Below are positions 1 through 64,000 of a stretch of 64,000 nucleotides of DNA, piece by piece. The notes under the pieces were generated by a model. It was given only the letters and a program-made list of their open reading frames with translations. It did no database searches and was not told the origin of the DNA. Source of the stretch: Candidatus Obscuribacterales bacterium (GTDB taxonomy: Bacteria > Cyanobacteriota > Vampirovibrionia > Obscuribacterales > Obscuribacteraceae); NCBI GenBank assembly GCA_019744775.1, contig JAIETZ010000001.1:124001-188000 (forward strand), in the 5' to 3' direction. Positions within the stretch are counted from its first letter, which is position 1, and the number at the start of each line of letters is the position of its first letter. Made by a program: the position numbers and the translations under genes.

Positions 1-7
1 AAGACTC

Positions 8-3000
8 ATGCACAAACGAATTCTATTGCTGGCAATTTCGGCAAGCTTACTTTTAGCTGGACCCTTATCCACAAGTCCAATGGTTTTCGCCGCCAGCGAC
101 CCACGCCTGGTCGAATTGAACAACGAGGGAGTGCGCGCCCTTAATAACAACAACTACCAGTTGGCGATTCAAAAGTTTGAAGAAGCTCTCAAGATAGACA
201 AGGACTACAGCAAAGCCAAGGAAAACCTGGCTATTGCTTATAACAATTACGGTTTGTCTTTGATGAGCAATCCAAAAGAAGCAATTAAGCTCTTTCACAA
301 AGCACTTTACCTGTCACCGGGAAATTCAACGTCTATGAATAACCTGGACGGTATTATCGGATATTTGAACAAAAACCCTAACTCGGCAAAAGATAGAGAA
401 GCTCTAGGTGATGCCGCGCGCCTTGCCGGAGACTTCCAAGGTGCAGCTGTTGAATTTGAAGCTGCCGCACGCATTCAAGCAAATCCCAAAGTTTACTCCA
501 AACTGGGCGATACCTATCGGGTACTGGGAGATTCAGATAGATCCGTGCAAGCCTATCAGAATGCTTCACGCTCGGGAGACAGCGCCGATGTACAAGTAAA
601 ACTTGGGCAAGCTTTTCAGGCTAAAAAAGACTTACCTAGTGCTCTTGCCGCTTACGACAAAGCACTGCGCTTAAAACCGGATGATCCGGATGTCTTAGAT
701 GCATTAGTCACTGGATGGGAAGAAGCACTTAGAGCGGATCCTATGTCTGCATCCAACCACATCGGCTTGGGTCAAGCTTTGCAGTACCGTGGCGATTTTG
801 ATCAGGCTGCGGCCGAATATCAGCAAGCTTTGCGTTTTGACAAACAGAATGCTCTGGCAAATCGCTTGTTGGGCGAATTGGATTCAGCCAAAAAGCGCGC
901 AGCTCTGCAGAAACACATAAACGCCGGAGTGGACTTACAGACACGACAACTCTATGACCAGGCACTTGAAGAATACAAACGAGCCTTGGAAATGGATCCA
1001 CGCAATGCCAATGTCTACGTCAACATCGGTACTGTTTATCAAGCAAGAGAAGATTTTGAGAAAGCAACGGAAGCCTATAACAAGGCTATGGCTATTGATC
1101 CCAATAGCGTGCCGGCACAACAAGGCTTAAAGGCAGCGCAGGAACAATTGCAGCGCAAGAAGATAGCCAACGATGTTAAAGAAGCACTCGACTTGTACAA
1201 AGCCGGTAAATACGATGAAGCTATCAACAGATACGAAGCGTTGCTGCGCATCAACCCAAAAGATCCTGTCGCGCACTTTAACCTTGGTGCAACGTATCAA
1301 GCAAAAAAAGACATAGATCAAGCCATTGCTGAATACAAGCAAGCAATGAATTTCGATTCCAAAAACGACGACTACAAAAAGGCTTTGGAAACCGCTCTTG
1401 AATTGAAAGCGCTGCCAATCGAAGAAGCTGCAGAGAAAAAGCACACGGCAAAAGACTACAGAGGGGCAATCGAACTATACAATCAAGCTATAACCATTCG
1501 CCCGAAAAACGCCCCGTGGTGGTACAACCTTGCCGGCGCGCAATACGCTTTTGAAGACTACCCTGCTGCCAAAGAGTCTTACAAAAAAGCTCTTGAACTA
1601 GATCCAGTCGGACAGGCAGACAACGCCTATCGTATCGCCATCATTGACGAACACTTGGGTGCCGGCGCCTTGGCTTTAGCAGCATATCGCAAATATGCCG
1701 CAGAGCATCCAACGGGTCAATTTGCCACCCTAGCGAAAGAACGCATGAAGGCTTTGTCGGCAAATATTCAAGACACGGTAAAGATCAAAGGCGAGCGCGA
1801 ACTGGCTATGATCAAAGATGCCGAGGAGGCTTATCAAAAAGCTGTTGATCTAACTAAACAAAAGAATTTTGACGAAGCCCAAACACTGTTTCAAAAGGCA
1901 ATTCAATTGCAACCAAAAGAAGCAGCATATGTCTCCGGCTTAGGCTCAATGTATCAAGAGAAAGGTGACATTGACGAAGCAATTAAATATTATCAACAAG
2001 CAGGCACCATTGATCCTAAAAATTCTGCGTTCAAGACTTTGTTGGAGCATGCCTTTGCTCTAAAAGCACAACCCCTGGTTGACCAGGCTTATCAGAAATT
2101 CAAAGCTAATGAATTTACAGCGGCAATTGATCTCTATCGCCAAGCGCTATTGATTGTTCCAAACAATGCAAACATCTGGACCAACTTAGGTGCTGCTTAT
2201 CAAGCTTCCGATGATTTCTTTAGGGCACGCGATGCTTACCAAAAAGCTATTCAATTGGATCCAAAAGGTGAGGTGGAAGATGTCTATCTAATTGCCGCAA
2301 TTCACGAGCACTATAAACAAGGGGCAGAAGCTCTCGCCACCTATAAGAAATACACAACAGAAGCTCCAGTTGGAGCTAATGTCGAACCAGCAAGAAAGCG
2401 CATACAAGCATTGACGGCAAATCTTGGCGCTACTGAAAAGCTGCTCACCTCAGGCGAGAAGGATACTCTCAAGCAGGTGAGCGAATCTTACGATCAAGCC
2501 TTGAGCCTGCAACAAGCCGGCAAATATGACGAGGCTTTACCGTTATACAAAAAGGTCGTAGAACTAGCACCACGAGACGCCGGCTATGCCTATTCTTTTG
2601 GTACGCTCTATCAAGCAAAAGGTGACTTACCGCAAGCAGTAATGTGGTACGAGAAAGCAATTAGTCTTGATTCGAAGAATACTGATTACAAACAAGCCCT
2701 CTCAGCAGCCATAGCACTAAAAGCTCAACCATTTATTGAAGACGCCGAAAAGAAACATACGGCAGGAGACTTTACCGGAGCTATCGAGTCCTACAAGAAA
2801 GCGTTGGAAGCCACTCCTAACGACGCTCACACGTGGTCCAACTACGCAGGAGCCCTGCAGGCAAGTGATGACTTCGGCGGTGCACGCGGCGCCTATTCCA
2901 AGGCAGTTGAACTTAATCCAAAAGGAGAAGTCGAAAGCTTCTTTTACTTAGCTGCTCTTGATGAACACTTCGGTCAGGGACAAAAAGCACTAACAGAATA

Positions 3001-4396
3001 TCAAAGATACGTTACCGCTGCGCCTCACGGCAGCAACGTCGCTCTTGCTCAAGCTCGTATCAAAGCCTTGTCACTTGATCCAACCAAAGTCGAAAAACTT
3101 GCCACATCAAAAGAAAGACAGCAGCTAGCAACGGCAGGAACCGCCTACCAGGATGCGATTCAATTGCAACAAGCATCCAAGTTTGATGAAGCCATCGCCA
3201 AGTACAAAGAAGCGATTGCTGTGCAGCCAAACGAAGCTTCTTATTGGTACAGCATGGGAACAGCATATCAGGGCAAAGGCGACATAGACGGTGCAGCAGA
3301 AGCATATGCTAAAGCGTCTGCACTGAATCCAAAGGAAAAACAATATTCCGACCTAGTGTTATCACTTAAGGCCGGCAAGGCTGGTTCTATTACAGATGAA
3401 GCAATTGCAAAACATACTGCCGGTGACTTTGCCGGTGCTATTGAACTCTACAACAAAGCCTTGGCAATTACACCAAACGCCCCTCGTACCTGGAGCAACT
3501 TGGCCGGAGCATATTCAGCAATAGACAATTTCTCACAAGCACGCAGCGCCTATCAAAAAGCCGTTGATCTAGATGCTAAAGGCGAAGCGGATTCTTGGTT
3601 CTACTTAGCTTCACTGGACGAGAACTTCAACCAAGGACCAAAAGCTATTCAGGAATATCAAAAGTATTTGCAACTTGCTCCTAACGGCAATTCAGCTCAA
3701 TACGCCCGTGAAAGAGTAAAAGCACTGACAGCCAATCCAACTGCTGTCCAACGCATGCAAACATCAAGTGAGAAGGCAAAAGCCGGAGAAGCTAGAGCCT
3801 CTTTCGATCACGCCGTCCAATTACAAATAGACGGCAAACTCGACGAAGCTATTGCTGAGTACAAGAAAGCTCTGACAGTCGATGCTAATGATGCTTCCGT
3901 TTGGTACAGCATGGCAACTGCGTATCAGGCAAAAGGAGACTTGGATGAAGCTATAAATGCCTACACCAAAGCCATACAGCTGAATCCCAAGGAAGCCAGC
4001 TATCGTCAGTATTTGACACAAGTCAAACAATTGAAGGCTGATCCATTTATCAAATCAGCATACGAAAAACAAACAACTGGTAATGACTTAGACGGTGCAA
4101 TCGCTGATTATTTGAAGGCAATTTCCTTCTACGAAGACGGTAGCTCACACTTCAGTTTGGCTACTGCCTACCAAGGCAAGAATGACTATGCCAAAGCTCT
4201 TGCCGAGTACAAGAAAGCCTTGCAGATGGATCCCAAGCAAGTTGAAGCCTACTATTACATGGGTTCAATTTACGAAGCGTTGAATCAACCGGCCTTAGCC
4301 GTAGGCGAATACAGAAAATATGTGCAAGTTGCACCAACTGGACAAAACTCAGCTGATGCCAAAGAAAGAATCAAGCAACTAGCTTCGGTGAAGTAA
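8..4396 (+). CDS. Secreted giant TPR-repeat protein (1462 aa)
   Basis: An exported protein made almost wholly of tetratricopeptide repeats, a fold that scaffolds protein-protein interactions; no catalytic domain is visible. Residues 1-28 form a Sec signal peptide (basic MHKR, a Leu/Ile-rich core, cleavage near VFA-A). Classic TPR signatures (A-x-Y-x-K-A-L-x-L-x-P) follow to the C-terminus. From about residue 470 the array has a higher-order period of exactly 219 residues. Each unit pairs a KHTAGDF-type half that ends in a YxKYxxxAPxG...RIKAL segment with a second half starting QLQxxGKxDEA. The stop codon directly abuts the next start (GTG at 4397), so the two genes are probably cotranscribed. 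Only seven bases lie upstream, so promoter and ribosome site cannot be judged. Cellular role unknown; a periplasmic or surface scaffold is inferred. Confidence 0.9.
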   Translation: MHKRILLLAISASLLLAGPLSTSPMVFAASDPRLVELNNEGVRALNNNNYQLAIQKFEEALKIDKDYSKAKENLAIAYNNYGLSLMSNPKEAIKLFHKALYLSPGNSTSMNNLDGIIGYLNKNPNSAKDREALGDAARLAGDFQGAAVEFEAAARIQANPKVYSKLGDTYRVLGDSDRSVQAYQNASRSGDSADVQVKLGQAFQAKKDLPSALAAYDKALRLKPDDPDVLDALVTGWEEALRADPMSASNHIGLGQALQYRGDFDQAAAEYQQALRFDKQNALANRLLGELDSAKKRAALQKHINAGVDLQTRQLYDQALEEYKRALEMDPRNANVYVNIGTVYQAREDFEKATEAYNKAMAIDPNSVPAQQGLKAAQEQLQRKKIANDVKEALDLYKAGKYDEAINRYEALLRINPKDPVAHFNLGATYQAKKDIDQAIAEYKQAMNFDSKNDDYKKALETALELKALPIEEAAEKKHTAKDYRGAIELYNQAITIRPKNAPWWYNLAGAQYAFEDYPAAKESYKKALELDPVGQADNAYRIAIIDEHLGAGALALAAYRKYAAEHPTGQFATLAKERMKALSANIQDTVKIKGERELAMIKDAEEAYQKAVDLTKQKNFDEAQTLFQKAIQLQPKEAAYVSGLGSMYQEKGDIDEAIKYYQQAGTIDPKNSAFKTLLEHAFALKAQPLVDQAYQKFKANEFTAAIDLYRQALLIVPNNANIWTNLGAAYQASDDFFRARDAYQKAIQLDPKGEVEDVYLIAAIHEHYKQGAEALATYKKYTTEAPVGANVEPARKRIQALTANLGATEKLLTSGEKDTLKQVSESYDQALSLQQAGKYDEALPLYKKVVELAPRDAGYAYSFGTLYQAKGDLPQAVMWYEKAISLDSKNTDYKQALSAAIALKAQPFIEDAEKKHTAGDFTGAIESYKKALEATPNDAHTWSNYAGALQASDDFGGARGAYSKAVELNPKGEVESFFYLAALDEHFGQGQKALTEYQRYVTAAPHGSNVALAQARIKALSLDPTKVEKLATSKERQQLATAGTAYQDAIQLQQASKFDEAIAKYKEAIAVQPNEASYWYSMGTAYQGKGDIDGAAEAYAKASALNPKEKQYSDLVLSLKAGKAGSITDEAIAKHTAGDFAGAIELYNKALAITPNAPRTWSNLAGAYSAIDNFSQARSAYQKAVDLDAKGEADSWFYLASLDENFNQGPKAIQEYQKYLQLAPNGNSAQYARERVKALTANPTAVQRMQTSSEKAKAGEARASFDHAVQLQIDGKLDEAIAEYKKALTVDANDASVWYSMATAYQAKGDLDEAINAYTKAIQLNPKEASYRQYLTQVKQLKADPFIKSAYEKQTTGNDLDGAIADYLKAISFYEDGSSHFSLATAYQGKNDYAKALAEYKKALQMDPKQVEAYYYMGSIYEALNQPALAVGEYRKYVQVAPTGQNSADAKERIKQLASVK
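1415..4396 (+). repeat. Exact 657-nt coding super-repeat, 4.5 units
   Basis: Equivalent codons of the KAxPxxxxA motif lie at 1415, 2072, 2729, 3386 and 4043, so four successive intervals are each exactly 657 nt (219 codons). The fifth unit is cut at mid-unit by the stop codon. DNA identity between units is only partial, which suggests old duplications kept in register by selection on the protein. Confidence 0.85.
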
Positions 4397-5044
4397 GTGA
4401 GACATTGGTCTCTTGCTTGTTTAGTCCTGCTCTTTTGCACAAGTGTTTATGCAAAAGAGCCTTTGACACCAGCAAAAACAGACTACTTTGATCTTTTGTC
4501 ATCTGATGGATGGCTCATGCGCTGGCCGAAAAAGAAATTGCCGATTAAGATCTATCTGGAAGACGGTTCATCTGTCTCAGGCTATCGTTCACAATTCAGA
4601 GATATATTAATCAGTTCATTTTATTCCTGGAGTGATGCCAGCGGAGGCAAGCTAAGTTTTGTTCGCGCGGCAACTGAAAAAGAAGCGGATATTATTTGCA
4701 CTTGGACCAAAACCTGGAATGACGGTATCAATTTACCTGCAGGAAAGCCAAATGCCGGCTCAAGCATTTATGAGGAATTCGATGAAGCCGGTGTCGGCAA
4801 TATAGTCTTGCTCAAAGTGCGTATAAAACTTCCGACGAGACGGGCTAACGACGGCGCTGTCGTCACAGACGCGGAGATGAAATGTACCTGTCTCCACGAA
4901 ATAGGACATGCGCTAGGGATTGATATTCACTCGGCTAACAGCAAGGACATGATGTTCCGGTTTAACAATGCTTTTAAGGTTAAGCCAAATCTATCTCAGA
5001 GGGATGTTCACACAATTCAAAAGTTGTATAGCACTTTAGATTAG
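4397..5044 (+). CDS. Secreted matrixin-like (M10/metzincin) zinc metallopeptidase
   Basis: Predicted extracytoplasmic zinc endopeptidase. It starts at a GTG directly after the preceding stop; the first 19 residues (RHWSLACLVLLFCTSVYA) form a signal peptide. The zinc site HEIGHALGIDIHS lies at residues 167-179 and gives HExxH, a Gly and a third His one residue later than in animal matrixins; this spacing occurs in bacterial matrixin-like enzymes with GxWGHS. It is followed by SKDMMF, which supplies the Met-turn. At 215 residues it is a catalytic domain with little extra. The substrate is unknown. Abutment with the TPR gene suggests the two act in the same compartment. Confidence 0.85.
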   Translation: MRHWSLACLVLLFCTSVYAKEPLTPAKTDYFDLLSSDGWLMRWPKKKLPIKIYLEDGSSVSGYRSQFRDILISSFYSWSDASGGKLSFVRAATEKEADIICTWTKTWNDGINLPAGKPNAGSSIYEEFDEAGVGNIVLLKVRIKLPTRRANDGAVVTDAEMKCTCLHEIGHALGIDIHSANSKDMMFRFNNAFKVKPNLSQRDVHTIQKLYSTLD

Positions 5045-5062
5045 AACTGGTATTATTGGCCC

Positions 5063-5941
5063 ATGAAAAAGGCAGTCTCGACCCATACGCTTCAAAAATA
5101 TAAGCAGTCTGGTCGCAAAATTGTGGCTCTGACCGCCTACGACTATTCAACAGCCAAAATGCTCGATCAGGCAGGCGTAGACTTGATTCTGGTCGGCGAC
5201 AGCCTGGCAATGGTGGCTCTGGGACATAAGACAACGCATGCCGTAACTGTCGAAGAAATGCTTCATCACACCAAAGCTGTAACTAGGGGTGTCGAAAACG
5301 CATTTGTCGTGGCTGACCTCCCTTTTATGAGCTACCAAGTGGACTTAACCCAGGCAATTACGAATGCCGGACGATTTATTAAAGAAGCTGAAGCTCAAGC
5401 CGTTAAGTTGGAAGGGGCTACTGAGTTAAACATAGAAATTATCACCCGCCTAGTTGGTATGGGTATTCCTGTGATGGGACATCTAGGGTTTACGCCACAA
5501 TCAATTCATGGATTGGGCGGAACACGAGTGCAAGGCAAGAAGGCCGAAGAAGCAGTAAAGCTAATGAAAGATGCTGTGGCATTGCAAGATGCGGGTGTAT
5601 TTAGTCTTGTGCTGGAAATGGTGCCTGCATTTGTGGCAAAGCTTATTACAGAAAAGCTGACTATACCAACTGTGGGAATTGGTGCCGGTAATGCTTGCGA
5701 TGGGCAAATTCTTGTCACTGACGATTTACTTGGAAAATACACCGATTTCCATCCACGTTTTGTCAGACGCTATGCGGAATTCTCCAAAGACAGCCAGCAA
5801 GCAGTTGCCAACTACGCAAATGATGTAATGAATCAAACTTTTCCAAGTGATGAAGAGTCGTTTTCTCTAGCTAAATCCGAAGAAGACGAATTGCTTGAAT
5901 TGCTCAACGCATCAACACTACCAACGTGGCCGAGCATTTAA
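5063..5941 (+). CDS. panB: 3-methyl-2-oxobutanoate hydroxymethyltransferase
   Basis: Transfers a hydroxymethyl group from 5,10-methylene-tetrahydrofolate to 2-oxoisovalerate to give ketopantoate, the first committed step of pantothenate and coenzyme A synthesis; cytosolic. The family signatures are clear: TAYDYSTAKMLDQAGVD near residue 24, LVGDSLAMV metal and substrate residues, PFMSYQ, LEGA and GIGAG. At 292 residues it is slightly longer than many PanB enzymes because of an acidic C-terminal tail. Its TAA stop overlaps the likely panC start in a TAATG, so panB and panC are translationally coupled. Confidence 0.97.
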   Translation: MKKAVSTHTLQKYKQSGRKIVALTAYDYSTAKMLDQAGVDLILVGDSLAMVALGHKTTHAVTVEEMLHHTKAVTRGVENAFVVADLPFMSYQVDLTQAITNAGRFIKEAEAQAVKLEGATELNIEIITRLVGMGIPVMGHLGFTPQSIHGLGGTRVQGKKAEEAVKLMKDAVALQDAGVFSLVLEMVPAFVAKLITEKLTIPTVGIGAGNACDGQILVTDDLLGKYTDFHPRFVRRYAEFSKDSQQAVANYANDVMNQTFPSDEESFSLAKSEEDELLELLNASTLPTWPSI

Positions 5942-6798
5942 TGCAAGCTACTATGCAATTAGTTGAAACAGTCAACGACCTAAAGAAATGGAGACACGGC
6001 AAATCCGGGCGCGTGGGCTTCGTGCCGACAATGGGTGCCTTGCACGAGGGACATATGTCACTGGTGCGCCGCGCCAGACAAGAATGCGAATCCGTAATTG
6101 TTTCCATCTTCGTCAATCCATTACAGTTTGGACCCTTGGAAGACTTGAACAAGTATCCGCGCCCACTGGAAAAGGATCTTGAACTTTGTCGCAGCGAAAA
6201 CGTTGACCTTGTGTTTCACCCGTCAGTTGAACAAATGTACACGCCTGGAGGTGGCGAAACAACCAAAGTCGTGCCACCGACAGCACTTACATCAAAGCTG
6301 TGCGGTACATTTCGTCCTGGACACTTCACTGGTATCGCCACAGTTGTTTTGAAATTGTTCAACATGGTTGAGCCAACCGTAGCCTATTTCGGCGAAAAAG
6401 ACTATCAGCAGCTGATGGTCATTCGTAAAATGGTAGCTGATTTGAACGTCCCTGTAAAAATTGTCGGCGTACCAACCCATCGAGCCGAAGATGGGTTAGC
6501 ACTGAGCTCCCGCAACGTCTATTTAACAGAAGAACAAAGATTTCTAGCACCCGAGTTGTACAACATCCTCTGTAAAGTACGCGATGAGACATTAAGCAAG
6601 GGCGTGTCACTCAAATACTCACTGGCTCGCTACCGCGAAATTATACGGCAGCTTCCAGGGACGGAATTACAATATCTGGAAGCATGCGATGCTGATACGC
6701 TTGCTGAACTCGAAGAAGCACGCCTACCAATGGTCATACTTGTCGCAGCAAAACTTGGCAAAGTACGACTTATCGATAATCTGATCGTGCGGGACTAG
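5941..6798 (+). CDS. panC: Pantothenate synthetase (pantoate--beta-alanine ligase)
   Basis: Joins pantoate and beta-alanine with ATP through a pantoyl-adenylate, completing pantothenate synthesis. The nucleotidyltransferase HxGH motif is in VPTMGALHEGHMSLVRRA, and the KMSKS-like loop is GLALSSRNVYL; PLQFGPLEDLNKYPR and GEKDYQQL are also typical. The reading frame is open from a GTG at 5926, but the ATG at 5941, overlapping the panB stop as TAATG, is the more natural start (285 residues). The 3' end overlaps the convergent GH1 gene by 29 nt. Confidence 0.96.
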   Translation: MQATMQLVETVNDLKKWRHGKSGRVGFVPTMGALHEGHMSLVRRARQECESVIVSIFVNPLQFGPLEDLNKYPRPLEKDLELCRSENVDLVFHPSVEQMYTPGGGETTKVVPPTALTSKLCGTFRPGHFTGIATVVLKLFNMVEPTVAYFGEKDYQQLMVIRKMVADLNVPVKIVGVPTHRAEDGLALSSRNVYLTEEQRFLAPELYNILCKVRDETLSKGVSLKYSLARYREIIRQLPGTELQYLEACDADTLAELEEARLPMVILVAAKLGKVRLIDNLIVRD

Positions 6799-8152
6799 TC
6801 TCTTTGACAGTCGCTAATTGCGCTGCATCAACTATGGCATTGGCTTTAATTACTTTCGCATACCACTTGCCGCTGTCTTTTACTGTGCGCTTAAGTGTTT
6901 TGTAGTCGACATGTGTGACACCGAAGCGCTTGGAGAAGCCATGCGCCCATTCGAAGTTGTCCATCAATGACCAGACGAAATAACCGCGTACATCGACTCC
7001 GTCGTTGATAGCGTCGCGTACTGCAGTCAGGTGATCTTTGATGAAATTGAGACGACGTGGGTCGTGCACTTGTCCGTCTGCGGAGACTTCGTCTTTAAAG
7101 GCAGCGCCGTTTTCAGTGATATAGACAGGGGGTAATTGATATTCCGATTTCATGCGATTGAGCAAGCCACGCAACGATGGTGCGTGTACTTCCCAACCCA
7201 TTTCAGTGTATTCGGAGCCCTTTATTTGTTCGACGTTTCCTTTTTCATTGACCAATGTGCGGAAGTAATAATTGACTCCGACAAAGTCCAGTTTCTGCGA
7301 GGTCAGCGCAAAATCTCCCGGCTTCACATCAGGCACATTAGCTCCGTATGCGCTCCAGGCACCTGTCGGGTAATGAGCTTTCAAAATTGGATCAAGGAAC
7401 CAACCACTGCCTGTTTCCCAAGACATTTGAGCAGCTCTCATATCACCAGGTGAATGTGTCTCAGCTTCTGCAGGAGACAAACTAAACACAATCCCCACTT
7501 TGGATTTTGGTTGATCGGCACGAATTGCTTGTACAGCCATGCCATGTCCAACCATAAGATTGTGTGCAACCTGCAATGTAATCTTCTCGTCCTTAATACC
7601 AGGAGCGTGTTCACCTGTGTTATTACCCAGGAAGGAAATCACCCATGGTTCGTTGATAGTCATCCAGTTATGAACGCGATCTCCGAGGCGACGTGTCATG
7701 CATGCAGCATAATCCGCGAAGTAACCTAATACATCTCTATTAGTCCAACCGCCTTTGTCTTGCAGTGCTTGCGGTAGATCCCAGTGGTACAAAGTGACCC
7801 ACGGTTCAATTCCGGCGACCAACAATGCGTCAACTACGCGATCATAGAAATCGAGTCCAACCCAATTAACAGGACCGGAACCATTTGGTATCACACGCGG
7901 CCAAGAAATGGAAAAGCGATAAGCCTTGATGCCCATATCACGCATGAGCTTAATGTCTTCAGCAAAACGATGATAGTGATCGCAAGCAATGTCGCCTGTG
8001 TCTCCATCACGCACTTTGCCGGGAGTATGACTGAATCTATCCCAAATGGACTCGCCTTTTCCGCCTTCGTTCCAGGCACCTTCAATTTGATAGGACGCAG
8101 TTGCTGCTCCCCAAAGGAAATGTGGTGGGAAGCTTAGTTGCGTTGAGTTCAT
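6770..8152 (-). CDS. Glycoside hydrolase family 1 beta-glucosidase
   Basis: Retaining beta-glycosidase, most likely a beta-glucosidase of the BglA/BglB type, hydrolysing terminal beta-linked glucose or related sugars. The GH1 N-terminal signature FLWGAATASYQIEGAW is at residues 12-27, the acid/base Glu is E168 in TINEP, and the nucleophile is E347 in YITENG. WSLMDNFEWAHGFSKRFG near the C-terminus is the sugar-binding signature. The length (460) is normal, and there is no signal peptide, so it is cytosolic. An AAGGAG lies a few bases before the ATG. It follows rsgA by 12 nt on the same strand. Confidence 0.95.
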   Translation of the reverse strand: MNSTQLSFPPHFLWGAATASYQIEGAWNEGGKGESIWDRFSHTPGKVRDGDTGDIACDHYHRFAEDIKLMRDMGIKAYRFSISWPRVIPNGSGPVNWVGLDFYDRVVDALLVAGIEPWVTLYHWDLPQALQDKGGWTNRDVLGYFADYAACMTRRLGDRVHNWMTINEPWVISFLGNNTGEHAPGIKDEKITLQVAHNLMVGHGMAVQAIRADQPKSKVGIVFSLSPAEAETHSPGDMRAAQMSWETGSGWFLDPILKAHYPTGAWSAYGANVPDVKPGDFALTSQKLDFVGVNYYFRTLVNEKGNVEQIKGSEYTEMGWEVHAPSLRGLLNRMKSEYQLPPVYITENGAAFKDEVSADGQVHDPRRLNFIKDHLTAVRDAINDGVDVRGYFVWSLMDNFEWAHGFSKRFGVTHVDYKTLKRTVKDSGKWYAKVIKANAIVDAAQLATVKETSPARSDYR

Positions 8153-8164
8153 TTGATTCTCCTT

Positions 8165-9247
8165 TTACGTATCTTCGATGTCTTCGTCATCGTCGACATC
8201 AATCTGGACTAAGTCTTGGCGGATTTTACGTCTGGATGTTTCTCTATATCTTTGCGACAAACGTGGAACAGCTACGCCTTTTCCTTCTTTGCCGCCGACT
8301 TTTTTGACTGCCGCTTCTACCTTGGTTGAAGTGTCCTTGCGCTGCCTCTTTTCATGCTGCGCCTCAGCCACCACTTGTGCGTAACTTTCATATCGCTTTT
8401 CGTTGACTTTGTCCATATTGGAAAGGACATTGCATTCGTGCTCAACCAGATGCAAACAATTAGAGAATTTGCAGTCTTCTGCCAGCTCTTTTATTTCAGG
8501 AAATTCTTTGCCCACCTGCACAGGCTCCGGATAACGCAAGTCATAGACACTAAAACCAGGCGTATCAGCTATCCAGGTAGCCTCTCCCTTTCTGCCTAAC
8601 TCAACTGAATACAACTCACTACATGTGGTCACATGGCGCCCAAAGCCGGTCTCTTCCTCACGCTCATCAACTTTGAGTTTCAATCCCGGATGCAAAACAT
8701 TGAGCAGGCTGGACTTACCCACGCCCGAAGGACCGCTTATGACTGAAATCTTGCCTTCCAGGCACTTCATCAAGTCCTTCAGTCCATTTGAGGTCATAGC
8801 GGAGGTAATTATTACCGTATAACCCAATTCCTCATAAATTTTTTGTAAAGGTTCGATCTCTGTTTTTGGCAGCAAATCCGCCTTATTCAGGCACAGTACA
8901 GGCATGCACTTCGGCAGCTCCAGCTGGAAATGCACTAGATAGCGATCACATAGGTGAAGGCTCCACTCACGGGGAGACAATGACTGTACAATTACAACCT
9001 GGTCCACATTAGCCAATGGCGGGCGGGTTAGCACGTTGTGCCTTTTCCTGACCGCCACGATTACTGCGGTGCCGTTTGCAGTCGAGACTTCATCGAGTTC
9101 TACCCGATCGCCTGTGATTATTGAAGTCTTCTCTTTCTTCAGCCTGCCCCTGGCCTGGCACACAAACGTTGAAGCAAGTAAGTCCACATAGACCAGCCAA
9201 CCACCGGCATGGCCTCGTAATACTACCCCTTCAAGCGGCTGACTCAA
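8165..9247 (-). CDS. rsgA: Ribosome small-subunit-dependent GTPase A
   Basis: Circularly permuted GTPase that assists late 30S subunit maturation. An OB-fold lies at the N-terminus. The G motifs come in permuted order: G4 LNKAD, then G1 SGPSGVGKSS, then G3 DTPGFS. A C-terminal zinc knuckle (CKFSNCLHLVEHEC) follows. The tail beyond it is unusually long and ends in an acidic DDDEDIEDT stretch. The start is a TTG at 9247, preceded by GGGAGG at good spacing. It is probably cotranscribed with the GH1 gene immediately downstream, although the two functions are unrelated. Confidence 0.95.
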   Translation of the reverse strand: MSQPLEGVVLRGHAGGWLVYVDLLASTFVCQARGRLKKEKTSIITGDRVELDEVSTANGTAVIVAVRKRHNVLTRPPLANVDQVVIVQSLSPREWSLHLCDRYLVHFQLELPKCMPVLCLNKADLLPKTEIEPLQKIYEELGYTVIITSAMTSNGLKDLMKCLEGKISVISGPSGVGKSSLLNVLHPGLKLKVDEREEETGFGRHVTTCSELYSVELGRKGEATWIADTPGFSVYDLRYPEPVQVGKEFPEIKELAEDCKFSNCLHLVEHECNVLSNMDKVNEKRYESYAQVVAEAQHEKRQRKDTSTKVEAAVKKVGGKEGKGVAVPRLSQRYRETSRRKIRQDLVQIDVDDDEDIEDT

Positions 9248-9333
9248 TAGACCTCCCAGTCCAATTAGGCTACGCTTCTAGGATACAGCTAAAAAGAGAT
9301 TCTCCCACCATATAATTAGGACATTCGGCAAAG

Positions 9334-11166
9334 ATGACTACGGCAACCATGGAAAGCGAAAAACTAAAAACCAACTCCCAAAGCACTGTCAGCCACATTC
9401 GTAACGTGGCAATCATTGCCCACGTCGACCACGGCAAGACAACCCTTGTGGACGGCTTCTTGCGCCAAACAGGCGTCTTTCGCGAGAATCAAGAAGTAGT
9501 CGACTGCGTCATGGACTCCAATGACCTGGAGCGCGAGCGCGGCATCACTATTTTGGCTAAAAACACAGCCGTTAAATACAAAGATTTCGATATCAATATC
9601 GTGGACACGCCTGGACACGCCGACTTCGGTGGCGAAGTTGAGCGTATTCTCGGTATGGTGGACTCGGCATTGCTCGTAGTCGATGCAGGCGAAGGTCCGA
9701 TGCCGCAGACACGTTTCGTATTGCGCAAAGCACTTGAGCGCGGACTGCGTCCTATCGTTGTAATTAACAAAATAGATCGTCCAAACATTGATCCGCATAT
9801 TGCCGTCAACAAAGTATTCGATCTTTTCATCGAGCTAGGTGCAGATGATAAACAACTCGACTTCCCTTATGTATTCGCCTCCGGTGTCAAAGGCTTTGCC
9901 AAAAAGCATGTAGAAGATGAAGGTGTTGATCTTCGTCCATTATTGGATTTGATGGTTGAGCATTGCCCACCGCCAACAGGCAATCCGGATGAGCCATTGC
10001 AAATGCAAGTAACAATTTTGGACTATAGTGATTACTTGGGTCGTATTGCTGTCGGTCGTGTCTACAACGGCACCGTATCGGATGGTGAGCAAGTCGTCCT
10101 TATGAAGGAAGACGGCACACAAGTAAAAGGTAAAGTCAGCAAACTCTTCGGCTTCCACGGACTGAAGCGCCTGGAAATTCAAAAAGCCTCAGCTGGACAA
10201 ATTGTCGCCTTATCCGGTTTTGCCGGCTGCAACGTAGGCGACACAATTGCTTCGGCTGCCGAGCCCTCAGCCCTTGTGCGCATCAAAGTAGACGAACCGA
10301 CAATGAAAATGGCTTTCATGGTCAATGACAGCCCATTTGCCGGACAAGAAGGAAAATTCGTCACATCAAGGCAAGTAAAAGAGCGCCTCTATCGTGAGCT
10401 CGAGACAAACGTAAGCTTGCGCGTGGAAGACACCGAAGACACCGATACATTTATGGTCAGCGGTCGCGGTGAATTGCATTTGGGCATCTTGATTGAAACA
10501 ATGCGTCGCGAAGGATACGAATTCCAAGTATCACGTCCGGAAGTTATCGTTCGCAAGATTGAAGATGTTGATCACGAGCCATTCGAGCGCCTTATGATTG
10601 ACGTACCGGAAGACTTCCTGGGACCAACAATGGAAGCTTTAGGTACTCGAAAAGCCGAATTGCAAAACATGCACGTCGACCGCAACCAGGCACTTCTGGA
10701 ATTCGTCGTGCCGACACGCGGCTTAATTGGTTTCCGCAGCCTATTCTTGCGCTTAACCAAAGGCAACGGCGTTATGAACCACGCTTTCTTGGAATACCGT
10801 CCATGGGTTGGCGATATTGCTCGTCAACGCAACGGCGTTCTTGTTGCCTGGGAAACCGGTGACACCACAGCTTATGCTTTAGGCGGCGCTGAAGATCGCG
10901 GCGTATTCTTCATCACTCCAGGAATTCGCGTATACGGCGGAATGATCGTCGGTGAAAGCACACGCCCGCAAGATCTCGATATCAATGTCTGCAAGGCAAA
11001 GAAATTGACCAACATGCGTAGTGCCAATAGTGACGTACTCGTCACCCTACAAGCGCCAATGGAAATGGGACTCGAGAAATGCCTCGAGTACATCGAATCT
11101 GATGAACTCGTAGAAATTACACCGAAGTCCATCCGCATGAGAAAGCGCGAACTACCGAGAAGGTAG
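9334..11166 (+). CDS. typA: Translational GTPase TypA/BipA
   Basis: Ribosome-associated GTPase of the EF-G family, involved in 50S assembly and stress adaptation. Visible motifs: G1 [10 protein letters not shown]2 ERERGITI, G3 DTPGHADF and G4 NKIDRP, followed by domain II, the EF-G III/V-like domains and the TypA C-terminal domain with [10 protein letters not shown] and [10 protein letters not shown]. The 610-residue length is typical. A TATAAT hexamer lies at 9311-9316, but no convincing -35 box accompanies it. The stop is one base from the end of the convergent M28 gene. Confidence 0.97.
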
Positions 11167-11167
11167 T

Positions 11168-12175
11168 TTATTCAACGCCCGAACGCGAGATATCTTGCAC
11201 TACCTTGCTTAATCCAAGTGTGATGCGGGAAAGTGCTGGATAGTTTATTTTGTCCGGTGTATCTGTTGGTTTATGGTAATCAGGATAACGAAATGGTGCA
11301 GTGTCCGTCACCATCACAGCTCTGTAGCCTTGGTCCCAGAATGGTTTGTGATCTGACCAACCAACTCCCGGCACCTTGTCATAGATGGCTCCGCCATCTA
11401 TAGGGAATGATGTTGTCTGTCTAAAAACTCCCACGCATTTGTGTACAAGAGGGCGTGAATTCAGGTCGCCGACAATTCCTATGAAGTTGCCTGTGTTTGG
11501 ATACAACAGATCAAATGGACGTGGATAACGTTGACTGCCTGGTTCATCGGAGAAATAACCCATTGTCTCCAGGGACAACATGGCTATGATATTTTCATTG
11601 GCATCGCCTGCGCGGTCAGCATAGACTTTGCTGCCCATATTGTCTGTTCCCCAATAAGGATTCTCTTCATTTGGGAAAAACACAAATCGAATTGTACGAT
11701 CGGATTTTTGCTTGGCTAACAAGCGAGCAATTTCCAAATTGCCGGCAACACCTGAGGCATTGTCGTTGGCGCCTGGACAGTTGGGCACGCTATCGTAATG
11801 CGAGCCGAGGACAATAATTTCCTTGGGATAGCGATCACCTAGAATCTCCGCTTCCAAGTTGACCATTAGTTTTCCGTCAGTGAGAAACTCTTGTATTTTT
11901 GTCTTATAACCATACGACTCGAGTTGTTTGTCGATATAAATAACAGTCTTTTTCAATGAGTCAGCGGTCGAAATATTACGCTCACCAATATCACCGGCAA
12001 GATAAGTTATGTGCTTTTGCAGGTCGGCGGAAATTTGTTCTTCTTGCTGACTGAGCGGCAAAAATTTGCCCGTATAACATTTACCCGGCAAATCGGTCAT
12101 GTACCTAATAAAAACAAACACTGTCAAACCTGCTACAGCCACCAGTGTTATTGCAAAAACCGCCAACGAGCGCAT
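11168..12175 (-). CDS. Membrane-anchored or exported M28-family zinc aminopeptidase
   Basis: Predicted di-zinc peptidase of family M28. The metal-binding signatures are visible: GSHYDSVPNCPGANDNASGVA (His and bridging Asp) and FFPNEENPYWG (catalytic Glu-Glu), then SLETMG and a late DHKPF His. The hydrophobic segment after MRSLAVF (AITLVAVAGLTVFVFI) acts as a signal anchor. The frame extends upstream to 12217, but the ATG at 12175 puts the hydrophobic segment at the N-terminus and avoids a long basic leader. It is divergent from the lipase-maturation-factor gene, so 12176-12299 probably holds both promoters. Substrate unknown. Confidence 0.88.
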   Translation of the reverse strand: MRSLAVFAITLVAVAGLTVFVFIRYMTDLPGKCYTGKFLPLSQQEEQISADLQKHITYLAGDIGERNISTADSLKKTVIYIDKQLESYGYKTKIQEFLTDGKLMVNLEAEILGDRYPKEIIVLGSHYDSVPNCPGANDNASGVAGNLEIARLLAKQKSDRTIRFVFFPNEENPYWGTDNMGSKVYADRAGDANENIIAMLSLETMGYFSDEPGSQRYPRPFDLLYPNTGNFIGIVGDLNSRPLVHKCVGVFRQTTSFPIDGGAIYDKVPGVGWSDHKPFWDQGYRAVMVTDTAPFRYPDYHKPTDTPDKINYPALSRITLGLSKVVQDISRSGVE

Positions 12176-12299
12176 ATCAGACCTCAATAGTGAGCATCGT
12201 GGGCGAATCTCAAACAATGTTGAACGCCCGTACCGAACTAAATATACAGGATTAAGAGCAGCACCTATAATCTTAGTAAATTTGACAAGGGAAAACTTG

Positions 12300-13811
12300 A
12301 TGTCAGGAGACGGCAGGATAGTAAAAGCAACCGAATCCTACGCTTTGATGCGCTGGCTATTTTTGCGCATGCTGGGAATTGTTTATATTGTCGCTTTCCT
12401 ATCCCTTTGCGTTCAGATGAAAGGGCTCATTGGTTCCAACGGAATACTGCCGGCTCATATACTTATGGAAACTGCCGGAAAAGCCGGAGTTACCTTTTGG
12501 CAATTACCGACAGTTGCTTGGATCAATAGCAGCGACACGGCACTGCAACTGATACCACTTATAGGCGCGTTAGCGGCATTGCTTGTCACGCTTGGATTTT
12601 TCACCGCACCGGCGTTAGCATTGTGCTGGCTATTCTACCTTTCCATTATGACAATCGGCGGCGATTTTCTCATGTTCCAGTGGGATATCCTGCTTCTGGA
12701 GACAGGATTCCTGTCCATCTTCTTTGCGCCCTGGCAATGGTATGAATTCCCCTGGAAAATCCGCGGCAAAGAAGGTGCGTTTGGACAGCCACCAAGAATC
12801 ATCTTATTTCTCATACGACTTCTATTATTTCGGTTGCTATTTGAGTCCGGACTGTGCAAATTAGCCAGCGGTGACCAGACTTGGCAGAACTTAACTGCAC
12901 TTACCTATCACTACCAAACACAACCATTACCCACGCCTTTAGCTTGGTTCGGCAATCAATTACCACTTTGGTTTCAACAATTTTCTTGTGGTTTCGTCTT
13001 CTTCGAAGAGCTTCTTGTGCCTCTGCTTGTATTTGCACCTTATCGGTTTCGACTAATAGCCGCCGGACTTATGTTTTTCTTGCAGTTTTTAATTGCATCA
13101 ACCGGAAATTACGCTTTTTTCAATTTACTGACAGTTGTGCTCATTTTCTCTCTGCTGGATGATGCCGCAATATCAAGGTTAATGCCGGCAAGTATAAGAA
13201 AGCAGACGCAGCAGTTTGATAACACCAGGGGTCCTAAAAAGACTCAGCGCGCAGCATCCTATGTTTGCCTGGGTCTCTTGATGGTCATAGTACTGTGCCA
13301 CTTCACGCGTTCTGTTTCTCCGTTTGGTTATTTACGAGAACAAGCTAACGAAATCCTGGCTTTGTCAGCACCATACCAATTTTTCAATCGATACGGACTA
13401 TTTGCCATCATGACCACATCTCGCCCGGAGATAATCATCGAAGGCAGCGAAGACGGCAATGTCTGGAAGGAATACGAGTTTTACTTCAAACCAGGTAATG
13501 TAAAGTGCGCGCCGCCTATCGTGGCGCCGTATCAACCCAGGCTGGATTGGCAAATGTGGTTTGCCGCACTTTCGGATTACGGCAGTAATCCATGGTTTAT
13601 GGCGTTTGTCAGACGGTTGTTGGATGGACAACCTGATGTTCTCGCACTACTTAAAACAAATCCTTTTCCCGACAAACCCCCTCATTACATAAGAGCGATG
13701 ACTTTCGACTATCGCTTCACTGGTTTTGACGAACAAAAAGCGACGGGCGCCTGGTGGCACCGCGTCGCCAAAGGTGTTTATTTTCCGGTTGCTACTTTAG
13801 GCAGTAATTGA
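12300..13811 (+). CDS. Lipase maturation factor family membrane protein
   Basis: Multi-pass membrane protein related to eukaryotic LMF1, which helps fold secreted lipases in the ER; the role of bacterial homologues is not established. Many hydrophobic helices run from about residue 15 to 350 (for example LGIVYIVAFLSLCV and IPLIGALAALLVTLGFF). A soluble C-terminal domain ends in the family signature YRFTGFDEQ...GAWWHR...GVYFP. The frame is open from 12099, but the ATG at 12300 (503 residues, just after GACAAGGGAAAA) is preferred, because the longer leader is polar and overlaps the divergent gene. Secreted alpha/beta hydrolases elsewhere in the window are conceivable clients. Confidence 0.8.
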   Translation: MSGDGRIVKATESYALMRWLFLRMLGIVYIVAFLSLCVQMKGLIGSNGILPAHILMETAGKAGVTFWQLPTVAWINSSDTALQLIPLIGALAALLVTLGFFTAPALALCWLFYLSIMTIGGDFLMFQWDILLLETGFLSIFFAPWQWYEFPWKIRGKEGAFGQPPRIILFLIRLLLFRLLFESGLCKLASGDQTWQNLTALTYHYQTQPLPTPLAWFGNQLPLWFQQFSCGFVFFEELLVPLLVFAPYRFRLIAAGLMFFLQFLIASTGNYAFFNLLTVVLIFSLLDDAAISRLMPASIRKQTQQFDNTRGPKKTQRAASYVCLGLLMVIVLCHFTRSVSPFGYLREQANEILALSAPYQFFNRYGLFAIMTTSRPEIIIEGSEDGNVWKEYEFYFKPGNVKCAPPIVAPYQPRLDWQMWFAALSDYGSNPWFMAFVRRLLDGQPDVLALLKTNPFPDKPPHYIRAMTFDYRFTGFDEQKATGAWWHRVAKGVYFPVATLGSN

Positions 13812-13817
13812 AGTCGA

Positions 13818-14171
13818 CTACTTACGTCTCAATTGCGTCGAGAAGTTGTATTGATCTTCAATGAGCTTAAGTTTCTTCATCGTGCGTCTGTTGTTGATTG
13901 CATCAGAAACATTTCTCATGCGCCTCCACATACAGGCATCCATTGCACAGAAGATTTCTTCGTTGTACATAGCAAATTCAAGGTCGCTCAAATAGCCTGC
14001 TTGATAGTGCTCAAATACTTTACGCTGCAAAGCAAGCGCCGCTTGCTCATAAGGTGATGTTGGTACAGGCCAGTTCGGCGCAATTAACTGCGCGTTTGCC
14101 GGTACGGTAAATAGTAAGCCTGAAATAACTGCTAAGGTGGCTGCGCCTAGACGCAATGCACTGTTCTTCAT
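13818..14171 (-). CDS. Small exported protein of unknown function
   Basis: 117 residues with a clear Sec signal peptide (MKNSALRLGAATLAVISG, cleavage after ANA). The mature part has two conserved-looking segments with Cys (EIFCAMDACMWRRM) and is helix-rich. An AAGGAGG stands before the ATG, so translation is well supported. I recognise no family. It is convergent with the LMF-family gene, with six bases between stops. Confidence 0.7.
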   Translation of the reverse strand: MKNSALRLGAATLAVISGLLFTVPANAQLIAPNWPVPTSPYEQAALALQRKVFEHYQAGYLSDLEFAMYNEEIFCAMDACMWRRMRNVSDAINNRRTMKKLKLIEDQYNFSTQLRRK

Positions 14172-14290
14172 GATTCCTCCTTACGTAATCAACCAGAGAG
14201 TTAAACCCCCTGGCTATGATTTACCAACATCTTGGCAGCCCCAAGCGGTAAAACCCACCAAAGCAGCGCATCTTTACAATGCTTCTGATT

Positions 14291-15319
14291 TTATCTAACG
14301 CAAGTGAATCGATAGACAGTCAATTGCCGATAAGATTTTTGCGGCTGCAGAATAATCGATGGAAAACCTGGCTGATTGACTGCGTCGGGAAAGTGCTGCG
14401 CCTCAAGGCAAAACCCCGCGTGCTTACCGTAGGCACCGCCATTGCCTTCTATTGAACCGTCCAGATAATTGCCTGAGTAAAACTGCAAGCCCGGCTCAGT
14501 CGTCCACATCTCCATCAGCCTACCTGAGTCTTTGTGATAGACACGGGCAGCCATGGAGACAGAATCGGTCTTATTGAGCACATAATTATGGTCATAGCCA
14601 TTGTCGGTCTGTCCAATTCGCGCGCCTATGAGTTCCGGCTGGACAAAATCAAAAGGAGTGGCATCGACTGACCTAATTTCACCAGTAGGAATAGCGTCGC
14701 GTCCGATAACCGTGTATTCATCAGCATTGACCGTCAGCTCATGATCTAAGATGTCACCGCATCCTGCACCATTAAGATTGAAATAACTGTGATGAGTCAA
14801 ATTTACAGGCGTCGCTACATCCGTTGTCGCTCGGTATTCGATTCGCAATTGATTGTCGGACGTCAAAGCATAGGTAACTTCCACCACCAACGTACCAGGA
14901 AAGCCGCCTTCCAGATGTGGACTCTCTCCGCTTAGAGTTACTGCCGGCTCGGAGTCATCCTTCATTGAAATAATCCGCCAATTTTTTCGATTCAGCCCTG
15001 CTCCACCGCCATGGAGAGTATTTTTGCCGTCATTGGCGTCAAGGCGGTAACGGACACCATCATGTTCAAACTGCGCTCCGGCAATACGATTGGCGACAGG
15101 TCCAATGATGCAACCAAAGTATGGGTGTTCTGCAAAATATGGCTCCGGATTATCAAATCCAAGAACCACATTGGCACTATTTCCAAAGCGATCGGGAACA
15201 TGCAACTCAGCTAATGTTGCGCCGTAAGAAAAAATCTTTGCAGACATGCCGCTGTCATTTATTAGTGACAGCACGTCTACAGTTAAACCCTTTACGATTT
15301 GTTTATCGCGAGTTATCAA
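14291..15319 (-). CDS. galM: Aldose 1-epimerase (galactose mutarotase)
   Basis: Interconverts alpha and beta anomers of galactose, glucose and related hexoses. Diagnostic segments: FSYGATLAELHVPDRFG, PYFGCIIGPVANRIAGAQF, NTLHGGGAGL, the catalytic His region LTHHSYFNLNG and the catalytic Glu region CLEAQHFPDAVN. At 342 residues it is full length with no signal peptide, so cytosolic. A GGAG lies 11 nt before the ATG. No other Leloir-pathway genes are nearby. Confidence 0.95.
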   Translation of the reverse strand: MITRDKQIVKGLTVDVLSLINDSGMSAKIFSYGATLAELHVPDRFGNSANVVLGFDNPEPYFAEHPYFGCIIGPVANRIAGAQFEHDGVRYRLDANDGKNTLHGGGAGLNRKNWRIISMKDDSEPAVTLSGESPHLEGGFPGTLVVEVTYALTSDNQLRIEYRATTDVATPVNLTHHSYFNLNGAGCGDILDHELTVNADEYTVIGRDAIPTGEIRSVDATPFDFVQPELIGARIGQTDNGYDHNYVLNKTDSVSMAARVYHKDSGRLMEMWTTEPGLQFYSGNYLDGSIEGNGGAYGKHAGFCLEAQHFPDAVNQPGFPSIILQPQKSYRQLTVYRFTCVR

Positions 15320-15334
15320 TTAGGTGGCTCCGCA

Positions 15335-15487
15335 TCAGCGGAATAGATTATCACGTCCGGCTTCTTGACGAATTGCTACGGCGGCTTGCGGCATGTCTCC
15401 TTTCTTCGCAAGCACGCCTTCCAGTTTCTTCCCAGCTTCAGCGGCAGGCACAGGATGATCTAGTCGGATCTTCAACTTTTGGCTCAT
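15335..15487 (-). CDS. Possible 50-residue small protein between glnN and galM
   Basis: A short frame of ATG plus 49 codons ending in TGA, in the same direction as galM and 15 nt upstream of it. The product begins MSQKLKIRLDHPVPAAEAGK and ends in EAGRDNLFR; it is basic, soluble and protein-like. No clear Shine-Dalgarno sequence precedes the ATG, and no family is recognised. It is the only plausible gene in the 333-nt interval 15320-15652. It could equally be non-coding leader sequence of galM. Confidence 0.35.
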   Translation of the reverse strand: MSQKLKIRLDHPVPAAEAGKKLEGVLAKKGDMPQAAVAIRQEAGRDNLFR

Positions 15488-15596
15488 CGGTTTGTACTAG
15501 CAACTTTTTGTGACGAATTTCTAAGAGTGGGTCGCTGCGCCTGTTTGCGCCGATATTCCCAAACAGGGAAATCCTAGTAAAACTTTTCAAGGAACA

Positions 15597-15634
15597 AGAC
15601 ACCAGAATCACTGCATTTAGTGATTCTGGTGTCT
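15597..15634 (-). terminator. Perfect 16-bp hairpin downstream of glnN
   Basis: AGACACCAGAATCACT at 15597-15612 and its exact complement at 15619-15634 enclose a six-base loop, 18 nt after the glnN stop. On the minus strand the stem is followed by TGTTCCTTG, so the U-tract is poor. It may be a terminator, a 3'-end stabiliser or part of a dispersed palindrome. Confidence 0.55.
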
Positions 15635-15652
15635 AAAATTGTCCAATTTTCC

Positions 15653-17854
15653 TCAGTAGATGTAGAGCATCTCTCGGAATTTCGGCAGAGGCCATAGTGA
15701 ATCGTCAACTACTGACTCAAGGTCATCCGCTATTGATCTCACTTCATTCATCGCCGGTATCACTTTTGATTCGTAAAACTTAGCGTGATCGAAAAGATCC
15801 GAATGTGCTTTCTCGTCTTTCTTGTTGAGCTTGTCCAAAGTATCAATGGCCGCCTTCAATTGCGATATCTTGTGAGTCAAATCTTCAAGCATCCTGGTTT
15901 GACCACTGATATCTACATTGCTAAGGACGTTTTTCGTAGCGATAACTGCTCCGGCAAGCTGCGTTTGATAAGCAATTGCTGCCGGCATAATCATCGTCGT
16001 TGCGATATTGCTTGTGAGCAATGCTTCGATGTTGACCGTCTTGCAATACGACTCAAGCTGAATGTTATAGCGGCTGACCAATTCTTCTTCATTGAGCACT
16101 GAATGTGCCTTGAAGAGTTCTTTGGTTTCCTTATCCACAAAACGCGGCAAAGCCTCAATAGTGTTATGCAGATTTGGCAGTCCACGCTTGGCTGCTTCCT
16201 TATGCCATTCTTCGCTGTAATTGTCGCCATTGAAGATGATGCGCTTGTGCTCGGTAAGTGTCTTTTGCACAACTTCCTGAACAACATCGTTGAGTGGGCG
16301 TCCACCCTTTACGCCTTCTTCAATCTTGGCGGCAAGATAGTGCAACGAATCAGCAACGATTGTGTTTAAAACCGTGTTGGGAAATGCTAATGACTGACTG
16401 GAACCAACAGCACGGAATTCGAACTTATTGCCGGTGAAAGCAAACGGTGATGTGCGATTGCGATCGGAGGCATCTCTCGGCAATGAAGGCAGAGTAGTAA
16501 CGCCTATTTCGATATTGCGAACACCTTTGGCTCCCGACCCACCATTACCGGATATCAATCCTTCGATAATGGCATTCAATGTGTCACCAAGATAAACACT
16601 TAGAATTGCCGGAGGCGCTTCGTTAGCACCCAGACGATGATCGTTACCGGCTGAAGCGATGCTAGCACGCAGAAGACCGCCGTATTTATCCAGCGCTCTT
16701 AAAATTGCCGTCAACACACAAAGGAATTGCGTATTTTCATGCGGTGTATGACCAGGCTCCAAGAGATTGTTGCCCAAATCATCGGCTAAAGACCAGTTGT
16801 TGTGCTTACCGCTACCGTTAACACCAGAAAAAGGCTTCTCGTGGAAAAGACAGCGCAAACCATGCTTCTGTGCCATCTTACGGAAGACTTCCATCAGAAG
16901 CATGTTGTGGTCGATGGCAATATTTGCTCCTTCAAAAACAGGAGCCACTTCAAATTGCGCAGGAGCAACTTCGTTGTGTCTTGTTTTGACTGGAACACCT
17001 AATTTATAAAGCTCAGCTTCGGCATCCATCATGAAGGCCAAAACGCGCTCTTTAATAGAACCCCAATAGTGGTCTTCCATTTCCTGACCTTTTGGCGGCT
17101 TGGCACCAAAAAGTGCACGTCCGGCATTAATCAAATCAGGGCGCAATAGATAAAACGATTCATCAATCAGGAAATATTCCTGCTCAGCACCAACCGTGCA
17201 AGTAACCCGCTTGGATTGTTTATTGCCTAAAGCGCGCAGCAAACGCATAGCTTGCTTATTGATGGCATCAAGTGAACGTAAAAGCGGCGTCTTTTTGTCC
17301 AAAGCGTGACCACTGTAGGCACAGAATACCGTTGGAATACAAAGAGTCTTGCCCATTGTGCTTTCCATTAAGAAAGCAGGGCTAGTCGGATCCCAACCTG
17401 TGTAGCCTCTAGCTTCAAAGGTTGAGCGAATTCCACCTGAAGGGAAGCTCGAGGCATCCGGCTCACCTTGAATAAGAGTTTTTCCGGAAAATTCTAGAAT
17501 CGCGCCGTCATCACCTGCCGATACCAAAAATGAATCATGCTTTTCGGCAGTCAATCCGGTCATTGGTTGAAACCAGTGAGTGTAATGAGAAGCCCCGCGT
17601 CCGATTGCCCAGTCCTTCATGGCATTAGCAACAATGTCGGCAAGAGATGGATCGAGCGGTTCACCTTCCTCGAGCGTCTTCATCAAGGTACGAAACGCTG
17701 CTTTAGGTAGAAGGGCTCGCATTGCTTGGCGATTAAATACATTAACGCCAAACATTTCAGCGACGTTTGCCGCCGGCTTTTCAAAAGAATTACGAATGAG
17801 GTTCCTGCTGTGCATATTCTGAATTGCTTGCTTACGAAGAGCTGCGCCTTTCAT
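15653..17854 (-). CDS. glnN: Type III glutamine synthetase
   Basis: ATP-dependent synthesis of glutamine from glutamate and ammonium; the main ammonium assimilation step. The 733-residue length and order of motifs fit the GSIII class, not the 450-residue GSI: ASHYTHWFQPMTG, EKHDSF, AEQEYFLID (metal Glu), HNEVAPAQFE, GKHNNWSL, and NRTSPFAFTGNKFEFRAVGSS near residue 465. An AAGGAGG lies just before the ATG. No nitrogen regulator gene or recognisable NtcA or NtrC site was identified in the 115 nt upstream. yjbQ lies upstream on the same strand. Confidence 0.96.
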   Translation of the reverse strand: MKGAALRKQAIQNMHSRNLIRNSFEKPAANVAEMFGVNVFNRQAMRALLPKAAFRTLMKTLEEGEPLDPSLADIVANAMKDWAIGRGASHYTHWFQPMTGLTAEKHDSFLVSAGDDGAILEFSGKTLIQGEPDASSFPSGGIRSTFEARGYTGWDPTSPAFLMESTMGKTLCIPTVFCAYSGHALDKKTPLLRSLDAINKQAMRLLRALGNKQSKRVTCTVGAEQEYFLIDESFYLLRPDLINAGRALFGAKPPKGQEMEDHYWGSIKERVLAFMMDAEAELYKLGVPVKTRHNEVAPAQFEVAPVFEGANIAIDHNMLLMEVFRKMAQKHGLRCLFHEKPFSGVNGSGKHNNWSLADDLGNNLLEPGHTPHENTQFLCVLTAILRALDKYGGLLRASIASAGNDHRLGANEAPPAILSVYLGDTLNAIIEGLISGNGGSGAKGVRNIEIGVTTLPSLPRDASDRNRTSPFAFTGNKFEFRAVGSSQSLAFPNTVLNTIVADSLHYLAAKIEEGVKGGRPLNDVVQEVVQKTLTEHKRIIFNGDNYSEEWHKEAAKRGLPNLHNTIEALPRFVDKETKELFKAHSVLNEEELVSRYNIQLESYCKTVNIEALLTSNIATTMIMPAAIAYQTQLAGAVIATKNVLSNVDISGQTRMLEDLTHKISQLKAAIDTLDKLNKKDEKAHSDLFDHAKFYESKVIPAMNEVRSIADDLESVVDDSLWPLPKFREMLYIY

Positions 17855-17969
17855 TTTCCTCCTTCATCCCTAAGGGAAGTTGACCGGCTGGTTTCCAACT
17901 GGTGTACCGTTTTTTTGCCGATGATCTATTATCGCGCAGTCGTATCAAGATTCCATCAAATTCCAGCAC

Positions 17970-18383
17970 TTAGAATCCAATTGCTTTCAAAATGACACGT
18001 TTTTTGCGTTGACCATCGAATTCCGCGTAGAAAATTTGCTCCCAAGGACCTAAATCCAGCTTTCCGCCGGTAACAGGGATGACAACCTGGTGTCCGATAA
18101 GCATGCGCTTCAAGTGAGCATCGCCATTGTCCTCACCTGTTTGATGATGGTGATAGTCAGGATTAACAGGTGCCAGCTCTTCAACCCAGGCGTCAATGTC
18201 CTTAATGAGTCCGGACTCCCAATCATTAACATAGATGCCGGCTGTTATATGCATGGCCGACACCAAAATCATTCCTTCCTTAATTTGGCTCTCGTTTAAA
18301 AAATCGGCTACTTCATCTGTAATTCGAACGTAATCCCTACGCTTTTTTGTATTAAACGATAGGTATTTAGTATTAGATTTCAA
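17970..18383 (-). CDS. yjbQ: YjbQ family protein (UPF0047)
   Basis: Small cytosolic protein of the YjbQ/UPF0047 family, some members of which show secondary thiamine-phosphate synthase activity; the physiological role is unclear. Family hallmarks are [30 protein letters not shown] with clustered His and acidic residues at the putative metal site, and GTWQ-like [13 protein letters not shown]. The start appears to be TTG at 18383, with GGGGGA seven bases upstream; no in-frame ATG exists near it. Full length at 137 residues. Confidence 0.9.
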
Positions 18384-18572
18384 ATTTTATCCCCCAAAAT
18401 AGTTATCGCCCTTATTTTCCAAATTAGGCTTGAAGTCTATAATAGATTTAATGGATGCCAAGGGTTCGTTAGTTTGAAACATTAAATGGGCAATCACCAT
18501 TTGTGATGAATCAACTAGTAGTACTTTTGGGTTATAGGCGGATTAAGGGGGCAGTATTGATACTGGGAATTT

Positions 18573-19016
18573 ATGCGAGGAGCAAAGACACCTAGATCAA
18601 ATAAAGGTCTTACCCTGGTTGAATTACTGGTGGTAGTTATTATCGTCGGCGTTTTAGCCGCTACCGCACTGCCTAACTTCTTTGGTGCGTCGACCAAAGC
18701 AAAAGAGTCAGGCGTTAAGATTAACGCTCACACCACTCACGTTGCTGTTGAATCCTATGCGACGGATCATTCCGGAGTCTATCCAACAAGCGTTGGTGAC
18801 TTCACCTATTACTTCCCGGGCGGTGACGGCGCTGCCGGAGGTATTCAAGGCGACAAGCTGAAAAACCCATTTGATAATTCGACAGCTTACCCAACTGATG
18901 GTTCACCAGCATCATCTCAGGGTGAAATTGCCTACGAAGCAAACGTACCACGGGACGGAGCCTACACTGTTACAGGCTATGGTCAAAACGCCATTGTCAT
19001 AACGCTGCAACCATAA
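18573..19016 (+). CDS. Type IV pilin / type II secretion pseudopilin-like protein
   Basis: Prepilin with a short basic leader and the class III cleavage site KG-LTLVELLVVVII: Gly at -1, Leu instead of Phe at +1, and Glu at +5. A long hydrophobic N-terminal helix follows. The globular part (VESYATDHSGVYPTS, DGAYTVTGYG) resembles GspG/PilE-type pseudopilins. It would be processed by PilD in the inner membrane and assembled into a pilus or pseudopilus. It stands alone; no assembly ATPase or secretin gene is in the window. Its stop is nine bases from the convergent TPR gene. Confidence 0.85.
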   Translation: MRGAKTPRSNKGLTLVELLVVVIIVGVLAATALPNFFGASTKAKESGVKINAHTTHVAVESYATDHSGVYPTSVGDFTYYFPGGDGAAGGIQGDKLKNPFDNSTAYPTDGSPASSQGEIAYEANVPRDGAYTVTGYGQNAIVITLQP

Positions 19017-19025
19017 GATTTTAAA

Positions 19026-19985
19026 TTAGCTAACCACAGGCTTGCGATCGTCGGTTTCATTTTCGATGCCCGGATGCAACTTGCGCAATTTCATTTTTGC
19101 CTCTTGCTCATTTGGATTGAGCTTAAGTGCTTTCTGATATGCGGCAAGAGCCTTGTCATTTTTGCCTTGTGCTTCTTGCAGGCGTCCCAGGTGCAACCAC
19201 AACTGGGGATATGTCGGGCACATTTCAACGGCTTTAGCGAATTCGTCTTCAGCCTTAACCAAGTCACCGGCAGATTCTGCAAGCCATCCTAAATCAACAT
19301 GTAAGGCTGCCGCTTCCGGCTCCAATTGAACAGCCTGATTCATCTGCTGCATGGCACGTTTCGGCTGACCATGCTCAGACAAAAGAAACGCAAAATCGGC
19401 ATGAGAAAAACCATCTTTAGGATCACTGGCAAATGCAGTTGTGTATTCTTTTTCCGCTTCGGCAAAATCACCGAGATTGGCATAAGCGAAAGCTAGCGAG
19501 CGGCTGTATTTCGCATTATCGGGTGAATAAACCAATGCCCACTTAAACTCGGCTACGGCATCCTTCCATTTACGCACGGTCGCATTTGTCAGACCAAGCT
19601 CGTAATGCATTTTGGCGGCCTTAGCATCCAAGTCCTTGCATTCTTGAGCAGTAAACGGAATCGGTTCACCAAGTCCAATTACGACGGTGAACTCAGCAAA
19701 AGACCGGAGCGGATTAGTGGTCATCAAGCAAACCAAACACAAATTTCTGTGCGCAGCTTTGAAATCTGGATAAAAGCGAATTGCCTCTTCCAACTCAATT
19801 TGAGCTTGTTTGAATTTCCAGTGACGAATGTAATAGCTGGCCAAATAATAGTGTTCGGCAGCAATAAGCTTCTTTTGCTCCGTCTCTTCTGCAGGAGGTA
19901 GCTGAGCTACAGCCCGGCTCATAAAAGCCATTACTATAAGAACACATACTGCCAGACCGGCAATTGAACTGCGGCTTTTTAACAT
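19026..19985 (-). CDS. Exported TPR-repeat protein
   Basis: 319 residues: signal peptide to about residue 28 (LAVCVLIVMAFMSRAVA-Q), then six or seven TPR motifs (for example AVAEFKWALVYSPDNA and ALAAYQKALKLNPNE), ending in a charged tail. GAGGGA stands ten bases before the ATG. It is probably a periplasmic scaffold; no enzymatic domain is visible. Confidence 0.85.
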   Translation of the reverse strand: MLKSRSSIAGLAVCVLIVMAFMSRAVAQLPPAEETEQKKLIAAEHYYLASYYIRHWKFKQAQIELEEAIRFYPDFKAAHRNLCLVCLMTTNPLRSFAEFTVVIGLGEPIPFTAQECKDLDAKAAKMHYELGLTNATVRKWKDAVAEFKWALVYSPDNAKYSRSLAFAYANLGDFAEAEKEYTTAFASDPKDGFSHADFAFLLSEHGQPKRAMQQMNQAVQLEPEAAALHVDLGWLAESAGDLVKAEDEFAKAVEMCPTYPQLWLHLGRLQEAQGKNDKALAAYQKALKLNPNEQEAKMKLRKLHPGIENETDDRKPVVS

Positions 19986-20077
19986 GCAGAATTTCCCTCA
20001 GACCCCATTATGCCACCGGCATTTTGCAATTACCGCAGGGTAAACCCCGTTTTTATCGCTCCGGTTTCGTTCCACTC

Positions 20078-20149
20078 CACCTTCGCTTGCCGTCCGGCAC
20101 TTCCCTGTACGCTCCACTGCGACCGCCTCATCGGCGCTCTTGTTACGCT
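20078..20149 (+). repeat. Dispersed 72-bp repeat, copy A
   Basis: Aligns without gaps to 51192-51263, with 54 of 72 positions identical by my count. The best conserved blocks are CACCTTC, TTGCCGTCCGGCA, CTCATCG and a CGCT end. It lies directly after the lpxI stop on the minus strand, in G+C-rich sequence unlike its surroundings. No gene is seen in 19986-20151. Confidence 0.6.
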
Positions 20150-20151
20150 CC

Positions 20152-20994
20152 CTAGACAGCCAGGATGGCAATGCCATGCGCTTCGGCAAATTCAATCATT
20201 TCCTTTTGGTCAACAATCATTGTGTGACCGGCTTCGACAGCAAGGATGCCACCATTACCTTTGCTGGCCATAGCCTCCAATGTGCTCATGCCGACAGTGG
20301 GCGTGTCAAATCGCTCATCACGATTTTCCTTTGCCACTTTCACTACGACTATTGGCCCTCTTGCTAGATTAGCACCACGACGAATTGCTTCATCGGTACC
20401 TTCGACAGCTTCAATGGCCATGATCATTTGATCTTTAACCACTACTGTTTGACCAATATCAAGACGTGAAACTTCTTTGGCTAGTTTGAAACCAAAATCG
20501 ATATCGACATATTCTGTTGCTGTCGGTTGACGCTTAGTAATTGGCCCGTATTCAGGAAACAAGTGACGCAAGAAGTCAGACTGCGACAAGACGCGCATAT
20601 CGTGTCTATCGAGAAAATCACCCATTGCTCTCTGAATGGTGTCATCATTGAAGTTTTGCAACTTCGACAATTCACGCACTGCCATCCAGTCAACTTTGTG
20701 CAAATTCTGCAAAATATTCAGCTTCGGAATTTTGCCGATGAAGACAACGTCTCTTACACCGGCATTTTTCATCAAGTTGTAGTTGCGTCCCAATTGTCCG
20801 GGTGCCACCACATGCACTTTCTCGCAATGGCATTCAACTCGTGCTTGTGCTTCTTCCGAGAGCGCAAGAGCAAATATCTTATAGCCTTTCTCTTTGGCAG
20901 AGCGAGCCAGCATCTCAGGCAATTTGCCCTCACCGGCAACAAGACCTATAAGCTTGGTGGAATTTTCAGTGACTGTTGCTTGCGGACTCAACAC
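20152..20994 (-). CDS. lpxI: UDP-2,3-diacylglucosamine pyrophosphatase LpxI
   Basis: Cleaves UDP-2,3-diacylglucosamine to lipid X in lipid A synthesis, taking the place of LpxH. It is a DUF1009-family protein of normal length (280) with GLVAGEGKLPEMLARSAKE at the N-terminus, GRNYNLMKNAGVRDVVFIGK, QTVVVKDQMIMAIEAVEGTD and the C-terminal GNGGILAVEAGHT. The start is a GTG at 20994 preceded by AAGGAG. Its presence implies an LPS-type outer membrane, although other lpx genes are not in this window. Confidence 0.93.
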   Translation of the reverse strand: MLSPQATVTENSTKLIGLVAGEGKLPEMLARSAKEKGYKIFALALSEEAQARVECHCEKVHVVAPGQLGRNYNLMKNAGVRDVVFIGKIPKLNILQNLHKVDWMAVRELSKLQNFNDDTIQRAMGDFLDRHDMRVLSQSDFLRHLFPEYGPITKRQPTATEYVDIDFGFKLAKEVSRLDIGQTVVVKDQMIMAIEAVEGTDEAIRRGANLARGPIVVVKVAKENRDERFDTPTVGMSTLEAMASKGNGGILAVEAGHTMIVDQKEMIEFAEAHGIAILAV

Positions 20995-21220
20995 GACTAC
21001 TCCTTACATGCGATACAGCAATGATGCCTTTAAAGCTTGCCAAGTTTATCATTTTCGGTCTTTCCCTTCCGCCGCAATCGTCTAAGCCTAGACCCTTTCA
21101 TAAGACAGGACCGGCTTGACATCAGGGATTCAATAGAATTAAACTGGGCTCATAAACACGATTCAGGTTATATATAAGTAGCCCGGTCTGTGGGAATTCG
21201 TTACGTTTCGTGGGGAAATC

Positions 21221-21724
21221 ATGTCTAAAGTCTTCGCGCTCTTTCTCGCCCTCGGCATTGCCGCCCCAGTCCTCGCGCAGGACGGCAGGCAGGCAGACCC
21301 CAACTTCAAACACTTTTACATGGCTCGCCAGCAGGTGCAAGTCATAGACGAAAGCCCGATTATTACAAATCAGACAGGTGGCGGCGGAGCCGGTGGAGCA
21401 AACGCCCCAGCTGCAGCTCAACCATTGCCTAGAGCCAGCTTCCAGTCTTATTTCCAGGGCTCGCCCCAAGCACCCAACAACCTGCCCAAAGTATTCAACG
21501 GCGTACCGCCAAAACTACCGCCAGCGCCTAATGCCATGAACGCCCAGCCAGGCAAGCTGAAACCGAAAAAGGCTCAAGCCAAGTCGACATATCCAGGACT
21601 AAAAGCTTATAAGCCCTATAGCGGCTATGGCGGCTCAACACCCTCCACTGGCGACTCTTCAGGCACTTCCAGCACCTCCAGCAACGTCCACGGCAGCGTG
21701 CTGCACTGGCGGCGGAAGTATTAA
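21221..21724 (+). CDS. Small exported low-complexity protein
   Basis: 167 residues with a Sec signal peptide (MSKVFALFLALGIAAPVLA-Q). The mature part is rich in Pro, Gly, Ala and Asn, has a GGGGAGGANAP linker, and ends in a Ser/Thr/Gly-rich stretch. GGGGA lies before the ATG, and a perfect TTGACA stands at 21116-21121 without a well-spaced -10. No family is recognised. The disordered composition suggests a cell-wall or surface-associated peptide. Confidence 0.65.
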   Translation: MSKVFALFLALGIAAPVLAQDGRQADPNFKHFYMARQQVQVIDESPIITNQTGGGGAGGANAPAAAQPLPRASFQSYFQGSPQAPNNLPKVFNGVPPKLPPAPNAMNAQPGKLKPKKAQAKSTYPGLKAYKPYSGYGGSTPSTGDSSGTSSTSSNVHGSVLHWRRKY

Positions 21725-21771
21725 GCGCCGCTCCTGACCAAATATCCTTTTGTGGTAGTATTAAAAACCTT

Positions 21772-21845
21772 CTGCCCGTAGCCCAGCTGGATAGAGCGCA
21801 TGGCTACGAACCATGAGGTCGCAGGTTCGAATCCTGCCGGGCAGG
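21772..21845 (+). tRNA. tRNA-Arg (anticodon ACG)
   Basis: A full cloverleaf can be drawn. The acceptor CTGCCCG pairs perfectly with CGGGCAG (21838-21844), with discriminator G. The D-arm is GCCC...GAGC with one mismatch. The anticodon stem CATGG/CCATG holds loop CTACGAA, which gives ACG. The T-stem GCAGG/CCTGC holds TTCGAAT. The 3' CCA is not encoded. Its 3' half is duplicated 1862 bp downstream, which marks it as an integration target. Confidence 0.96.
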
Positions 21846-21850
21846 AATTT
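21811..21850 (+). repeat. Putative attachment site (left), within tRNA-Arg 3' end
   Basis: Forty bases running from the anticodon-stem 3' strand past the tRNA end. They match 23673-23712 at 37 of 40 positions, and the last 20 (ATCCTGCCGGGCAGGAATTT, 21831-21850) are identical. Direct repeats of a tRNA 3' end are the classic footprint of site-specific integration. Confidence 0.7.
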
Positions 21851-22002
21851 TTTATCTATTTCAAACTAATGTAAGTCATCCAATGTTGGCTAAATTGAAC
21901 ATACCAAAATTAGGATAATGGACGAATAGCGCCGTCCCATAATCTTCATTTTGCTATAGCTGACCATTTATACTCTGATATCAGATTTCGTAAGGAAGAG
22001 TT

Positions 22003-22497
22003 ATGCCCAAAAAATTATCAGGACAGAAGCTCAATTCGCCACTCACCTTTGTGTGGGGAACTTTCTGTCGAAAAATTCTCACGGATGCAGGAAAACAACG
22101 AGAAACAAGTCTGATAGGCATTCTGCCAGGGCTCACAATGACCATTGAAACTGACGCAAGTTCGGATATTACAGATTTTGCCGTACCATTTGCAGTCTGG
22201 GCACACGCCGTGTTCAAACTTACTGACAAAATAGAGACCACAAAAAAGATAAAACTGTGGGCAATGATTACTCCCCCAAAACAGGAACCGATAAAACAAG
22301 AATTGGACCTTGAGCTTAAACCTGGTCACGAATTTTCACAAGTCAATCTCCAATTACTGATGACAGAGCTGCGAAAAGGTATGTTGGTATCAGAAGGACA
22401 AAATAGGCTTAAGGTTTCATTTCGATACGAGACAACGGATTTAGGCACTATTGAATTACCTATTAAGGCTCTCATTAAGCGGGTTAACACCAAATAA
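22003..22497 (+). CDS. Island gene 1: unknown protein, DUF6941-like by recollection
   Basis: 164 residues with no signal peptide or membrane segment. The N-terminal part (SPLTFVWGTFCRKI...SLIGILPGLTMTI) and the beta-rich remainder (LKVSFRYETTDLGTIELPI) recall small beta-sandwich proteins grouped as DUF6941; this is a motif impression, not a search. A good AAGGAAGAG ribosome site precedes the ATG. It is the first of three tightly packed genes between the tRNA and its partial copy; the next gene begins three bases after its stop. It could be a sensor or structural partner, but the function is unknown. Confidence 0.7.
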   Translation: MPKKLSGQKLNSPLTFVWGTFCRKILTDAGKQRETSLIGILPGLTMTIETDASSDITDFAVPFAVWAHAVFKLTDKIETTKKIKLWAMITPPKQEPIKQELDLELKPGHEFSQVNLQLLMTELRKGMLVSEGQNRLKVSFRYETTDLGTIELPIKALIKRVNTK

Positions 22498-22500
22498 ATC

Positions 22501-23154
22501 ATGGCTATTGACTCATTCTATATCAATCAACTATCCGGCGAACCTTATCCAGACACATTTGTCAATGCTGCAGTGAGCGGACAAGTCATAAAATTCCGTC
22601 CTTCAAAGACGAAACGAACCGACAAAAGATCCAAGCATCAAACGGCACATATCAAAACTGGACACCGTGGACCACTCAAAATAGATACAGCCGTACTACC
22701 ATCAGATACTAGCATATCGGAACAATCGAGTCTTACGATTTCTGTTTCAGGCAGCAGACACCACCTCACCACTGTAAACACTCCAAGCCCCAACTATGTT
22801 TTCAAAGCAATTACAATAGCGACTGAATCTACAAGCGCAAGATTTGAATCACTCAGCACCGAATGCACAATCATTGATAGCAATTTAGTAGAACAGTTTT
22901 TGACAAAACATAATTACCTTGCAGCTTTTATACATGAATGCATAGCTAAAATACGTACCAAATTTAAAACCGAAGAACTGCACCTAAGCTTATTGCACAA
23001 TCCGGAAGAACCAGATTCAGATCATTTAGTTCTTAAGATATACACCTCCCTTCCATTTGAAGAGGCAATCAAACGTCGTGATTCACTCTATGAATGGTGG
23101 CTACCAAACTCTGAGCGTAGCAGCAACTATCTATCATTGAGGCTTGCATTCTAG
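22501..23154 (+). CDS. Island gene 2: unknown partner of the HEPN gene
   Basis: 217 residues, cytosolic. The N-terminal 60 residues are basic and low in complexity. The C-terminal domain (about 125-205) contains HNPEEPDSDHLVLKIYTSL and EEAIKRRDSLYEWWLP. I associate this acidic-PEE / LVLxI / WW pattern with uncharacterised proteins encoded directly upstream of HEPN-like genes; this is recollection and untested. It starts three bases after gene 1 and ends flush with the gene 3 start, so one mRNA and coupled translation are likely. By position it is a candidate antitoxin or regulator. Confidence 0.7.
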   Translation: MAIDSFYINQLSGEPYPDTFVNAAVSGQVIKFRPSKTKRTDKRSKHQTAHIKTGHRGPLKIDTAVLPSDTSISEQSSLTISVSGSRHHLTTVNTPSPNYVFKAITIATESTSARFESLSTECTIIDSNLVEQFLTKHNYLAAFIHECIAKIRTKFKTEELHLSLLHNPEEPDSDHLVLKIYTSLPFEEAIKRRDSLYEWWLPNSERSSNYLSLRLAF

Positions 23155-23631
23155 ATGGTCTTTGATTGGCAGCAATATTTGGACTTAGCCAAAGAACAAC
23201 AAGTCGCCGCCAATTTAGAGTCCGGCGGGAGCCAAGAAGCTAAGTTACGTTGCGCAATAAGTAGAGCTTATTACTCTGTTTTCAATATAGCTAAAGCTTA
23301 CTTAAAAGACAGAGAAAATGACTTTGCTCTCAACTTAGCAGAACGCCAAAAAGGCGGTGAACACTTTTCACGCGACGAAATAAGAGAGGCCGAGAACAGC
23401 CTCAGGAGCATACACGGGCACTTACGCAATCGATTTAAAAAAGCACTCGGACAGGGCAAGAAGGATGGATATCGACAAAGTATTGCTAAGATACTCCAAG
23501 AACTTTGCGACGAACGAGTAGAGGCAGATTACGAAAGTAATTATTCTCCAAAACCCCAGACGCTCAAGAAACAAATCAATGATGCAGAACAATTGCTGAC
23601 CTATTTAAAAAAATTAGCAGAACTCACCTGA
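23155..23631 (+). CDS. Island gene 3: HEPN-like domain protein, candidate RNase toxin
   Basis: 158 all-alpha residues. The opening FDWQQYLDLA and then RCAISRAYYSVFNIAKAYL (residues 32-50) form the typical first HEPN helices. RSIHGH at 84-89 provides an R-x4-H arrangement like the HEPN RNase catalytic motif, and RVEADY at 121-126 matches the common RxxADY signature. The ATG directly follows the gene 2 stop with no Shine-Dalgarno of its own, so it depends on coupled translation. HEPN proteins act as RNase toxins or in anti-phage defence. No MNT nucleotidyltransferase accompanies this one, so the pairing with gene 2 would be of a different kind. The sequence looks A+T-rich relative to its neighbours. 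Confidence 0.75.
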   Translation: MVFDWQQYLDLAKEQQVAANLESGGSQEAKLRCAISRAYYSVFNIAKAYLKDRENDFALNLAERQKGGEHFSRDEIREAENSLRSIHGHLRNRFKKALGQGKKDGYRQSIAKILQELCDERVEADYESNYSPKPQTLKKQINDAEQLLTYLKKLAELT

Positions 23632-23672
23632 GTTTAAAATCAAGAGAGCAGTCGACAATTAATACTAGTCAT

Positions 23673-23712
23673 CCATTAGGTCGCAGCTTCGGATCCTGCC
23701 GGGCAGGAATTT
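23673..23712 (+). repeat. Putative attachment site (right), partial tRNA-Arg copy
   Basis: Imperfect copy of 21811-21850 with mismatches at 23677, 23687 and 23692. Only the variable loop, T-arm and 3' acceptor strand of the tRNA are present, so it cannot be a working tRNA. It ends two bases before the stop codon of the hydrolase gene on the other strand, which fixes the right edge of the cassette. No integrase gene lies between the repeats. Confidence 0.7.
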
Positions 23713-23713
23713 C

Positions 23714-24853
23714 TTAGTCCGAACCACAAGCCACACATGACTCCGAGCGAGGTTCATTGTGTACGGAAGCTGGCATCTCATTCGTAAGCTTCTTGATTGT
23801 GGCAAAGCCTGGTGCGACCTTTTGCAACTTGAATTTGCTTCCCAGCAGTTTTGGATTGTTGCTGTGCAGACTAGCCAAAATTGAAAACGGGATTTCATGT
23901 CCGGTGTTTGCTTCAGTTATGTCTATGACTTCTGTTGCATTAATGCCGACAAGATCTTTTAAGAGCGATCTTGGTTCACCAAGTCTTTCGTAACCGCCGT
24001 GAGCCAGAGCGGAATACTTGAGTGGTTTATCGTTGCTGGAAATATAAATGCGTGTCTGCTTAGCGTTACCAGTAAATTCAGTTGTATGCTTGAGAAACGA
24101 TCTGGCATCAACGTCAGCATTAGACATAATCACTTCGCGGTAAGGCTTGAGCTTGGCAATATTTGAACGAATGGCTCTGCGCACTAAAGCTTCGTCGACA
24201 AATTGAGCACCCATGCTGTGTCCTAAGAGCGTTACGGTATTTGGTTCGGCAATAGTGTCAATCTTATTTAGAAATCGGCAGAAATCATCGGTTGTTTGCT
24301 TGACTCTTGTTTCATTCTGCAAATAACGTCTGAAGCCTATAGGCGACACCCAGTCATATAGCAACACTGGCGAGCCCATATTCGCCGCTACTTTAGCGGC
24401 TCGTTTCATGGATGTATCAAAGTTTGCGCAGCAACCATGTACAAAAATTATGCTGTCGCCTGTGCCAGCGCCTGCGGCATAATTTTTGAACGCTGTGACA
24501 ATCTTATCTGCGGCAATTTGATTATCCGGAAGCAAAACGTCTTTCACCGTAGGCATTTGTCCGGCATTTTTCGAATGCACTAGTCTCCAGCAATTGCGGT
24601 TCAGGTTAACCGGAGACAAATCAATCATAACTGGTGCAGGTACCACCATGTTTTTGACACCAAAGAGAAGACCCTTGTTGTTTGGGTCGTCAGAATAGGA
24701 GATAGCGCCATTGATACCGTCGTAGACTCTATTGGTGGCATAAAACACCGGCACAACAAGCCAGTCTTTTACACTTAGCGTCTCATCCTGTTTTGGCGTG
24801 CAGGCAGTCAGGCACACAAGTACAAATGCGACCAACAGACAAGCGACGCGCAT
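23714..24853 (-). CDS. Alpha/beta-hydrolase lipoprotein (DUF900-like)
   Basis: 379 residues. The N-terminus MRVACLLVAFVLVCLTAC is a lipoprotein signal with lipobox LTAC, so the protein is lipid-anchored. The hydrolase core shows IIFVHGCCANF (oxyanion region), LLGHSMGAQFV (nucleophile elbow GHSMG), and a candidate catalytic His in TGHEIPF. VPVFYATNRVYDG is typical of DUF900 proteins, a family of esterase/lipase-like enzymes. It lies downstream of a paralogue by 12 nt, so the two form an operon. Substrate unknown. Confidence 0.85.
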   Translation of the reverse strand: MRVACLLVAFVLVCLTACTPKQDETLSVKDWLVVPVFYATNRVYDGINGAISYSDDPNNKGLLFGVKNMVVPAPVMIDLSPVNLNRNCWRLVHSKNAGQMPTVKDVLLPDNQIAADKIVTAFKNYAAGAGTGDSIIFVHGCCANFDTSMKRAAKVAANMGSPVLLYDWVSPIGFRRYLQNETRVKQTTDDFCRFLNKIDTIAEPNTVTLLGHSMGAQFVDEALVRRAIRSNIAKLKPYREVIMSNADVDARSFLKHTTEFTGNAKQTRIYISSNDKPLKYSALAHGGYERLGEPRSLLKDLVGINATEVIDITEANTGHEIPFSILASLHSNNPKLLGSKFKLQKVAPGFATIKKLTNEMPASVHNEPRSESCVACGSD

Positions 24854-24865
24854 AGAAGTAGGTTC

Positions 24866-26152
24866 CTATTTCGCTGGTTTAGCGGCCACGCGTTTATCAG
24901 TATTGCCATCGCGTACAACTCTAAAGCAAGAGTCAGCCGACATTATCGTGTCTGATTTAAGACGAGTCATTTTCGAGAATGCGTTACTGACGCGGCTGCG
25001 TTGTCCGGATTTTTCGGTTGTAAGTTTCAAGCCGTCTCCTGGTACATCATAGAAAGACATGCTGTCCATGAGTTCAACAGGTATCTGGTGACCAATAAGT
25101 CCACTATCAAGCGAAGTGAAATCAATGGTCTGCATTCTGTGCTTAGTCTTTTCGATTAGCTCTTTGAGGCGTTGTTCGTCAGCGCTATCTTCAGCAGTCG
25201 TCTTTGCCTGAGCCGGCGTCATCAAAGAGGCGATAGAGTCGGCGCACTCGCCCAAGCGGCAGTAGCCACCATGAAGAATTTGCGAAAAGGCAAGTGCTTT
25301 ATCACGGCGCGACATGTAGAGTCTAATTTTCGCTGTCCCTTTTGTGCTGAGGTAGCGACGGGCATAATGTTTGACCAGTCCCTGGTCGACATCCGGACAA
25401 ACCAAGGCGACTTCAAGAACATACGGTCTTTCTCTAAGAAGAGGAGTACCGCGTACAACCAGACGGCTACCCATAGAATGAGCAAACACTCTTAGTTTTA
25501 GATCTGGGTGCGACAGGCAAAGTTTCTCAAGCTCTATAAGAACATCGTTGAAATGCTCTTGGCTCCACTCGTTGTTATTCTCATCCGAAGAATACGATCT
25601 TAGTTTAGCCACTGATGGCCAAGAATAAAATACAACCGGCGTTTCATATGTGTAGCTGAAGCGTGCAGCAGTATGCCATGCGGAATCAAAACTGTTTTTG
25701 TAGCCATGAGCAAATAGCAACACATTTTTGTGTGTAGATTTCTCACCGGATGCAGCTAATTGTGAATAGAACTGACTCTGTATCGAGGCAAAATCTTTGC
25801 CTTCAATAAGATTGAGTTTGACTGCACCCAACTTTTCACGAGCGCCAGCTGGTGCCCAACCCAAAGCAGTAAGATTAGGAGTTAGTTGCTTGCCCGCCTT
25901 GTTTTCGACTACGCAATAGCCTGTGCCCATAAATGGGTCATGCTGGCATTCGGCAATGTATTTGCGGTGTGGTCCGAATTGCGGTCCCTTTTCAGGGTCA
26001 TTCGACTGCAAGTTTCTGTCGGTGACAAAGTAGAGAGGGACACGAACAAGCTTGGGGGCTGTCTGAGCATGGGACGGCTGGCACATGTAAAGAGCAACCA
26101 GTACGAGCCAAATAGACCGACCTGTAAGAGCCAAAAACCGCGAATTTACCAT
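24866..26152 (-). CDS. Secreted alpha/beta hydrolase (DUF900-like), paralogue
   Basis: Predicted extracytoplasmic esterase/lipase-like enzyme. The frame is open from a GTG at 26242. The ATG at 26152, preceded by AGGAGA and followed by a signal peptide (WLVLVALYMCQPSHA-Q), is the likely start, giving 428 residues. Core motifs: VPLYFVTDRNLQS, LLFAHGYKNSFDSAW, VFAHSMGSRLV (nucleophile Ser) and a candidate His in GLIGHQIPV. It parallels the downstream lipoprotein paralogue from end to end, so the pair arose by tandem duplication and diverged in anchoring: soluble here, lipid-anchored there. Confidence 0.86.
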   Translation of the reverse strand: MVNSRFLALTGRSIWLVLVALYMCQPSHAQTAPKLVRVPLYFVTDRNLQSNDPEKGPQFGPHRKYIAECQHDPFMGTGYCVVENKAGKQLTPNLTALGWAPAGAREKLGAVKLNLIEGKDFASIQSQFYSQLAASGEKSTHKNVLLFAHGYKNSFDSAWHTAARFSYTYETPVVFYSWPSVAKLRSYSSDENNNEWSQEHFNDVLIELEKLCLSHPDLKLRVFAHSMGSRLVVRGTPLLRERPYVLEVALVCPDVDQGLVKHYARRYLSTKGTAKIRLYMSRRDKALAFSQILHGGYCRLGECADSIASLMTPAQAKTTAEDSADEQRLKELIEKTKHRMQTIDFTSLDSGLIGHQIPVELMDSMSFYDVPGDGLKLTTEKSGQRSRVSNAFSKMTRLKSDTIMSADSCFRVVRDGNTDKRVAAKPAK

Positions 26153-26403
26153 ACTAAAGGGTCTCCTATCTCCGGCAGTTTCTCCCGCCAAAGCATGACA
26201 AACTGGCAGTTTAACACGCGACGGCAGCCCAATTGGCGCCACTTCTGCTCATACCCCTAAAGTTCGTCTTATGAAGCCTGGAGGCTTAAGTCAAGTTTAG
26301 AAGGGGTGTCCGGCGTATTTTCCGCAGATTCTGCCGTATTGTCACCCTGGTCTAAGCTTCATTACTAAATTAAGCTGGCAAAAGGATCAGGCAGGAGTGC
26401 GCC

Positions 26404-27090
26404 ATGGGCGAATACGGAAGCAATTATTCAGCAGAGCAGTTACCAAAAACTGCACTCGACTATCATCAGCAGCAAAGTGGCGAAAGATTCACCGACTATG
26501 TTTTGCCTGGGCACTACAAAAGCAAGCCAGTCACACTGCAGGGCGGAGTAAGCGACTTCGGTACTGGAACAGGAATTCAAGGACAGGGCACTCTAGATAA
26601 AGCTACGGTTCCCGATGCACCACTTAAGGGAAATGTTCAAGATAGTCAATTCAGGTTGAATGTCCAAGACAATGGTGGCATTCCAACTTACTGTCTACGC
26701 ATTGAAGATAATCGAAGGGATTTAGATCGTGATGTATTCAAAAGCCCCTTTACCGGACAGGTCTATCACAACGTTTTCATAAAGCAATCCGACTTGGCTA
26801 TCGTTAACCAAGCCAGGACTGTCGGAAGCAGGGAAATGGTCAATCTTTACGACAAGACCGGACACATAATTTGTCCTGTACTTGCAGGAGCTGTTGGCGG
26901 CTGGTTTCCAGTTGGCTATCAACCATCCACGGTAGTCTTGAATATTTACGATGCACCAAGCATGAATAATCAGACTTACTCTGCAACTTCTACAACCAAT
27001 CACAAACACTCAGAAGAGTTACAGCGTCTAAAAGACAAATACAAGAAATGTAAGCCTTTTATTCAGGGACTTCTGAATCAAATCCGCTAA
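26404..27090 (+). CDS. Protein of unknown function (228 aa)
   Basis: No signal peptide or membrane segment. The N-terminal third is Gly/Thr-rich (GGVSDFGTGTGIQGQG). A central part with paired aromatic and Val residues (SPFTGQVYHNVFIKQSDLAIV, ILCP-like HIICPVLAGAVGGWFPVGYQP) looks beta-rich. The C-terminal 30 residues are a basic helix with one Cys. GGCAGGAG stands before the ATG. The 251-nt region upstream shows no gene. It overlaps the convergent ABC-F gene by four bases. I do not recognise the family. Confidence 0.65.
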   Translation: MGEYGSNYSAEQLPKTALDYHQQQSGERFTDYVLPGHYKSKPVTLQGGVSDFGTGTGIQGQGTLDKATVPDAPLKGNVQDSQFRLNVQDNGGIPTYCLRIEDNRRDLDRDVFKSPFTGQVYHNVFIKQSDLAIVNQARTVGSREMVNLYDKTGHIICPVLAGAVGGWFPVGYQPSTVVLNIYDAPSMNNQTYSATSTTNHKHSEELQRLKDKYKKCKPFIQGLLNQIR

Positions 27091-28901
27091 GAAGACTTAT
27101 GTCGCGACTCCAAATTCTCCCACCGAGCAAAGAGTTGTTCCACTATTACTTCAGCTTCGGTTAGTTCCTTCATACACTCCTGCAATTTCATGTGATCATG
27201 AGCAATGGCTGGATCATGCATACGCTCTTTTAAAAGTGCTACTTTCGATTCCGCCTTTTCAATCTTTTCGCCTATCGTATTGAGTTCTTTTTTCTCAGAA
27301 GTCGATAGCGGCTTTTTACCTTGATCGGGTGTCGAATTGCTTGTCGACAACTTTTCACTTGCGGTAGATTGACTCTTACTTTCCTTTGCTAATTGAGCCT
27401 GCTTTGATTCCCATTGCGAATAATCGGCAAAGTAGGACGCACCACCTTTGCCGTCTAACGCCAAAAGTTGAGTAGAAATAGTGTCCAACATGTATCTATC
27501 GTGTGTCACCAACACGACAACGCCTGGAAAATCCTCAAGGCTTTCTTCCAGCACCTCGAGCGACTGGATGTCTAAATCATTTGTTGGTTCATCAAGGATA
27601 AGTACGTCAGCCGGCTGCAACATAAGTCGAGCAATGAAAATTCTTGCTTGTTCACCACCCGACAGATAGCTCACCGGAAGATTCAATTGTTCAGGCTTGA
27701 AAAGAAATTTTTTCGACCAAGTAGCTACATGTATAGAGCGATCTCGATAAGTGACAGTATCACCGCTGGAGCATAGCGCTTCTTTCAAAGTGATGTTCTG
27801 CGGAAGCTGTTCACGATTCTGGTCAAACCAAACGACCTTAAGCGCATCAGCGCGCTTAATTGTTCCCGTGTCCGGCTCGACTTTGCCAGCCAGTACCTTG
27901 AGCAGCGTTGTTTTACCACTACCATTGGTGCCCAATAATCCTAATTTGAGTCCAGGTGTCAGTACGAGATCAAGATTACTGAATAGTTTCTTCTGCGCAT
28001 ATGACTTTGCAATTCCTTTGCAGACGACAAGTTCCTTAGTCTTTCTGCCTGATGCATTGAAATTGATATCGACTGCGCTCGTTGAATTGCGTGCTTTTAC
28101 TTCAGCTAATTCCTCAATGAGCTTTCCGGCTTCTTTTATACGGTGCTGAGATTTGGTTTGTCTTGCTCTTGCACCGCGACTAAGCCAGGCAATTTCTCGA
28201 CGGACTTGGCTGGCTAGCGCTTGTTGCTCATGATTTTGAGCCACCATATATTCTTCACGCGCTTGCAAAAATTGGCTGTAAGGGCCTGACACACTCAAGT
28301 AGCCTTCTGCATATTGCGCATTGAGTTCAATAGTCCTATTAGTGATGTTTTCTAAAAAACTCCTGTCGTGACTGATTACAGCAAATGGTATTGAAGAATT
28401 TTGCAGAAACTCTTCCAGCCACAAAACACCTTCCAAATCAAGGTGGTTAGTCGGTTCATCGAGAATGAGAAATTGAGGCTCTTCAGCAAGCGCCACTGCT
28501 AAAGCAAGACGCTTGCGCCAACCACCTGATAATTGCGCGACAGGTAAATCAAAATCGGCAAAACCAACTCTGGTTAGCCATAATTCAGCCTTGGCATTGC
28601 GGTCTGCATCGCTTATTGCTTCTGTTATCGAACCGGTGACAATCTGTCTTGGACTTTTAGCATCAGGAAATATGTTGGTCTGCGCAACATACGCCACTTT
28701 TAGATGCTTGCGTCGAACAATTTCACCAGCGTCAGATTCCACCAGTCCAGCGATAATCTTGAGAAGCGTGGACTTACCGGAGCCATTCGGTCCAATAATG
28801 CCCACTCTATCCTCATCGCCGATAGTCAGAGATAACTCTTGAAAAAGAGGGCGATGGCTATAGGATTTGGTTATAGATTGGCAACTAATGACGGGCGGCA
28901 T
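27087..28901 (-). CDS. uup: ABC-F family ATPase, Uup-like
   Basis: Soluble duplicated ABC ATPase that acts on ribosomes rather than in transport; Uup-type members also affect transposon excision and DNA repair. NBD1 has Walker A GPNGSGKST, signature LSGGWRKR and Walker B LILDEPTNHLD. NBD2 has GTNGSGKTT, LSGGEQAR and LILDEPTNDLD. Between them lies a basic linker (RGARARQTKSQHRIK). The C-terminal 100 residues form a charged coiled coil (EKKELNTIGEKIEKAESKV), which is the Uup hallmark. 604 residues. It follows the Nudix gene by 37 nt on the same strand. Confidence 0.92.
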   Translation of the reverse strand: MPPVISCQSITKSYSHRPLFQELSLTIGDEDRVGIIGPNGSGKSTLLKIIAGLVESDAGEIVRRKHLKVAYVAQTNIFPDAKSPRQIVTGSITEAISDADRNAKAELWLTRVGFADFDLPVAQLSGGWRKRLALAVALAEEPQFLILDEPTNHLDLEGVLWLEEFLQNSSIPFAVISHDRSFLENITNRTIELNAQYAEGYLSVSGPYSQFLQAREEYMVAQNHEQQALASQVRREIAWLSRGARARQTKSQHRIKEAGKLIEELAEVKARNSTSAVDINFNASGRKTKELVVCKGIAKSYAQKKLFSNLDLVLTPGLKLGLLGTNGSGKTTLLKVLAGKVEPDTGTIKRADALKVVWFDQNREQLPQNITLKEALCSSGDTVTYRDRSIHVATWSKKFLFKPEQLNLPVSYLSGGEQARIFIARLMLQPADVLILDEPTNDLDIQSLEVLEESLEDFPGVVVLVTHDRYMLDTISTQLLALDGKGGASYFADYSQWESKQAQLAKESKSQSTASEKLSTSNSTPDQGKKPLSTSEKKELNTIGEKIEKAESKVALLKERMHDPAIAHDHMKLQECMKELTEAEVIVEQLFARWENLESRHKSS

Positions 28902-28938
28902 GGCAATCGAAACCTCAGTTGGGACATTATCCCATGAA

Positions 28939-29343
28939 TTATTTGCTTGCCAGCCACTGCTTCAATCGCTTAACGAATATTTTCTGATCCGGATGCAAAA
29001 GCCTCTGGGCTTTCCTTATAGAGACAAATATCGCGTCATCTATCTCCCAACTGGTACATTCAGGGCGCAGAGATTTAGCTCCCTTTGCGGCAAAACAATA
29101 TACTCGCTTGCCTGATTTCTGGTAGTCGCAGTATCCCAAATCGTAGAGCTTCCGGCATATGACACCGGTCTCTTCGTAAAGCTCACGACGCGCAGCGTCT
29201 TCAAGGTCTTCGCCTTTATTCAGCTCACCTTTAGGGATACCATACGGCTTGTGACGGTTGTAGTTGCCCGAGGGATGGACAATGAGTACTTCAAGACCTT
29301 TATCAGTTTCTCGATAAACCAATACGCCTGCTGTGACTTTCAT
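28939..29343 (-). CDS. Nudix hydrolase
   Basis: Small (134 residues) hydrolase of nucleoside diphosphates linked to other moieties. The Nudix box is complete, from G-ELNKG-E through RELYEETGV (about residues 38-60), preceded by YGIPKG. KVTAGVLVYRE at the start and the C-terminal KIFVKRLKQWL suggest the diadenosine-polyphosphate/MutT-like DUF-type group, but the substrate cannot be assigned. GGAGG lies about 13 nt before the ATG. It is upstream of the ABC-F gene and probably cotranscribed with it. Confidence 0.88.
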   Translation of the reverse strand: MKVTAGVLVYRETDKGLEVLIVHPSGNYNRHKPYGIPKGELNKGEDLEDAARRELYEETGVICRKLYDLGYCDYQKSGKRVYCFAAKGAKSLRPECTSWEIDDAIFVSIRKAQRLLHPDQKIFVKRLKQWLASK

Positions 29344-29468
29344 TGATGCCGTGCCTCCACAAGAATTAAAACACAGAGTTACTCACATGCAAAGCATGGA
29401 ACTCTATCTTTTAGTAATTAGCAGTTACGCTACTTCTAATAGCACATACAAACACTAATCGTTCAGCA

Positions 29469-30443
29469 TCACTTCCTAAGCGTGGTGTCGGCATAGAATA
29501 GCTCGGCATATACGGGAAAATGATCGGAGCCCATAGGCATTCCTATTACCCTTTTTGTGCAAACTAGATTGGGTGTTGCCAGCACATGGTCAATTGGAAT
29601 GAGAAAAAATGGATAAAAGGGCATAAGAGACGGCCAAGAGCATTGCACGCCAAACCCTTGCATTGAATTGTAAGTGCCGCTGTCATGGACAAACTTGTCG
29701 AAATCCGAAGAATATGGCGTGCAGTTCAAGTCCCCGGCTATGACACAGCAGTCCCCAAATTTTTCACGCAGCTTAGCTACGGCGGCAAATTCACCATTGC
29801 GAACATGCAAGTGAAGCGGACTCCCTGGAGGCAAGGTGTGGATGGAGAGTACCGATACCGGTTTGCCGTTTAGCGCATATTGGCACCAAACAGCAGGCAC
29901 TGGCGGATCTCCCAGCTGCAAAATTTCACGACTCTGCATCGGCAATTTGCTTAATTGGGCAATTCCAAAATTATCGTCATGGGGTTCAGCAACAGCAAAT
30001 GGATATTCTTTTGAAAGCGAAGACTTAAGTTCCTCCACCCACCAGTTGTCTACTTCCTCAAAACAAATCACATCCGGTTGATACTCCCTTATTCTTTCCA
30101 CTACGCCGCCTATATTTCGATTTGCCGTATTTACGTTAATAGTCATTACTGCAAGACGCCGCGAATGGTCATATGCAATGTGTGGTCTGGGAAAATATAG
30201 CGGCAATAATTTATATAGACAAATTAGAACAAAGGGCGCGACGATAAGGCACAATTTCCAGCGTCTGCGAAGAGCCAGAATAACAAGCAGAACCAGCAAT
30301 ACGATAAAGTACTGAAGGTAGAAGTGGCTACAGAGTTCAGAGAACCATCCCGTCGAGCTAAACAAGCCGGCAAAAGCTAACGTCATCAAAATCGCTGAAT
30401 GGAACATGTAGAACATGTCAAAAGTCTTGCGCTTGTATGACAT
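29469..30443 (-). CDS. Membrane-anchored endonuclease/exonuclease/phosphatase-family protein
   Basis: 324 residues. The N-terminal 95 hold about three transmembrane helices (AILMTLAFAGLF, FIVLLVLLVILAL and LIVAPFVLICLY). An EEP (DNase I-like) domain follows: MTINVNTAN, DVICFEEVDNWW (metal Glu), IAGDLNCTPYS and the C-terminal GSDHFPVYAEL catalytic Asp-His. This architecture occurs in vancomycin-resistance-associated VanW-neighbour and sphingomyelinase-like proteins, so the substrate may be a nucleic acid, lipid or sugar phosphate. It lies 12 nt after the TPR gene on the same strand. Confidence 0.87.
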   Translation of the reverse strand: MSYKRKTFDMFYMFHSAILMTLAFAGLFSSTGWFSELCSHFYLQYFIVLLVLLVILALRRRWKLCLIVAPFVLICLYKLLPLYFPRPHIAYDHSRRLAVMTINVNTANRNIGGVVERIREYQPDVICFEEVDNWWVEELKSSLSKEYPFAVAEPHDDNFGIAQLSKLPMQSREILQLGDPPVPAVWCQYALNGKPVSVLSIHTLPPGSPLHLHVRNGEFAAVAKLREKFGDCCVIAGDLNCTPYSSDFDKFVHDSGTYNSMQGFGVQCSWPSLMPFYPFFLIPIDHVLATPNLVCTKRVIGMPMGSDHFPVYAELFYADTTLRK

Positions 30444-30455
30444 TGTCTATCTTCG

Positions 30456-31631
30456 CTAGCGATTGTTGCCTGAGATGATGTCAGAGCGACCGCGCAAGTT
30501 GTCTGTCTCTGATCTGCGTCCCAGATAGTAAAGCACGTAAGCGTATTTGCGCATGTACGGCACAACATTTATCGAATCCGGTCCATTTATGCGTCTGGAC
30601 ATCTCCAACGCTTGATGGAGTACAGGAGCAGCGGCAGAGAAATTATGCGCGTCGGCATACAAACAACCGAGGGCAAATTTGGCACGAGCTTCCTCGCCAT
30701 ACTTGGACGGAGCTTCATCCCAGAGATGCTGCGCCTTGCGGTAAAGCACTTCGGCTTCCTTGTACTTCTTTTCTTTGATAAGACATCTGCCTAACTTGTC
30801 GATACGCGAATAGACTTCCCAACTCTCCGGCGGAAGAATCCTTTCGGTAATAGTTAAGGCATCCTTCAAATTGGACTCAGCTTGAGGATAATCTTCTGTT
30901 TCCAGAAATAGAGTACCCAAATAATCGTGAGCAACTGCCAGGGATAAGTGCTCTTTTCCAACAGCCATTGCTTTTACGTCCAATGCAGCCTCAAAGAAAC
31001 GCTGCGACATGTCGTAATTTTTGGCTATTCGATAATGGTAGCCGAGATCTTCGCAGACAATAGCCCAGTCCAATGCCGGACTGCGTCTTTTAGGATCAGC
31101 AAGTCCTACCCATGCTTCAATTGCTTCGCCTGGCTTCAGCCTTACCTTGCCCTTATTCTTCCAAACAGGCTCCTTCATTTTGCCGCCGACTAAGAAAAGC
31201 ACTTCCTCGGCAACAGGATCAGCTTTTGACCTTGTGCCATAGAGCATATAGAAGCGACAAAGAGAACCCAAAGCCGGAATAAGTTCGTCGCTCTCCACAC
31301 CCCAGGCTCGCTGCTTAACTAAAACAGCCTCCTCCAAATAAGGTTCAGCAAGCTGGAACGTCCCCCGAATAGTGTAGTAGCGTCCCACCTGATCAAGAGT
31401 TTGGGCTATGCGTATATCGCTTGGATCAAACTTTCTGGCTACTTCTAGGGCTTCCAAAAGTGTTGGCTTAGCTATCCAGTACTCGCCTTTTTCCACAGCC
31501 TGAACGCCGGCTTTATAAAGCTTCTCCCACTTCTGGACGTTCTCAGATACTGCGTACGCAGGAAGCGTCCCAGCGGCGCAGAATAACGCCAAGCATAGAG
31601 CGATAAAACCTTTTCTGCCCCTATTTACCAT
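30456..31631 (-). CDS. Exported TPR protein (kinesin-light-chain-type repeats)
   Basis: 391 residues. The signal peptide ends near PAYA-V. The repeats are the 42-residue TPR_12/kinesin-light-chain type (LAVAHDYLGTLFLETEDYPQAE, ARAKFALGCLYADAHNFSAA). No catalytic domain is visible. Its start lies just beyond an intrinsic terminator that closes the preceding operon, so it has its own promoter, possibly shared with the downstream EEP-family gene. Confidence 0.85.
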   Translation of the reverse strand: MVNRGRKGFIALCLALFCAAGTLPAYAVSENVQKWEKLYKAGVQAVEKGEYWIAKPTLLEALEVARKFDPSDIRIAQTLDQVGRYYTIRGTFQLAEPYLEEAVLVKQRAWGVESDELIPALGSLCRFYMLYGTRSKADPVAEEVLFLVGGKMKEPVWKNKGKVRLKPGEAIEAWVGLADPKRRSPALDWAIVCEDLGYHYRIAKNYDMSQRFFEAALDVKAMAVGKEHLSLAVAHDYLGTLFLETEDYPQAESNLKDALTITERILPPESWEVYSRIDKLGRCLIKEKKYKEAEVLYRKAQHLWDEAPSKYGEEARAKFALGCLYADAHNFSAAAPVLHQALEMSRRINGPDSINVVPYMRKYAYVLYYLGRRSETDNLRGRSDIISGNNR

Positions 31632-31654
31632 GGGCAGTACATACCCGCCTTTAC

Positions 31655-31686
31655 AAAAAGGAAAACGCCTTTTTGCAAAGGCGTTT
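31655..31686 (-). terminator. Rho-independent terminator of the 34.6-31.7 kb operon
   Basis: On the minus strand a ten-base-pair perfect stem (AAACGCCTTT / AAAGGCGTTT, with a GCAA loop; 31663-31686) is followed by TCCTTTTT. It lies about 50 nt downstream of the triple-repeat protein stop and before the next gene, the expected place for an operon end. Confidence 0.85.
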
Positions 31687-31737
31687 ACGTCTCATAACAT
31701 TTAATTCGGCGACCCGTTAGGGCCGCCGGTCACAAAA

Positions 31738-32736
31738 TTACTGTACTTGCTTGTCGTTGAGTTCCTTGCTGACCCTTTGATTCAATTGGTCAATTTGAGC
31801 CACCAACATATGCTGCTCGGCATAAGACATTCCATGATTGGACTGTTTTAGCCTTGCTTCCAATGACTCAAGCTCTTGCGCTTGACGGATAAGGTTATTT
31901 GCTTCGCGTTGGGTCAAACGACCGGAAGCAATCCCTCTCTGGATACGCTGCATGATGAAAGACTGGCGCTCATCAATAGATCCACCACCATGATGATGAT
32001 GGCGACGGGCAGTATTGCTACGTCCATAACGCTGCCCTTTTTGAATAGCTATATTTACTTGATTTTCAAGCGTATTCAGCGAGTTGATCAAACTGCGCAC
32101 ATCTCTATAGCTAAGCGTGCCGTCTGCCAACATGGAATTTTCCGTGTTGGTAATGGCATTCAACTGGTTGCGGAAGTTTCTTGCTTCCGACCAGCTAAGT
32201 GTACCTGCCATTGCAGCTTGATTTATGTTTGCGTCAATCATCGCCTGTTTCGTGTCAACATTGGCACGGAAGCGTGACTGATCACCTGGGTTACCGGACA
32301 TATTGCCGCGACCATAGCGATTAAACCAGGCGGAGTTATAGCTGCTGTTTCCGGCTACGGTTGAATTGTCCAAATAAGTCTGCAATTTAATTGTGAAAGT
32401 GTTGTATTCATTCAACAAATTCTGAATCGCCCAATCGCTTAGTTTGCCTGAAGCAAGATACTGACCTTGCAGATTGGCAATGCGGTTAAGATCGGCTTTC
32501 AGCTCAGTTTCTTCCTGTCTTGAAAGCTGTCCTGATGCAACACCGGATTGAATTTGAGAATCCAATTGCGCTTGTCTGGTATTCAAATTGGTGATTACCA
32601 CCGACTGATTAAGTGACGAACCACCGCTTTTACCAATAAATCCTCTTATCATGTCCAGGTAATCCTGGGCCTGACAAACTGGCATTGTGAGAATAACAGC
32701 GGCAATAGCTAAACTGCCTGCGATTTTGATTTTCAT
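31738..32736 (-). CDS. Exported protein with three tandem helical repeats
   Basis: 332 residues with a signal peptide (AAVILTMPVCQA-Q). The mature protein has three divergent copies of a roughly 75-residue helical unit. Each starts with a Gln-rich helix (TRQAQLDSQIQSGVASGQL, TKQAMIDANINQAAMAGTL, ERQSFIMQRIQRGIASGRL), then LSRQE/LSWSE/LTQRE, then a second helix with NxL and a closing LENQV-like helix. The GxLTxxEAxxL pattern is common in small periplasmic proteins of unknown function. A HHHHGG stretch lies before the third copy. AAAGGA precedes the ATG. It is the last gene of an apparent operon with the TPR-thioredoxin gene. Confidence 0.75.
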   Translation of the reverse strand: MKIKIAGSLAIAAVILTMPVCQAQDYLDMIRGFIGKSGGSSLNQSVVITNLNTRQAQLDSQIQSGVASGQLSRQEETELKADLNRIANLQGQYLASGKLSDWAIQNLLNEYNTFTIKLQTYLDNSTVAGNSSYNSAWFNRYGRGNMSGNPGDQSRFRANVDTKQAMIDANINQAAMAGTLSWSEARNFRNQLNAITNTENSMLADGTLSYRDVRSLINSLNTLENQVNIAIQKGQRYGRSNTARRHHHHGGGSIDERQSFIMQRIQRGIASGRLTQREANNLIRQAQELESLEARLKQSNHGMSYAEQHMLVAQIDQLNQRVSKELNDKQVQ

Positions 32737-32766
32737 CTAAACGGTCCTTTACTAGTATTTGTGTAA

Positions 32767-33465
32767 TTAACTTGAAGGCAAAATTTTGGAAATGCCATCG
32801 TTAATCGGACGGTCACCAGAGAAACCGAGGGAATAGCTTACTACCTCACCATCTTTGTTGATAAAGATAATTGTTGGTATTGGGCTCACCTCATATTGAT
32901 CCATGAGCTGCTCGTTGGATGGATCATCCACGTTAATGCTCATGAATTGAATCTTGTCGCCATATTGGGTCTTAGCCTTATCAAATATCGGCTTGAGTTG
33001 TTTGCATGGTTCGCACCAGCTGGCATAAAAATCCAATACTGCCGGCATTGCACTTGTACCTGCAACTCCTCTTTGTCTCATCAATAGTCCAAGATTTGCA
33101 GCAAGCAATCTTGTTGCTGCACCGGTTTTTGGACAAACCATATTTTGCGGCATGGCCATAAGCAATTTGTTTGCTTGCTGGGCATTTGCCGAACCTTTAC
33201 CGGTGCGAATTGCTGCTCTAAATTGTGTACGGGCACTGACGAGGTTTTTCGTCTTCACGTAAGCCTTGCCTAAGCACAAATGCGCTTCACAAGAATTTGG
33301 CTGAGCCTTAACTGCTTGCTCCAAAAGTTTTACAGCCTGAGCACACTGCCCTTGGGCTAATTTTGCTTTCCCTGCTTCCAATGGTGAAAGTGGCACTGCT
33401 TGTGCTGCAGTAATTGCAAATGCGGTTATGGCAATTGCCAGTTGAAGTTTAGACGGACGAAACAT
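32767..33465 (-). CDS. Exported TPR-thioredoxin fusion protein
   Basis: Predicted periplasmic thiol-disulfide protein. After a signal peptide (IAITAFAITAAQA) come about two TPR units (AVKLLEQAVKAQPNSCEAHL and onward) and then a complete thioredoxin fold with active site WCEPC in DFYASWCEPCKQ, FMSINVDDP and the cis-Pro loop SPIPTIIFI. The EP dipeptide in CxxC is close to that of TlpA/ResA-type reductants. The frame is open from 33486, but the ATG at 33465, with AGGAG six to nine bases upstream, is preferred. TPRs may direct the redox domain to a partner. Confidence 0.88.
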   Translation of the reverse strand: MFRPSKLQLAIAITAFAITAAQAVPLSPLEAGKAKLAQGQCAQAVKLLEQAVKAQPNSCEAHLCLGKAYVKTKNLVSARTQFRAAIRTGKGSANAQQANKLLMAMPQNMVCPKTGAATRLLAANLGLLMRQRGVAGTSAMPAVLDFYASWCEPCKQLKPIFDKAKTQYGDKIQFMSINVDDPSNEQLMDQYEVSPIPTIIFINKDGEVVSYSLGFSGDRPINDGISKILPSS

Positions 33466-33491
33466 ATTTTGTCTCCTGCTAGTCACAGTGT

Positions 33492-34643
33492 TTACGAATG
33501 GGTGCCTACTGCTTGTTTGTGTGTTAGATGTGCATCAATCCAATCAGTAACAACTTTGAGCACATCATCCGGGCATTGATTTGCTTCGAAAATCAAATGC
33601 TCCGAGCGTGGGACTAAAATCAATTGTCTATCACGAGTGCCAAGCTCGTTATAAAGTTCGACAGTGCCTTCAGGTTTTACAAGGTGATCCTTACAACCCT
33701 GCACGATGAGCACCGGTCTATCAACAATTGCCTTGGCGCTATCATGATTTTGATTCATGAAGCCCTGAAACTGCAAAAGTTCTCTTGCAGAAATGTTCAA
33801 TCTATCGAGCGGATCGTTAAGCCAGGCATCACGCAATTCTTGTTTTTCAGTTGCTTGTTCAACTACACCTTCACCAACATTGAATGGTTTATCAGGCGAT
33901 GACAATAAATGGACAGCTACGCGCAATGCCGTACGCTTTTGCTGGAATCTATCTCCGGAAGGTACGGAAGAAATAAGTCCGCTAACTAATTCCGGATACA
34001 TCGAAGTGGCGCGCAAAGCTATCGCTCCACCCATTGATTCGCCGACTAAAAATATCGGCAAATGCGGGTAGACTCGGTGAAGCACTTTCAATGTCGCCTT
34101 CACATCAGCTAGGCAACCATCAAAATCTACGCTTTCACGACCCTTGGCAGCCATCCAGGAACCAAAGCCTCTCACATCAATTGCACACACGGCAATTCCT
34201 GAATCAGCCATGCGCTTACCGAAATCTTCATAGCTCTTGTTATAGAGTCCTAATCCATGAATACAAAGAAGGACACAGCGGGCAGGCTTGTCCGGATTTT
34301 GCCAGGTAATCATCGGCGGCGTCGTACGACGCTTAATTGCCGGCTTTTTCTCTTCAGCAGGCGGTTGAATGGCTTTCTTCTTACCAATCAACTTGGCGGA
34401 CTCTTCAGCACTTGGCATAGGCGGCTTTATTACGTAAATTGCCGAAGAGTTTTCCGGGATTTTCAGGTCTTTGATGTCGACTTGCTCAGCGGAGTCATGA
34501 ACATGCTCAACCTGAGTACTCGTAGTATCAGCAACCCCTTGAGAAGGGTCTTGTGCAAAAGCTCCATTGGAAACGCACGCCAAAATAGAAGCCGCTATCA
34601 AGCTAGCGAGCCTGGATGGACGTTTGCTTAAGTCCTGAGTCAT
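33492..34643 (-). CDS. Exported alpha/beta hydrolase, monoacylglycerol-lipase-like
   Basis: 383 residues. The signal peptide ends near GAFA-Q and is followed by a 90-residue low-complexity linker. The hydrolase domain (serine aminopeptidase S33 / lysophospholipase group) shows CIHGLGLYNKSYEDFG, DVRGFGSW, the nucleophile elbow GESMGG, a catalytic Asp in VQGCKDHLV and a catalytic His in RSEHLIF. It probably hydrolyses lipid or ester substrates outside the cytoplasm. It is the first gene of an apparent three-gene operon that runs to the terminator at 31.66 kb. A TATAAT at 34775-34780 belongs to the opposite strand. Confidence 0.88.
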   Translation of the reverse strand: MTQDLSKRPSRLASLIAASILACVSNGAFAQDPSQGVADTTSTQVEHVHDSAEQVDIKDLKIPENSSAIYVIKPPMPSAEESAKLIGKKKAIQPPAEEKKPAIKRRTTPPMITWQNPDKPARCVLLCIHGLGLYNKSYEDFGKRMADSGIAVCAIDVRGFGSWMAAKGRESVDFDGCLADVKATLKVLHRVYPHLPIFLVGESMGGAIALRATSMYPELVSGLISSVPSGDRFQQKRTALRVAVHLLSSPDKPFNVGEGVVEQATEKQELRDAWLNDPLDRLNISARELLQFQGFMNQNHDSAKAIVDRPVLIVQGCKDHLVKPEGTVELYNELGTRDRQLILVPRSEHLIFEANQCPDDVLKVVTDWIDAHLTHKQAVGTHS

Positions 34644-34833
34644 CAGTTCTCAAGTCCTACACGATACCTACTTAATATAGGAGCATATTGTCTCAACTTT
34701 AAGTAGAAATATGCTCAATCTACTGAGAACCTTAACATCATGTTTTTGTAATTCAGCAACACACACTTGAAAGCTATAATTTCCTAGCAGATTATCTGCA
34801 CTAGAAACCTAGTTATAAAGGGTGTACTAAGGT

Positions 34834-35907
34834 ATGTCCCGCGCGGGCGTCACTATCTGTTGTTTAGCCGTCAGTTTGTTTGCCTTGAGCAAAGAAGCTA
34901 AAGCTCAGTCATTGGCACCGCCTCCGGCGGCAATTCCTGCACGCACTGAAACAAATCTGATACCAGGAACAGTCCAGGCTGATGTTGTGCAACAGACTCT
35001 CAATGCAGTTGAGCAAGCATCTCCCGATACGATGCCTATTGATCTGGTGCCGGTACAGCTTCCTTCTCGAACAAACCCGATGCAGTATGCCAAAGAAGGC
35101 ATCCTCTTTCATTTGCCGGCACGCATGTTTTTAACAGGCACTGTAGAAAACAGCCTGCGTTTGGAAACAAATATTTTTCAAACTAGCAGCCACTACAGGC
35201 AAGACATGATTTACCGCATACTGCCCAATATCACTATGGGTTATGCGCTTTCCCGCAAGACACGCGTATCGGCAAATTACTTCTTCTTGCGAGATCAGTA
35301 CGCATTTCACAATTCACTGATGAGTCGCAATATTCATTCGGTTGGCTTTGAAGTTGACAGGGATTTCCAACTAACGCCTAAGACCACACTTACAACAGGG
35401 CTATTCAACAGGCAATTGTTCATGACGGGCTCGCAGCCATTCACCGATATTCTGCCATCGGTGACATTAGTGCGTCGTGTCGGTCAATCAACCATTCTCT
35501 ACAGCAGTATCATGGGTCAGTTGCGTTGGCGAAATATGTTCACCCGCTGGCAGGAAGGTGACCAGTTTTACACCATTGGTGCAATCTATCGAAAAAACCT
35601 ATGGGCGCTTTCTGCCAACACAACTCTGGTCAGCAGCTTTGGTGTGCCAAGCCTTCGCGGTGGCGCCAACAACCAAGTCTTCATTTCGACCTTTGAAATA
35701 GACCGACAACTAACACGCAAACTTCCTATCATCGCTTTCGTGCGCGCACAACCTATCTTCAACATAGGCGCCAACCAAAGCCCCGGATTTGCCGGAGTCA
35801 ACTTCCGCGTCTACGGCGGACTACGCATGGATATCTCCAAACCGGCACTATTCCCACCAAAAGTCGGCAAACAATACCAGTTAGCTAAAGCCGGCGAGTT
35901 GAATTAA
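34834..35907 (+). CDS. Predicted outer-membrane beta-barrel protein
   Basis: 357 residues. The signal peptide (ICCLAVSLFALSKEAKA-Q) is followed by a Pro/Ala-rich linker and a long series of alternating amphipathic strands ending in aromatics (ITMGYALSRKTRVSANYFFL, TTLTTGLFNRQLFM, WALSANTTLVSSFG, IIAFVRAQPIFNIG), the usual look of a beta-barrel. It does not end in Phe, which argues for a C-terminal extension. Upstream are TATAAT at 34775-34780 with a weak -35, and an AAAGGG site. Its stop is one base from the convergent TPR-CHAT gene. Confidence 0.65.
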   Translation: MSRAGVTICCLAVSLFALSKEAKAQSLAPPPAAIPARTETNLIPGTVQADVVQQTLNAVEQASPDTMPIDLVPVQLPSRTNPMQYAKEGILFHLPARMFLTGTVENSLRLETNIFQTSSHYRQDMIYRILPNITMGYALSRKTRVSANYFFLRDQYAFHNSLMSRNIHSVGFEVDRDFQLTPKTTLTTGLFNRQLFMTGSQPFTDILPSVTLVRRVGQSTILYSSIMGQLRWRNMFTRWQEGDQFYTIGAIYRKNLWALSANTTLVSSFGVPSLRGGANNQVFISTFEIDRQLTRKLPIIAFVRAQPIFNIGANQSPGFAGVNFRVYGGLRMDISKPALFPPKVGKQYQLAKAGELN

Positions 35908-35908
35908 C

Positions 35909-38900
35909 TTACTTTGCTTCACCAATAAGTTGAAACGCAGCCCAGTAGCGTGGATTAGCGCGTATAAATGTTGGTGAACTTGGATCAGCCATCGATCCCT
36001 CCATTGTAGAAATGGTCTGCAATTGCGCTTCTCTAAGCGCTTCTGCTTTGCCTTTACCAGCCAACAAAGTCTTGTAAAAGACTTCCATTTGGAATTCGGC
36101 AATTACATCATCTACATTCCAATGACTGACGATTACCGAAGGCGTGCCTGCTGCAATAAAAGCACGCGATAAACCAATGACGCCGTCGCCTGTTATTTTG
36201 CCGCGTCCAGTCTGGCAGGCAGACAAGACAATCAGCTTCGACTTCAGCGGCGGCAAGCTAAGAATATCCTTGACCGTCATGAAGCCATTGTCATTGCCAT
36301 CTTTGGCTAAGACCAAGCCTGATAAAGTCGGCTGTTCTTCATTAATAATGCCGTGACAAGCCATGTGCACAACCGACGACTTAGGTGCGGTGCTCACAAA
36401 AGTTGCTCGTGTTGCATCGACTCCCAATCGTTTAGTAGATTTAGCAGCGCCGAATAATTCAGCAGCTTTAACAACTTCTTTTTCTGCGTATGGCAACGAA
36501 CCCAAAGTCGCAAATATTTCTGTTTTGGGATTGCCAAAGGCCATCAGCGTATTATCGTTGAGTGAAGAATCGCGCAGCTTGGCAGTAGACTGCAATACGG
36601 AGACTGCAGGCACAACGGACAGTACAGAGTTTTCTACAACAAACTTACCTTGTTGGTTCATCAAAGCCGCAAATGGCACCAGAAATAATGGGCCATGCGG
36701 GATAATAATTAATTGCTTGCCCGCTAAAAGTGGTTCTGCCGATCCCAGCAAAAGCTTATGCATTTGCTTGAGCTTTGCTTGACGCAATTGCCCTTGCTTT
36801 TTGATTTCTTCAAGGGATTTCGGTTGAGCTATGAGCAGGTTGTACAGCTCAACAACATTCTTGCGCAATTGCTTTTGTGATATAGGTTGCGCCGGCAACA
36901 AACGGATTGAGCCATTCGCATCAATCAACCAAACAAGCAATTTATCCGGCAATGAATAGAATTCCAAACAGACTGCATTATGATCAACTACTTGTTGCTT
37001 CAGCTCAGCCAGAGACAGAGCTTTGGAAGTTACATTGTTTGCCGTCGAATATTCTTGTGACAAATGCGTAAGATCGGACGGCAATACTTTTGAATTTAAC
37101 GAATCTTCTCCGCCATTGGCACTTAGTGAGTGCGCAACACCTTGTCTTGCCGCCAGCAAATCAGTAAATGCACGTGCTCTACTTCTCTCAGCAATCTCCA
37201 GAGCCTCCTCTGCATGTCCTTGTTGTACAAGCAAATCAACAAGCTCATAAAAGCAATCTTGACGCAAATCCAAATTGAATGTTTTAAAAGTATCGCGAGA
37301 CAATTGGCTTCTTTCCTGTTCAGCCATCTCCGCTGCTTGTCTCAAGGACGCTAATGCCGCGTCGGTTTGCCCAAGAGCTCGATAGGCTTTACCTAATCCA
37401 AGATGACAATCCCAGCGAGCTTCCGTGTTGCCTGCATCAGCCAATGCAATAGCCTTATTGTAAGAATCAATTGCCTTGTCCGGCTGCGAACTAAGCAAGT
37501 AAGCAAGTCCTTCTCCACGCAATGCCTGACCTTCCAGGTTTTTATCGCCTGCGCCACGGATTAAAGAAAGAGCTGATTGATAATCAGCAATGGCTTCAGC
37601 GGACTTGCCTGAAAACAATTTCGATTGTCCCAAGTTATAGGCTAATATTGCTTGCCCTTTTTTATCATTGAGAGATGCTAAAAGCGCCGATGCTTCAGCA
37701 AATATCTTATTAAACTCGGCTATTTTTCCGTTGTCTAAATAGGCAACAGCTAAATTATTTGCTGCAAGCGCTTTAGCTCTCGTGTCGGCAGAAGCAGCCA
37801 GCATGGCATAAGCCTGCTCATAGTTCTTAATTGCCAAATCAAGCTGCCCTAGCGACTTATAGCACATGGCTAGGTCAGTCGTGAGAACTGCTTTAATCGT
37901 TCCTGATTTGCCACTATCTTTTCCAAGCAGCGCATAAGCGGCGAGATACTTATCGAGAGCTTGCTCAACATTGCCACTGACAAATTGAACGTAACCCAAT
38001 TCGGACAAGACTGCTCTTGTTCTATCGGAGTTTTTCAATGCCTTGGCAGATGACAGTGCATCGCTCAAGATTTTGTTTGACTCTTCAAACTTTCCTTGAG
38101 CGGTACTGATGGCGGCTAAACTAGTTTGGCAATCTATCAATAGCAATTTCGACTGCACATCGTCCTGCGTTAACACCTTCTGTGCTTCTTGTAACTGAGC
38201 CAATGCCTCGTCATATCTTGCCTTGCCGGCAAGTAGTTGACCTGACGCCATTAATGCCTTGCCTTCAGAAGCAGTGTCAAAATCCTGGTTGAATTTCTCC
38301 TTTGCGTGTCGATAATTGTCCAAAGCATCATTCACAGATCCCAAATCTGCCTGAACGCGTCCAATTTCCATGTATAAGCGTCCCATTTCCGCATCTGATC
38401 CGCTTTGTTCCACAATCGGTAAAGCTTTGTCTAAATAAGACATAGCCTCTTTTAGATGATTTTGAGATCTCTCAACAACAGACAGGTTCATAAGCGCATT
38501 GGCAGTAATGGCGGCCATATTATTCGCCTTAGCATCAGCATAGGCTAGTTCATAATATTTCTTCGCCTCGACAAGATTTCCTTGTTGCATAGACAACGAG
38601 CCAAGGCTAATCGTGATTGATAAAGCGTCGTCTATCAACTGGAACTGCTTTGCCGTCGCTAAAGCTTCTTCATATGTCTTGCGTGCATCATATGTCTGAT
38701 TGTTAGCTACAAGTATGGTCGCTAGTGCTGACAGGCTACGCACAAGTGGAGAATGCCTTTTAAGAGATTTTTCCATCTCCACTGCTTGCTGCATCAAAGC
38801 AATAGCTTGAGGCAAGTTACCGCTTTCATAAGTGGCCTTTGCTGCGTCGTAAAGTTTATCGGCCTGCTTAACAGGCGAATCTGTTGTCGAGGCAAATGTA

Positions 38901-38956
38901 GAAACAAAGGGCCCAATCAATATTAGGCTCAAAACTAGGCTAAAAATTCTACGCAT
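35909..38956 (-). CDS. Exported TPR-CHAT domain protease
   Basis: 1015 residues. Signal peptide (SLVLSLILIGPFVSTFA), about 14 TPR motifs over residues 30-560, and a C-terminal CHAT domain, a caspase-like cysteine protease fold. The catalytic dyad is visible: His868 in HMACHG and Cys914 in LSACQTG. The typical LSGLVLA, GVIGLSRAF and SHWNVDD segments are also present. TPR-CHAT proteins are cut-and-activate proteases in defence and in cyanobacterial surface loci. A signal peptide here argues for an extracytoplasmic target. The ATG overlaps the stop of the FecR-domain gene as TAATG, so the two are coupled in translation and probably in function. Confidence 0.92.
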   Translation of the reverse strand: MRRIFSLVLSLILIGPFVSTFASTTDSPVKQADKLYDAAKATYESGNLPQAIALMQQAVEMEKSLKRHSPLVRSLSALATILVANNQTYDARKTYEEALATAKQFQLIDDALSITISLGSLSMQQGNLVEAKKYYELAYADAKANNMAAITANALMNLSVVERSQNHLKEAMSYLDKALPIVEQSGSDAEMGRLYMEIGRVQADLGSVNDALDNYRHAKEKFNQDFDTASEGKALMASGQLLAGKARYDEALAQLQEAQKVLTQDDVQSKLLLIDCQTSLAAISTAQGKFEESNKILSDALSSAKALKNSDRTRAVLSELGYVQFVSGNVEQALDKYLAAYALLGKDSGKSGTIKAVLTTDLAMCYKSLGQLDLAIKNYEQAYAMLAASADTRAKALAANNLAVAYLDNGKIAEFNKIFAEASALLASLNDKKGQAILAYNLGQSKLFSGKSAEAIADYQSALSLIRGAGDKNLEGQALRGEGLAYLLSSQPDKAIDSYNKAIALADAGNTEARWDCHLGLGKAYRALGQTDAALASLRQAAEMAEQERSQLSRDTFKTFNLDLRQDCFYELVDLLVQQGHAEEALEIAERSRARAFTDLLAARQGVAHSLSANGGEDSLNSKVLPSDLTHLSQEYSTANNVTSKALSLAELKQQVVDHNAVCLEFYSLPDKLLVWLIDANGSIRLLPAQPISQKQLRKNVVELYNLLIAQPKSLEEIKKQGQLRQAKLKQMHKLLLGSAEPLLAGKQLIIIPHGPLFLVPFAALMNQQGKFVVENSVLSVVPAVSVLQSTAKLRDSSLNDNTLMAFGNPKTEIFATLGSLPYAEKEVVKAAELFGAAKSTKRLGVDATRATFVSTAPKSSVVHMACHGIINEEQPTLSGLVLAKDGNDNGFMTVKDILSLPPLKSKLIVLSACQTGRGKITGDGVIGLSRAFIAAGTPSVIVSHWNVDDVIAEFQMEVFYKTLLAGKGKAEALREAQLQTISTMEGSMADPSSPTFIRANPRYWAAFQLIGEAK

Positions 38957-39930
38957 TATTTTTGAGTAGAATTTTGAGTTTCAGCTATAAAGCCTTGCGT
39001 GCCATTCATGTAGTTGAGAACGGCTGCCATTTTAGACACATCACCAAGGATACGTCTTTCCTTTGTGCCTGTTTCCTTCTGCGTCATGTCGGCAATCAGC
39101 ACACTTGTGTTAAGCAGACTCTCGACAGAATATTGACTTACCGCCATATGACCGTTTTCCATAACTTTGGAATAACGTCTGCCTACACCATCGGTTGGTC
39201 TAAGTTCTTTTCTTGTCAATTTTCGCTCACAGGCAATAACTTCATAGCCTGGCTGAATGCAAACCGTCGGATCTGCAGGTCCGGCAAAAGGGCCCTGATC
39301 AAGTTTAGCCATGATGGAATCGCCACGACCCGTAAGGTTGAATATTCTCAGCACACCGTTATCAAGACTTATTTGCGCATCACCATTAGCTGACACTGCA
39401 ATCGTTCCAAACGGAGTCTTTATCAATGCAAGATGCGATGGCTGTTTGACAGAGACAAGAATAGATCCGGATTTCAGTTCGAAGGAAAATGGGCTTAAGC
39501 GATCACATTCCGATCCGCTTGCTGTCTTGATGATAATCCAGTCAGTTGATCCTTTTGCGTCTTCCGGCTTTGGAAAATTCTTGTCGGAAACTTCATTGAC
39601 ACCATTAAGCGCCAACGGACTATCAAAGGAACCCTTGAAAGGAAGATTGCCTGTCGTGTAATTAGGCGTAACAGGCGTCACATCTGTCGGCACCACAATT
39701 GGTGGCGTATAGACCTGATTATTAGACGGCGGAATGAACATCACCGGCGGAGGCGGTGGTGGAGGTGGTGGTGGCGGTGGCGGTGGTGGAGGACTCCATG
39801 AAGGAGGAGGCGGTGGCACCGGAATATAGTCGTATGGACCGTCTTCCAAACTAAGCTGCGCGCTGACAGGCAAGCCAACCAAAATACTGAACGCCAATGC
39901 AGGCAACAATAACCATCTAAATAATTTCAT
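38956..39930 (-). CDS. Exported FecR-domain protein with polyproline linker
   Basis: 324 residues from the ATG at 39930; the longer frame begins at a TTG with no ribosome site. Signal peptide ([18 protein letters not shown]), then a linker with 16 consecutive prolines, then a FecR-type beta domain ([26 protein letters not shown]) and a tail with DGVGRR...[12 protein letters not shown]. This last half aligns with the C-terminus of the giant adhesin at the right end of the window. FecR domains in iron signalling sense occupancy of outer-membrane receptors; no sigma factor is present here, so a surface or sorting role is more likely. Coupled to the CHAT protease gene. Confidence 0.8.
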
Positions 39931-40025
39931 GGTGGTAATTAAACACCAGATAGTCAAGCAATAAATTATAGAAAGTTAGGTTGTCCGCTATTTCGGGCAA
40001 TTCCTACACTTGACAAGTATTTTTG

Positions 40026-41243
40026 TTACTTCTTTTCCGGTGAGCGAATATGCTCCGGACGAAAGCCATTGCCGATGACAGCTGCCGGAATACCCCTTAG
40101 AGGCGGGATAAGATTCAAAAGTTTCACGGGCCATGGTGCGCCTAAAACCGTTGTACCTTCAAGAGTCGGCTTAACGACATTGTTTTGTACGGCAACTTGA
40201 AAGTCCTGTGTTGCAACAGTTGGAAAAGTACGTCTGTCCTGGACCTTCTTCAAGTCCTCTTCAGTGCAATTACCCTCTGAAAGCGGCTTGTACAAGATAT
40301 TTGCAGCAGCCACCGCATCTTGAACAGCTAAGTTAATACCGACTCCACCCACTGGGGACATGGCGTGAGCAGCATCGCCAATGAAAAGCAATCCTTTGCG
40401 ATACCACTTCTTAAGCCTGTTTACTTGCACTGTCAGCAATTTGATTTGATCCCAGCTTTTCAGTTCGCCAACTCTGTCTGCGGTAAAGGGCACTATCTTA
40501 ACTACACGCTTCTGAAATGATTCAAGTCCTTCGCTTTGCAGTTTTTCTAAAGCATTTTTGGCAATAATATATCCGCATTGCCAATAATCCCCTCGGTTGA
40601 GCATGACAAACATAACACCGGGTTGAATACGTCCTAATGTCTGAGGCGGATCAGATGGCAGTCTGGACAAACGCATCCATAGAACATCCATTGGCGCACC
40701 AAGATCTTGCAGCGGCAATTTTGCCTGCTCTCGTAAAATTGAGGCACGCCCGTCGGCTGCTACTACAAGATCAGCCTTTATTCTAATTTCACCATCCGGA
40801 CCTTCGGCGACAATACCTGTTATTTCTCCATTCTCTTCAATCAACTGAGTTGCCTTAGTACTCATTCGCACGGAAAAGCCTAAATACTTCTTACCTTGAT
40901 CGGCTAAGAAATCCAAGAAATCCCATTGAGGCATAAAGGCCACATACTTGCACTTGGTAGGCAAATAGGAAAAGTCAGCCATAGTGACAAAGTCTGTACC
41001 AATCTGACCACCCAATTGAGAAACCTTCTGGTGCGGAAGTGCTAAAAACTCATTTAGAATGCCCAACTCGTACATAAGTTCTAAAGTCGAAGGATGAACA
41101 GTATCGCCGCGGAAGTCGCGCAAAAAGTCCCCATGCTTTTCCAATACAACAACTTCCAAGCCTGCGCGCGCCAATAAAAGCCCCAACATCATTCCAGCCG
41201 GGCCGCCACCCACGACACAACACGTCGTCTTGATTTCTGTCAT
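40026..41243 (-). CDS. FAD-dependent monooxygenase of the PHBH class
   Basis: 405 residues, cytosolic. Group A flavoprotein monooxygenase or related oxidoreductase: GGGPAGMMLGLLLARAG (dinucleotide binding), FRGDTVHPSTLELM, the DG motif in VVAADGRASILR and the FAD-ribityl motif FIGDAAHAMSPVGGVGINLA. NAD(P)H would be the usual electron donor. The substrate is not predictable. TAGGAT precedes the ATG, and the Tat-exported flavoprotein gene ends 23 nt upstream, so the two form an operon. Confidence 0.9.
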   Translation of the reverse strand: MTEIKTTCCVVGGGPAGMMLGLLLARAGLEVVVLEKHGDFLRDFRGDTVHPSTLELMYELGILNEFLALPHQKVSQLGGQIGTDFVTMADFSYLPTKCKYVAFMPQWDFLDFLADQGKKYLGFSVRMSTKATQLIEENGEITGIVAEGPDGEIRIKADLVVAADGRASILREQAKLPLQDLGAPMDVLWMRLSRLPSDPPQTLGRIQPGVMFVMLNRGDYWQCGYIIAKNALEKLQSEGLESFQKRVVKIVPFTADRVGELKSWDQIKLLTVQVNRLKKWYRKGLLFIGDAAHAMSPVGGVGINLAVQDAVAAANILYKPLSEGNCTEEDLKKVQDRRTFPTVATQDFQVAVQNNVVKPTLEGTTVLGAPWPVKLLNLIPPLRGIPAAVIGNGFRPEHIRSPEKK

Positions 41244-41266
41244 TTTCGAATCCTATACAGAAATGC

Positions 41267-42796
41267 CTAGCTCAACCCATCAAAATACGAGAAGAACACC
41301 CCATGAGGATCGTGCTTCTTACGTAATACTTCCAGTCTCGACCAGTTTTCCGCTTTATACGATGCCTTAGCATATTCCGGATGACCGACCGTGTTTGTCT
41401 CTGAGACATAGTGCCCGACAATAAGTGGAGTCAAAAGTTTCATACACTCTTCATGCCAAGCCTGATTTCTGGCATCATCACTTTCGTTGTCCCACATTGT
41501 CCACGGCCCGCCATACAGCTTGCCAGTCATAGAAAACGCTGCATCCAAAAGAGGCGCAGGTACATTCTTGCCTGTGAATATGGCAAACATCAAAACGGTC
41601 TTTGGTGATTCAAGTTTTTGAAAATGCTCTTTGGTTGCCCTAAACAAATCAGCCAATTCGGCATTTGAGAAAAGTGCATCCACACGGCAGCGTAAATCTC
41701 CCGGCCAAAGTGCGCCGGATGCATCAAATAGTTTTTCAAAATCCGTCTTTTCAGCAATAGTCTTCTGCAAACATTGAGCCATCAATGGACAATTATTTAG
41801 AGGCGCCAGAGCATCCTTTGCTTCAGCTTCCGTATCAGCAAAGACTGTGCCTGTAACTAATGCCACTTTGCCGTTATTTGCTTTGCATTGCTCAGCCAAC
41901 TCAGACGGCGCCTGAACAGCAAAAAGACTAAGCTCGACCGAGCTAGGTAATTGACTGGCCAGTGGTCCTAGCCATTCGGCAATTTCAACAATTTTGTCGT
42001 ACGGATAGTAGAAGACACTAGCGGCAATATACTGAGGCAAAGGATACAGCTTCAGATGATAGCGCAGACAAACTGCAAATAGTCCAGGGCCAGCTCCACG
42101 TGCCGCCCAAAAATAATCTTGGTTTTGATCTTTGCTGGCGGTTATAAGCTCACCGTCAGATGTGACCATTTCAATCGCTTCAATGCTACCTACACCTGGT
42201 CCCCAAGTGCCTTGATTCCATGCCATGCCACCACTCAATAGATAACCGCTCATCTTTACCGGCGGACAATGTCCTGTCGGATAGGACAAGCCCTTAGCAT
42301 TAAGTGCCGCTTGCATGTCCCTGTTGCTGACGATAGGTTCTGTGACGGCAATGCGTTTTTCCGTATCTATGGAAATAACTTTGGTCAAATTGGAAAGATC
42401 AATCATAACTCCCGAACTACGAATAGACGGTGCACACCAGTTGTGCCCTCCGCCGCGCACCGCAACTTTCAATTGATTTTCCTTGGCAAACTTTATGACA
42501 GCAATAACATCATCGTCGTTGGTGACTTTAGCCACCAATTGCGGTGCGCGCTTGGGATTTACTGCCAACTTATTCCAGAGTTCTCCATAGACAGCGCTAT
42601 TGAAGCCTTCATCTTTAGGCGTAAACAATTCACCTTTAAAAGACTTTTTTAGAGCCGTAATATCGAGCTCTTTTTTTCCATACAACCCTCTGGCAATGAG
42701 CTCGGCATTAACACCGGGAGCTATAAAGACTGAGCCGGCAGCGGCTGCCAGACCTCTAGCAATAAATAAACGACGTGAAAGTTTACATTCTGCCAC
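41267..42796 (-). CDS. Tat-exported FAD-linked oxidase (berberine-bridge-like)
   Basis: 509 residues of the FAD_binding_4 / BBE type. The N-terminus SRRLFIARGLAAAAGSVF carries a twin-arginine signal, consistent with export after the cofactor is bound. The FAD-attachment loop is RGGGHNWCAP, where His is the usual covalent site; SYPTGHCPPVKMSGYLLSGG and the C-terminal BBE segment YKAENWSRLEVLRKKHDP are also clear. The start is GTG at 42796, preceded by GGGGAGG. Such enzymes oxidise sugars, alcohols or secondary metabolites with O2. It forms an operon with the PHBH-class gene. Confidence 0.92.
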   Translation of the reverse strand: MAECKLSRRLFIARGLAAAAGSVFIAPGVNAELIARGLYGKKELDITALKKSFKGELFTPKDEGFNSAVYGELWNKLAVNPKRAPQLVAKVTNDDDVIAVIKFAKENQLKVAVRGGGHNWCAPSIRSSGVMIDLSNLTKVISIDTEKRIAVTEPIVSNRDMQAALNAKGLSYPTGHCPPVKMSGYLLSGGMAWNQGTWGPGVGSIEAIEMVTSDGELITASKDQNQDYFWAARGAGPGLFAVCLRYHLKLYPLPQYIAASVFYYPYDKIVEIAEWLGPLASQLPSSVELSLFAVQAPSELAEQCKANNGKVALVTGTVFADTEAEAKDALAPLNNCPLMAQCLQKTIAEKTDFEKLFDASGALWPGDLRCRVDALFSNAELADLFRATKEHFQKLESPKTVLMFAIFTGKNVPAPLLDAAFSMTGKLYGGPWTMWDNESDDARNQAWHEECMKLLTPLIVGHYVSETNTVGHPEYAKASYKAENWSRLEVLRKKHDPHGVFFSYFDGLS

Positions 42797-42934
42797 GATA
42801 ATGCCTCCCCAGGTGTTCCCCTAACATGCCCCTGAGAGCGCAATATCTATATTAAACAGAGCCTTTGTAACGGAACTTTTATGACGAAAGAGGCATACCC
42901 CTCATGACCCTTACTGAACTTTGAGGATGCGACA

Positions 42935-43201
42935 ATGAATTCACCACAAAAAATTGTCTTACTAATAGGCATTAAATTGGCGGTTGCCACCCTTATGTAC
43001 GTACCATGGAACCACGACGACGGCGAAAAACAATCAGTCGGCTACGGTCTATTAAACCAGCCTCCGGTAGCACAAGAACAGCATGGCATAAATATTCTCG
43101 GCCTAAAAATTGACGCCTCTGAAACAGTCAAAGGCAACGAAGTTGATACTTCGCGTGTGATACCAATGAGCTATCAACACCGGCAACGTTTTCATAAATG
43201 A
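42935..43201 (+). pseudogene. Probable truncated small membrane protein
   Basis: 88 codons with a good start (GAGG before the ATG). The N-terminus is one hydrophobic helix ending in a PW (IVLLIGIKLAVATLMYVPW), followed by VGYGLLNQPP. From memory, an uncharacterised small membrane family begins this way and ends with a second helix that is missing here. The last 25 codons overlap, on the opposite strand, a TPR fragment. The simplest reading is a gene whose 3' part was replaced by a rearrangement. It may still be expressed as a single-helix peptide. Confidence 0.45.
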
Positions 43202-43358
43202 ATATTGCTTGTTTGAAAAGCGGTTCTGCATCTCCCGGACGTTTTTCCACACGATACAATTCAGCCAAATTATTTAGTCCATTAGCAAGTTCAATGGATC
43301 CAGGCTTTATCCTTTGATAAACAGCCACAGACCAGGCGCAATTTTCATGATCACTCAT
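43128..43358 (-). pseudogene. TPR fragment, possibly a gene remnant
   Basis: A 76-codon frame with one clear kinesin-light-chain-type repeat (ELANGLNNLAELYRVEKRPG and onward to AIFIYENVAG). AAGGAGT stands directly before the ATG, so it may be translated. One repeat without signal peptide is too short for a stable TPR domain, which favours a decayed or cut-off copy of a larger TPR gene. Its 3' end is antisense to the truncated membrane-protein gene. The region 43359-43561 holds only a weak GTG-initiated frame and a short GGGG/CCCC hairpin near 43424. Confidence 0.45.
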
Positions 43359-43561
43359 GACTCCTTAATGTTTGATGTGTCTTCCAAGTCCATGGCCGTG
43401 GGCTAAGACGCCCGCCTGATGGGGTTTGTTCCCCTCAGTGCAGAGACGTACATAGGCAAGAGCAACCTGAATTTTTTCCAAGAAACCACTATCGACCTTG
43501 CTTGACAAGCTGCAGTCGGTACAATTACCGGCTAGTGACGGTTTCACAGAAGGTATTAAGC

Positions 43562-44701
43562 ATGAAGATCAAGCCTTTGGTCATTGCATTGATGATCCAA
43601 GCCCCCTTTGTAATTTCCATTGCCCCGCAACTTCCAGCTCTCGCACAACCACAAATGCAAACGCCTGGACAAGGACAACCGTATGAAACTGGCGTAGCCA
43701 TGACGCTTTTCCGTGTCCAGAACGGACCAAACGGCCAGGTCTACATTAATCAACAAGGTCAAGCAATTCCATTGCCGGGAGCCGGTGTCAACAGTCCAGC
43801 TGTTGCAATTTATAGTGGTTCTCACGGCGGTCAGTGGTATGTAGATCAAACCGGTCAACAAATCGATTTGCCGCAAGAAACACCATATGCTTACGGCGGA
43901 CAAGGACAACCTCCTTATTATGGCGGCGGCTATGGCGGACAGGCTTATGGTCAACCATATCAAGGCGACTATTCGCCGCAAGGACAATACGCGCCTCAAC
44001 AAGGCTATGCTGAGCAAGATCAATACAATCAACAAGCTCAGCAACAGCAGCAACCCCAAGTCAACGTCGAGCAAAATTCCGGCGGTGGTTCAAGTGGTGG
44101 CAGCGCGCTTGGCACAGGACTTGCAGCAGCAGCCGGTGGCGCCTTGGGCGGCATGGCCGGAGCTGCTATGACTGATTCACTATATGGTATGCCTTACGGA
44201 ACACCGATGTATGGCGGCGGCGGATACGGCGCGTATGGCGCTGCGGGCCCGTACTACAACGGTGCAGGCGGCAAGCGTGTGTATGTCAACAACAGCACAA
44301 ACAACTACAACGCCGAATGGCAAAATCAACATAATTGGTACAACAACCAAGTCAATAATCCTGACGGTAAGTACCACAAAAATAATTGGTCCGGCAACAA
44401 TCACGGTATTCCGCAAAACCAAGACCCGGGACGTCTCTATTCACAAAACCCCAATGCCGGTGGCATGAACAATGCTATGCGCGATGATGGTCGTCATCGT
44501 CAAGACGGCATGGGCGGCGACGAGCGTCGTGACGATGGCGATGGCGGTCAACGTCGTGAAGGCGGCGACGAGCGTCGTGACGATGGCGATGGCGGTCAAC
44601 GTCGTGAAGGCGGCGATGGCGGTCGACGTCGCGAAGGCGGCATGGGCGGCGAACGTCGTGAAGGTGGCGGCGCATTCCATGGTGGCGGCAGAAGAAGGTA
44701 A
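43562..44701 (+). CDS. Exported Gln/Gly-rich low-complexity protein
   Basis: 379 residues from the ATG at 43562, which follows GAAGG; the frame upstream to 43502 lacks support. The signal peptide ends near PALA-Q. An 80-residue N-terminal part looks folded (TLFRVQNGPNGQVYINQQG with a duplicated VDQTGQQIDLP-like unit). Then come Gly/Tyr/Gln-rich segments, a glycine-zipper-like stretch (AAAAGGALGGMAGAAM) and a charged C-terminus with RRDDGDGGQRREGG repeats. Glycine-zipper segments often insert in membranes. Function unknown. The next gene starts nine bases later. Confidence 0.7.
   Translation: MKIKPLVIALMIQAPFVISIAPQLPALAQPQMQTPGQGQPYETGVAMTLFRVQNGPNGQVYINQQGQAIPLPGAGVNSPAVAIYSGSHGGQWYVDQTGQQIDLPQETPYAYGGQGQPPYYGGGYGGQAYGQPYQGDYSPQGQYAPQQGYAEQDQYNQQAQQQQQPQVNVEQNSGGGSSGGSALGTGLAAAAGGALGGMAGAAMTDSLYGMPYGTPMYGGGGYGAYGAAGPYYNGAGGKRVYVNNSTNNYNAEWQNQHNWYNNQVNNPDGKYHKNNWSGNNHGIPQNQDPGRLYSQNPNAGGMNNAMRDDGRHRQDGMGGDERRDDGDGGQRREGGDERRDDGDGGQRREGGDGGRRREGGMGGERREGGGAFHGGGRRR
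44519..44614 (+). repeat. Two tandem 48-bp coding repeats
   Basis: The 48-nt unit starting GACGAGCGTCGTGACGATGG occurs twice in succession (44519 and 44567) and is followed by shorter decayed pieces to about 44690. It encodes DERRDDGDGGQRREGG. Near-identity suggests recent slippage. Confidence 0.85.
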
Positions 44702-44710
44702 TACCCTTTC

Positions 44711-45685
44711 ATGCCAATCAAGCGTAAATTCGCATCCAGGCTAATTGCCTTAGCAGCGATACCGTGTTTAGCACCGGTATCGGCTGCGCAAATACCGGCT
44801 GGTCAAATTGCTAAGCAATTAGTTAAGTCTGAGGATCAAATAGCTGTTGCGCCGCAATCAACCGTGCGTAATCTTTCATCAGACACAATTGATTTAGCTA
44901 CTAAATTGAACTTGCTGCCAAAACTTGTTCATCTGGAAGAAGAGCGACAAAACACATCCAGCGACAGCCAGTTTTTTAAACTTGCGGCGCTGAAACAAGA
45001 TCTTTTTTACGAATTGATGGATTACGAATACGACATTCGTATTGCCATGAATCGCATCGAAGCGGAAGTTGATAAAGCAAATGACAAATATGCATTACTT
45101 GCTGAAAAGCGCGATCGGGCAATTCGTCTAAACACCTACGCCAACCTAGTAAGCGGCGGACTTACAGGCATCATAAGCGGCAGCCTGGACTTGGGACAGG
45201 TCAATTACATAGCACCAAGCACAATAGACACAATTGAAGGTGTCATTCAAACCGGATTGTCAGCCTGGGGCTTGCATGAACTGCGAGGAGAACACAAGCT
45301 GGAGCGAGGCGTACCAAATATTCTCTCGTCACTCTTAGAGAGCAATACTGATGCAAGAAAATATTTCCCATCAAGTGTTTGGGTGTATTTGAATTCAGTA
45401 CCGGAAAACACGCTAACAGGTAAAACTCGCCGAGAATCGCTTTTGGACAGATGGGACAAAATTGGTTTTGGTTCAAGAGGTTTAAAAAAAGGCAGCCAGC
45501 AAGATCGTATGACCAAAGCAGCCGGCATAACGCAAAACCCGCACAGGCTAACAGTACGACTTCTGGAAGATCGCATGGCCATGCTTATTGATTTACAAAC
45601 TGCCGTTGCTGAAATGGAAACGAACTTGCAAGAAATCCTGCAATTTGTGCGCGGCACACGCAGCTTAGCTCAGAACACTCGCTAA
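44711..45685 (+). CDS. Exported protein of unknown function (324 aa)
   Basis: Signal peptide (RLIALAAIPCLAPVSA-A). The mature part is mainly alpha-helical, with a coiled-coil-like region (LEEERQNTSSDSQFFKLA, RIEAEVDKANDKYALLAEKR), a Gly/Ser-rich turn (LVSGGLTGIISGSLDLG), and a final helix pair (LLEDRMAMLIDLQTAVAEME). No family is recognised. It starts nine bases after the Gln/Gly-rich protein gene and is probably cotranscribed with it. Its stop abuts the stop of the convergent gene with no gap. Confidence 0.7.
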   Translation: MPIKRKFASRLIALAAIPCLAPVSAAQIPAGQIAKQLVKSEDQIAVAPQSTVRNLSSDTIDLATKLNLLPKLVHLEEERQNTSSDSQFFKLAALKQDLFYELMDYEYDIRIAMNRIEAEVDKANDKYALLAEKRDRAIRLNTYANLVSGGLTGIISGSLDLGQVNYIAPSTIDTIEGVIQTGLSAWGLHELRGEHKLERGVPNILSSLLESNTDARKYFPSSVWVYLNSVPENTLTGKTRRESLLDRWDKIGFGSRGLKKGSQQDRMTKAAGITQNPHRLTVRLLEDRMAMLIDLQTAVAEMETNLQEILQFVRGTRSLAQNTR

Positions 45686-46918
45686 TTAAAATACCGAGTT
45701 GCCGCCAAGCAGTTTATCTGCTAACTGGTGCTCTAATTTTTCCACTTGCTTCATGTCATCAACAATGAGTACAGCCTGATTGTAGACAGCCGGTCCTAGA
45801 TCTTTTGCCGGCGGCGAAGCGATAGTAGATTGGATTTGGTCATAACGACTTTGCACGTCGTTGATTACTGAACCAATGTTGTCCACATCGGATTCAATAG
45901 CCGGATCTTGTTTGCGCAATGCTTGCAAATCGTTATTAACTGCGGCAATGTATTGCGACAACTGCGCCATACGCTTATTGAGTTCGTCTACTTGCGCTTT
46001 GGCATATGGCGATCTTTCAATTTGAGAATACTGCTTCATCGAAGGGCCCATCACCATCCAGCCTTGATCTTCTGCATCTTCCACGTATGCAGCTAAAGGA
46101 CTTAACTGTTTGGCGCTGTCTCCAAGATACTGCGCAATGATACCCAACCAATGAGAATCGCGTCCGAACAATTTGAGATCAACGACCGCACCAACTGTCT
46201 GCGGCGTAGCATTTTTCAAATTTACTATACGAAAAATAGCAGTTAAATTTTGATCGACAGTTGCCAGATATCGCTTCATATCGATTAATTTGCCTGCCAT
46301 TACTTCTGCATCAATACTGCCGCCTGAATTGATTTGATTGTAAAGAACTCCATAGTCTGCTTTAACGCTGTCCATCACTTCGTGCGCATCGGAAATTAAC
46401 GGCTTAATGGCATCAGCTTTTTCCGGAGGAATATCCATTGAATCCATATCTTCTTCAACGACAGCAATTAAACTACCGATGTTTGACACTGCCGACACCA
46501 CATACTTAGTGCGAGCCTCGGCGAAGTGACCGCTATAAATTTTGAAATTCGGAGTCGCCAACGTAACAGGATTGGTGCCTACAGCCGGCAACAATACGGG
46601 ATACGAGACATCAAGCATAGAGTCTTGCAAAAACTTGGACAAATCATTGATGTCCTTAGTCAGCCTATTGCTGTCTCTTTGAATTTGCCCCATGCTCACA
46701 AGAGATTTAACTACTCGCCCTTCCATTTTTTTGAAGTAATCAGGTGGAAGTTGGCTATTGGGAGCATTCGTGTCGGCAGGTGCAACTGTGTTGGGAATTG
46801 TATTGGCCGGCAAATCAACTGCCTGACCAAAACTTGCCGGACTAAAACAAATAGTGGCAGCCAAGAAAAGGGCTGCAGACCGATAAATACGAGAAACATT
46901 TTTGGCACAAATATTCAC
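45686..46918 (-). CDS. Exported helical protein of unknown function
   Basis: About 410 residues. The frame opens with ATG at 46963, but the GTG at 46918 has GGAG upstream and puts the signal peptide (SAALFLAATICFSPASFG-Q) near the N-terminus, so it is preferred. The mature protein is helix-rich and coiled (NRLTKDINDLSKFLQDSM, ELNKRMAQLSQYIAAVNND) with no catalytic motif. Periplasmic location is inferred. It lies downstream of the two Hsp70 genes on the same strand and may share their transcript. Confidence 0.7.
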   Translation of the reverse strand: MNICAKNVSRIYRSAALFLAATICFSPASFGQAVDLPANTIPNTVAPADTNAPNSQLPPDYFKKMEGRVVKSLVSMGQIQRDSNRLTKDINDLSKFLQDSMLDVSYPVLLPAVGTNPVTLATPNFKIYSGHFAEARTKYVVSAVSNIGSLIAVVEEDMDSMDIPPEKADAIKPLISDAHEVMDSVKADYGVLYNQINSGGSIDAEVMAGKLIDMKRYLATVDQNLTAIFRIVNLKNATPQTVGAVVDLKLFGRDSHWLGIIAQYLGDSAKQLSPLAAYVEDAEDQGWMVMGPSMKQYSQIERSPYAKAQVDELNKRMAQLSQYIAAVNNDLQALRKQDPAIESDVDNIGSVINDVQSRYDQIQSTIASPPAKDLGPAVYNQAVLIVDDMKQVEKLEHQLADKLLGGNSVF

Positions 46919-46974
46919 GACAATACTCCGCTCCGAGATTATTCGGATATAGAGTACCAGCATGACAACAAAAT

Positions 46975-48723
46975 CTAGAAGGATACACCGCGCGTTTTAG
47001 TTTTGCCGAAGCGGGACATTTCACCCGTCAGCTCCTCAATTCTCTTGAGAATATCGCTTGTTTCACCTTCCAATACAGCATTGCGAACATTATTCATTGC
47101 TTGGCGCACAGCAGCTTGTTCTGCCAACAGTCTTCTGGCGGCATTTTTAGCAAGCATTCTTTCTGCATCAGAAAGATAACATTGAGCCTGCATTGTCGCC
47201 TCATTGCGTTCAGAGACCATTGTCTCTTCGGCAGATTCAAGGCTGGCTTGCTCAGCAAGTTCCTTCAATTCTTCTCTTGTTAGTCCTTGTGTTCGTACTA
47301 GTTCTATATCGACCTTTTTGCCTGTTTGGTCATCGACCACATCAACACAAAAAATGCCGTCTACATCAACGCTAAACGTAACCTCGTATTCAAGCGAACG
47401 AGGTGAAGCCGTGCGTGGCAATGGAATGGAAAAACGAGCAATTGATTTATTCTCGGAAGCTTTGTCGCTTTCACCTTGAACAATATGTCCCTTAATTGCC
47501 TTTTGCTTGTCGGTATTATTTGTGAGAACTACTTTCTTCTTAATTGGAATATGCGTGTTGCGCCTAAACAGATTGGCCACATGACCATGCGGCGTCTCAA
47601 TGCCTAAAGACATGGGCACAACATCTAACAGCAAGATATCATCCAATTCACCAGCCAAAATGCCGCCCTGAATGGCTGCACCAACAGCCACTGCCTCATC
47701 CGGGTTTACTGCCCGCAAGGGGTCCTTTTGAAAGATATCACGAATAAGCTGCTGAACGGCAGGAATTCTTGTTGTACCACCAGCTAATAGAATTTGATCA
47801 ACGTGGCTGACATTCAGTTTGGCATCCTCCAGAACTCTTTCTACAGGCAGCTTGGCTGCTTCGACCAAATGCTTTGTCATGCGATTAAAGTCAAAAACAG
47901 TAAGAACAGCCTCAAAGTCGACTGGATGCCCTTTATGATCTTCGGCAATGAAAGGCAGTTTTATGAGAGTAGAACTACAGCTCGATAGTTCTATCTTTGC
48001 CGCCTCCGCCGCTTCGCGAAAACGCTGCAATGCCACAATGTTATTTTCAATGTCGATGCCACTCTGTTCTTTGAGCTTAGTTTTCATCCAGTCAATAATT
48101 ACTCTGTCAAAATCGTCACCACCCAATTGCATGTTGCCGTTTATTGCCTTGACGTGCAAAACATGATCGTGGATTTCTAGTACAGTGACGTCGAATGTAC
48201 CACCGCCAAAGTCGAATACAACGACTCGCGAAGTCTGATTGATTTTGTGCAGTCCATAGGTCAAAGCACTACTTGTCGGCTCATTGACGATACGAACAAC
48301 ATCTAGTCCGGCAATAAGTCCGGCGTCCCGCGTAGCCAAACGCTGAGCATCATCGAAATACGCTGGAACAGTAACAATAGCTTTTGAGACTTTCTCGCCT
48401 AGATAATCCTGGGCCTGCTTCTTGAGCTTCTGCAGGATAACGGCAGAGATCTGTTCCGGAGAATACACGCGATGGTCGAGAACTATTTTGTCCTTCGTAC
48501 CCATGTGTCTTTTAATTGACTCAATCGTTCGTTCAGGATTCATAACTGCCTGACGCTTAGCCAATTGGCCGACAAGCTTATTGCCGTCAGGGGTAAATGC
48601 AACAACACTAGGCGTTGTAGGATAACCTTCCGAATTCGGAATAACAACAGGCAAGCCGCCCTCAATGACAGCTACGCAGGAGTTGGTCGTGCCTAAGTCG
48701 ATACCGATAATTTTGTGACTCAT
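46975..48723 (-). CDS. DnaK-like Hsp70 chaperone, short-lid paralogue 1
   Basis: ATP-driven chaperone, 582 residues. The ATPase domain is intact: GIDLGTTNSCVAV (phosphate 1), FDFGGGTFDVTVL (phosphate 2), LAGGTTRIPAVQQLI (adenosine). The substrate-binding beta domain begins near GDILLLDVVPMSLGIETP-like sequence. The C-terminal lid is about 50 residues shorter than in standard DnaK (610-640) and ends TRGVSF without the Gly/Met-rich tail. No dnaJ or grpE is adjacent. Its upstream neighbour is a paralogue of near-identical length ending GVSV. Confidence 0.93.
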   Translation of the reverse strand: MSHKIIGIDLGTTNSCVAVIEGGLPVVIPNSEGYPTTPSVVAFTPDGNKLVGQLAKRQAVMNPERTIESIKRHMGTKDKIVLDHRVYSPEQISAVILQKLKKQAQDYLGEKVSKAIVTVPAYFDDAQRLATRDAGLIAGLDVVRIVNEPTSSALTYGLHKINQTSRVVVFDFGGGTFDVTVLEIHDHVLHVKAINGNMQLGGDDFDRVIIDWMKTKLKEQSGIDIENNIVALQRFREAAEAAKIELSSCSSTLIKLPFIAEDHKGHPVDFEAVLTVFDFNRMTKHLVEAAKLPVERVLEDAKLNVSHVDQILLAGGTTRIPAVQQLIRDIFQKDPLRAVNPDEAVAVGAAIQGGILAGELDDILLLDVVPMSLGIETPHGHVANLFRRNTHIPIKKKVVLTNNTDKQKAIKGHIVQGESDKASENKSIARFSIPLPRTASPRSLEYEVTFSVDVDGIFCVDVVDDQTGKKVDIELVRTQGLTREELKELAEQASLESAEETMVSERNEATMQAQCYLSDAERMLAKNAARRLLAEQAAVRQAMNNVRNAVLEGETSDILKRIEELTGEMSRFGKTKTRGVSF

Positions 48724-48732
48724 GGCTGAAGC

Positions 48733-48754
48733 ACAGGATTCGCGAAAATCCTGT
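48733..48754 (-). promoter_or_regulatory. Leader hairpin just upstream of Hsp70 paralogue 1
   Basis: ACAGGATT (48733-48740) pairs exactly with AATCCTGT (48747-48754) around a six-base loop, ten bases before the start codon. The gene has no clear Shine-Dalgarno sequence. It does not match CIRCE. It could be an RNA thermometer-like leader element, a weak terminator for paralogue 2, or chance. Confidence 0.35.
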
Positions 48755-48850
48755 TCCCCTATTAATCGTGCTTATGAAGACATACCCAACAGGCTAAGAG
48801 TCCTAATATATTTTAGTGAAAGTTAACCTAGTATAACTAAATACGTATAT

Positions 48851-50602
48851 TTAAACTGAAACACCATTTTTGCCGGCGGAACTCTTCAAATACTGGGCAA
48901 CTATGCCCTCAAGGTCATGCGTTTTACGGGTAATATCAGCCGTATCGGACTCTAAAACAGCGTTGCGCAATTGGTTGATAGCCTGTCTGACAGCTTCCTT
49001 CTCCGCCTGCAGTGTCTCATCACCATTTTTCGACAGCAACTCTTCGGTATTTGTAAGTACTACCTGAGCCTGTGCTGATGCATGATTGCGCTCAACGGCA
49101 ACCCTTTCCGTATCCGCTTCTGCTTGAGCCTCATTGGCCAGTTTTTCCAATTCTTCTCTGCTCAAACCATTGGTGCGGATCAACTCTACTGTAGCTTTGT
49201 TACCGTCTTTGTCGAGAACATCACAGAAGAAAATACCATCCACGTCAATACTGAAATTCACCTCAAATTGCAGCGATTTAGCAGGCGCCAGATCCGGTAA
49301 AGGAATGGAAAAACGAGCAATTGACTTATTTTCCCAGGCTTCCTCCGACTCACCTTGAACAAGGTGTCCGCGTATCGCTGTCTGCCTATCGGAGTTATTG
49401 GTCAAAATGACTTTCTTGTTGAAAGGAATTACCGTGTTGCGCTTGAAGAGATTTACGACCTTACCATCAGGCTTTTCTATGCCCAATGACATTGGAATTA
49501 CATCCAGAAGGAGTATCTCATCAAGTTCACCAGTAAGAATTCCACCTTGAACGGCCGCACCCATTGCCACTGCCTCGTCGGGATTGACGGCTCTTACAGG
49601 ATCTTGATTGAACATATCTCGAATAAGTCGCTGCACCTGAGGTATGCGCGTAGTGCCACCGGCAAGAATGATGCTGTTAATGTCTGAGAAGGTTAATTTA
49701 GCGTCCGCTAAAGCCTTTTCTACAGGCGTCCTTGCCGATTCAACCAGATTCTTAGTAAGTTTTTCAAATTCGTCTATTTTCAATTCCGCTTCAAAGTTAA
49801 TTGGCGAACCATCGGCACCAGTTGCCAAAAACGGTAATTGAATATTTGTTGAAGAACGACTGGACAACTCAATTTTTGCAGCCTCTGCAGCTTCTTTGAT
49901 GCGTTGCAACGCAACAGGATTAGTTTCGGGATCATAGTGCAATTGAAACTTCAAACGTTCTTCGATCCATTTGCCTATGATTCTGTCAAAATCATCGCCA
50001 CCCAGCTGGTTGTTACCGTTGGTTGACTTCACATGTAACACGCCTTCACTAATCTCTAAAATGGTAACGTCAAATGTGCCACCACCAAAGTCAAAGACAA
50101 CTACTTTCGATGATGTATTGACCTTGTGCATGCCGTAAGTCAAAGCGCATGCGGTAGGTTCGTTGACTATGCGCACTACATCCAGTCCGGCAATTTGTCC
50201 TGCATCTCGTGTTGCCAATCTTTGTGCATCATCAAAGTATGCCGGAACCGTAATAATTGCCTTTTCCACGCGTTGCCCTAAGTAATCCTGGGCCTGCTTC
50301 TTGAGTTTTTGCAAAACATGCGCGGATATTTGCTCGGGTGAAAATGTCCTGTGGTCCATTTCCACTTTGTACTTGCTGCCCATATGGCGTTTAATTGACT
50401 GAATCGTCCTCTCCGGGTTCATTACGGCCTGGCGTTTAGCCAACTGCCCGACCAATTTTTCGCCGTCTTTGGTGAAAGCGACAACAGAAGGCGTTGTGTT
50501 ATAGCCTTCCGAATTAGGTATAACAACGGCCCGCCCTTGCTCAACAACTGCAACACAAGAGTTAGTTGTTCCCAAATCAATACCGATTATTTTCTCAGCC
50601 AT
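48851..50602 (-). CDS. DnaK-like Hsp70 chaperone, short-lid paralogue 2
   Basis: 583 residues. GIDLGTTNSCVAVVEQG, FDFGGGTFDVTILE and LAGGTTRIPQVQRLI mark a complete Hsp70 ATPase. LLLDVIPMSLGIEKPDG begins the substrate-binding domain. As in its neighbour, the helical lid is short and there is no disordered C-terminal tail. It shares long identical stretches with paralogue 1 (for example AYFDDAQRLATRDAG), so tandem duplication is clear. The most divergent part is the C-terminal 120 residues, where substrate specificity would differ. A canonical dnaK-dnaJ-grpE locus is likely elsewhere in the genome. Confidence 0.93.
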   Translation of the reverse strand: MAEKIIGIDLGTTNSCVAVVEQGRAVVIPNSEGYNTTPSVVAFTKDGEKLVGQLAKRQAVMNPERTIQSIKRHMGSKYKVEMDHRTFSPEQISAHVLQKLKKQAQDYLGQRVEKAIITVPAYFDDAQRLATRDAGQIAGLDVVRIVNEPTACALTYGMHKVNTSSKVVVFDFGGGTFDVTILEISEGVLHVKSTNGNNQLGGDDFDRIIGKWIEERLKFQLHYDPETNPVALQRIKEAAEAAKIELSSRSSTNIQLPFLATGADGSPINFEAELKIDEFEKLTKNLVESARTPVEKALADAKLTFSDINSIILAGGTTRIPQVQRLIRDMFNQDPVRAVNPDEAVAMGAAVQGGILTGELDEILLLDVIPMSLGIEKPDGKVVNLFKRNTVIPFNKKVILTNNSDRQTAIRGHLVQGESEEAWENKSIARFSIPLPDLAPAKSLQFEVNFSIDVDGIFFCDVLDKDGNKATVELIRTNGLSREELEKLANEAQAEADTERVAVERNHASAQAQVVLTNTEELLSKNGDETLQAEKEAVRQAINQLRNAVLESDTADITRKTHDLEGIVAQYLKSSAGKNGVSV

Positions 50603-50939
50603 GCTGCCAGCCCCGCCTGCCCGATGAATTTATACCCAGGTCTAGGCTCTAATATTACGGATTCTTATAAAAGGTCCTTAACATGCCGCATAACCCTAAA
50701 AACGCCCATAAGAAGCTCCAGCAGACCTAAGAGTCGGCCGGAGCTGGGTGGTAGGGATAAAAACCTTTGCCTAAGACCCATTATAAAAACCAAGGGATAA
50801 GTTAGGAATTCAGAAAAACCCCAGCAGTTTATAGGGATAAAACCAGATCTTTAAAACGGGCGGATTTTACCCGGGAACATTAGCCGAAATATCCTCATCG
50901 TTAGCGTCGCATCCGCACCCCAAAATAGTAGGGCTAACC
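50603..50939. other. 337-nt intergenic region with short repeats and a hairpin
   Basis: No gene seen. It holds an imperfect hairpin (AGCTCCAGC 50714-50722 with GCCGGAGCT 50737-50745, one mismatch) and two copies of TAGGGATAAAA plus ACC at 50752 and 50832, 80 nt apart, with a third weaker AAGGGATAA at 50792. It presumably includes the promoter of the Hsp70 pair, but no convincing -35/-10 set was found. Confidence 0.4.
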
Positions 50940-51284
50940 ATGCAATTTATTAAACAGTTATCGCTAGCTGTGGTATTTATTGCCACAATCCATGTGGTCC
51001 TAGAACCTCTTAGCCGCGAAATGAATGGTGTCGTTGATTTGTCCGGCAGATTTATGCCGTTCAGTTTTGCAAATGCCGGAACCGTTCTTACTCTACCAGC
51101 ATCAGCTGTTGGTTTTCTTGTCGATCCTGTAACACTTAAGATCAAAGGCATGATGACAGTCGAAGGTACATTGTTCGACACCCGTGGTAATCACCTTCAT
51201 TTGCCGTCCGGCATATCTATCATCGCTACACAGCGCACGGCTCATCGCCGCGCTCGTTGCGCTTCAGGTTTCACACTCAGGTAA
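50940..51284 (+). CDS. Doubtful small exported protein
   Basis: 114 codons. It starts MQFIKQLSLAVVFIATIHVV, like a signal or anchor helix, and AGTAGGG precedes the ATG. The central part (TLPASAVGFLVDPVTLKIKG) looks protein-like, but the last third is encoded by the dispersed 72-bp repeat, so the reading frame there is probably accidental. It may be a remnant whose 3' end was overwritten by the repeat. No family recognised. Confidence 0.35.
   Translation: MQFIKQLSLAVVFIATIHVVLEPLSREMNGVVDLSGRFMPFSFANAGTVLTLPASAVGFLVDPVTLKIKGMMTVEGTLFDTRGNHLHLPSGISIIATQRTAHRRARCASGFTLR
51192..51263 (+). repeat. Dispersed 72-bp repeat, copy B
   Basis: Same orientation as copy A at 20078-20149, ungapped, with 54 of 72 identical positions. 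It sits in G+C-rich sequence between the Hsp70 region and a TPR gene. The interval 51285-51461 after it contains no supported gene. Confidence 0.6.
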
Positions 51285-51461
51285 GACTCCGTTTGATCAT
51301 TCGTATCGTCCGCGGTTGTGACGAATGTTGCGGCTGGGTGAGTTGATTGTAAGTTGCGTAGCTTAACAATTGCATATGATCGAGAAAGAATTCGTTTGTC
51401 AGGCGCATTTCTGGCATTATGAGCGCTAAAATTTTGGGATTGCAACTCAACGAGGTAGGTC

Positions 51462-53333
51462 ATGGACAGAAGATTCCAGGGAAGACTCTTAGGACTATTA
51501 AGTTCAACCGTGCTTGTAAGCTCACTGGCAGCGCAAGCACAGGTTCCGTTACCGGGCACCACTCAGACATCTACAACTCCGGCGCAGAAGGATATTCTCA
51601 CTGGGCAAATCAGACAGAATGTTGTCACGGCTGAAAAATTGCTTTCGCAGGGCAAATATTCCGATGCTGAAGATATGTTCCGTCAGATGCTCGTTAGCAA
51701 TCCAACGGATATGGTGGCAACTGTCGGTCTTGGCATGGCTCTTGCCAAGCAGTTTAAGCTTGATGGCGCAGATGACATGTTGGATCGCGTATTAGCTGCC
51801 GATCCAAACAATGCAATTGCACACGCAGGCAAGGCTACAGTCGCCTTAAATCGTCTGCAATCATCATCCGGGTCTATTCGTTCACAGCGCGATCAAATTT
51901 TGCAATACGCTGAAGGCGAAGCAAAGCGTGCTTGCTCGTTGGCACCGGCTGATGCTGAATGTCACTACACATTAGGTGCGGTACTCAAGGAAGAAGGACG
52001 TCTTGACGAGGCTTCTTCTGAATTGCGTAATGCCATTAGCTTTGATCCTAACCATTCGTCAGCCTATGCTGCTTTGGGTAAGATTCAACTGGATCAAGGC
52101 AATATTCCACAAGCAACAGACAATTTACGCCGTGCTGTTGATTTGAATTCCGGCAATTCCAGTGCTCACTATGGACTGGGTGTTGCTTATTTGAAGCAAG
52201 GCATGATAGATGAAGCTTTGAAAGAGTTGAACATTTCACTTTATCAATTCCCGAATAGCGCACCTGTGCATTTAGCGATGGGACAGGCCTATCAAAAGCA
52301 AGGCAATGACGCTGCTGCTCTTAAAGAGTATCAATTGTCCATTTTGACCAAGCCGGAAAACGCTGAGCCTTATATGAATATGGCGCAGATTCATGAAACT
52401 CGTGGTGACTTGGAGTTGGCTTTGGCTGACTTGCGTTCAGGTCTTGCCCAGCTTCCATACAATGTCGATTTGCGCATGAACATTGCCGACGATTTGGTAA
52501 AGCTGGAAAAGGCTGATGATGCAATTAAGAGCTACCAGACAATTTTGAGCATGAGTCCAAATAACCCGCATGCAGTTAAGGGTTTGACGCAAGCTCTGAC
52601 CATCAAGGCTCAAAAGGCCGCAGCTGGAGCATTGCTTGCTTCAAATGACTATGAGTCGGCTCTGAAGACTTTGGGCGAAGCTATGAAGCTCAACCCGAAT
52701 GATATGGAATTGCGTTTGGCACAAGCTAAATTGATGTCGCTTGCCGGCACCAAGCTTGACTTGAGCCAACTACCGCAGCCGACAAATGACGGCGAGCGCA
52801 TAGCTTACGCTGAAGCTCTAATGGCACAAGGTGAATACGATAAAGCGTCTTCAACCGTGTCAGATATCTTGAGCCGTCAAAGCGATCCGTTGCAAGTTCT
52901 GGCAGTAGCTGATTTGGCAACAATGATTGATGACCTGGACAATGCAGATGCTGCATTTAAAAAGGCTCAAACACTGGGTGCCAACGCTGACAGAGTAAGT
53001 CGTGGATTTGCTCAAGTATCAAAGCTCAGAGCACAAGCTGTTAACGATGTAAAAGTCGGCAACGAATTGCTCGTTAAAAAGCAATACGAAGGTGCAGCAC
53101 AAAAATTCCGTGAAGCTATCGCCACCAATCCAAGATTGGTAGATGCTCACTTAGGCGCTGCCAAAGCTTTGGAAAAAATGCCGAAGCCTTCGCCTGCCGT
53201 ACTTAACGAGTCAGCCCAGCAATACAAACTGTATCTTTCCTTGAAGCCACCTCTGACTTCCAAGGAACAACAGAAGATGCAAGATCTTATTGCTAGACTA
53301 AGCTCTAAGGCTGCCAAATTAGCGCAGCGCTAA
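51462..53333 (+). CDS. Exported TPR-repeat protein (623 aa)
   Basis: The signal peptide (LLGLLSSTVLVSSLAAQA-Q) is followed by about 13 TPRs (for example YSDAEDMFRQMLVSNPTD, AIAHAGKATVALNR, YAALGKIQLDQGN). A less regular segment lies at about 390-520, and a basic helical C-terminus ends in SSKAAKLAQR. AGGTAGG lies before the ATG. A strong terminator follows the stop. It has no domain beyond TPRs; a periplasmic assembly or scaffold role is inferred. Confidence 0.88.
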   Translation: MDRRFQGRLLGLLSSTVLVSSLAAQAQVPLPGTTQTSTTPAQKDILTGQIRQNVVTAEKLLSQGKYSDAEDMFRQMLVSNPTDMVATVGLGMALAKQFKLDGADDMLDRVLAADPNNAIAHAGKATVALNRLQSSSGSIRSQRDQILQYAEGEAKRACSLAPADAECHYTLGAVLKEEGRLDEASSELRNAISFDPNHSSAYAALGKIQLDQGNIPQATDNLRRAVDLNSGNSSAHYGLGVAYLKQGMIDEALKELNISLYQFPNSAPVHLAMGQAYQKQGNDAAALKEYQLSILTKPENAEPYMNMAQIHETRGDLELALADLRSGLAQLPYNVDLRMNIADDLVKLEKADDAIKSYQTILSMSPNNPHAVKGLTQALTIKAQKAAAGALLASNDYESALKTLGEAMKLNPNDMELRLAQAKLMSLAGTKLDLSQLPQPTNDGERIAYAEALMAQGEYDKASSTVSDILSRQSDPLQVLAVADLATMIDDLDNADAAFKKAQTLGANADRVSRGFAQVSKLRAQAVNDVKVGNELLVKKQYEGAAQKFREAIATNPRLVDAHLGAAKALEKMPKPSPAVLNESAQQYKLYLSLKPPLTSKEQQKMQDLIARLSSKAAKLAQR

Positions 53334-53375
53334 AAAGAAAAGGGCGCATGCAATGCGCCCCTACGAAAACAAATG

Positions 53376-53408
53376 AGAAGGGTCGTCTGCAAAGACGGCT
53401 CTTCTTTT
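53376..53408 (+). terminator. Intrinsic terminator of the TPR gene
   Basis: A 13-bp stem with two G-T wobbles (53376-53388 with 53393-53405, GCAA loop) is followed by TTT. A second perfect hairpin, GGGCGCAT-GCA-ATGCGCCC (53342-53360), precedes it right after the stop codon. The pair also separates this gene from the convergent AhpD-like gene. Confidence 0.8.
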
Positions 53409-53420
53409 ATGCAAAAGATT

Positions 53421-53966
53421 CTATACAGGAAATGCGGTTTCGATTTTCGGGAAATCAATTTCCGGCTGCACGGTCAAATTGAAGTAGTTGGTGAACTGAT
53501 TGAGAGCAACTACTGCGATAATTTCTGCAATTTCCGCATCAGTAAAACCTGCTTCTTTCACTTGAGCAATGTCATCATCTTTCATTTCGGCGTCAGTTGT
53601 CACCATTTGGCGCACGAATTTTAAAGCGGCGTTCCACTTATCATTGTCCGATCGCTGATCCCGAGCTAATTTCAACTCTTGTTCCGTCATACCGATGGAT
53701 TTTGCAATTGCCATGTGCGCAGACAAGCAATACTGGCAGACATTTATTTCAGCTACAGCAATGGCAATTAGTTCTCTCAATTTTGGCGGCAAAACCCCAC
53801 CATCAAGAGCGCGACTGAAACTCATATAGCCTTCTAAGACAGCTGGTGAATTGGCCATATGCTGAAAAATATTCGGCACCTTGCCCAACTTCTTGTTGAT
53901 GGCATCGTATATGTCCTTTACCTTGCCAGTGGCAGATTCAGGACTTATAGCGGCAATTCGACTCAT
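53421..53966 (-). CDS. AhpD-like / carboxymuconolactone decarboxylase family protein
   Basis: 181 residues from the ATG at 53966, which has GGGGGGA at proper spacing; the frame extends two codons further to a TTG. The active-site motif is EINVCQYCLSAH (CxxC and His), as in AhpD peroxidase-related proteins that reduce peroxides or recycle AhpC. GGVLPPKLRELIAIAVAE and the C-terminal LNQFTNYFNLTVQPEID fit uncharacterised peroxidase-related members. All-alpha, cytosolic. Reductant unknown. Confidence 0.92.
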   Translation of the reverse strand: MSRIAAISPESATGKVKDIYDAINKKLGKVPNIFQHMANSPAVLEGYMSFSRALDGGVLPPKLRELIAIAVAEINVCQYCLSAHMAIAKSIGMTEQELKLARDQRSDNDKWNAALKFVRQMVTTDAEMKDDDIAQVKEAGFTDAEIAEIIAVVALNQFTNYFNLTVQPEIDFPKIETAFPV

Positions 53967-54022
53967 GTTCAATTCCCCCCTATGGCTCTTTAGCCTTATG
54001 CCCAGCGCCGGGGAAATAGCAA

Positions 54023-54640
54023 CTAATTCATTTCACGTAACTTAATACGCTTTCTTCTCTTCCAGCCCTTGCGGCTTTTCAGCTTGAAGCAGACGAAGGC
54101 TTTCAATTGATCAACTGTCAAATTACGAGCCAGTGTCTGCCATAGAACCTTTCTTGGCTTGCTCCTCACGCCGGCAGCCAGGTCGAAATACTCCAAGAGC
54201 TCAAGAGACTCTTCACGCCAAAGTAATTGCGCAAGCGCTAGTTTATCGAGACCTCTATTAGTAATTGCCGGCCACACTTCATAGGAATGTGGCTTGCCGT
54301 CTTTCAGACCAACGGCGATAAGACCCCAGCATTGAGGGACAATTTTGACCGCTTCTTCAACATGCCTTTCGTCGGCAACTAGGGTCATCTTTTCAAAGAC
54401 CTTACCGTAATGCTCCTGCTGTCTAGGTAGACGCAGCAAATTATCAGCGGCCGACTTAATCTCATAGCCATGCAGCATGTCGTTTATAACAGCCACGTCG
54501 ACTCTTACTTCACCGCGCAGAAGCTCTAATTCATCAACAACACGACTACCTGGTTTATCGCCAAGAATTTTGCGTATTTCTGTCTGGTAAAGCAAACGCC
54601 TTACATCCAGCTCTTTCATATTTGGTATATCTGCCGCCAT
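54023..54640 (-). CDS. sce7726-family protein, putative PD-(D/E)XK nuclease fold
   Basis: About 205 residues, cytosolic. Segments such as LRGEVRVDVAVIN and HGYEIKSAADNLLRLPRQ place an Asp about twelve residues before a Glu-x-Lys, the usual PD-(D/E)XK metal-site layout. YGKVFEKMTLVADERH and GLIAVG are typical of the sce7726 group. The C-terminus is very basic (KGWKRRKRIK), suiting nucleic-acid binding. The start is uncertain: ATG at 54640 is chosen over a TTG at 54649; a later ATG at 54619 is possible. Members are uncharacterised and occur near mobile or defence genes. Confidence 0.75.
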   Translation of the reverse strand: MAADIPNMKELDVRRLLYQTEIRKILGDKPGSRVVDELELLRGEVRVDVAVINDMLHGYEIKSAADNLLRLPRQQEHYGKVFEKMTLVADERHVEEAVKIVPQCWGLIAVGLKDGKPHSYEVWPAITNRGLDKLALAQLLWREESLELLEYFDLAAGVRSKPRKVLWQTLARNLTVDQLKAFVCFKLKSRKGWKRRKRIKLREMN

Positions 54641-54691
54641 TTGCAGCAAGGATATTACAAAACAATTGAACTGGCAAAACTAATTAACAGA

Positions 54692-55573
54692 CTAGGACCA
54701 AGAGCGCTCTTCGGCTAGTTCGGTAATTTCACCAAGCTCACCTTCGAACACTCCGGTGACCGACTTTTTGATGGTGGCACAAATGGTATCCAAGGGTAAG
54801 TCATTGGCATCATCGCCAAAGGGCTGCTCAACTTCTTCAGCTAGAAGCTCAAGAGCAACTACGAAATAGGCTGAAGCCACAACGGCATAGACGGTCCAGT
54901 TGTCCAAGGTAGGCACTAAAAGCCAGGGCAGGAAAAGGAAGTAGAAGCAAAGCCCGCTCCATATAAGGAATTTGTATGAGCCGGCAATTGGCGATTTCAG
55001 AATACGCTCACTGGCGCCAAGTGCATCCATCAATGAACGAGCATGCCTGTCAATTTGCAGAAGCTCCAATCCATCTACGGCATTTGATTTACGCCATTCA
55101 TGTAATTGCTGGTAGATAAGCCTGGCTATCTCTACAGGTTTATTATCACTGCTGTCTGCGACAAATTCAGTGTAAGGTGCATCTGCTGTAACTTCGCCGC
55201 CTCTTAGATGGTCCTTGAGCGCAAAAGCAAAGCTGGTTATTAAGCGGGAATAGCGGGCGCCCTCTTCAGCATTCGGCATAGCGTATTCGTAGCTCTTAAT
55301 TGCCAAATTGCGCAGATCATTAACCAATTGTCCCCAGACTTTTCTGGCTTCCCACCAGCGATCGTAGGCGCTATTGGTTCGAAAAACCAAAAGCACACCC
55401 ATAACCACAGAGGACATAAGAGCAGCATCAGCATCCAGGAGTTTCTTGGCTGGAAAGCCATGATCGTCCGTGTATTGCACGAAAAGGCTGTAGGCAACGA
55501 CCACGGCCATGCAGAACCAAAAGGTCCTGCCACCTGGAACCAAATATTGAAATGCCAAACCAATCTTCTTCAT
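54692..55573 (-). CDS. Bestrophin-family anion channel (UPF0187)
   Basis: 293 residues forming a pentameric membrane channel. The family signature LVFRTNSAYDRWWEARKVWGQLVNDLRNLA sits near residue 62, after the first transmembrane helices (FWFCMAVVVAYSLFV, LMSSVVMGVLLVF). Later helices are FLIWSGLCFYFLFLPWLLV and YAVVASAYFVVALELLAEEVEQPFG, the last carrying the conserved acidic segment near the gate. Bacterial members conduct ions, some cation-selective. It begins 37 nt after the giant adhesin stop on the same strand. Confidence 0.93.
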   Translation of the reverse strand: MKKIGLAFQYLVPGGRTFWFCMAVVVAYSLFVQYTDDHGFPAKKLLDADAALMSSVVMGVLLVFRTNSAYDRWWEARKVWGQLVNDLRNLAIKSYEYAMPNAEEGARYSRLITSFAFALKDHLRGGEVTADAPYTEFVADSSDNKPVEIARLIYQQLHEWRKSNAVDGLELLQIDRHARSLMDALGASERILKSPIAGSYKFLIWSGLCFYFLFLPWLLVPTLDNWTVYAVVASAYFVVALELLAEEVEQPFGDDANDLPLDTICATIKKSVTGVFEGELGEITELAEERSWS

Positions 55574-55610
55574 GTTTGGAATTCTAGCAGAAGGTGACCT
55601 GACAGGTGCC

Positions 55611-58600
55611 TTATTGATAGGAGCCGCGAGAAGCGGTTACCAAGCTCAAGCTGGCGCCGGCTTTGACTATCTGGTCGATAGTGGACTTGTCCTTAGGCTT
55701 CTTGCTGTGAACAAGCTTGCCTATCAGGGAGTGTTTCTCAAGCAAGGAAAGCGTCGAGAATTCGCCATATACCGCTTGTTTGTCGGCAAAGGTTATCTTC
55801 TCCATACGGCGTCTAGCTATTCCGTCTGCCTTTGTATTGGATACAGCCTGATCATCGGCACCGATTACGAGTTCTTGTCCGGCACGCAATTTCACATACT
55901 TGCCATTGGACAAGACGGTAACTGCACCTATCGAACGCTCACCAAGGTTGCGCACCTTGAGTACGCCCTGCTGGTAGCCGACAAGGGCGATAACACCGCG
56001 GCCTACTGAGACAGTGCTATCCCAAATACTTACATCGATTGGTTTGTCGGCATTAACAAGCACTTCTCCGTTGTAGAGAACAACGTTCTGCTTGTTGGAG
56101 CCCATCTCAACCCAGCCGACATAACGCAGTGTTCCTTGTGGAACATCAAGAGACATAAGCTCTTGCGCTGCTTTGCCAACATTACCTGGCGACACGCTCG
56201 TATAGGCTACCGGCACAATCACGCCATCAGTATATGCATAGGAGATTGTGTCACCACGCATTGACGGATGAACGAAACCAATGTGGTTCTCGGAGCCAAG
56301 AGTGTGCAACAAGTGGTTGATGCTTGAGCGCATTCCTGGTGTCAGATTGTAGTTCTCACTGCTCAAGAGATTGGTCACAAACGGTGATGTTGTCGGATTG
56401 AAGTTGCTCGTATTTGAGCTCAATCCATCAACTGGACCCAGTTGTAGACCTGATCCATAGACAGTATCGGATGCACCGACACTAGCTATTTGCGAGCTGA
56501 CAACATTCATTTCCAGACCCTGGGCGATATTCTGAGTTGAACTTTCGCCGTTGTGGGTGACATCGAATGTGTTGCTACCCATCAAGCTGGCAACAGTTAC
56601 ACCGCCGAACTGATCTTGTTTGATGCCCGCAGCTGAATTTCCAGCAACGTTGATGGTGCCATGTCCTGTTTGTACAGAGATAGGATCGCCACCGGCAATT
56701 ACCGTCAGACTGCCTTGCTGCAAGGTGATTTGATGATCACCGGTGAGCATGAATATCGTACCCGGAGCAGCGAACACTACTGTTTTGTCATCACCAGGCA
56801 ACACATATGGTTGTGATGGGTTGGTGACAATAATCCAAGCGCCGTTCTCTTCAGCTGTCTGCTCATTCATTTCGATGATGTCTGTGTACTCTTCGTTAGG
56901 ACCATCAGGTACGCGACCTCTAGTTCTATCGGTTTCCACAGTGGCATTACCGGAAATGAATGGAGTTATCGGCTCGATATCTGCATATGGATCGGTAATT
57001 TGCAATTGAGTATTGCGAGGACCGATTTTCGGGAAGAATTGCGCACAGTTGACGAAATTACATCCGATAGCAGTGCCTAATCCAACAAAAGTGTTCCAAT
57101 CCAAGTAGCCTGCTTGTTTATCCGCTAGGGTCAAATCTGAGTAGTTTAGATTACCCATATTTAGGTATTCCCCACCGAGTATCATCGCAAGTCCACCTGC
57201 CCCACCAATGTTGAGGTCGTGGTCAGGTCCAACGTGAATTCCCACTTTACCGGAGAAAAAGTCACTGGCGCTAGCCGTGATTTGGGTACCTGGATCCAAC
57301 CAAATATCATATTCCGTAATGCTGCCATAGTTAGAAGTAGCCTTGGACAGATCTAGATAGATAATCCCACCAGTCGGCCCGCTCTTGCTATCCAACAAAC
57401 CGTTAGCTTGGATACGAGTTTTCGATTTGTCCGGATCAGAATTTAAGCGTAGCGCTCCACTTAAGTAGATGTCGATGCGTCCGCCTTTTTCACCGTTGGC
57501 GAGAATGGCGCCTGCTGTTCCGTTTGTATCACCTGGTCTTAGAACGACGTTGAAGGTATCAGTTGTGGAAGTTTCGATACGGATATAACCGCCGTTACCA
57601 CCAATACTGGATACATCGATACTGGCTCCATTGTCGTTAACCAAGGTAACAAGCAAGTGTTCACTTGGATCGATGATGGTTCCGCCGTTGGCTCCGTTGA
57701 AACCACGGGCATCGAGAAGTCCTACTGTAATGTTGCCCTTGGCGAACAAACTGATGGTGCCACCTTCATTACCTGCACCATACCCTTGAGACAAGAGTCT
57801 TGTGTTTGGTCCATAAATGTCGCCGCCATTAGCATTCAAGGTTATTGTTCCGCCGGATGTACCGCCGAAGAATGGATAACTCGATACATTGATGTTTGAA
57901 CCAAAGGTCAAATCACCTCGTTGTGTCGTTATGGCAACAGTGCCACCACGTACACCCGAGATGAAGATCTCACCAGTCAAGCGTCTCATATCAACATTGA
58001 CGCTCGTTCCAAAACCACCGCTATTGAATACGACATTATCGCCGGCAATAAGTGATCCACCGTTGGCGCCACCATCTATATTGATAGAACCAAAGAAGCC
58101 GGCATTGAATGTTGCATCGTCACCTACAAGGATGAACGATCTTCTGCCTGTCTGAATATCAATCGAGCCACCCAAGAGTGAAGCACTGATTGTCAGATCA
58201 CCACCAGCAGCAAGAGTTGACCTTGCACCGGTTGTGATGTTGACGTCGCCGAACCAGTCGGCGTCAATTGTCATATTGTCGCCGGCAGCAAATATCGATC
58301 TGCGTCCAGTATTGATTTCGATAGAACCGAAATCTCCACCTTCGATACTCATATCATCGCCGGCAGCAAATACTGAACTTCTACCGGTGTTGATAGCAAT
58401 TGATCTATCAGCATCGATATTCATATCGCGACCAGCAGCAAATATTGAGAGTCTGCCAGTGTTGATATCGATGTAACGGTCGGCATCAATGTTGATATCT
58501 CTGTCGGCACTTACTACTGATAGACGTCCAGTCTGAATGTCTATTGAACGATCAGAAGTCATGACCAGATCTCTGCGAGAAATCATCGCTGAAAGATCAC

Positions 58601-61600
58601 CGGTTCTAACATCCATCGATCCACCGGCATTAAGGACTAGATTTTGTCCAGCTGTCATTACTGAGAGATCGCCGGTTCTGAGATCCAGGTGTCTACCAGC
58701 ATTCAATACCAAGCTATCACCAGAATTCATCACTGAGAGATCGCCTGTTCTAACATCCATTGATCTACCGGCAGTCAATGTCAACTGGTCACCAGCTTCC
58801 ATAACTGAAAGATCACCAGTTCTGACATCCGTGTTTCTACCGGCGCTAATGATTAAAGCGGCACCAGCGGTCATTGCTGACAAGTCGCCAGTTGTAACAT
58901 CGACTGATCTGTCGGAATTGATAATCATGTTGCCGTCAGCAGTCATTGCTGAAAGATCACCAGTTGTGACATCAATTGATCCATCGGCATCAAGCTTCAG
59001 GTTTCCACCGACGGTCACGGCTGAAAGCTCAGAAATTGTAACGTCTATAGATTCACTAGCGTTAGCCGTCAGATTTCCATCAACGTTTACAGCCGACAGA
59101 TTAGCAGTGGTGATACCTATTTCAGTTCCTGTAAGCACAGCATTACCGGAAACGGTAAGAAGTGAAACTTCACCCGTAGAGACATTGAGAGGTGCACCGT
59201 TGGCAGTGAGCGTTAAGTCATTGCCGACAGAGAACAATGTTGTATTACCGGTCATGAGGGTCAACGAACCATTGGTTACAGTGGCCGTTAAGTTATTGCC
59301 TACGTTAAAGAGCGACGTATTACCGGTCGATATGATCAAAGGACCATTGTTGCCAGTCAGAGTCGCATCATTACCTACATTGAATAACGAAGTATCACCA
59401 GTCGTGATGTTTGCCGAAGTGCCGGCATTAATCACAAGATTGCCGCCTGCAGAGAACAATGAAGTGTCGCCTGTGTGGATATCCACCAAACCATCTGCAT
59501 TAAGCATCATGTCACCACCGGCTGTAAACAATGAAGTTTCACCAGTTGTTATCGTCAACGCATCACCGGAGCTTACGGTTATATCGTCACCTGCAAAAAC
59601 TGTGGAGCCTTGTCCAGTAAGAATTGATACTGAACCGCCATCGGCAGCATTCATTGTTATGTCACCAAGAATGGCGCTCAAAGCCGAACCTTCATTCAAT
59701 ACAACAGACAAGGCAACATCATTGGTATCAAGAACAAAGTTGCCTGTAATAGCAGTCACTTTGGAATCTTCACCAAGTGTCAAAGATTCAGTAATGAACT
59801 GAATACTTGCACCTGTAACTGTTTGATTATTTAGAACACCAATTGCGCCGCCGGCTTCAACTCTTACGGTCGAACCAAACGAAGTAAGCAAGTCTACGGA
59901 ATCATCTTCCAATATATAGACCGCACCAAGTGTTTGAAATTCAAGTTGATCGGCATTGATGTAGATAGGTTTAGCGTCTTCACCAATTGCACCAAAGCCA
60001 GATTTCAAACTGACTTTGTCAGCAATTAGCTTGCTGCCTGTTGTGTTCTTGATGCTTCCCAAGGAAGCAGCAGTGACTTGAATAGTGCCAATTGTTCCAT
60101 TAGTTGCTGCAACTACGCCATCAATTGTGATGGTACCTGGGCTGAGCAGCTGACCAGTGGTGACCAGGCTAAAAGTCTTACCATCGCCAGCAGATGAAGG
60201 CTTCAGCGTTACATTACCGGCATTTGTCAAATAGACATTACCGGTGGTGTGGGCGTGCAGCTCGTCAGCATCCGTAGAGATAGCAGCGTTGCTCGCACCA
60301 ATGTTGCCACTGACGGAGCTGAGCTTAACTACGTCGGCTTCAAGGATGCCAGTTTGGCGCGAAATATTACCAGCACCGTCAGCTTCTAATTGAATTAGAT
60401 CAATAGCACCAAACAACGAATTATCGTCAACATCACCAGCAAGTGTAATCGAACCATTATTGATGGTCGACAACTTGAAGGTCTTGTTGCTTCCTGCAGA
60501 TGATTCAAGGAGTGTGACGCTGCCGTCATTGCGGACGTAGACATCACCTTTTGTATTCATGCTGAGGTTATCGGCATCAGTATAGATGCGCTGATTGGAA
60601 GTACCAATTGTGCCGGTGCCCGATGTCAAATCAACACGTGTAGCAACGAGTACGCCGTTAACGCGGGTAATATCACCGGCGCCATTAGCATTCAAGTTAA
60701 TTTTAGCGAGCACGCCCGATGAAGCAGTAACGCCACCATCGATTTTGATATCGCCGTTATTGGTTGTCACCAACTCATAGGTCTTGCCGTTGCCGGCTGT
60801 TCCTGCAAGCAATGTCACGTCACCGTTATTGCTTACATAAACGTTGCCGCCGGTGCTGGTTGCTTTCAATGTATCGGTCAAGGTTTTAACACGGGCACTC
60901 GATGTACCAATGTTGCCGCCGGCAACAACTAAGTTGACGTTCTTAGCATTGATCTCACCACTGGTGTACAACATATTGCCACTGTCGAGAATGGTTACGT
61001 TGACGGTATCAATACGCGAAGTTGCAGAATTGATATTGCCATCGAATGTGACATTGCCTCTGTTGGTCAAGTCAAATATGTTGTTCTGACCAGCTGTTGA
61101 AGCCTTGATTACAACGTTACCTTCGTTATGTAGGTATACTACGCCCTTGCTTGTAGTCTTAATCAGACCGGTCGCCATGATGATGCGCTTTAGAGGATCG
61201 CCAATATCACCATTTTGAGTGTTCAATTCAACAGATGTACTCGTTAGAATTCCATCGGTCTGAATAATGTCACCATTGTTTCCGGTCGTGAGCTTAGTCA
61301 AACCAGTAACGTTCAGGTGATTACCCAAAGTAATATTACCGTTGCTTCCAGCAGCTTGAAGCTCCAACCCTGCTCCGGCCGTCAGGATACCTGTCGTCAC
61401 GATGTTGCTGCTTGAACCTGTGGTGGTAGCTTTGAGCAAGAAAGTGGTTGTGAAAGTGCCCAGTGAAATATTACCGGTATTAGATAGGATGAGGCTTTCA
61501 CCTGTGCCAGTAATACTCAAGTCGCTAGAAGTATTGATGATTCTTACACCGCCCGTTGAGCTGACGATAATTGCGCTTGTCTTGGTGACAAGTCCACCAG

Positions 61601-64000
61601 CTCCGCCATTGATACCACCGGTATAAGCCAATAAGTTAAGCGATGGAGCCTGCAGCGTTTTACCAGCTGTCTGCGTTATAGCGCCGTTACTTCCTGATGC
61701 CCAGATGTAGCTGGGTGAACCTGCTGTTACGTTGGAAAGCAATGCAACTGTGCCGCCATCTACTGTAATTAGTTTGACAAAGCCTGTCGCAGTCAAATTG
61801 CCGGCTACGTTAATGTTGCCATTTTGAACAAACATCAAGTTGGTGCCACTCCATGGTCCTACATTGATGGAGTGGGCAGCATTTGAGTTGAACAAATAAG
61901 CGCTGCCTGTTGTGGTGAAGGTTATGTTGTTTGCAATTGAATAAATTGGTCTTTGTTCAGTACCAAAATTCCCGGAACCGGAAACCATCTCCAATGTCGG
62001 GGTGGAGATAATGCTGTCGATTTGCGTTATGTTGCCGGCACCAGAAACAGTCAATTTCACTTTATTGCCTGCAGTACTTGTGGTCGACAAGTTCTTGCCC
62101 AATTCAATGTTGTTGCCGTTTTGTGCGGTCAAATTGATACTGCCAGTTGCATAAACTGGTCCTGTAACTTCAATCTTGCCATTAGCAGTTAAATTCAAGG
62201 TGCCTGCAGTTGATGGCAGATTTGCCGTGGTGCCAAGTTTGACACCGCCGGTCATCGTGAAGTTTGCAGTGCCTGTTGTACCAATAACTAATTGTCCGGC
62301 GTTGCTGGAATTCACATTGATACCACCTGTACCGGCATAGACACCTAGCATTGGCGCATTCAAGGTATTAACAGAAACAGATGAATTAGCAGCCGCTGCC
62401 CATAGGGTTATGGAATTGCTTCTGCTCAAAGACGTCATCGAGATATTGCCGTTGTTGGACACCAATACCAAGTTCGGTGCAATCAATTTGGAGATGCCGT
62501 TATTATCGTTTGTGATTGAGTTGCCTTGTATTAGGTATAGCGAACCCTGCGTACCTAAAGTCGTAACGTTAGCTTTAACCCAAACGTTAGAGATACTCTT
62601 AAAGACACCGGCAACTGTGGTTACTGGTCCATTAATAGTCAAATCACCAGCAGTTGCATCAATTTGTATGCCAGAAGCATAGGATTCAAGCAGCGAAACA
62701 CTACTGGCTGAGTTAGAGATGTAGGCTAGACCATTTGTCCTAACTGACAAAACAGCGGCATTCATCATGATTGGGTTTATTGACTGACCGAAACTGCCAT
62801 TTGATGAGAACAAGTTGGCAGCGCCTGTGGTTATAAGCCCAGTACCTACGTTGCCATCAGAAATTAGATATACGGTTCCCGGAGCAATCATATTGCCACC
62901 AGTTGTGGTAGTGACCGTATTCAGTCCGATGGTGCCTGCTCTATCAGTTCCTGTATGAGCTTGTGCAAAGACTAACGACGTTTTGCTAGATCCCAATGAG
63001 ACATTATTGAGTTCAATATTGCCGCCTGTCGATGTACCACCACCAATAACCATCCATGTTTGTTGGTTGGCGCCGGTACCGTAATTCAATGTAGCGGCAT
63101 AATCACCAGCAGCCACAATGATTTGACCATTTGGTCTAGTGGCGCTTGTGCCCGCATCGATCTTTGCGCTAAGCGGTGCGTTGCTTGCAGTTATGTCACC
63201 GGAAGCCAAAATTATGAGATCACCAGGAGCATTGTAGGTAGAACCACCGGCAAAAAGGTTGGTTGATCCAGTTGATAGATCAAGACTGCCGCTGCCGTTT
63301 TTAATAACAGTTACCCCTGTTGTTGCAAGTACTTTGCCCAATCCGCCGCCGATGTTCAAACCGTAGTTTGTATTCCAGCTTAGACGTCCAAAGACAACCG
63401 GCTTAATTAGGTAATTGACACCATTTTGTTGTGTCAAGAAAGTGACCGATCCGCCGGCTACTGTTGCTTGGTTGATGTTCGGTCCGGCTGGTCCACCTGT
63501 TACCGTGACGGTCGGAGACTGAACAAATACCGAACCACCTCTGCCCAGATTAGCAAATGCCGTGTATTGATATTGACTTGTCTGCACAAGCGTCAGAGAC
63601 TGTCCGCCAAGCGCATTGATAACACCATTAACTGTGACGCTTGTTCCGGCAACTAGGTTGATGTTGCCGCCATTAGACACTGGTCCTTGACCTAGGGTTC
63701 CTGCTCCACCGTATGTCGAAACACTTCCGCCTGTCGGCATTGGTGTGGTTGGGAATGGTGAACACAAGAAGCATGGATTGACATTCGATCCTGTTCCACT
63801 CGTGCTGACAAAGTCACCACCTGTAAAACTAGGTACAACAATGTTAGCTGCAGCGGCGAGGAAACTTATAGATGTTTGCGTTACTGCATTGTCGATGACC
63901 AACGTAGAGGTAACACCTGAAACACCAAAGTGGGTTTCATAGCCGGTTGTGCTGCCGTGATCATCTATATAGAAGCTCATTCCATTAATAGGTACAATTC
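55611..64000 (-). CDS. Giant repetitive beta-helix surface adhesin, 5' end outside window
   Basis: At least 2789 residues. The frame stays open to the right edge (IVPING precedes the first Met at 63980), so the true start, signal peptide and any TPS secretion domain lie beyond it. The composition is rich in Gly, Asn, Thr, Ser and Val with short beta repeats, typical of filamentous-haemagglutinin-type parallel beta-helices. There are two repeat classes: five units of about 104 residues (59.9-61.2 kb) and 21 units of about 24 residues (58.1-59.6 kb). The last 165 residues form a FecR-like module ending DGIARR...SLLEKHSLIGKL and a basic tail. It is probably exported and surface-bound, with a role in adhesion or aggregation. 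The bestrophin gene follows. Confidence 0.88.
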   Translation of the reverse strand, partial: IVPINGMSFYIDDHGSTTGYETHFGVSGVTSTLVIDNAVTQTSISFLAAAANIVVPSFTGGDFVSTSGTGSNVNPCFLCSPFPTTPMPTGGSVSTYGGAGTLGQGPVSNGGNINLVAGTSVTVNGVINALGGQSLTLVQTSQYQYTAFANLGRGGSVFVQSPTVTVTGGPAGPNINQATVAGGSVTFLTQQNGVNYLIKPVVFGRLSWNTNYGLNIGGGLGKVLATTGVTVIKNGSGSLDLSTGSTNLFAGGSTYNAPGDLIILASGDITASNAPLSAKIDAGTSATRPNGQIIVAAGDYAATLNYGTGANQQTWMVIGGGTSTGGNIELNNVSLGSSKTSLVFAQAHTGTDRAGTIGLNTVTTTTGGNMIAPGTVYLISDGNVGTGLITTGAANLFSSNGSFGQSINPIMMNAAVLSVRTNGLAYISNSASSVSLLESYASGIQIDATAGDLTINGPVTTVAGVFKSISNVWVKANVTTLGTQGSLYLIQGNSITNDNNGISKLIAPNLVLVSNNGNISMTSLSRSNSITLWAAAANSSVSVNTLNAPMLGVYAGTGGINVNSSNAGQLVIGTTGTANFTMTGGVKLGTTANLPSTAGTLNLTANGKIEVTGPVYATGSINLTAQNGNNIELGKNLSTTSTAGNKVKLTVSGAGNITQIDSIISTPTLEMVSGSGNFGTEQRPIYSIANNITFTTTGSAYLFNSNAAHSINVGPWSGTNLMFVQNGNINVAGNLTATGFVKLITVDGGTVALLSNVTAGSPSYIWASGSNGAITQTAGKTLQAPSLNLLAYTGGINGGAGGLVTKTSAIIVSSTGGVRIINTSSDLSITGTGESLILSNTGNISLGTFTTTFLLKATTTGSSSNIVTTGILTAGAGLELQAAGSNGNITLGNHLNVTGLTKLTTGNNGDIIQTDGILTSTSVELNTQNGDIGDPLKRIIMATGLIKTTSKGVVYLHNEGNVVIKASTAGQNNIFDLTNRGNVTFDGNINSATSRIDTVNVTILDSGNMLYTSGEINAKNVNLVVAGGNIGTSSARVKTLTDTLKATSTGGNVYVSNNGDVTLLAGTAGNGKTYELVTTNNGDIKIDGGVTASSGVLAKINLNANGAGDITRVNGVLVATRVDLTSGTGTIGTSNQRIYTDADNLSMNTKGDVYVRNDGSVTLLESSAGSNKTFKLSTINNGSITLAGDVDDNSLFGAIDLIQLEADGAGNISRQTGILEADVVKLSSVSGNIGASNAAISTDADELHAHTTGNVYLTNAGNVTLKPSSAGDGKTFSLVTTGQLLSPGTITIDGVVAATNGTIGTIQVTAASLGSIKNTTGSKLIADKVSLKSGFGAIGEDAKPIYINADQLEFQTLGAVYILEDDSVDLLTSFGSTVRVEAGGAIGVLNNQTVTGASIQFITESLTLGEDSKVTAITGNFVLDTNDVALSVVLNEGSALSAILGDITMNAADGGSVSILTGQGSTVFAGDDITVSSGDALTITTGETSLFTAGGDMMLNADGLVDIHTGDTSLFSAGGNLVINAGTSANITTGDTSLFNVGNDATLTGNNGPLIISTGNTSLFNVGNNLTATVTNGSLTLMTGNTTLFSVGNDLTLTANGAPLNVSTGEVSLLTVSGNAVLTGTEIGITTANLSAVNVDGNLTANASESIDVTISELSAVTVGGNLKLDADGSIDVTTGDLSAMTADGNMIINSDRSVDVTTGDLSAMTAGAALIISAGRNTDVRTGDLSVMEAGDQLTLTAGRSMDVRTGDLSVMNSGDSLVLNAGRHLDLRTGDLSVMTAGQNLVLNAGGSMDVRTGDLSAMISRRDLVMTSDRSIDIQTGRLSVVSADRDINIDADRYIDINTGRLSIFAAGRDMNIDADRSIAINTGRSSVFAAGDDMSIEGGDFGSIEINTGRRSIFAAGDNMTIDADWFGDVNITTGARSTLAAGGDLTISASLLGGSIDIQTGRRSFILVGDDATFNAGFFGSINIDGGANGGSLIAGDNVVFNSGGFGTSVNVDMRRLTGEIFISGVRGGTVAITTQRGDLTFGSNINVSSYPFFGGTSGGTITLNANGGDIYGPNTRLLSQGYGAGNEGGTISLFAKGNITVGLLDARGFNGANGGTIIDPSEHLLVTLVNDNGASIDVSSIGGNGGYIRIETSTTDTFNVVLRPGDTNGTAGAILANGEKGGRIDIYLSGALRLNSDPDKSKTRIQANGLLDSKSGPTGGIIYLDLSKATSNYGSITEYDIWLDPGTQITASASDFFSGKVGIHVGPDHDLNIGGAGGLAMILGGEYLNMGNLNYSDLTLADKQAGYLDWNTFVGLGTAIGCNFVNCAQFFPKIGPRNTQLQITDPYADIEPITPFISGNATVETDRTRGRVPDGPNEEYTDIIEMNEQTAEENGAWIIVTNPSQPYVLPGDDKTVVFAAPGTIFMLTGDHQITLQQGSLTVIAGGDPISVQTGHGTINVAGNSAAGIKQDQFGGVTVASLMGSNTFDVTHNGESSTQNIAQGLEMNVVSSQIASVGASDTVYGSGLQLGPVDGLSSNTSNFNPTTSPFVTNLLSSENYNLTPGMRSSINHLLHTLGSENHIGFVHPSMRGDTISYAYTDGVIVPVAYTSVSPGNVGKAAQELMSLDVPQGTLRYVGWVEMGSNKQNVVLYNGEVLVNADKPIDVSIWDSTVSVGRGVIALVGYQQGVLKVRNLGERSIGAVTVLSNGKYVKLRAGQELVIGADDQAVSNTKADGIARRRMEKITFADKQAVYGEFSTLSLLEKHSLIGKLVHSKKPKDKSTIDQIVKAGASLSLVTASRGSYQ
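58090..59640 (-). repeat. 21 tandem coding repeats of about 72 nt
   Basis: Each unit encodes about 24 residues of the form S-x-D-V-x-T-G-D-L-S-x-M-x-A-G-x-x-L-x-x-x-A-x-R. Neighbouring central units are exactly 72 nt apart (for example 58876 and 58948). The core TGxxS is nearly invariant. One unit equals one turn of a beta-helix. Confidence 0.85.
59890..61210 (-). repeat. Five coding repeats of about 300-312 nt
   Basis: Units open with an IGxSxxRI motif (near 61200, 60905, 60600, 60300 and 59990). They continue with a TxADxL segment, GxVYVxNxGSVTLL, SSAGxxKTFxL and ADGAGxIxR. They are more diverged than the 24-residue class. Confidence 0.75.

Follow-up and report, generated by a model that had tools for sequence, protein, structure and literature searches.

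A gene for a TPR-CHAT protein in a genome of Candidatus Obscuribacterales (Cyanobacteriota) raises the question of what such a protein might act upon once it has left the cytoplasm, and whether the genes on either side of it, one FecR-like and one for a predicted outer-membrane barrel, would encode its partners. In the window (the whole 64,000-nucleotide stretch of DNA that was analyzed) the features concerned are arranged as follows.

34834–35907, plus strand: predicted 12-stranded outer-membrane beta-barrel protein of 357 aa, with a signal peptide at about residues 1–24 and the conserved pre-barrel motif DLVPVQLPSR.
35908, no strand: one base between the convergent stop codons of the barrel and CHAT genes.
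35909–38956, minus strand: putative TPR-CHAT cysteine protease of 1015 aa, with a signal peptide at about residues 1–22, TPRs at about 35–600, the CHAT domain at 727–1013 and the dyad H868/C914.
38954–38958, minus strand: TAATG stop-start overlap of the FecR-like and CHAT genes.
38956–39930, minus strand: predicted FecR-fold exported protein of 324 aa, with a signal peptide at about residues 1–24, a Pro-rich stretch, a PTDVTP motif, a FecR-like domain at about 128–282 and a C-terminal helix at 289–309.

The preliminary description placed the FecR-CHAT pair correctly at 35909–39930, and the TAATG by which it joined the two genes was read on the minus strand (...CTCAAAAATAATGCGTAGA...): the last A of the FecR stop TAA (38958–38956) is the first base of the CHAT ATG (38956–38954), giving a one-base overlap common to both genes, and no Shine-Dalgarno-like run lies directly upstream of the CHAT start. 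The convergent barrel gene that it reported beside CHAT is indeed tail-to-tail with it, the barrel stop occupying 35905–35907 and the CHAT stop beginning at 35909. Promoter and terminator scans gave matches at about chance level. Elsewhere in the window, a 2789-aa ORF (55611–63980, minus strand) has DUF2345 (residues 1681–1792) as its sole match over the curated cut-off.

Residues 727–1013 of the CHAT protein match the CHAT domain (Pfam PF12770, E = 7.7e-65, 219.6 bits against a cut-off of 24), C-terminal to the TPRs, for which several models match too, and the protein therefore belongs to the TPR-CHAT group. H868 and C914 are both present and are invariant across 31 aligned orthologues; the dyad had been called intact, with its loss in orthologues named beforehand as counter-evidence, and no loss was seen. 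Judged by these residues, the protein is probably a cysteine protease with an intact His/Cys dyad. The closest CHAT chain in a PDB search was 8rot, at an E-value of just 3.1e-5, and a literature search found no paper describing this entry. In the CHAT tree the lineage of the window protein (CHAT-A) forms a separate clade (support 97/98).

This organization recalls Csx29 of the type III-E CRISPR system (Craspase), in which a CHAT domain with a His/Cys dyad likewise comes after TPRs. Its known substrate, Csx30, is encoded by a neighbouring gene (PMC10028731). Csx29 acts in an RNA-guided cytoplasmic complex, whereas the window's CHAT is apparently exported and has a FecR-fold protein and an outer-membrane barrel as candidate partners; the Pfam scan recognized neither Cas7-11 nor Csx30 among the neighbouring genes, and the locus thus falls outside Craspase. 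An anti-phage defence protease like those of the studied TPR-CHAT systems could be argued for from the domain family that the window's CHAT and Csx29 have in common, but this is extremely unlikely, given the apparent export of the protein, its stable presence over 17 genera and the lack of recognized CRISPR or defence genes nearby. A PADLOC search of the trio returned generic TPR models or a weak partial match, with no full-length system-specific match, and the defence reading was rejected. Another relative, from the same phylum, is HetF of Anabaena, a membrane-associated protein with CHAT and TPR regions (PMC8406250). In HetF, however, CHAT is N-terminal (aa 1–555) and accompanied by one transmembrane segment, whereas that of the window protein is C-terminal, behind a signal peptide.

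Signal peptides were called by a homemade scorer plus inspection. Signal-peptide-like N-termini were found on the CHAT, FecR-like and barrel proteins (for the barrel, MSRAGVTICCLAVSLFALSKEAKA^Q), the next residue after the predicted cut being S, Q and Q, respectively. They are kept across orthologues; by this scorer the earlier claim that both FecR and CHAT carry signal peptides thus stood, the absence of which in orthologues had been named as the outcome speaking against it. The accompanying proposal that the target should be outside the cytoplasm likewise fared well: an envelope target is the best reading of these exported-type N-termini. When 48 TPR-CHAT proteins from Cyanobacteriota genomes and plasmids were sampled, the scorer called a signal peptide in 40 (control rates of the scorer: 9/235 for internal windows of the same proteins and 53/141 for other ORFs), and most of the remaining eight look exported by eye. 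Export would therefore be the rule in the phylum and the partner set the special part of this locus. Consequently, the contrast drawn by the preliminary description with cytoplasmic defence TPR-CHATs stood in part: the studied proteins are cytoplasmic or membrane-bound, but export is common in the phylum. Exported Cyanobacteriota TPR-CHATs, such as that of the DUF1822-CHASE2-DUF928-CHAT plasmid operon of Picosynechococcus PCC 7003, resemble the window protein in their exported-type N-terminus, the order TPR then CHAT and a small gene directly upstream; no reported substrate for them was found in open-licence papers. The window genome itself encodes two more TPR-CHATs, one of them with no signal peptide and the other with a signal-like N-terminus (L185). 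The former (L184:5350-8258) is conserved over the family; it is followed in the window genome by a gene for a small exported LTXXQ (Spy/CpxP-like) protein, and in relatives, too, genes for similar small exported proteins come after it.

The FecR label divided according to the method. Pfam FecR (PF04773) did not match the window protein at an E-value of 1, and it was matched weakly by 8 of 30 FecR-like family members (best E = 0.0038); the predicted fold, on the other hand, bore the label out. An AlphaFold2 model built from 18 sequences has a mean pLDDT of 73.8, with the central domain mostly above 85. Its sole Foldseek match at E ≤ 0.001 is the periplasmic domain of the PupR cell-surface signalling protein (6ovk, E = 3.4e-4), and VIA-align gave Z = 11.3 for 4m0n (FecR-type) and 11.2 for 6ovk, the next unrelated chain being at 4.8. 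According to this model, the protein has the FecR fold but lacks the anti-sigma part. The window system resembles FecR, PupR and FoxR in the predicted fold of residues 128–282 (Z 11.2–11.3) and in the outer-membrane barrel encoded alongside; it differs in that the window FecR has no N-terminal cytoplasmic anti-sigma domain with transmembrane segment, which sets it apart from FecR-type anti-sigma proteins, and in that the barrel is 12-stranded and not TonB-dependent. The Pfam scan found neither an ECF sigma factor nor a TonB-dependent transducer among the neighbouring genes. Since the N-terminus consists of a signal peptide and a Pro-rich stretch, the usual anti-sigma action is ruled out for this protein.

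A related system in which the barrel senses a signal, CHAT cleaves FecR and the cut is relayed to the cytoplasm, via a membrane protein or a kinase/sigma-like cluster, is rather improbable. In its favour, a FecR-fold protein, an outer-membrane receptor and periplasmic proteases work together in FoxA/FoxR signalling (PMC11637429), and the type III-E TPR-CHAT cuts an anti-sigma protein (PMC10028731); additionally, a sigma-like HHH protein and a Ser/Thr kinase are encoded upstream of FecR-CHAT in several genera. However, the HHH protein resembles sigma factors only weakly (best E = 0.0011) and has no match in the window genome, genomes that lack CHAT retain the kinase cluster, and the missing anti-sigma domain and the strand number of the barrel count against it as well. 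An operon joining sigma factor, FecR and barrel was rejected on the same grounds of HHH distribution. The cluster comprises four genes (L085:10713-15583; also L084, L086, L088 and L195–L202), for the HHH protein with sigma-70-ECF similarity, an unknown protein, a zinc-ribbon protein and the Ser/Thr kinase, and it is present without FecR-CHAT too. Two further observations concern FecR-like sequences: they recur weakly within open frames of 5600–7400 codons in the window genome and relatives (G000:C3:462792, G000:C6:60147 and G000:C4:464800), and in many genomes a FecR-like paralogue adjoins a multi-pass protein of about 790 aa (L070:12221-14581, L067:98-5053, L098, L099 and L100). The latter proteins gave no Pfam match and, by eye from their sequence, may be GT-C-type glycosyltransferases.

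For the barrel protein, the Pfam scan gave no match. AlphaFold2, with an alignment of 37 barrel sequences, placed 12 long strands in residues 98–336, mostly at pLDDT > 85, in keeping with the outer-membrane barrel predicted earlier, and Foldseek matched the model to NanC, OmpG and FapF (E about 1e-6 to 1e-5). With a signal peptide and predicted transmembrane strands, the protein is probably an outer-membrane beta-barrel. Three barrel paralogues of the window genome directly adjoin very large ORFs rich in repeats (about 2000 to 2900 aa or more; L210:8431-18497, L211:23-18500). It has to be considered whether CHAT, FecR or both reach the surface through the barrel as a secretion pore, with CHAT trimming surface proteins there. 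This is unlikely: the Foldseek matches include the 12-stranded polypeptide transporter FapF, but many barrels are matched at similar E-values, plain porins included; Pfam recognizes no two-partner-secretion POTRA domain, and CHAT lacks a known passenger or sorting signal. On the other side stand the surface-protein type of the repeat-rich ORFs beside barrel paralogues in the same genome (2896–2931 or more and 1994 or more aa) and one genome (G367) in which a CHAT gene follows that of a PATR-repeat protein of autotransporter type.

The distribution of the three genes was followed in 50 genomes of one family, probably Obscuribacteraceae, which loci of named records, among them Ca. Obscuribacter phosphatis, place in Candidatus Obscuribacterales. 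A CHAT-A orthologue is present in 35; 34 of them also have the orthologue of the window's barrel (barrel-A), which is absent from all 15 others; in the one exception the contig ends inside CHAT. Barrel-A orthologues share 38–98% identity and paralogues about 30–42%, and the two were separated by score and position. FecR-like genes occur in 35/35 CHAT-A genomes vs. 3/15 others, a partial match in G139 being counted as present. The Fisher p-values, in which kinship is ignored, are 7e-12 for barrel-A with CHAT-A and 4e-9 for FecR-like genes with CHAT-A. A convergent barrel lies downstream of CHAT in all 33 assessable loci, as the next gene in 23, behind one or two small genes in 8 and behind three to about six in 2. 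FecR is directly upstream of CHAT on the same strand in 19 of the 33, divergent in 2 and not at that position in 12; genera g2, g5, g12 and g21 form a clade that lacks this adjacency, with FecR-like genes lying elsewhere in the genome. The survey of FecR-CHAT gene pairs suggested by the preliminary description thus found the pair in more than half of the loci, but the coupling is not the most conserved feature; conversely, the barrel, mentioned there as mere context, proved present at every assessable locus. Because the barrel tracks CHAT presence and FecR is upstream in just 19 loci, CHAT and barrel form the core and FecR is the third member, which may be an optional partner in view of the 12 loci where it is not adjacent. 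Paralogues of the FecR-like and barrel genes are found apart from CHAT too, and both families therefore have wider roles.

Conserved gene order alone, in which the genes are neighbours by vertical inheritance without a joint function, is very unlikely to account for this distribution. The surrounding Ctp, CobA, 4HBT and kinase-cluster genes are syntenic over many genera too, and because in many genera the chromosome around the locus is conserved in any case, vertical inheritance explains some of the synteny. However, besides the co-occurrence of CHAT-A and barrel-A, the genes are jointly absent from G105 and G046 and jointly present in a different neighbourhood in genera g1 and g6. G105 (locus L196) offers an empty site, a Ctp-CobA-4HBT-201aa-kinase cluster without CHAT, FecR or barrel, and the rest of this genome, which is 77% complete, yielded no FecR or barrel orthologue; its congener G055 (L088) has all three genes at the corresponding site. 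G046, 93% complete, has none of the three. The trio also stands together, though among other neighbours, in the window's genus and in G036, and the FecR proteins encoded in the slot upstream of CHAT come from separate branches of the FecR tree, some deeper support of which is modest. The joint absences, the intact trio in another neighbourhood and the varied origin of the FecR slot argue against shared ancestry alone.

Beyond the family, FecR-CHAT was considered as a widespread pair and rejected. In 30 Cyanobacteriota genomes, with about 150 CHAT and 11 Pfam FecR matches, none were adjacent and no Pfam FecR gene lay ≤5 kb from a listed CHAT gene, a survey in which Pfam would miss divergent FecR domains like that of the window. 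The nearest pair was 6.5 kb apart, in G367 (2.6 Mb), where a stretch of about 12 kb encodes, all on one strand, a protein with PATR repeats, a CHAT protein and an exported FecR protein (L205:3929-15985). Open-licence papers contained none on an exported TPR-CHAT protease or a FecR-CHAT pair.

A short motif, P-[TI]-[DE]-[VIL]-x, is common to the FecR-like and barrel families, where it stands in a low-confidence exported stretch before the folded domain; in the window it reads PTDVTP in FecR (39660–39700) and PIDLVP in the barrel (35030–35070). Six examined barrel paralogues of the window genome all carry PT[DE][VI]xP (L210, L211, L212, L213, L214). In FecR-like proteins a Pro-rich stretch is followed by the form [VIL]PTD[VILY]T, the search pattern being matched by 22 of 29. 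In barrels linked to CHAT, D/E-L-x-P-[VIL]-x-[LI]-P-x-R precedes the first strand (30/32), and 13 of 30 also match the PxD pattern. Although only 1 of 239 other ORFs of these loci matches, the motif was found after looking and serves as a lead only. A whole-genome search for PTDV-type sequences gave 10 matches vs. 4 for a reversed-pattern control: the window FecR, three barrel paralogues, one ORF with a membrane-like N-terminus and others that look unrelated. It is quite doubtful that the motif is a common docking or cleavage site at which CHAT, working beyond the cytoplasm like a caspase-type switch, would cut or hold both partners; if true, this would be an envelope-localized counterpart of the Csx29-Csx30 logic.

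We consider it somewhat probable that CHAT, the FecR-fold protein and the barrel work together in the cell envelope as a proteolytic module of three parts. The exported-type N-termini, the dyad, the predicted folds, the conserved adjacency and the joint presence and absence are read from the genomes; from them we infer that the three proteins may interact, that an outside signal may activate the protease and that the FecR protein or the barrel tail may undergo limited cleavage. After export by Sec, the TPR-CHAT protein would work as a cysteine endopeptidase, either within the periplasm or on the periplasmic side of the outer membrane. The FecR-fold protein, translated immediately ahead of CHAT from one message, would be a partner reserved for CHAT in the envelope; it would bind the TPR superhelix and either regulate the protease or serve as its substrate. 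The barrel would form the outer-membrane end as a platform, signal receiver or substrate via its conserved periplasmic tail, the stretch with the D/E-L-x-P-[VIL]-x-[LI]-P-x-R motif. The TPRs would hold the protease on the FecR-fold protein and/or the barrel tail until an envelope event releases or activates it, and the activated CHAT would make a limited cut in one of the two. By analogy, such an envelope switch is supported by a Pseudomonas circuit of a FecR-type FoxR domain, an outer-membrane receptor and the periplasmic proteases Prc and CtpA (PMC11637429), and by the single cut that the TPR-CHAT Csx29 makes in the product of the neighbouring gene (PMC10028731).

The co-inheritance of CHAT, a putative caspase-like protease, with barrel and FecR suggests a three-part proteolytic switch in the cell envelope of these bacteria, which are relatives of cyanobacteria that do not photosynthesize. 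The mechanistically studied TPR-CHATs in the papers found are cytoplasmic or membrane-bound, whereas the exported kind is common in Cyanobacteriota. The module offers two candidate partners, a naturally vacant locus for comparison and a conserved sequence as the candidate site, which makes the cleavage target of an exported CHAT protein testable.
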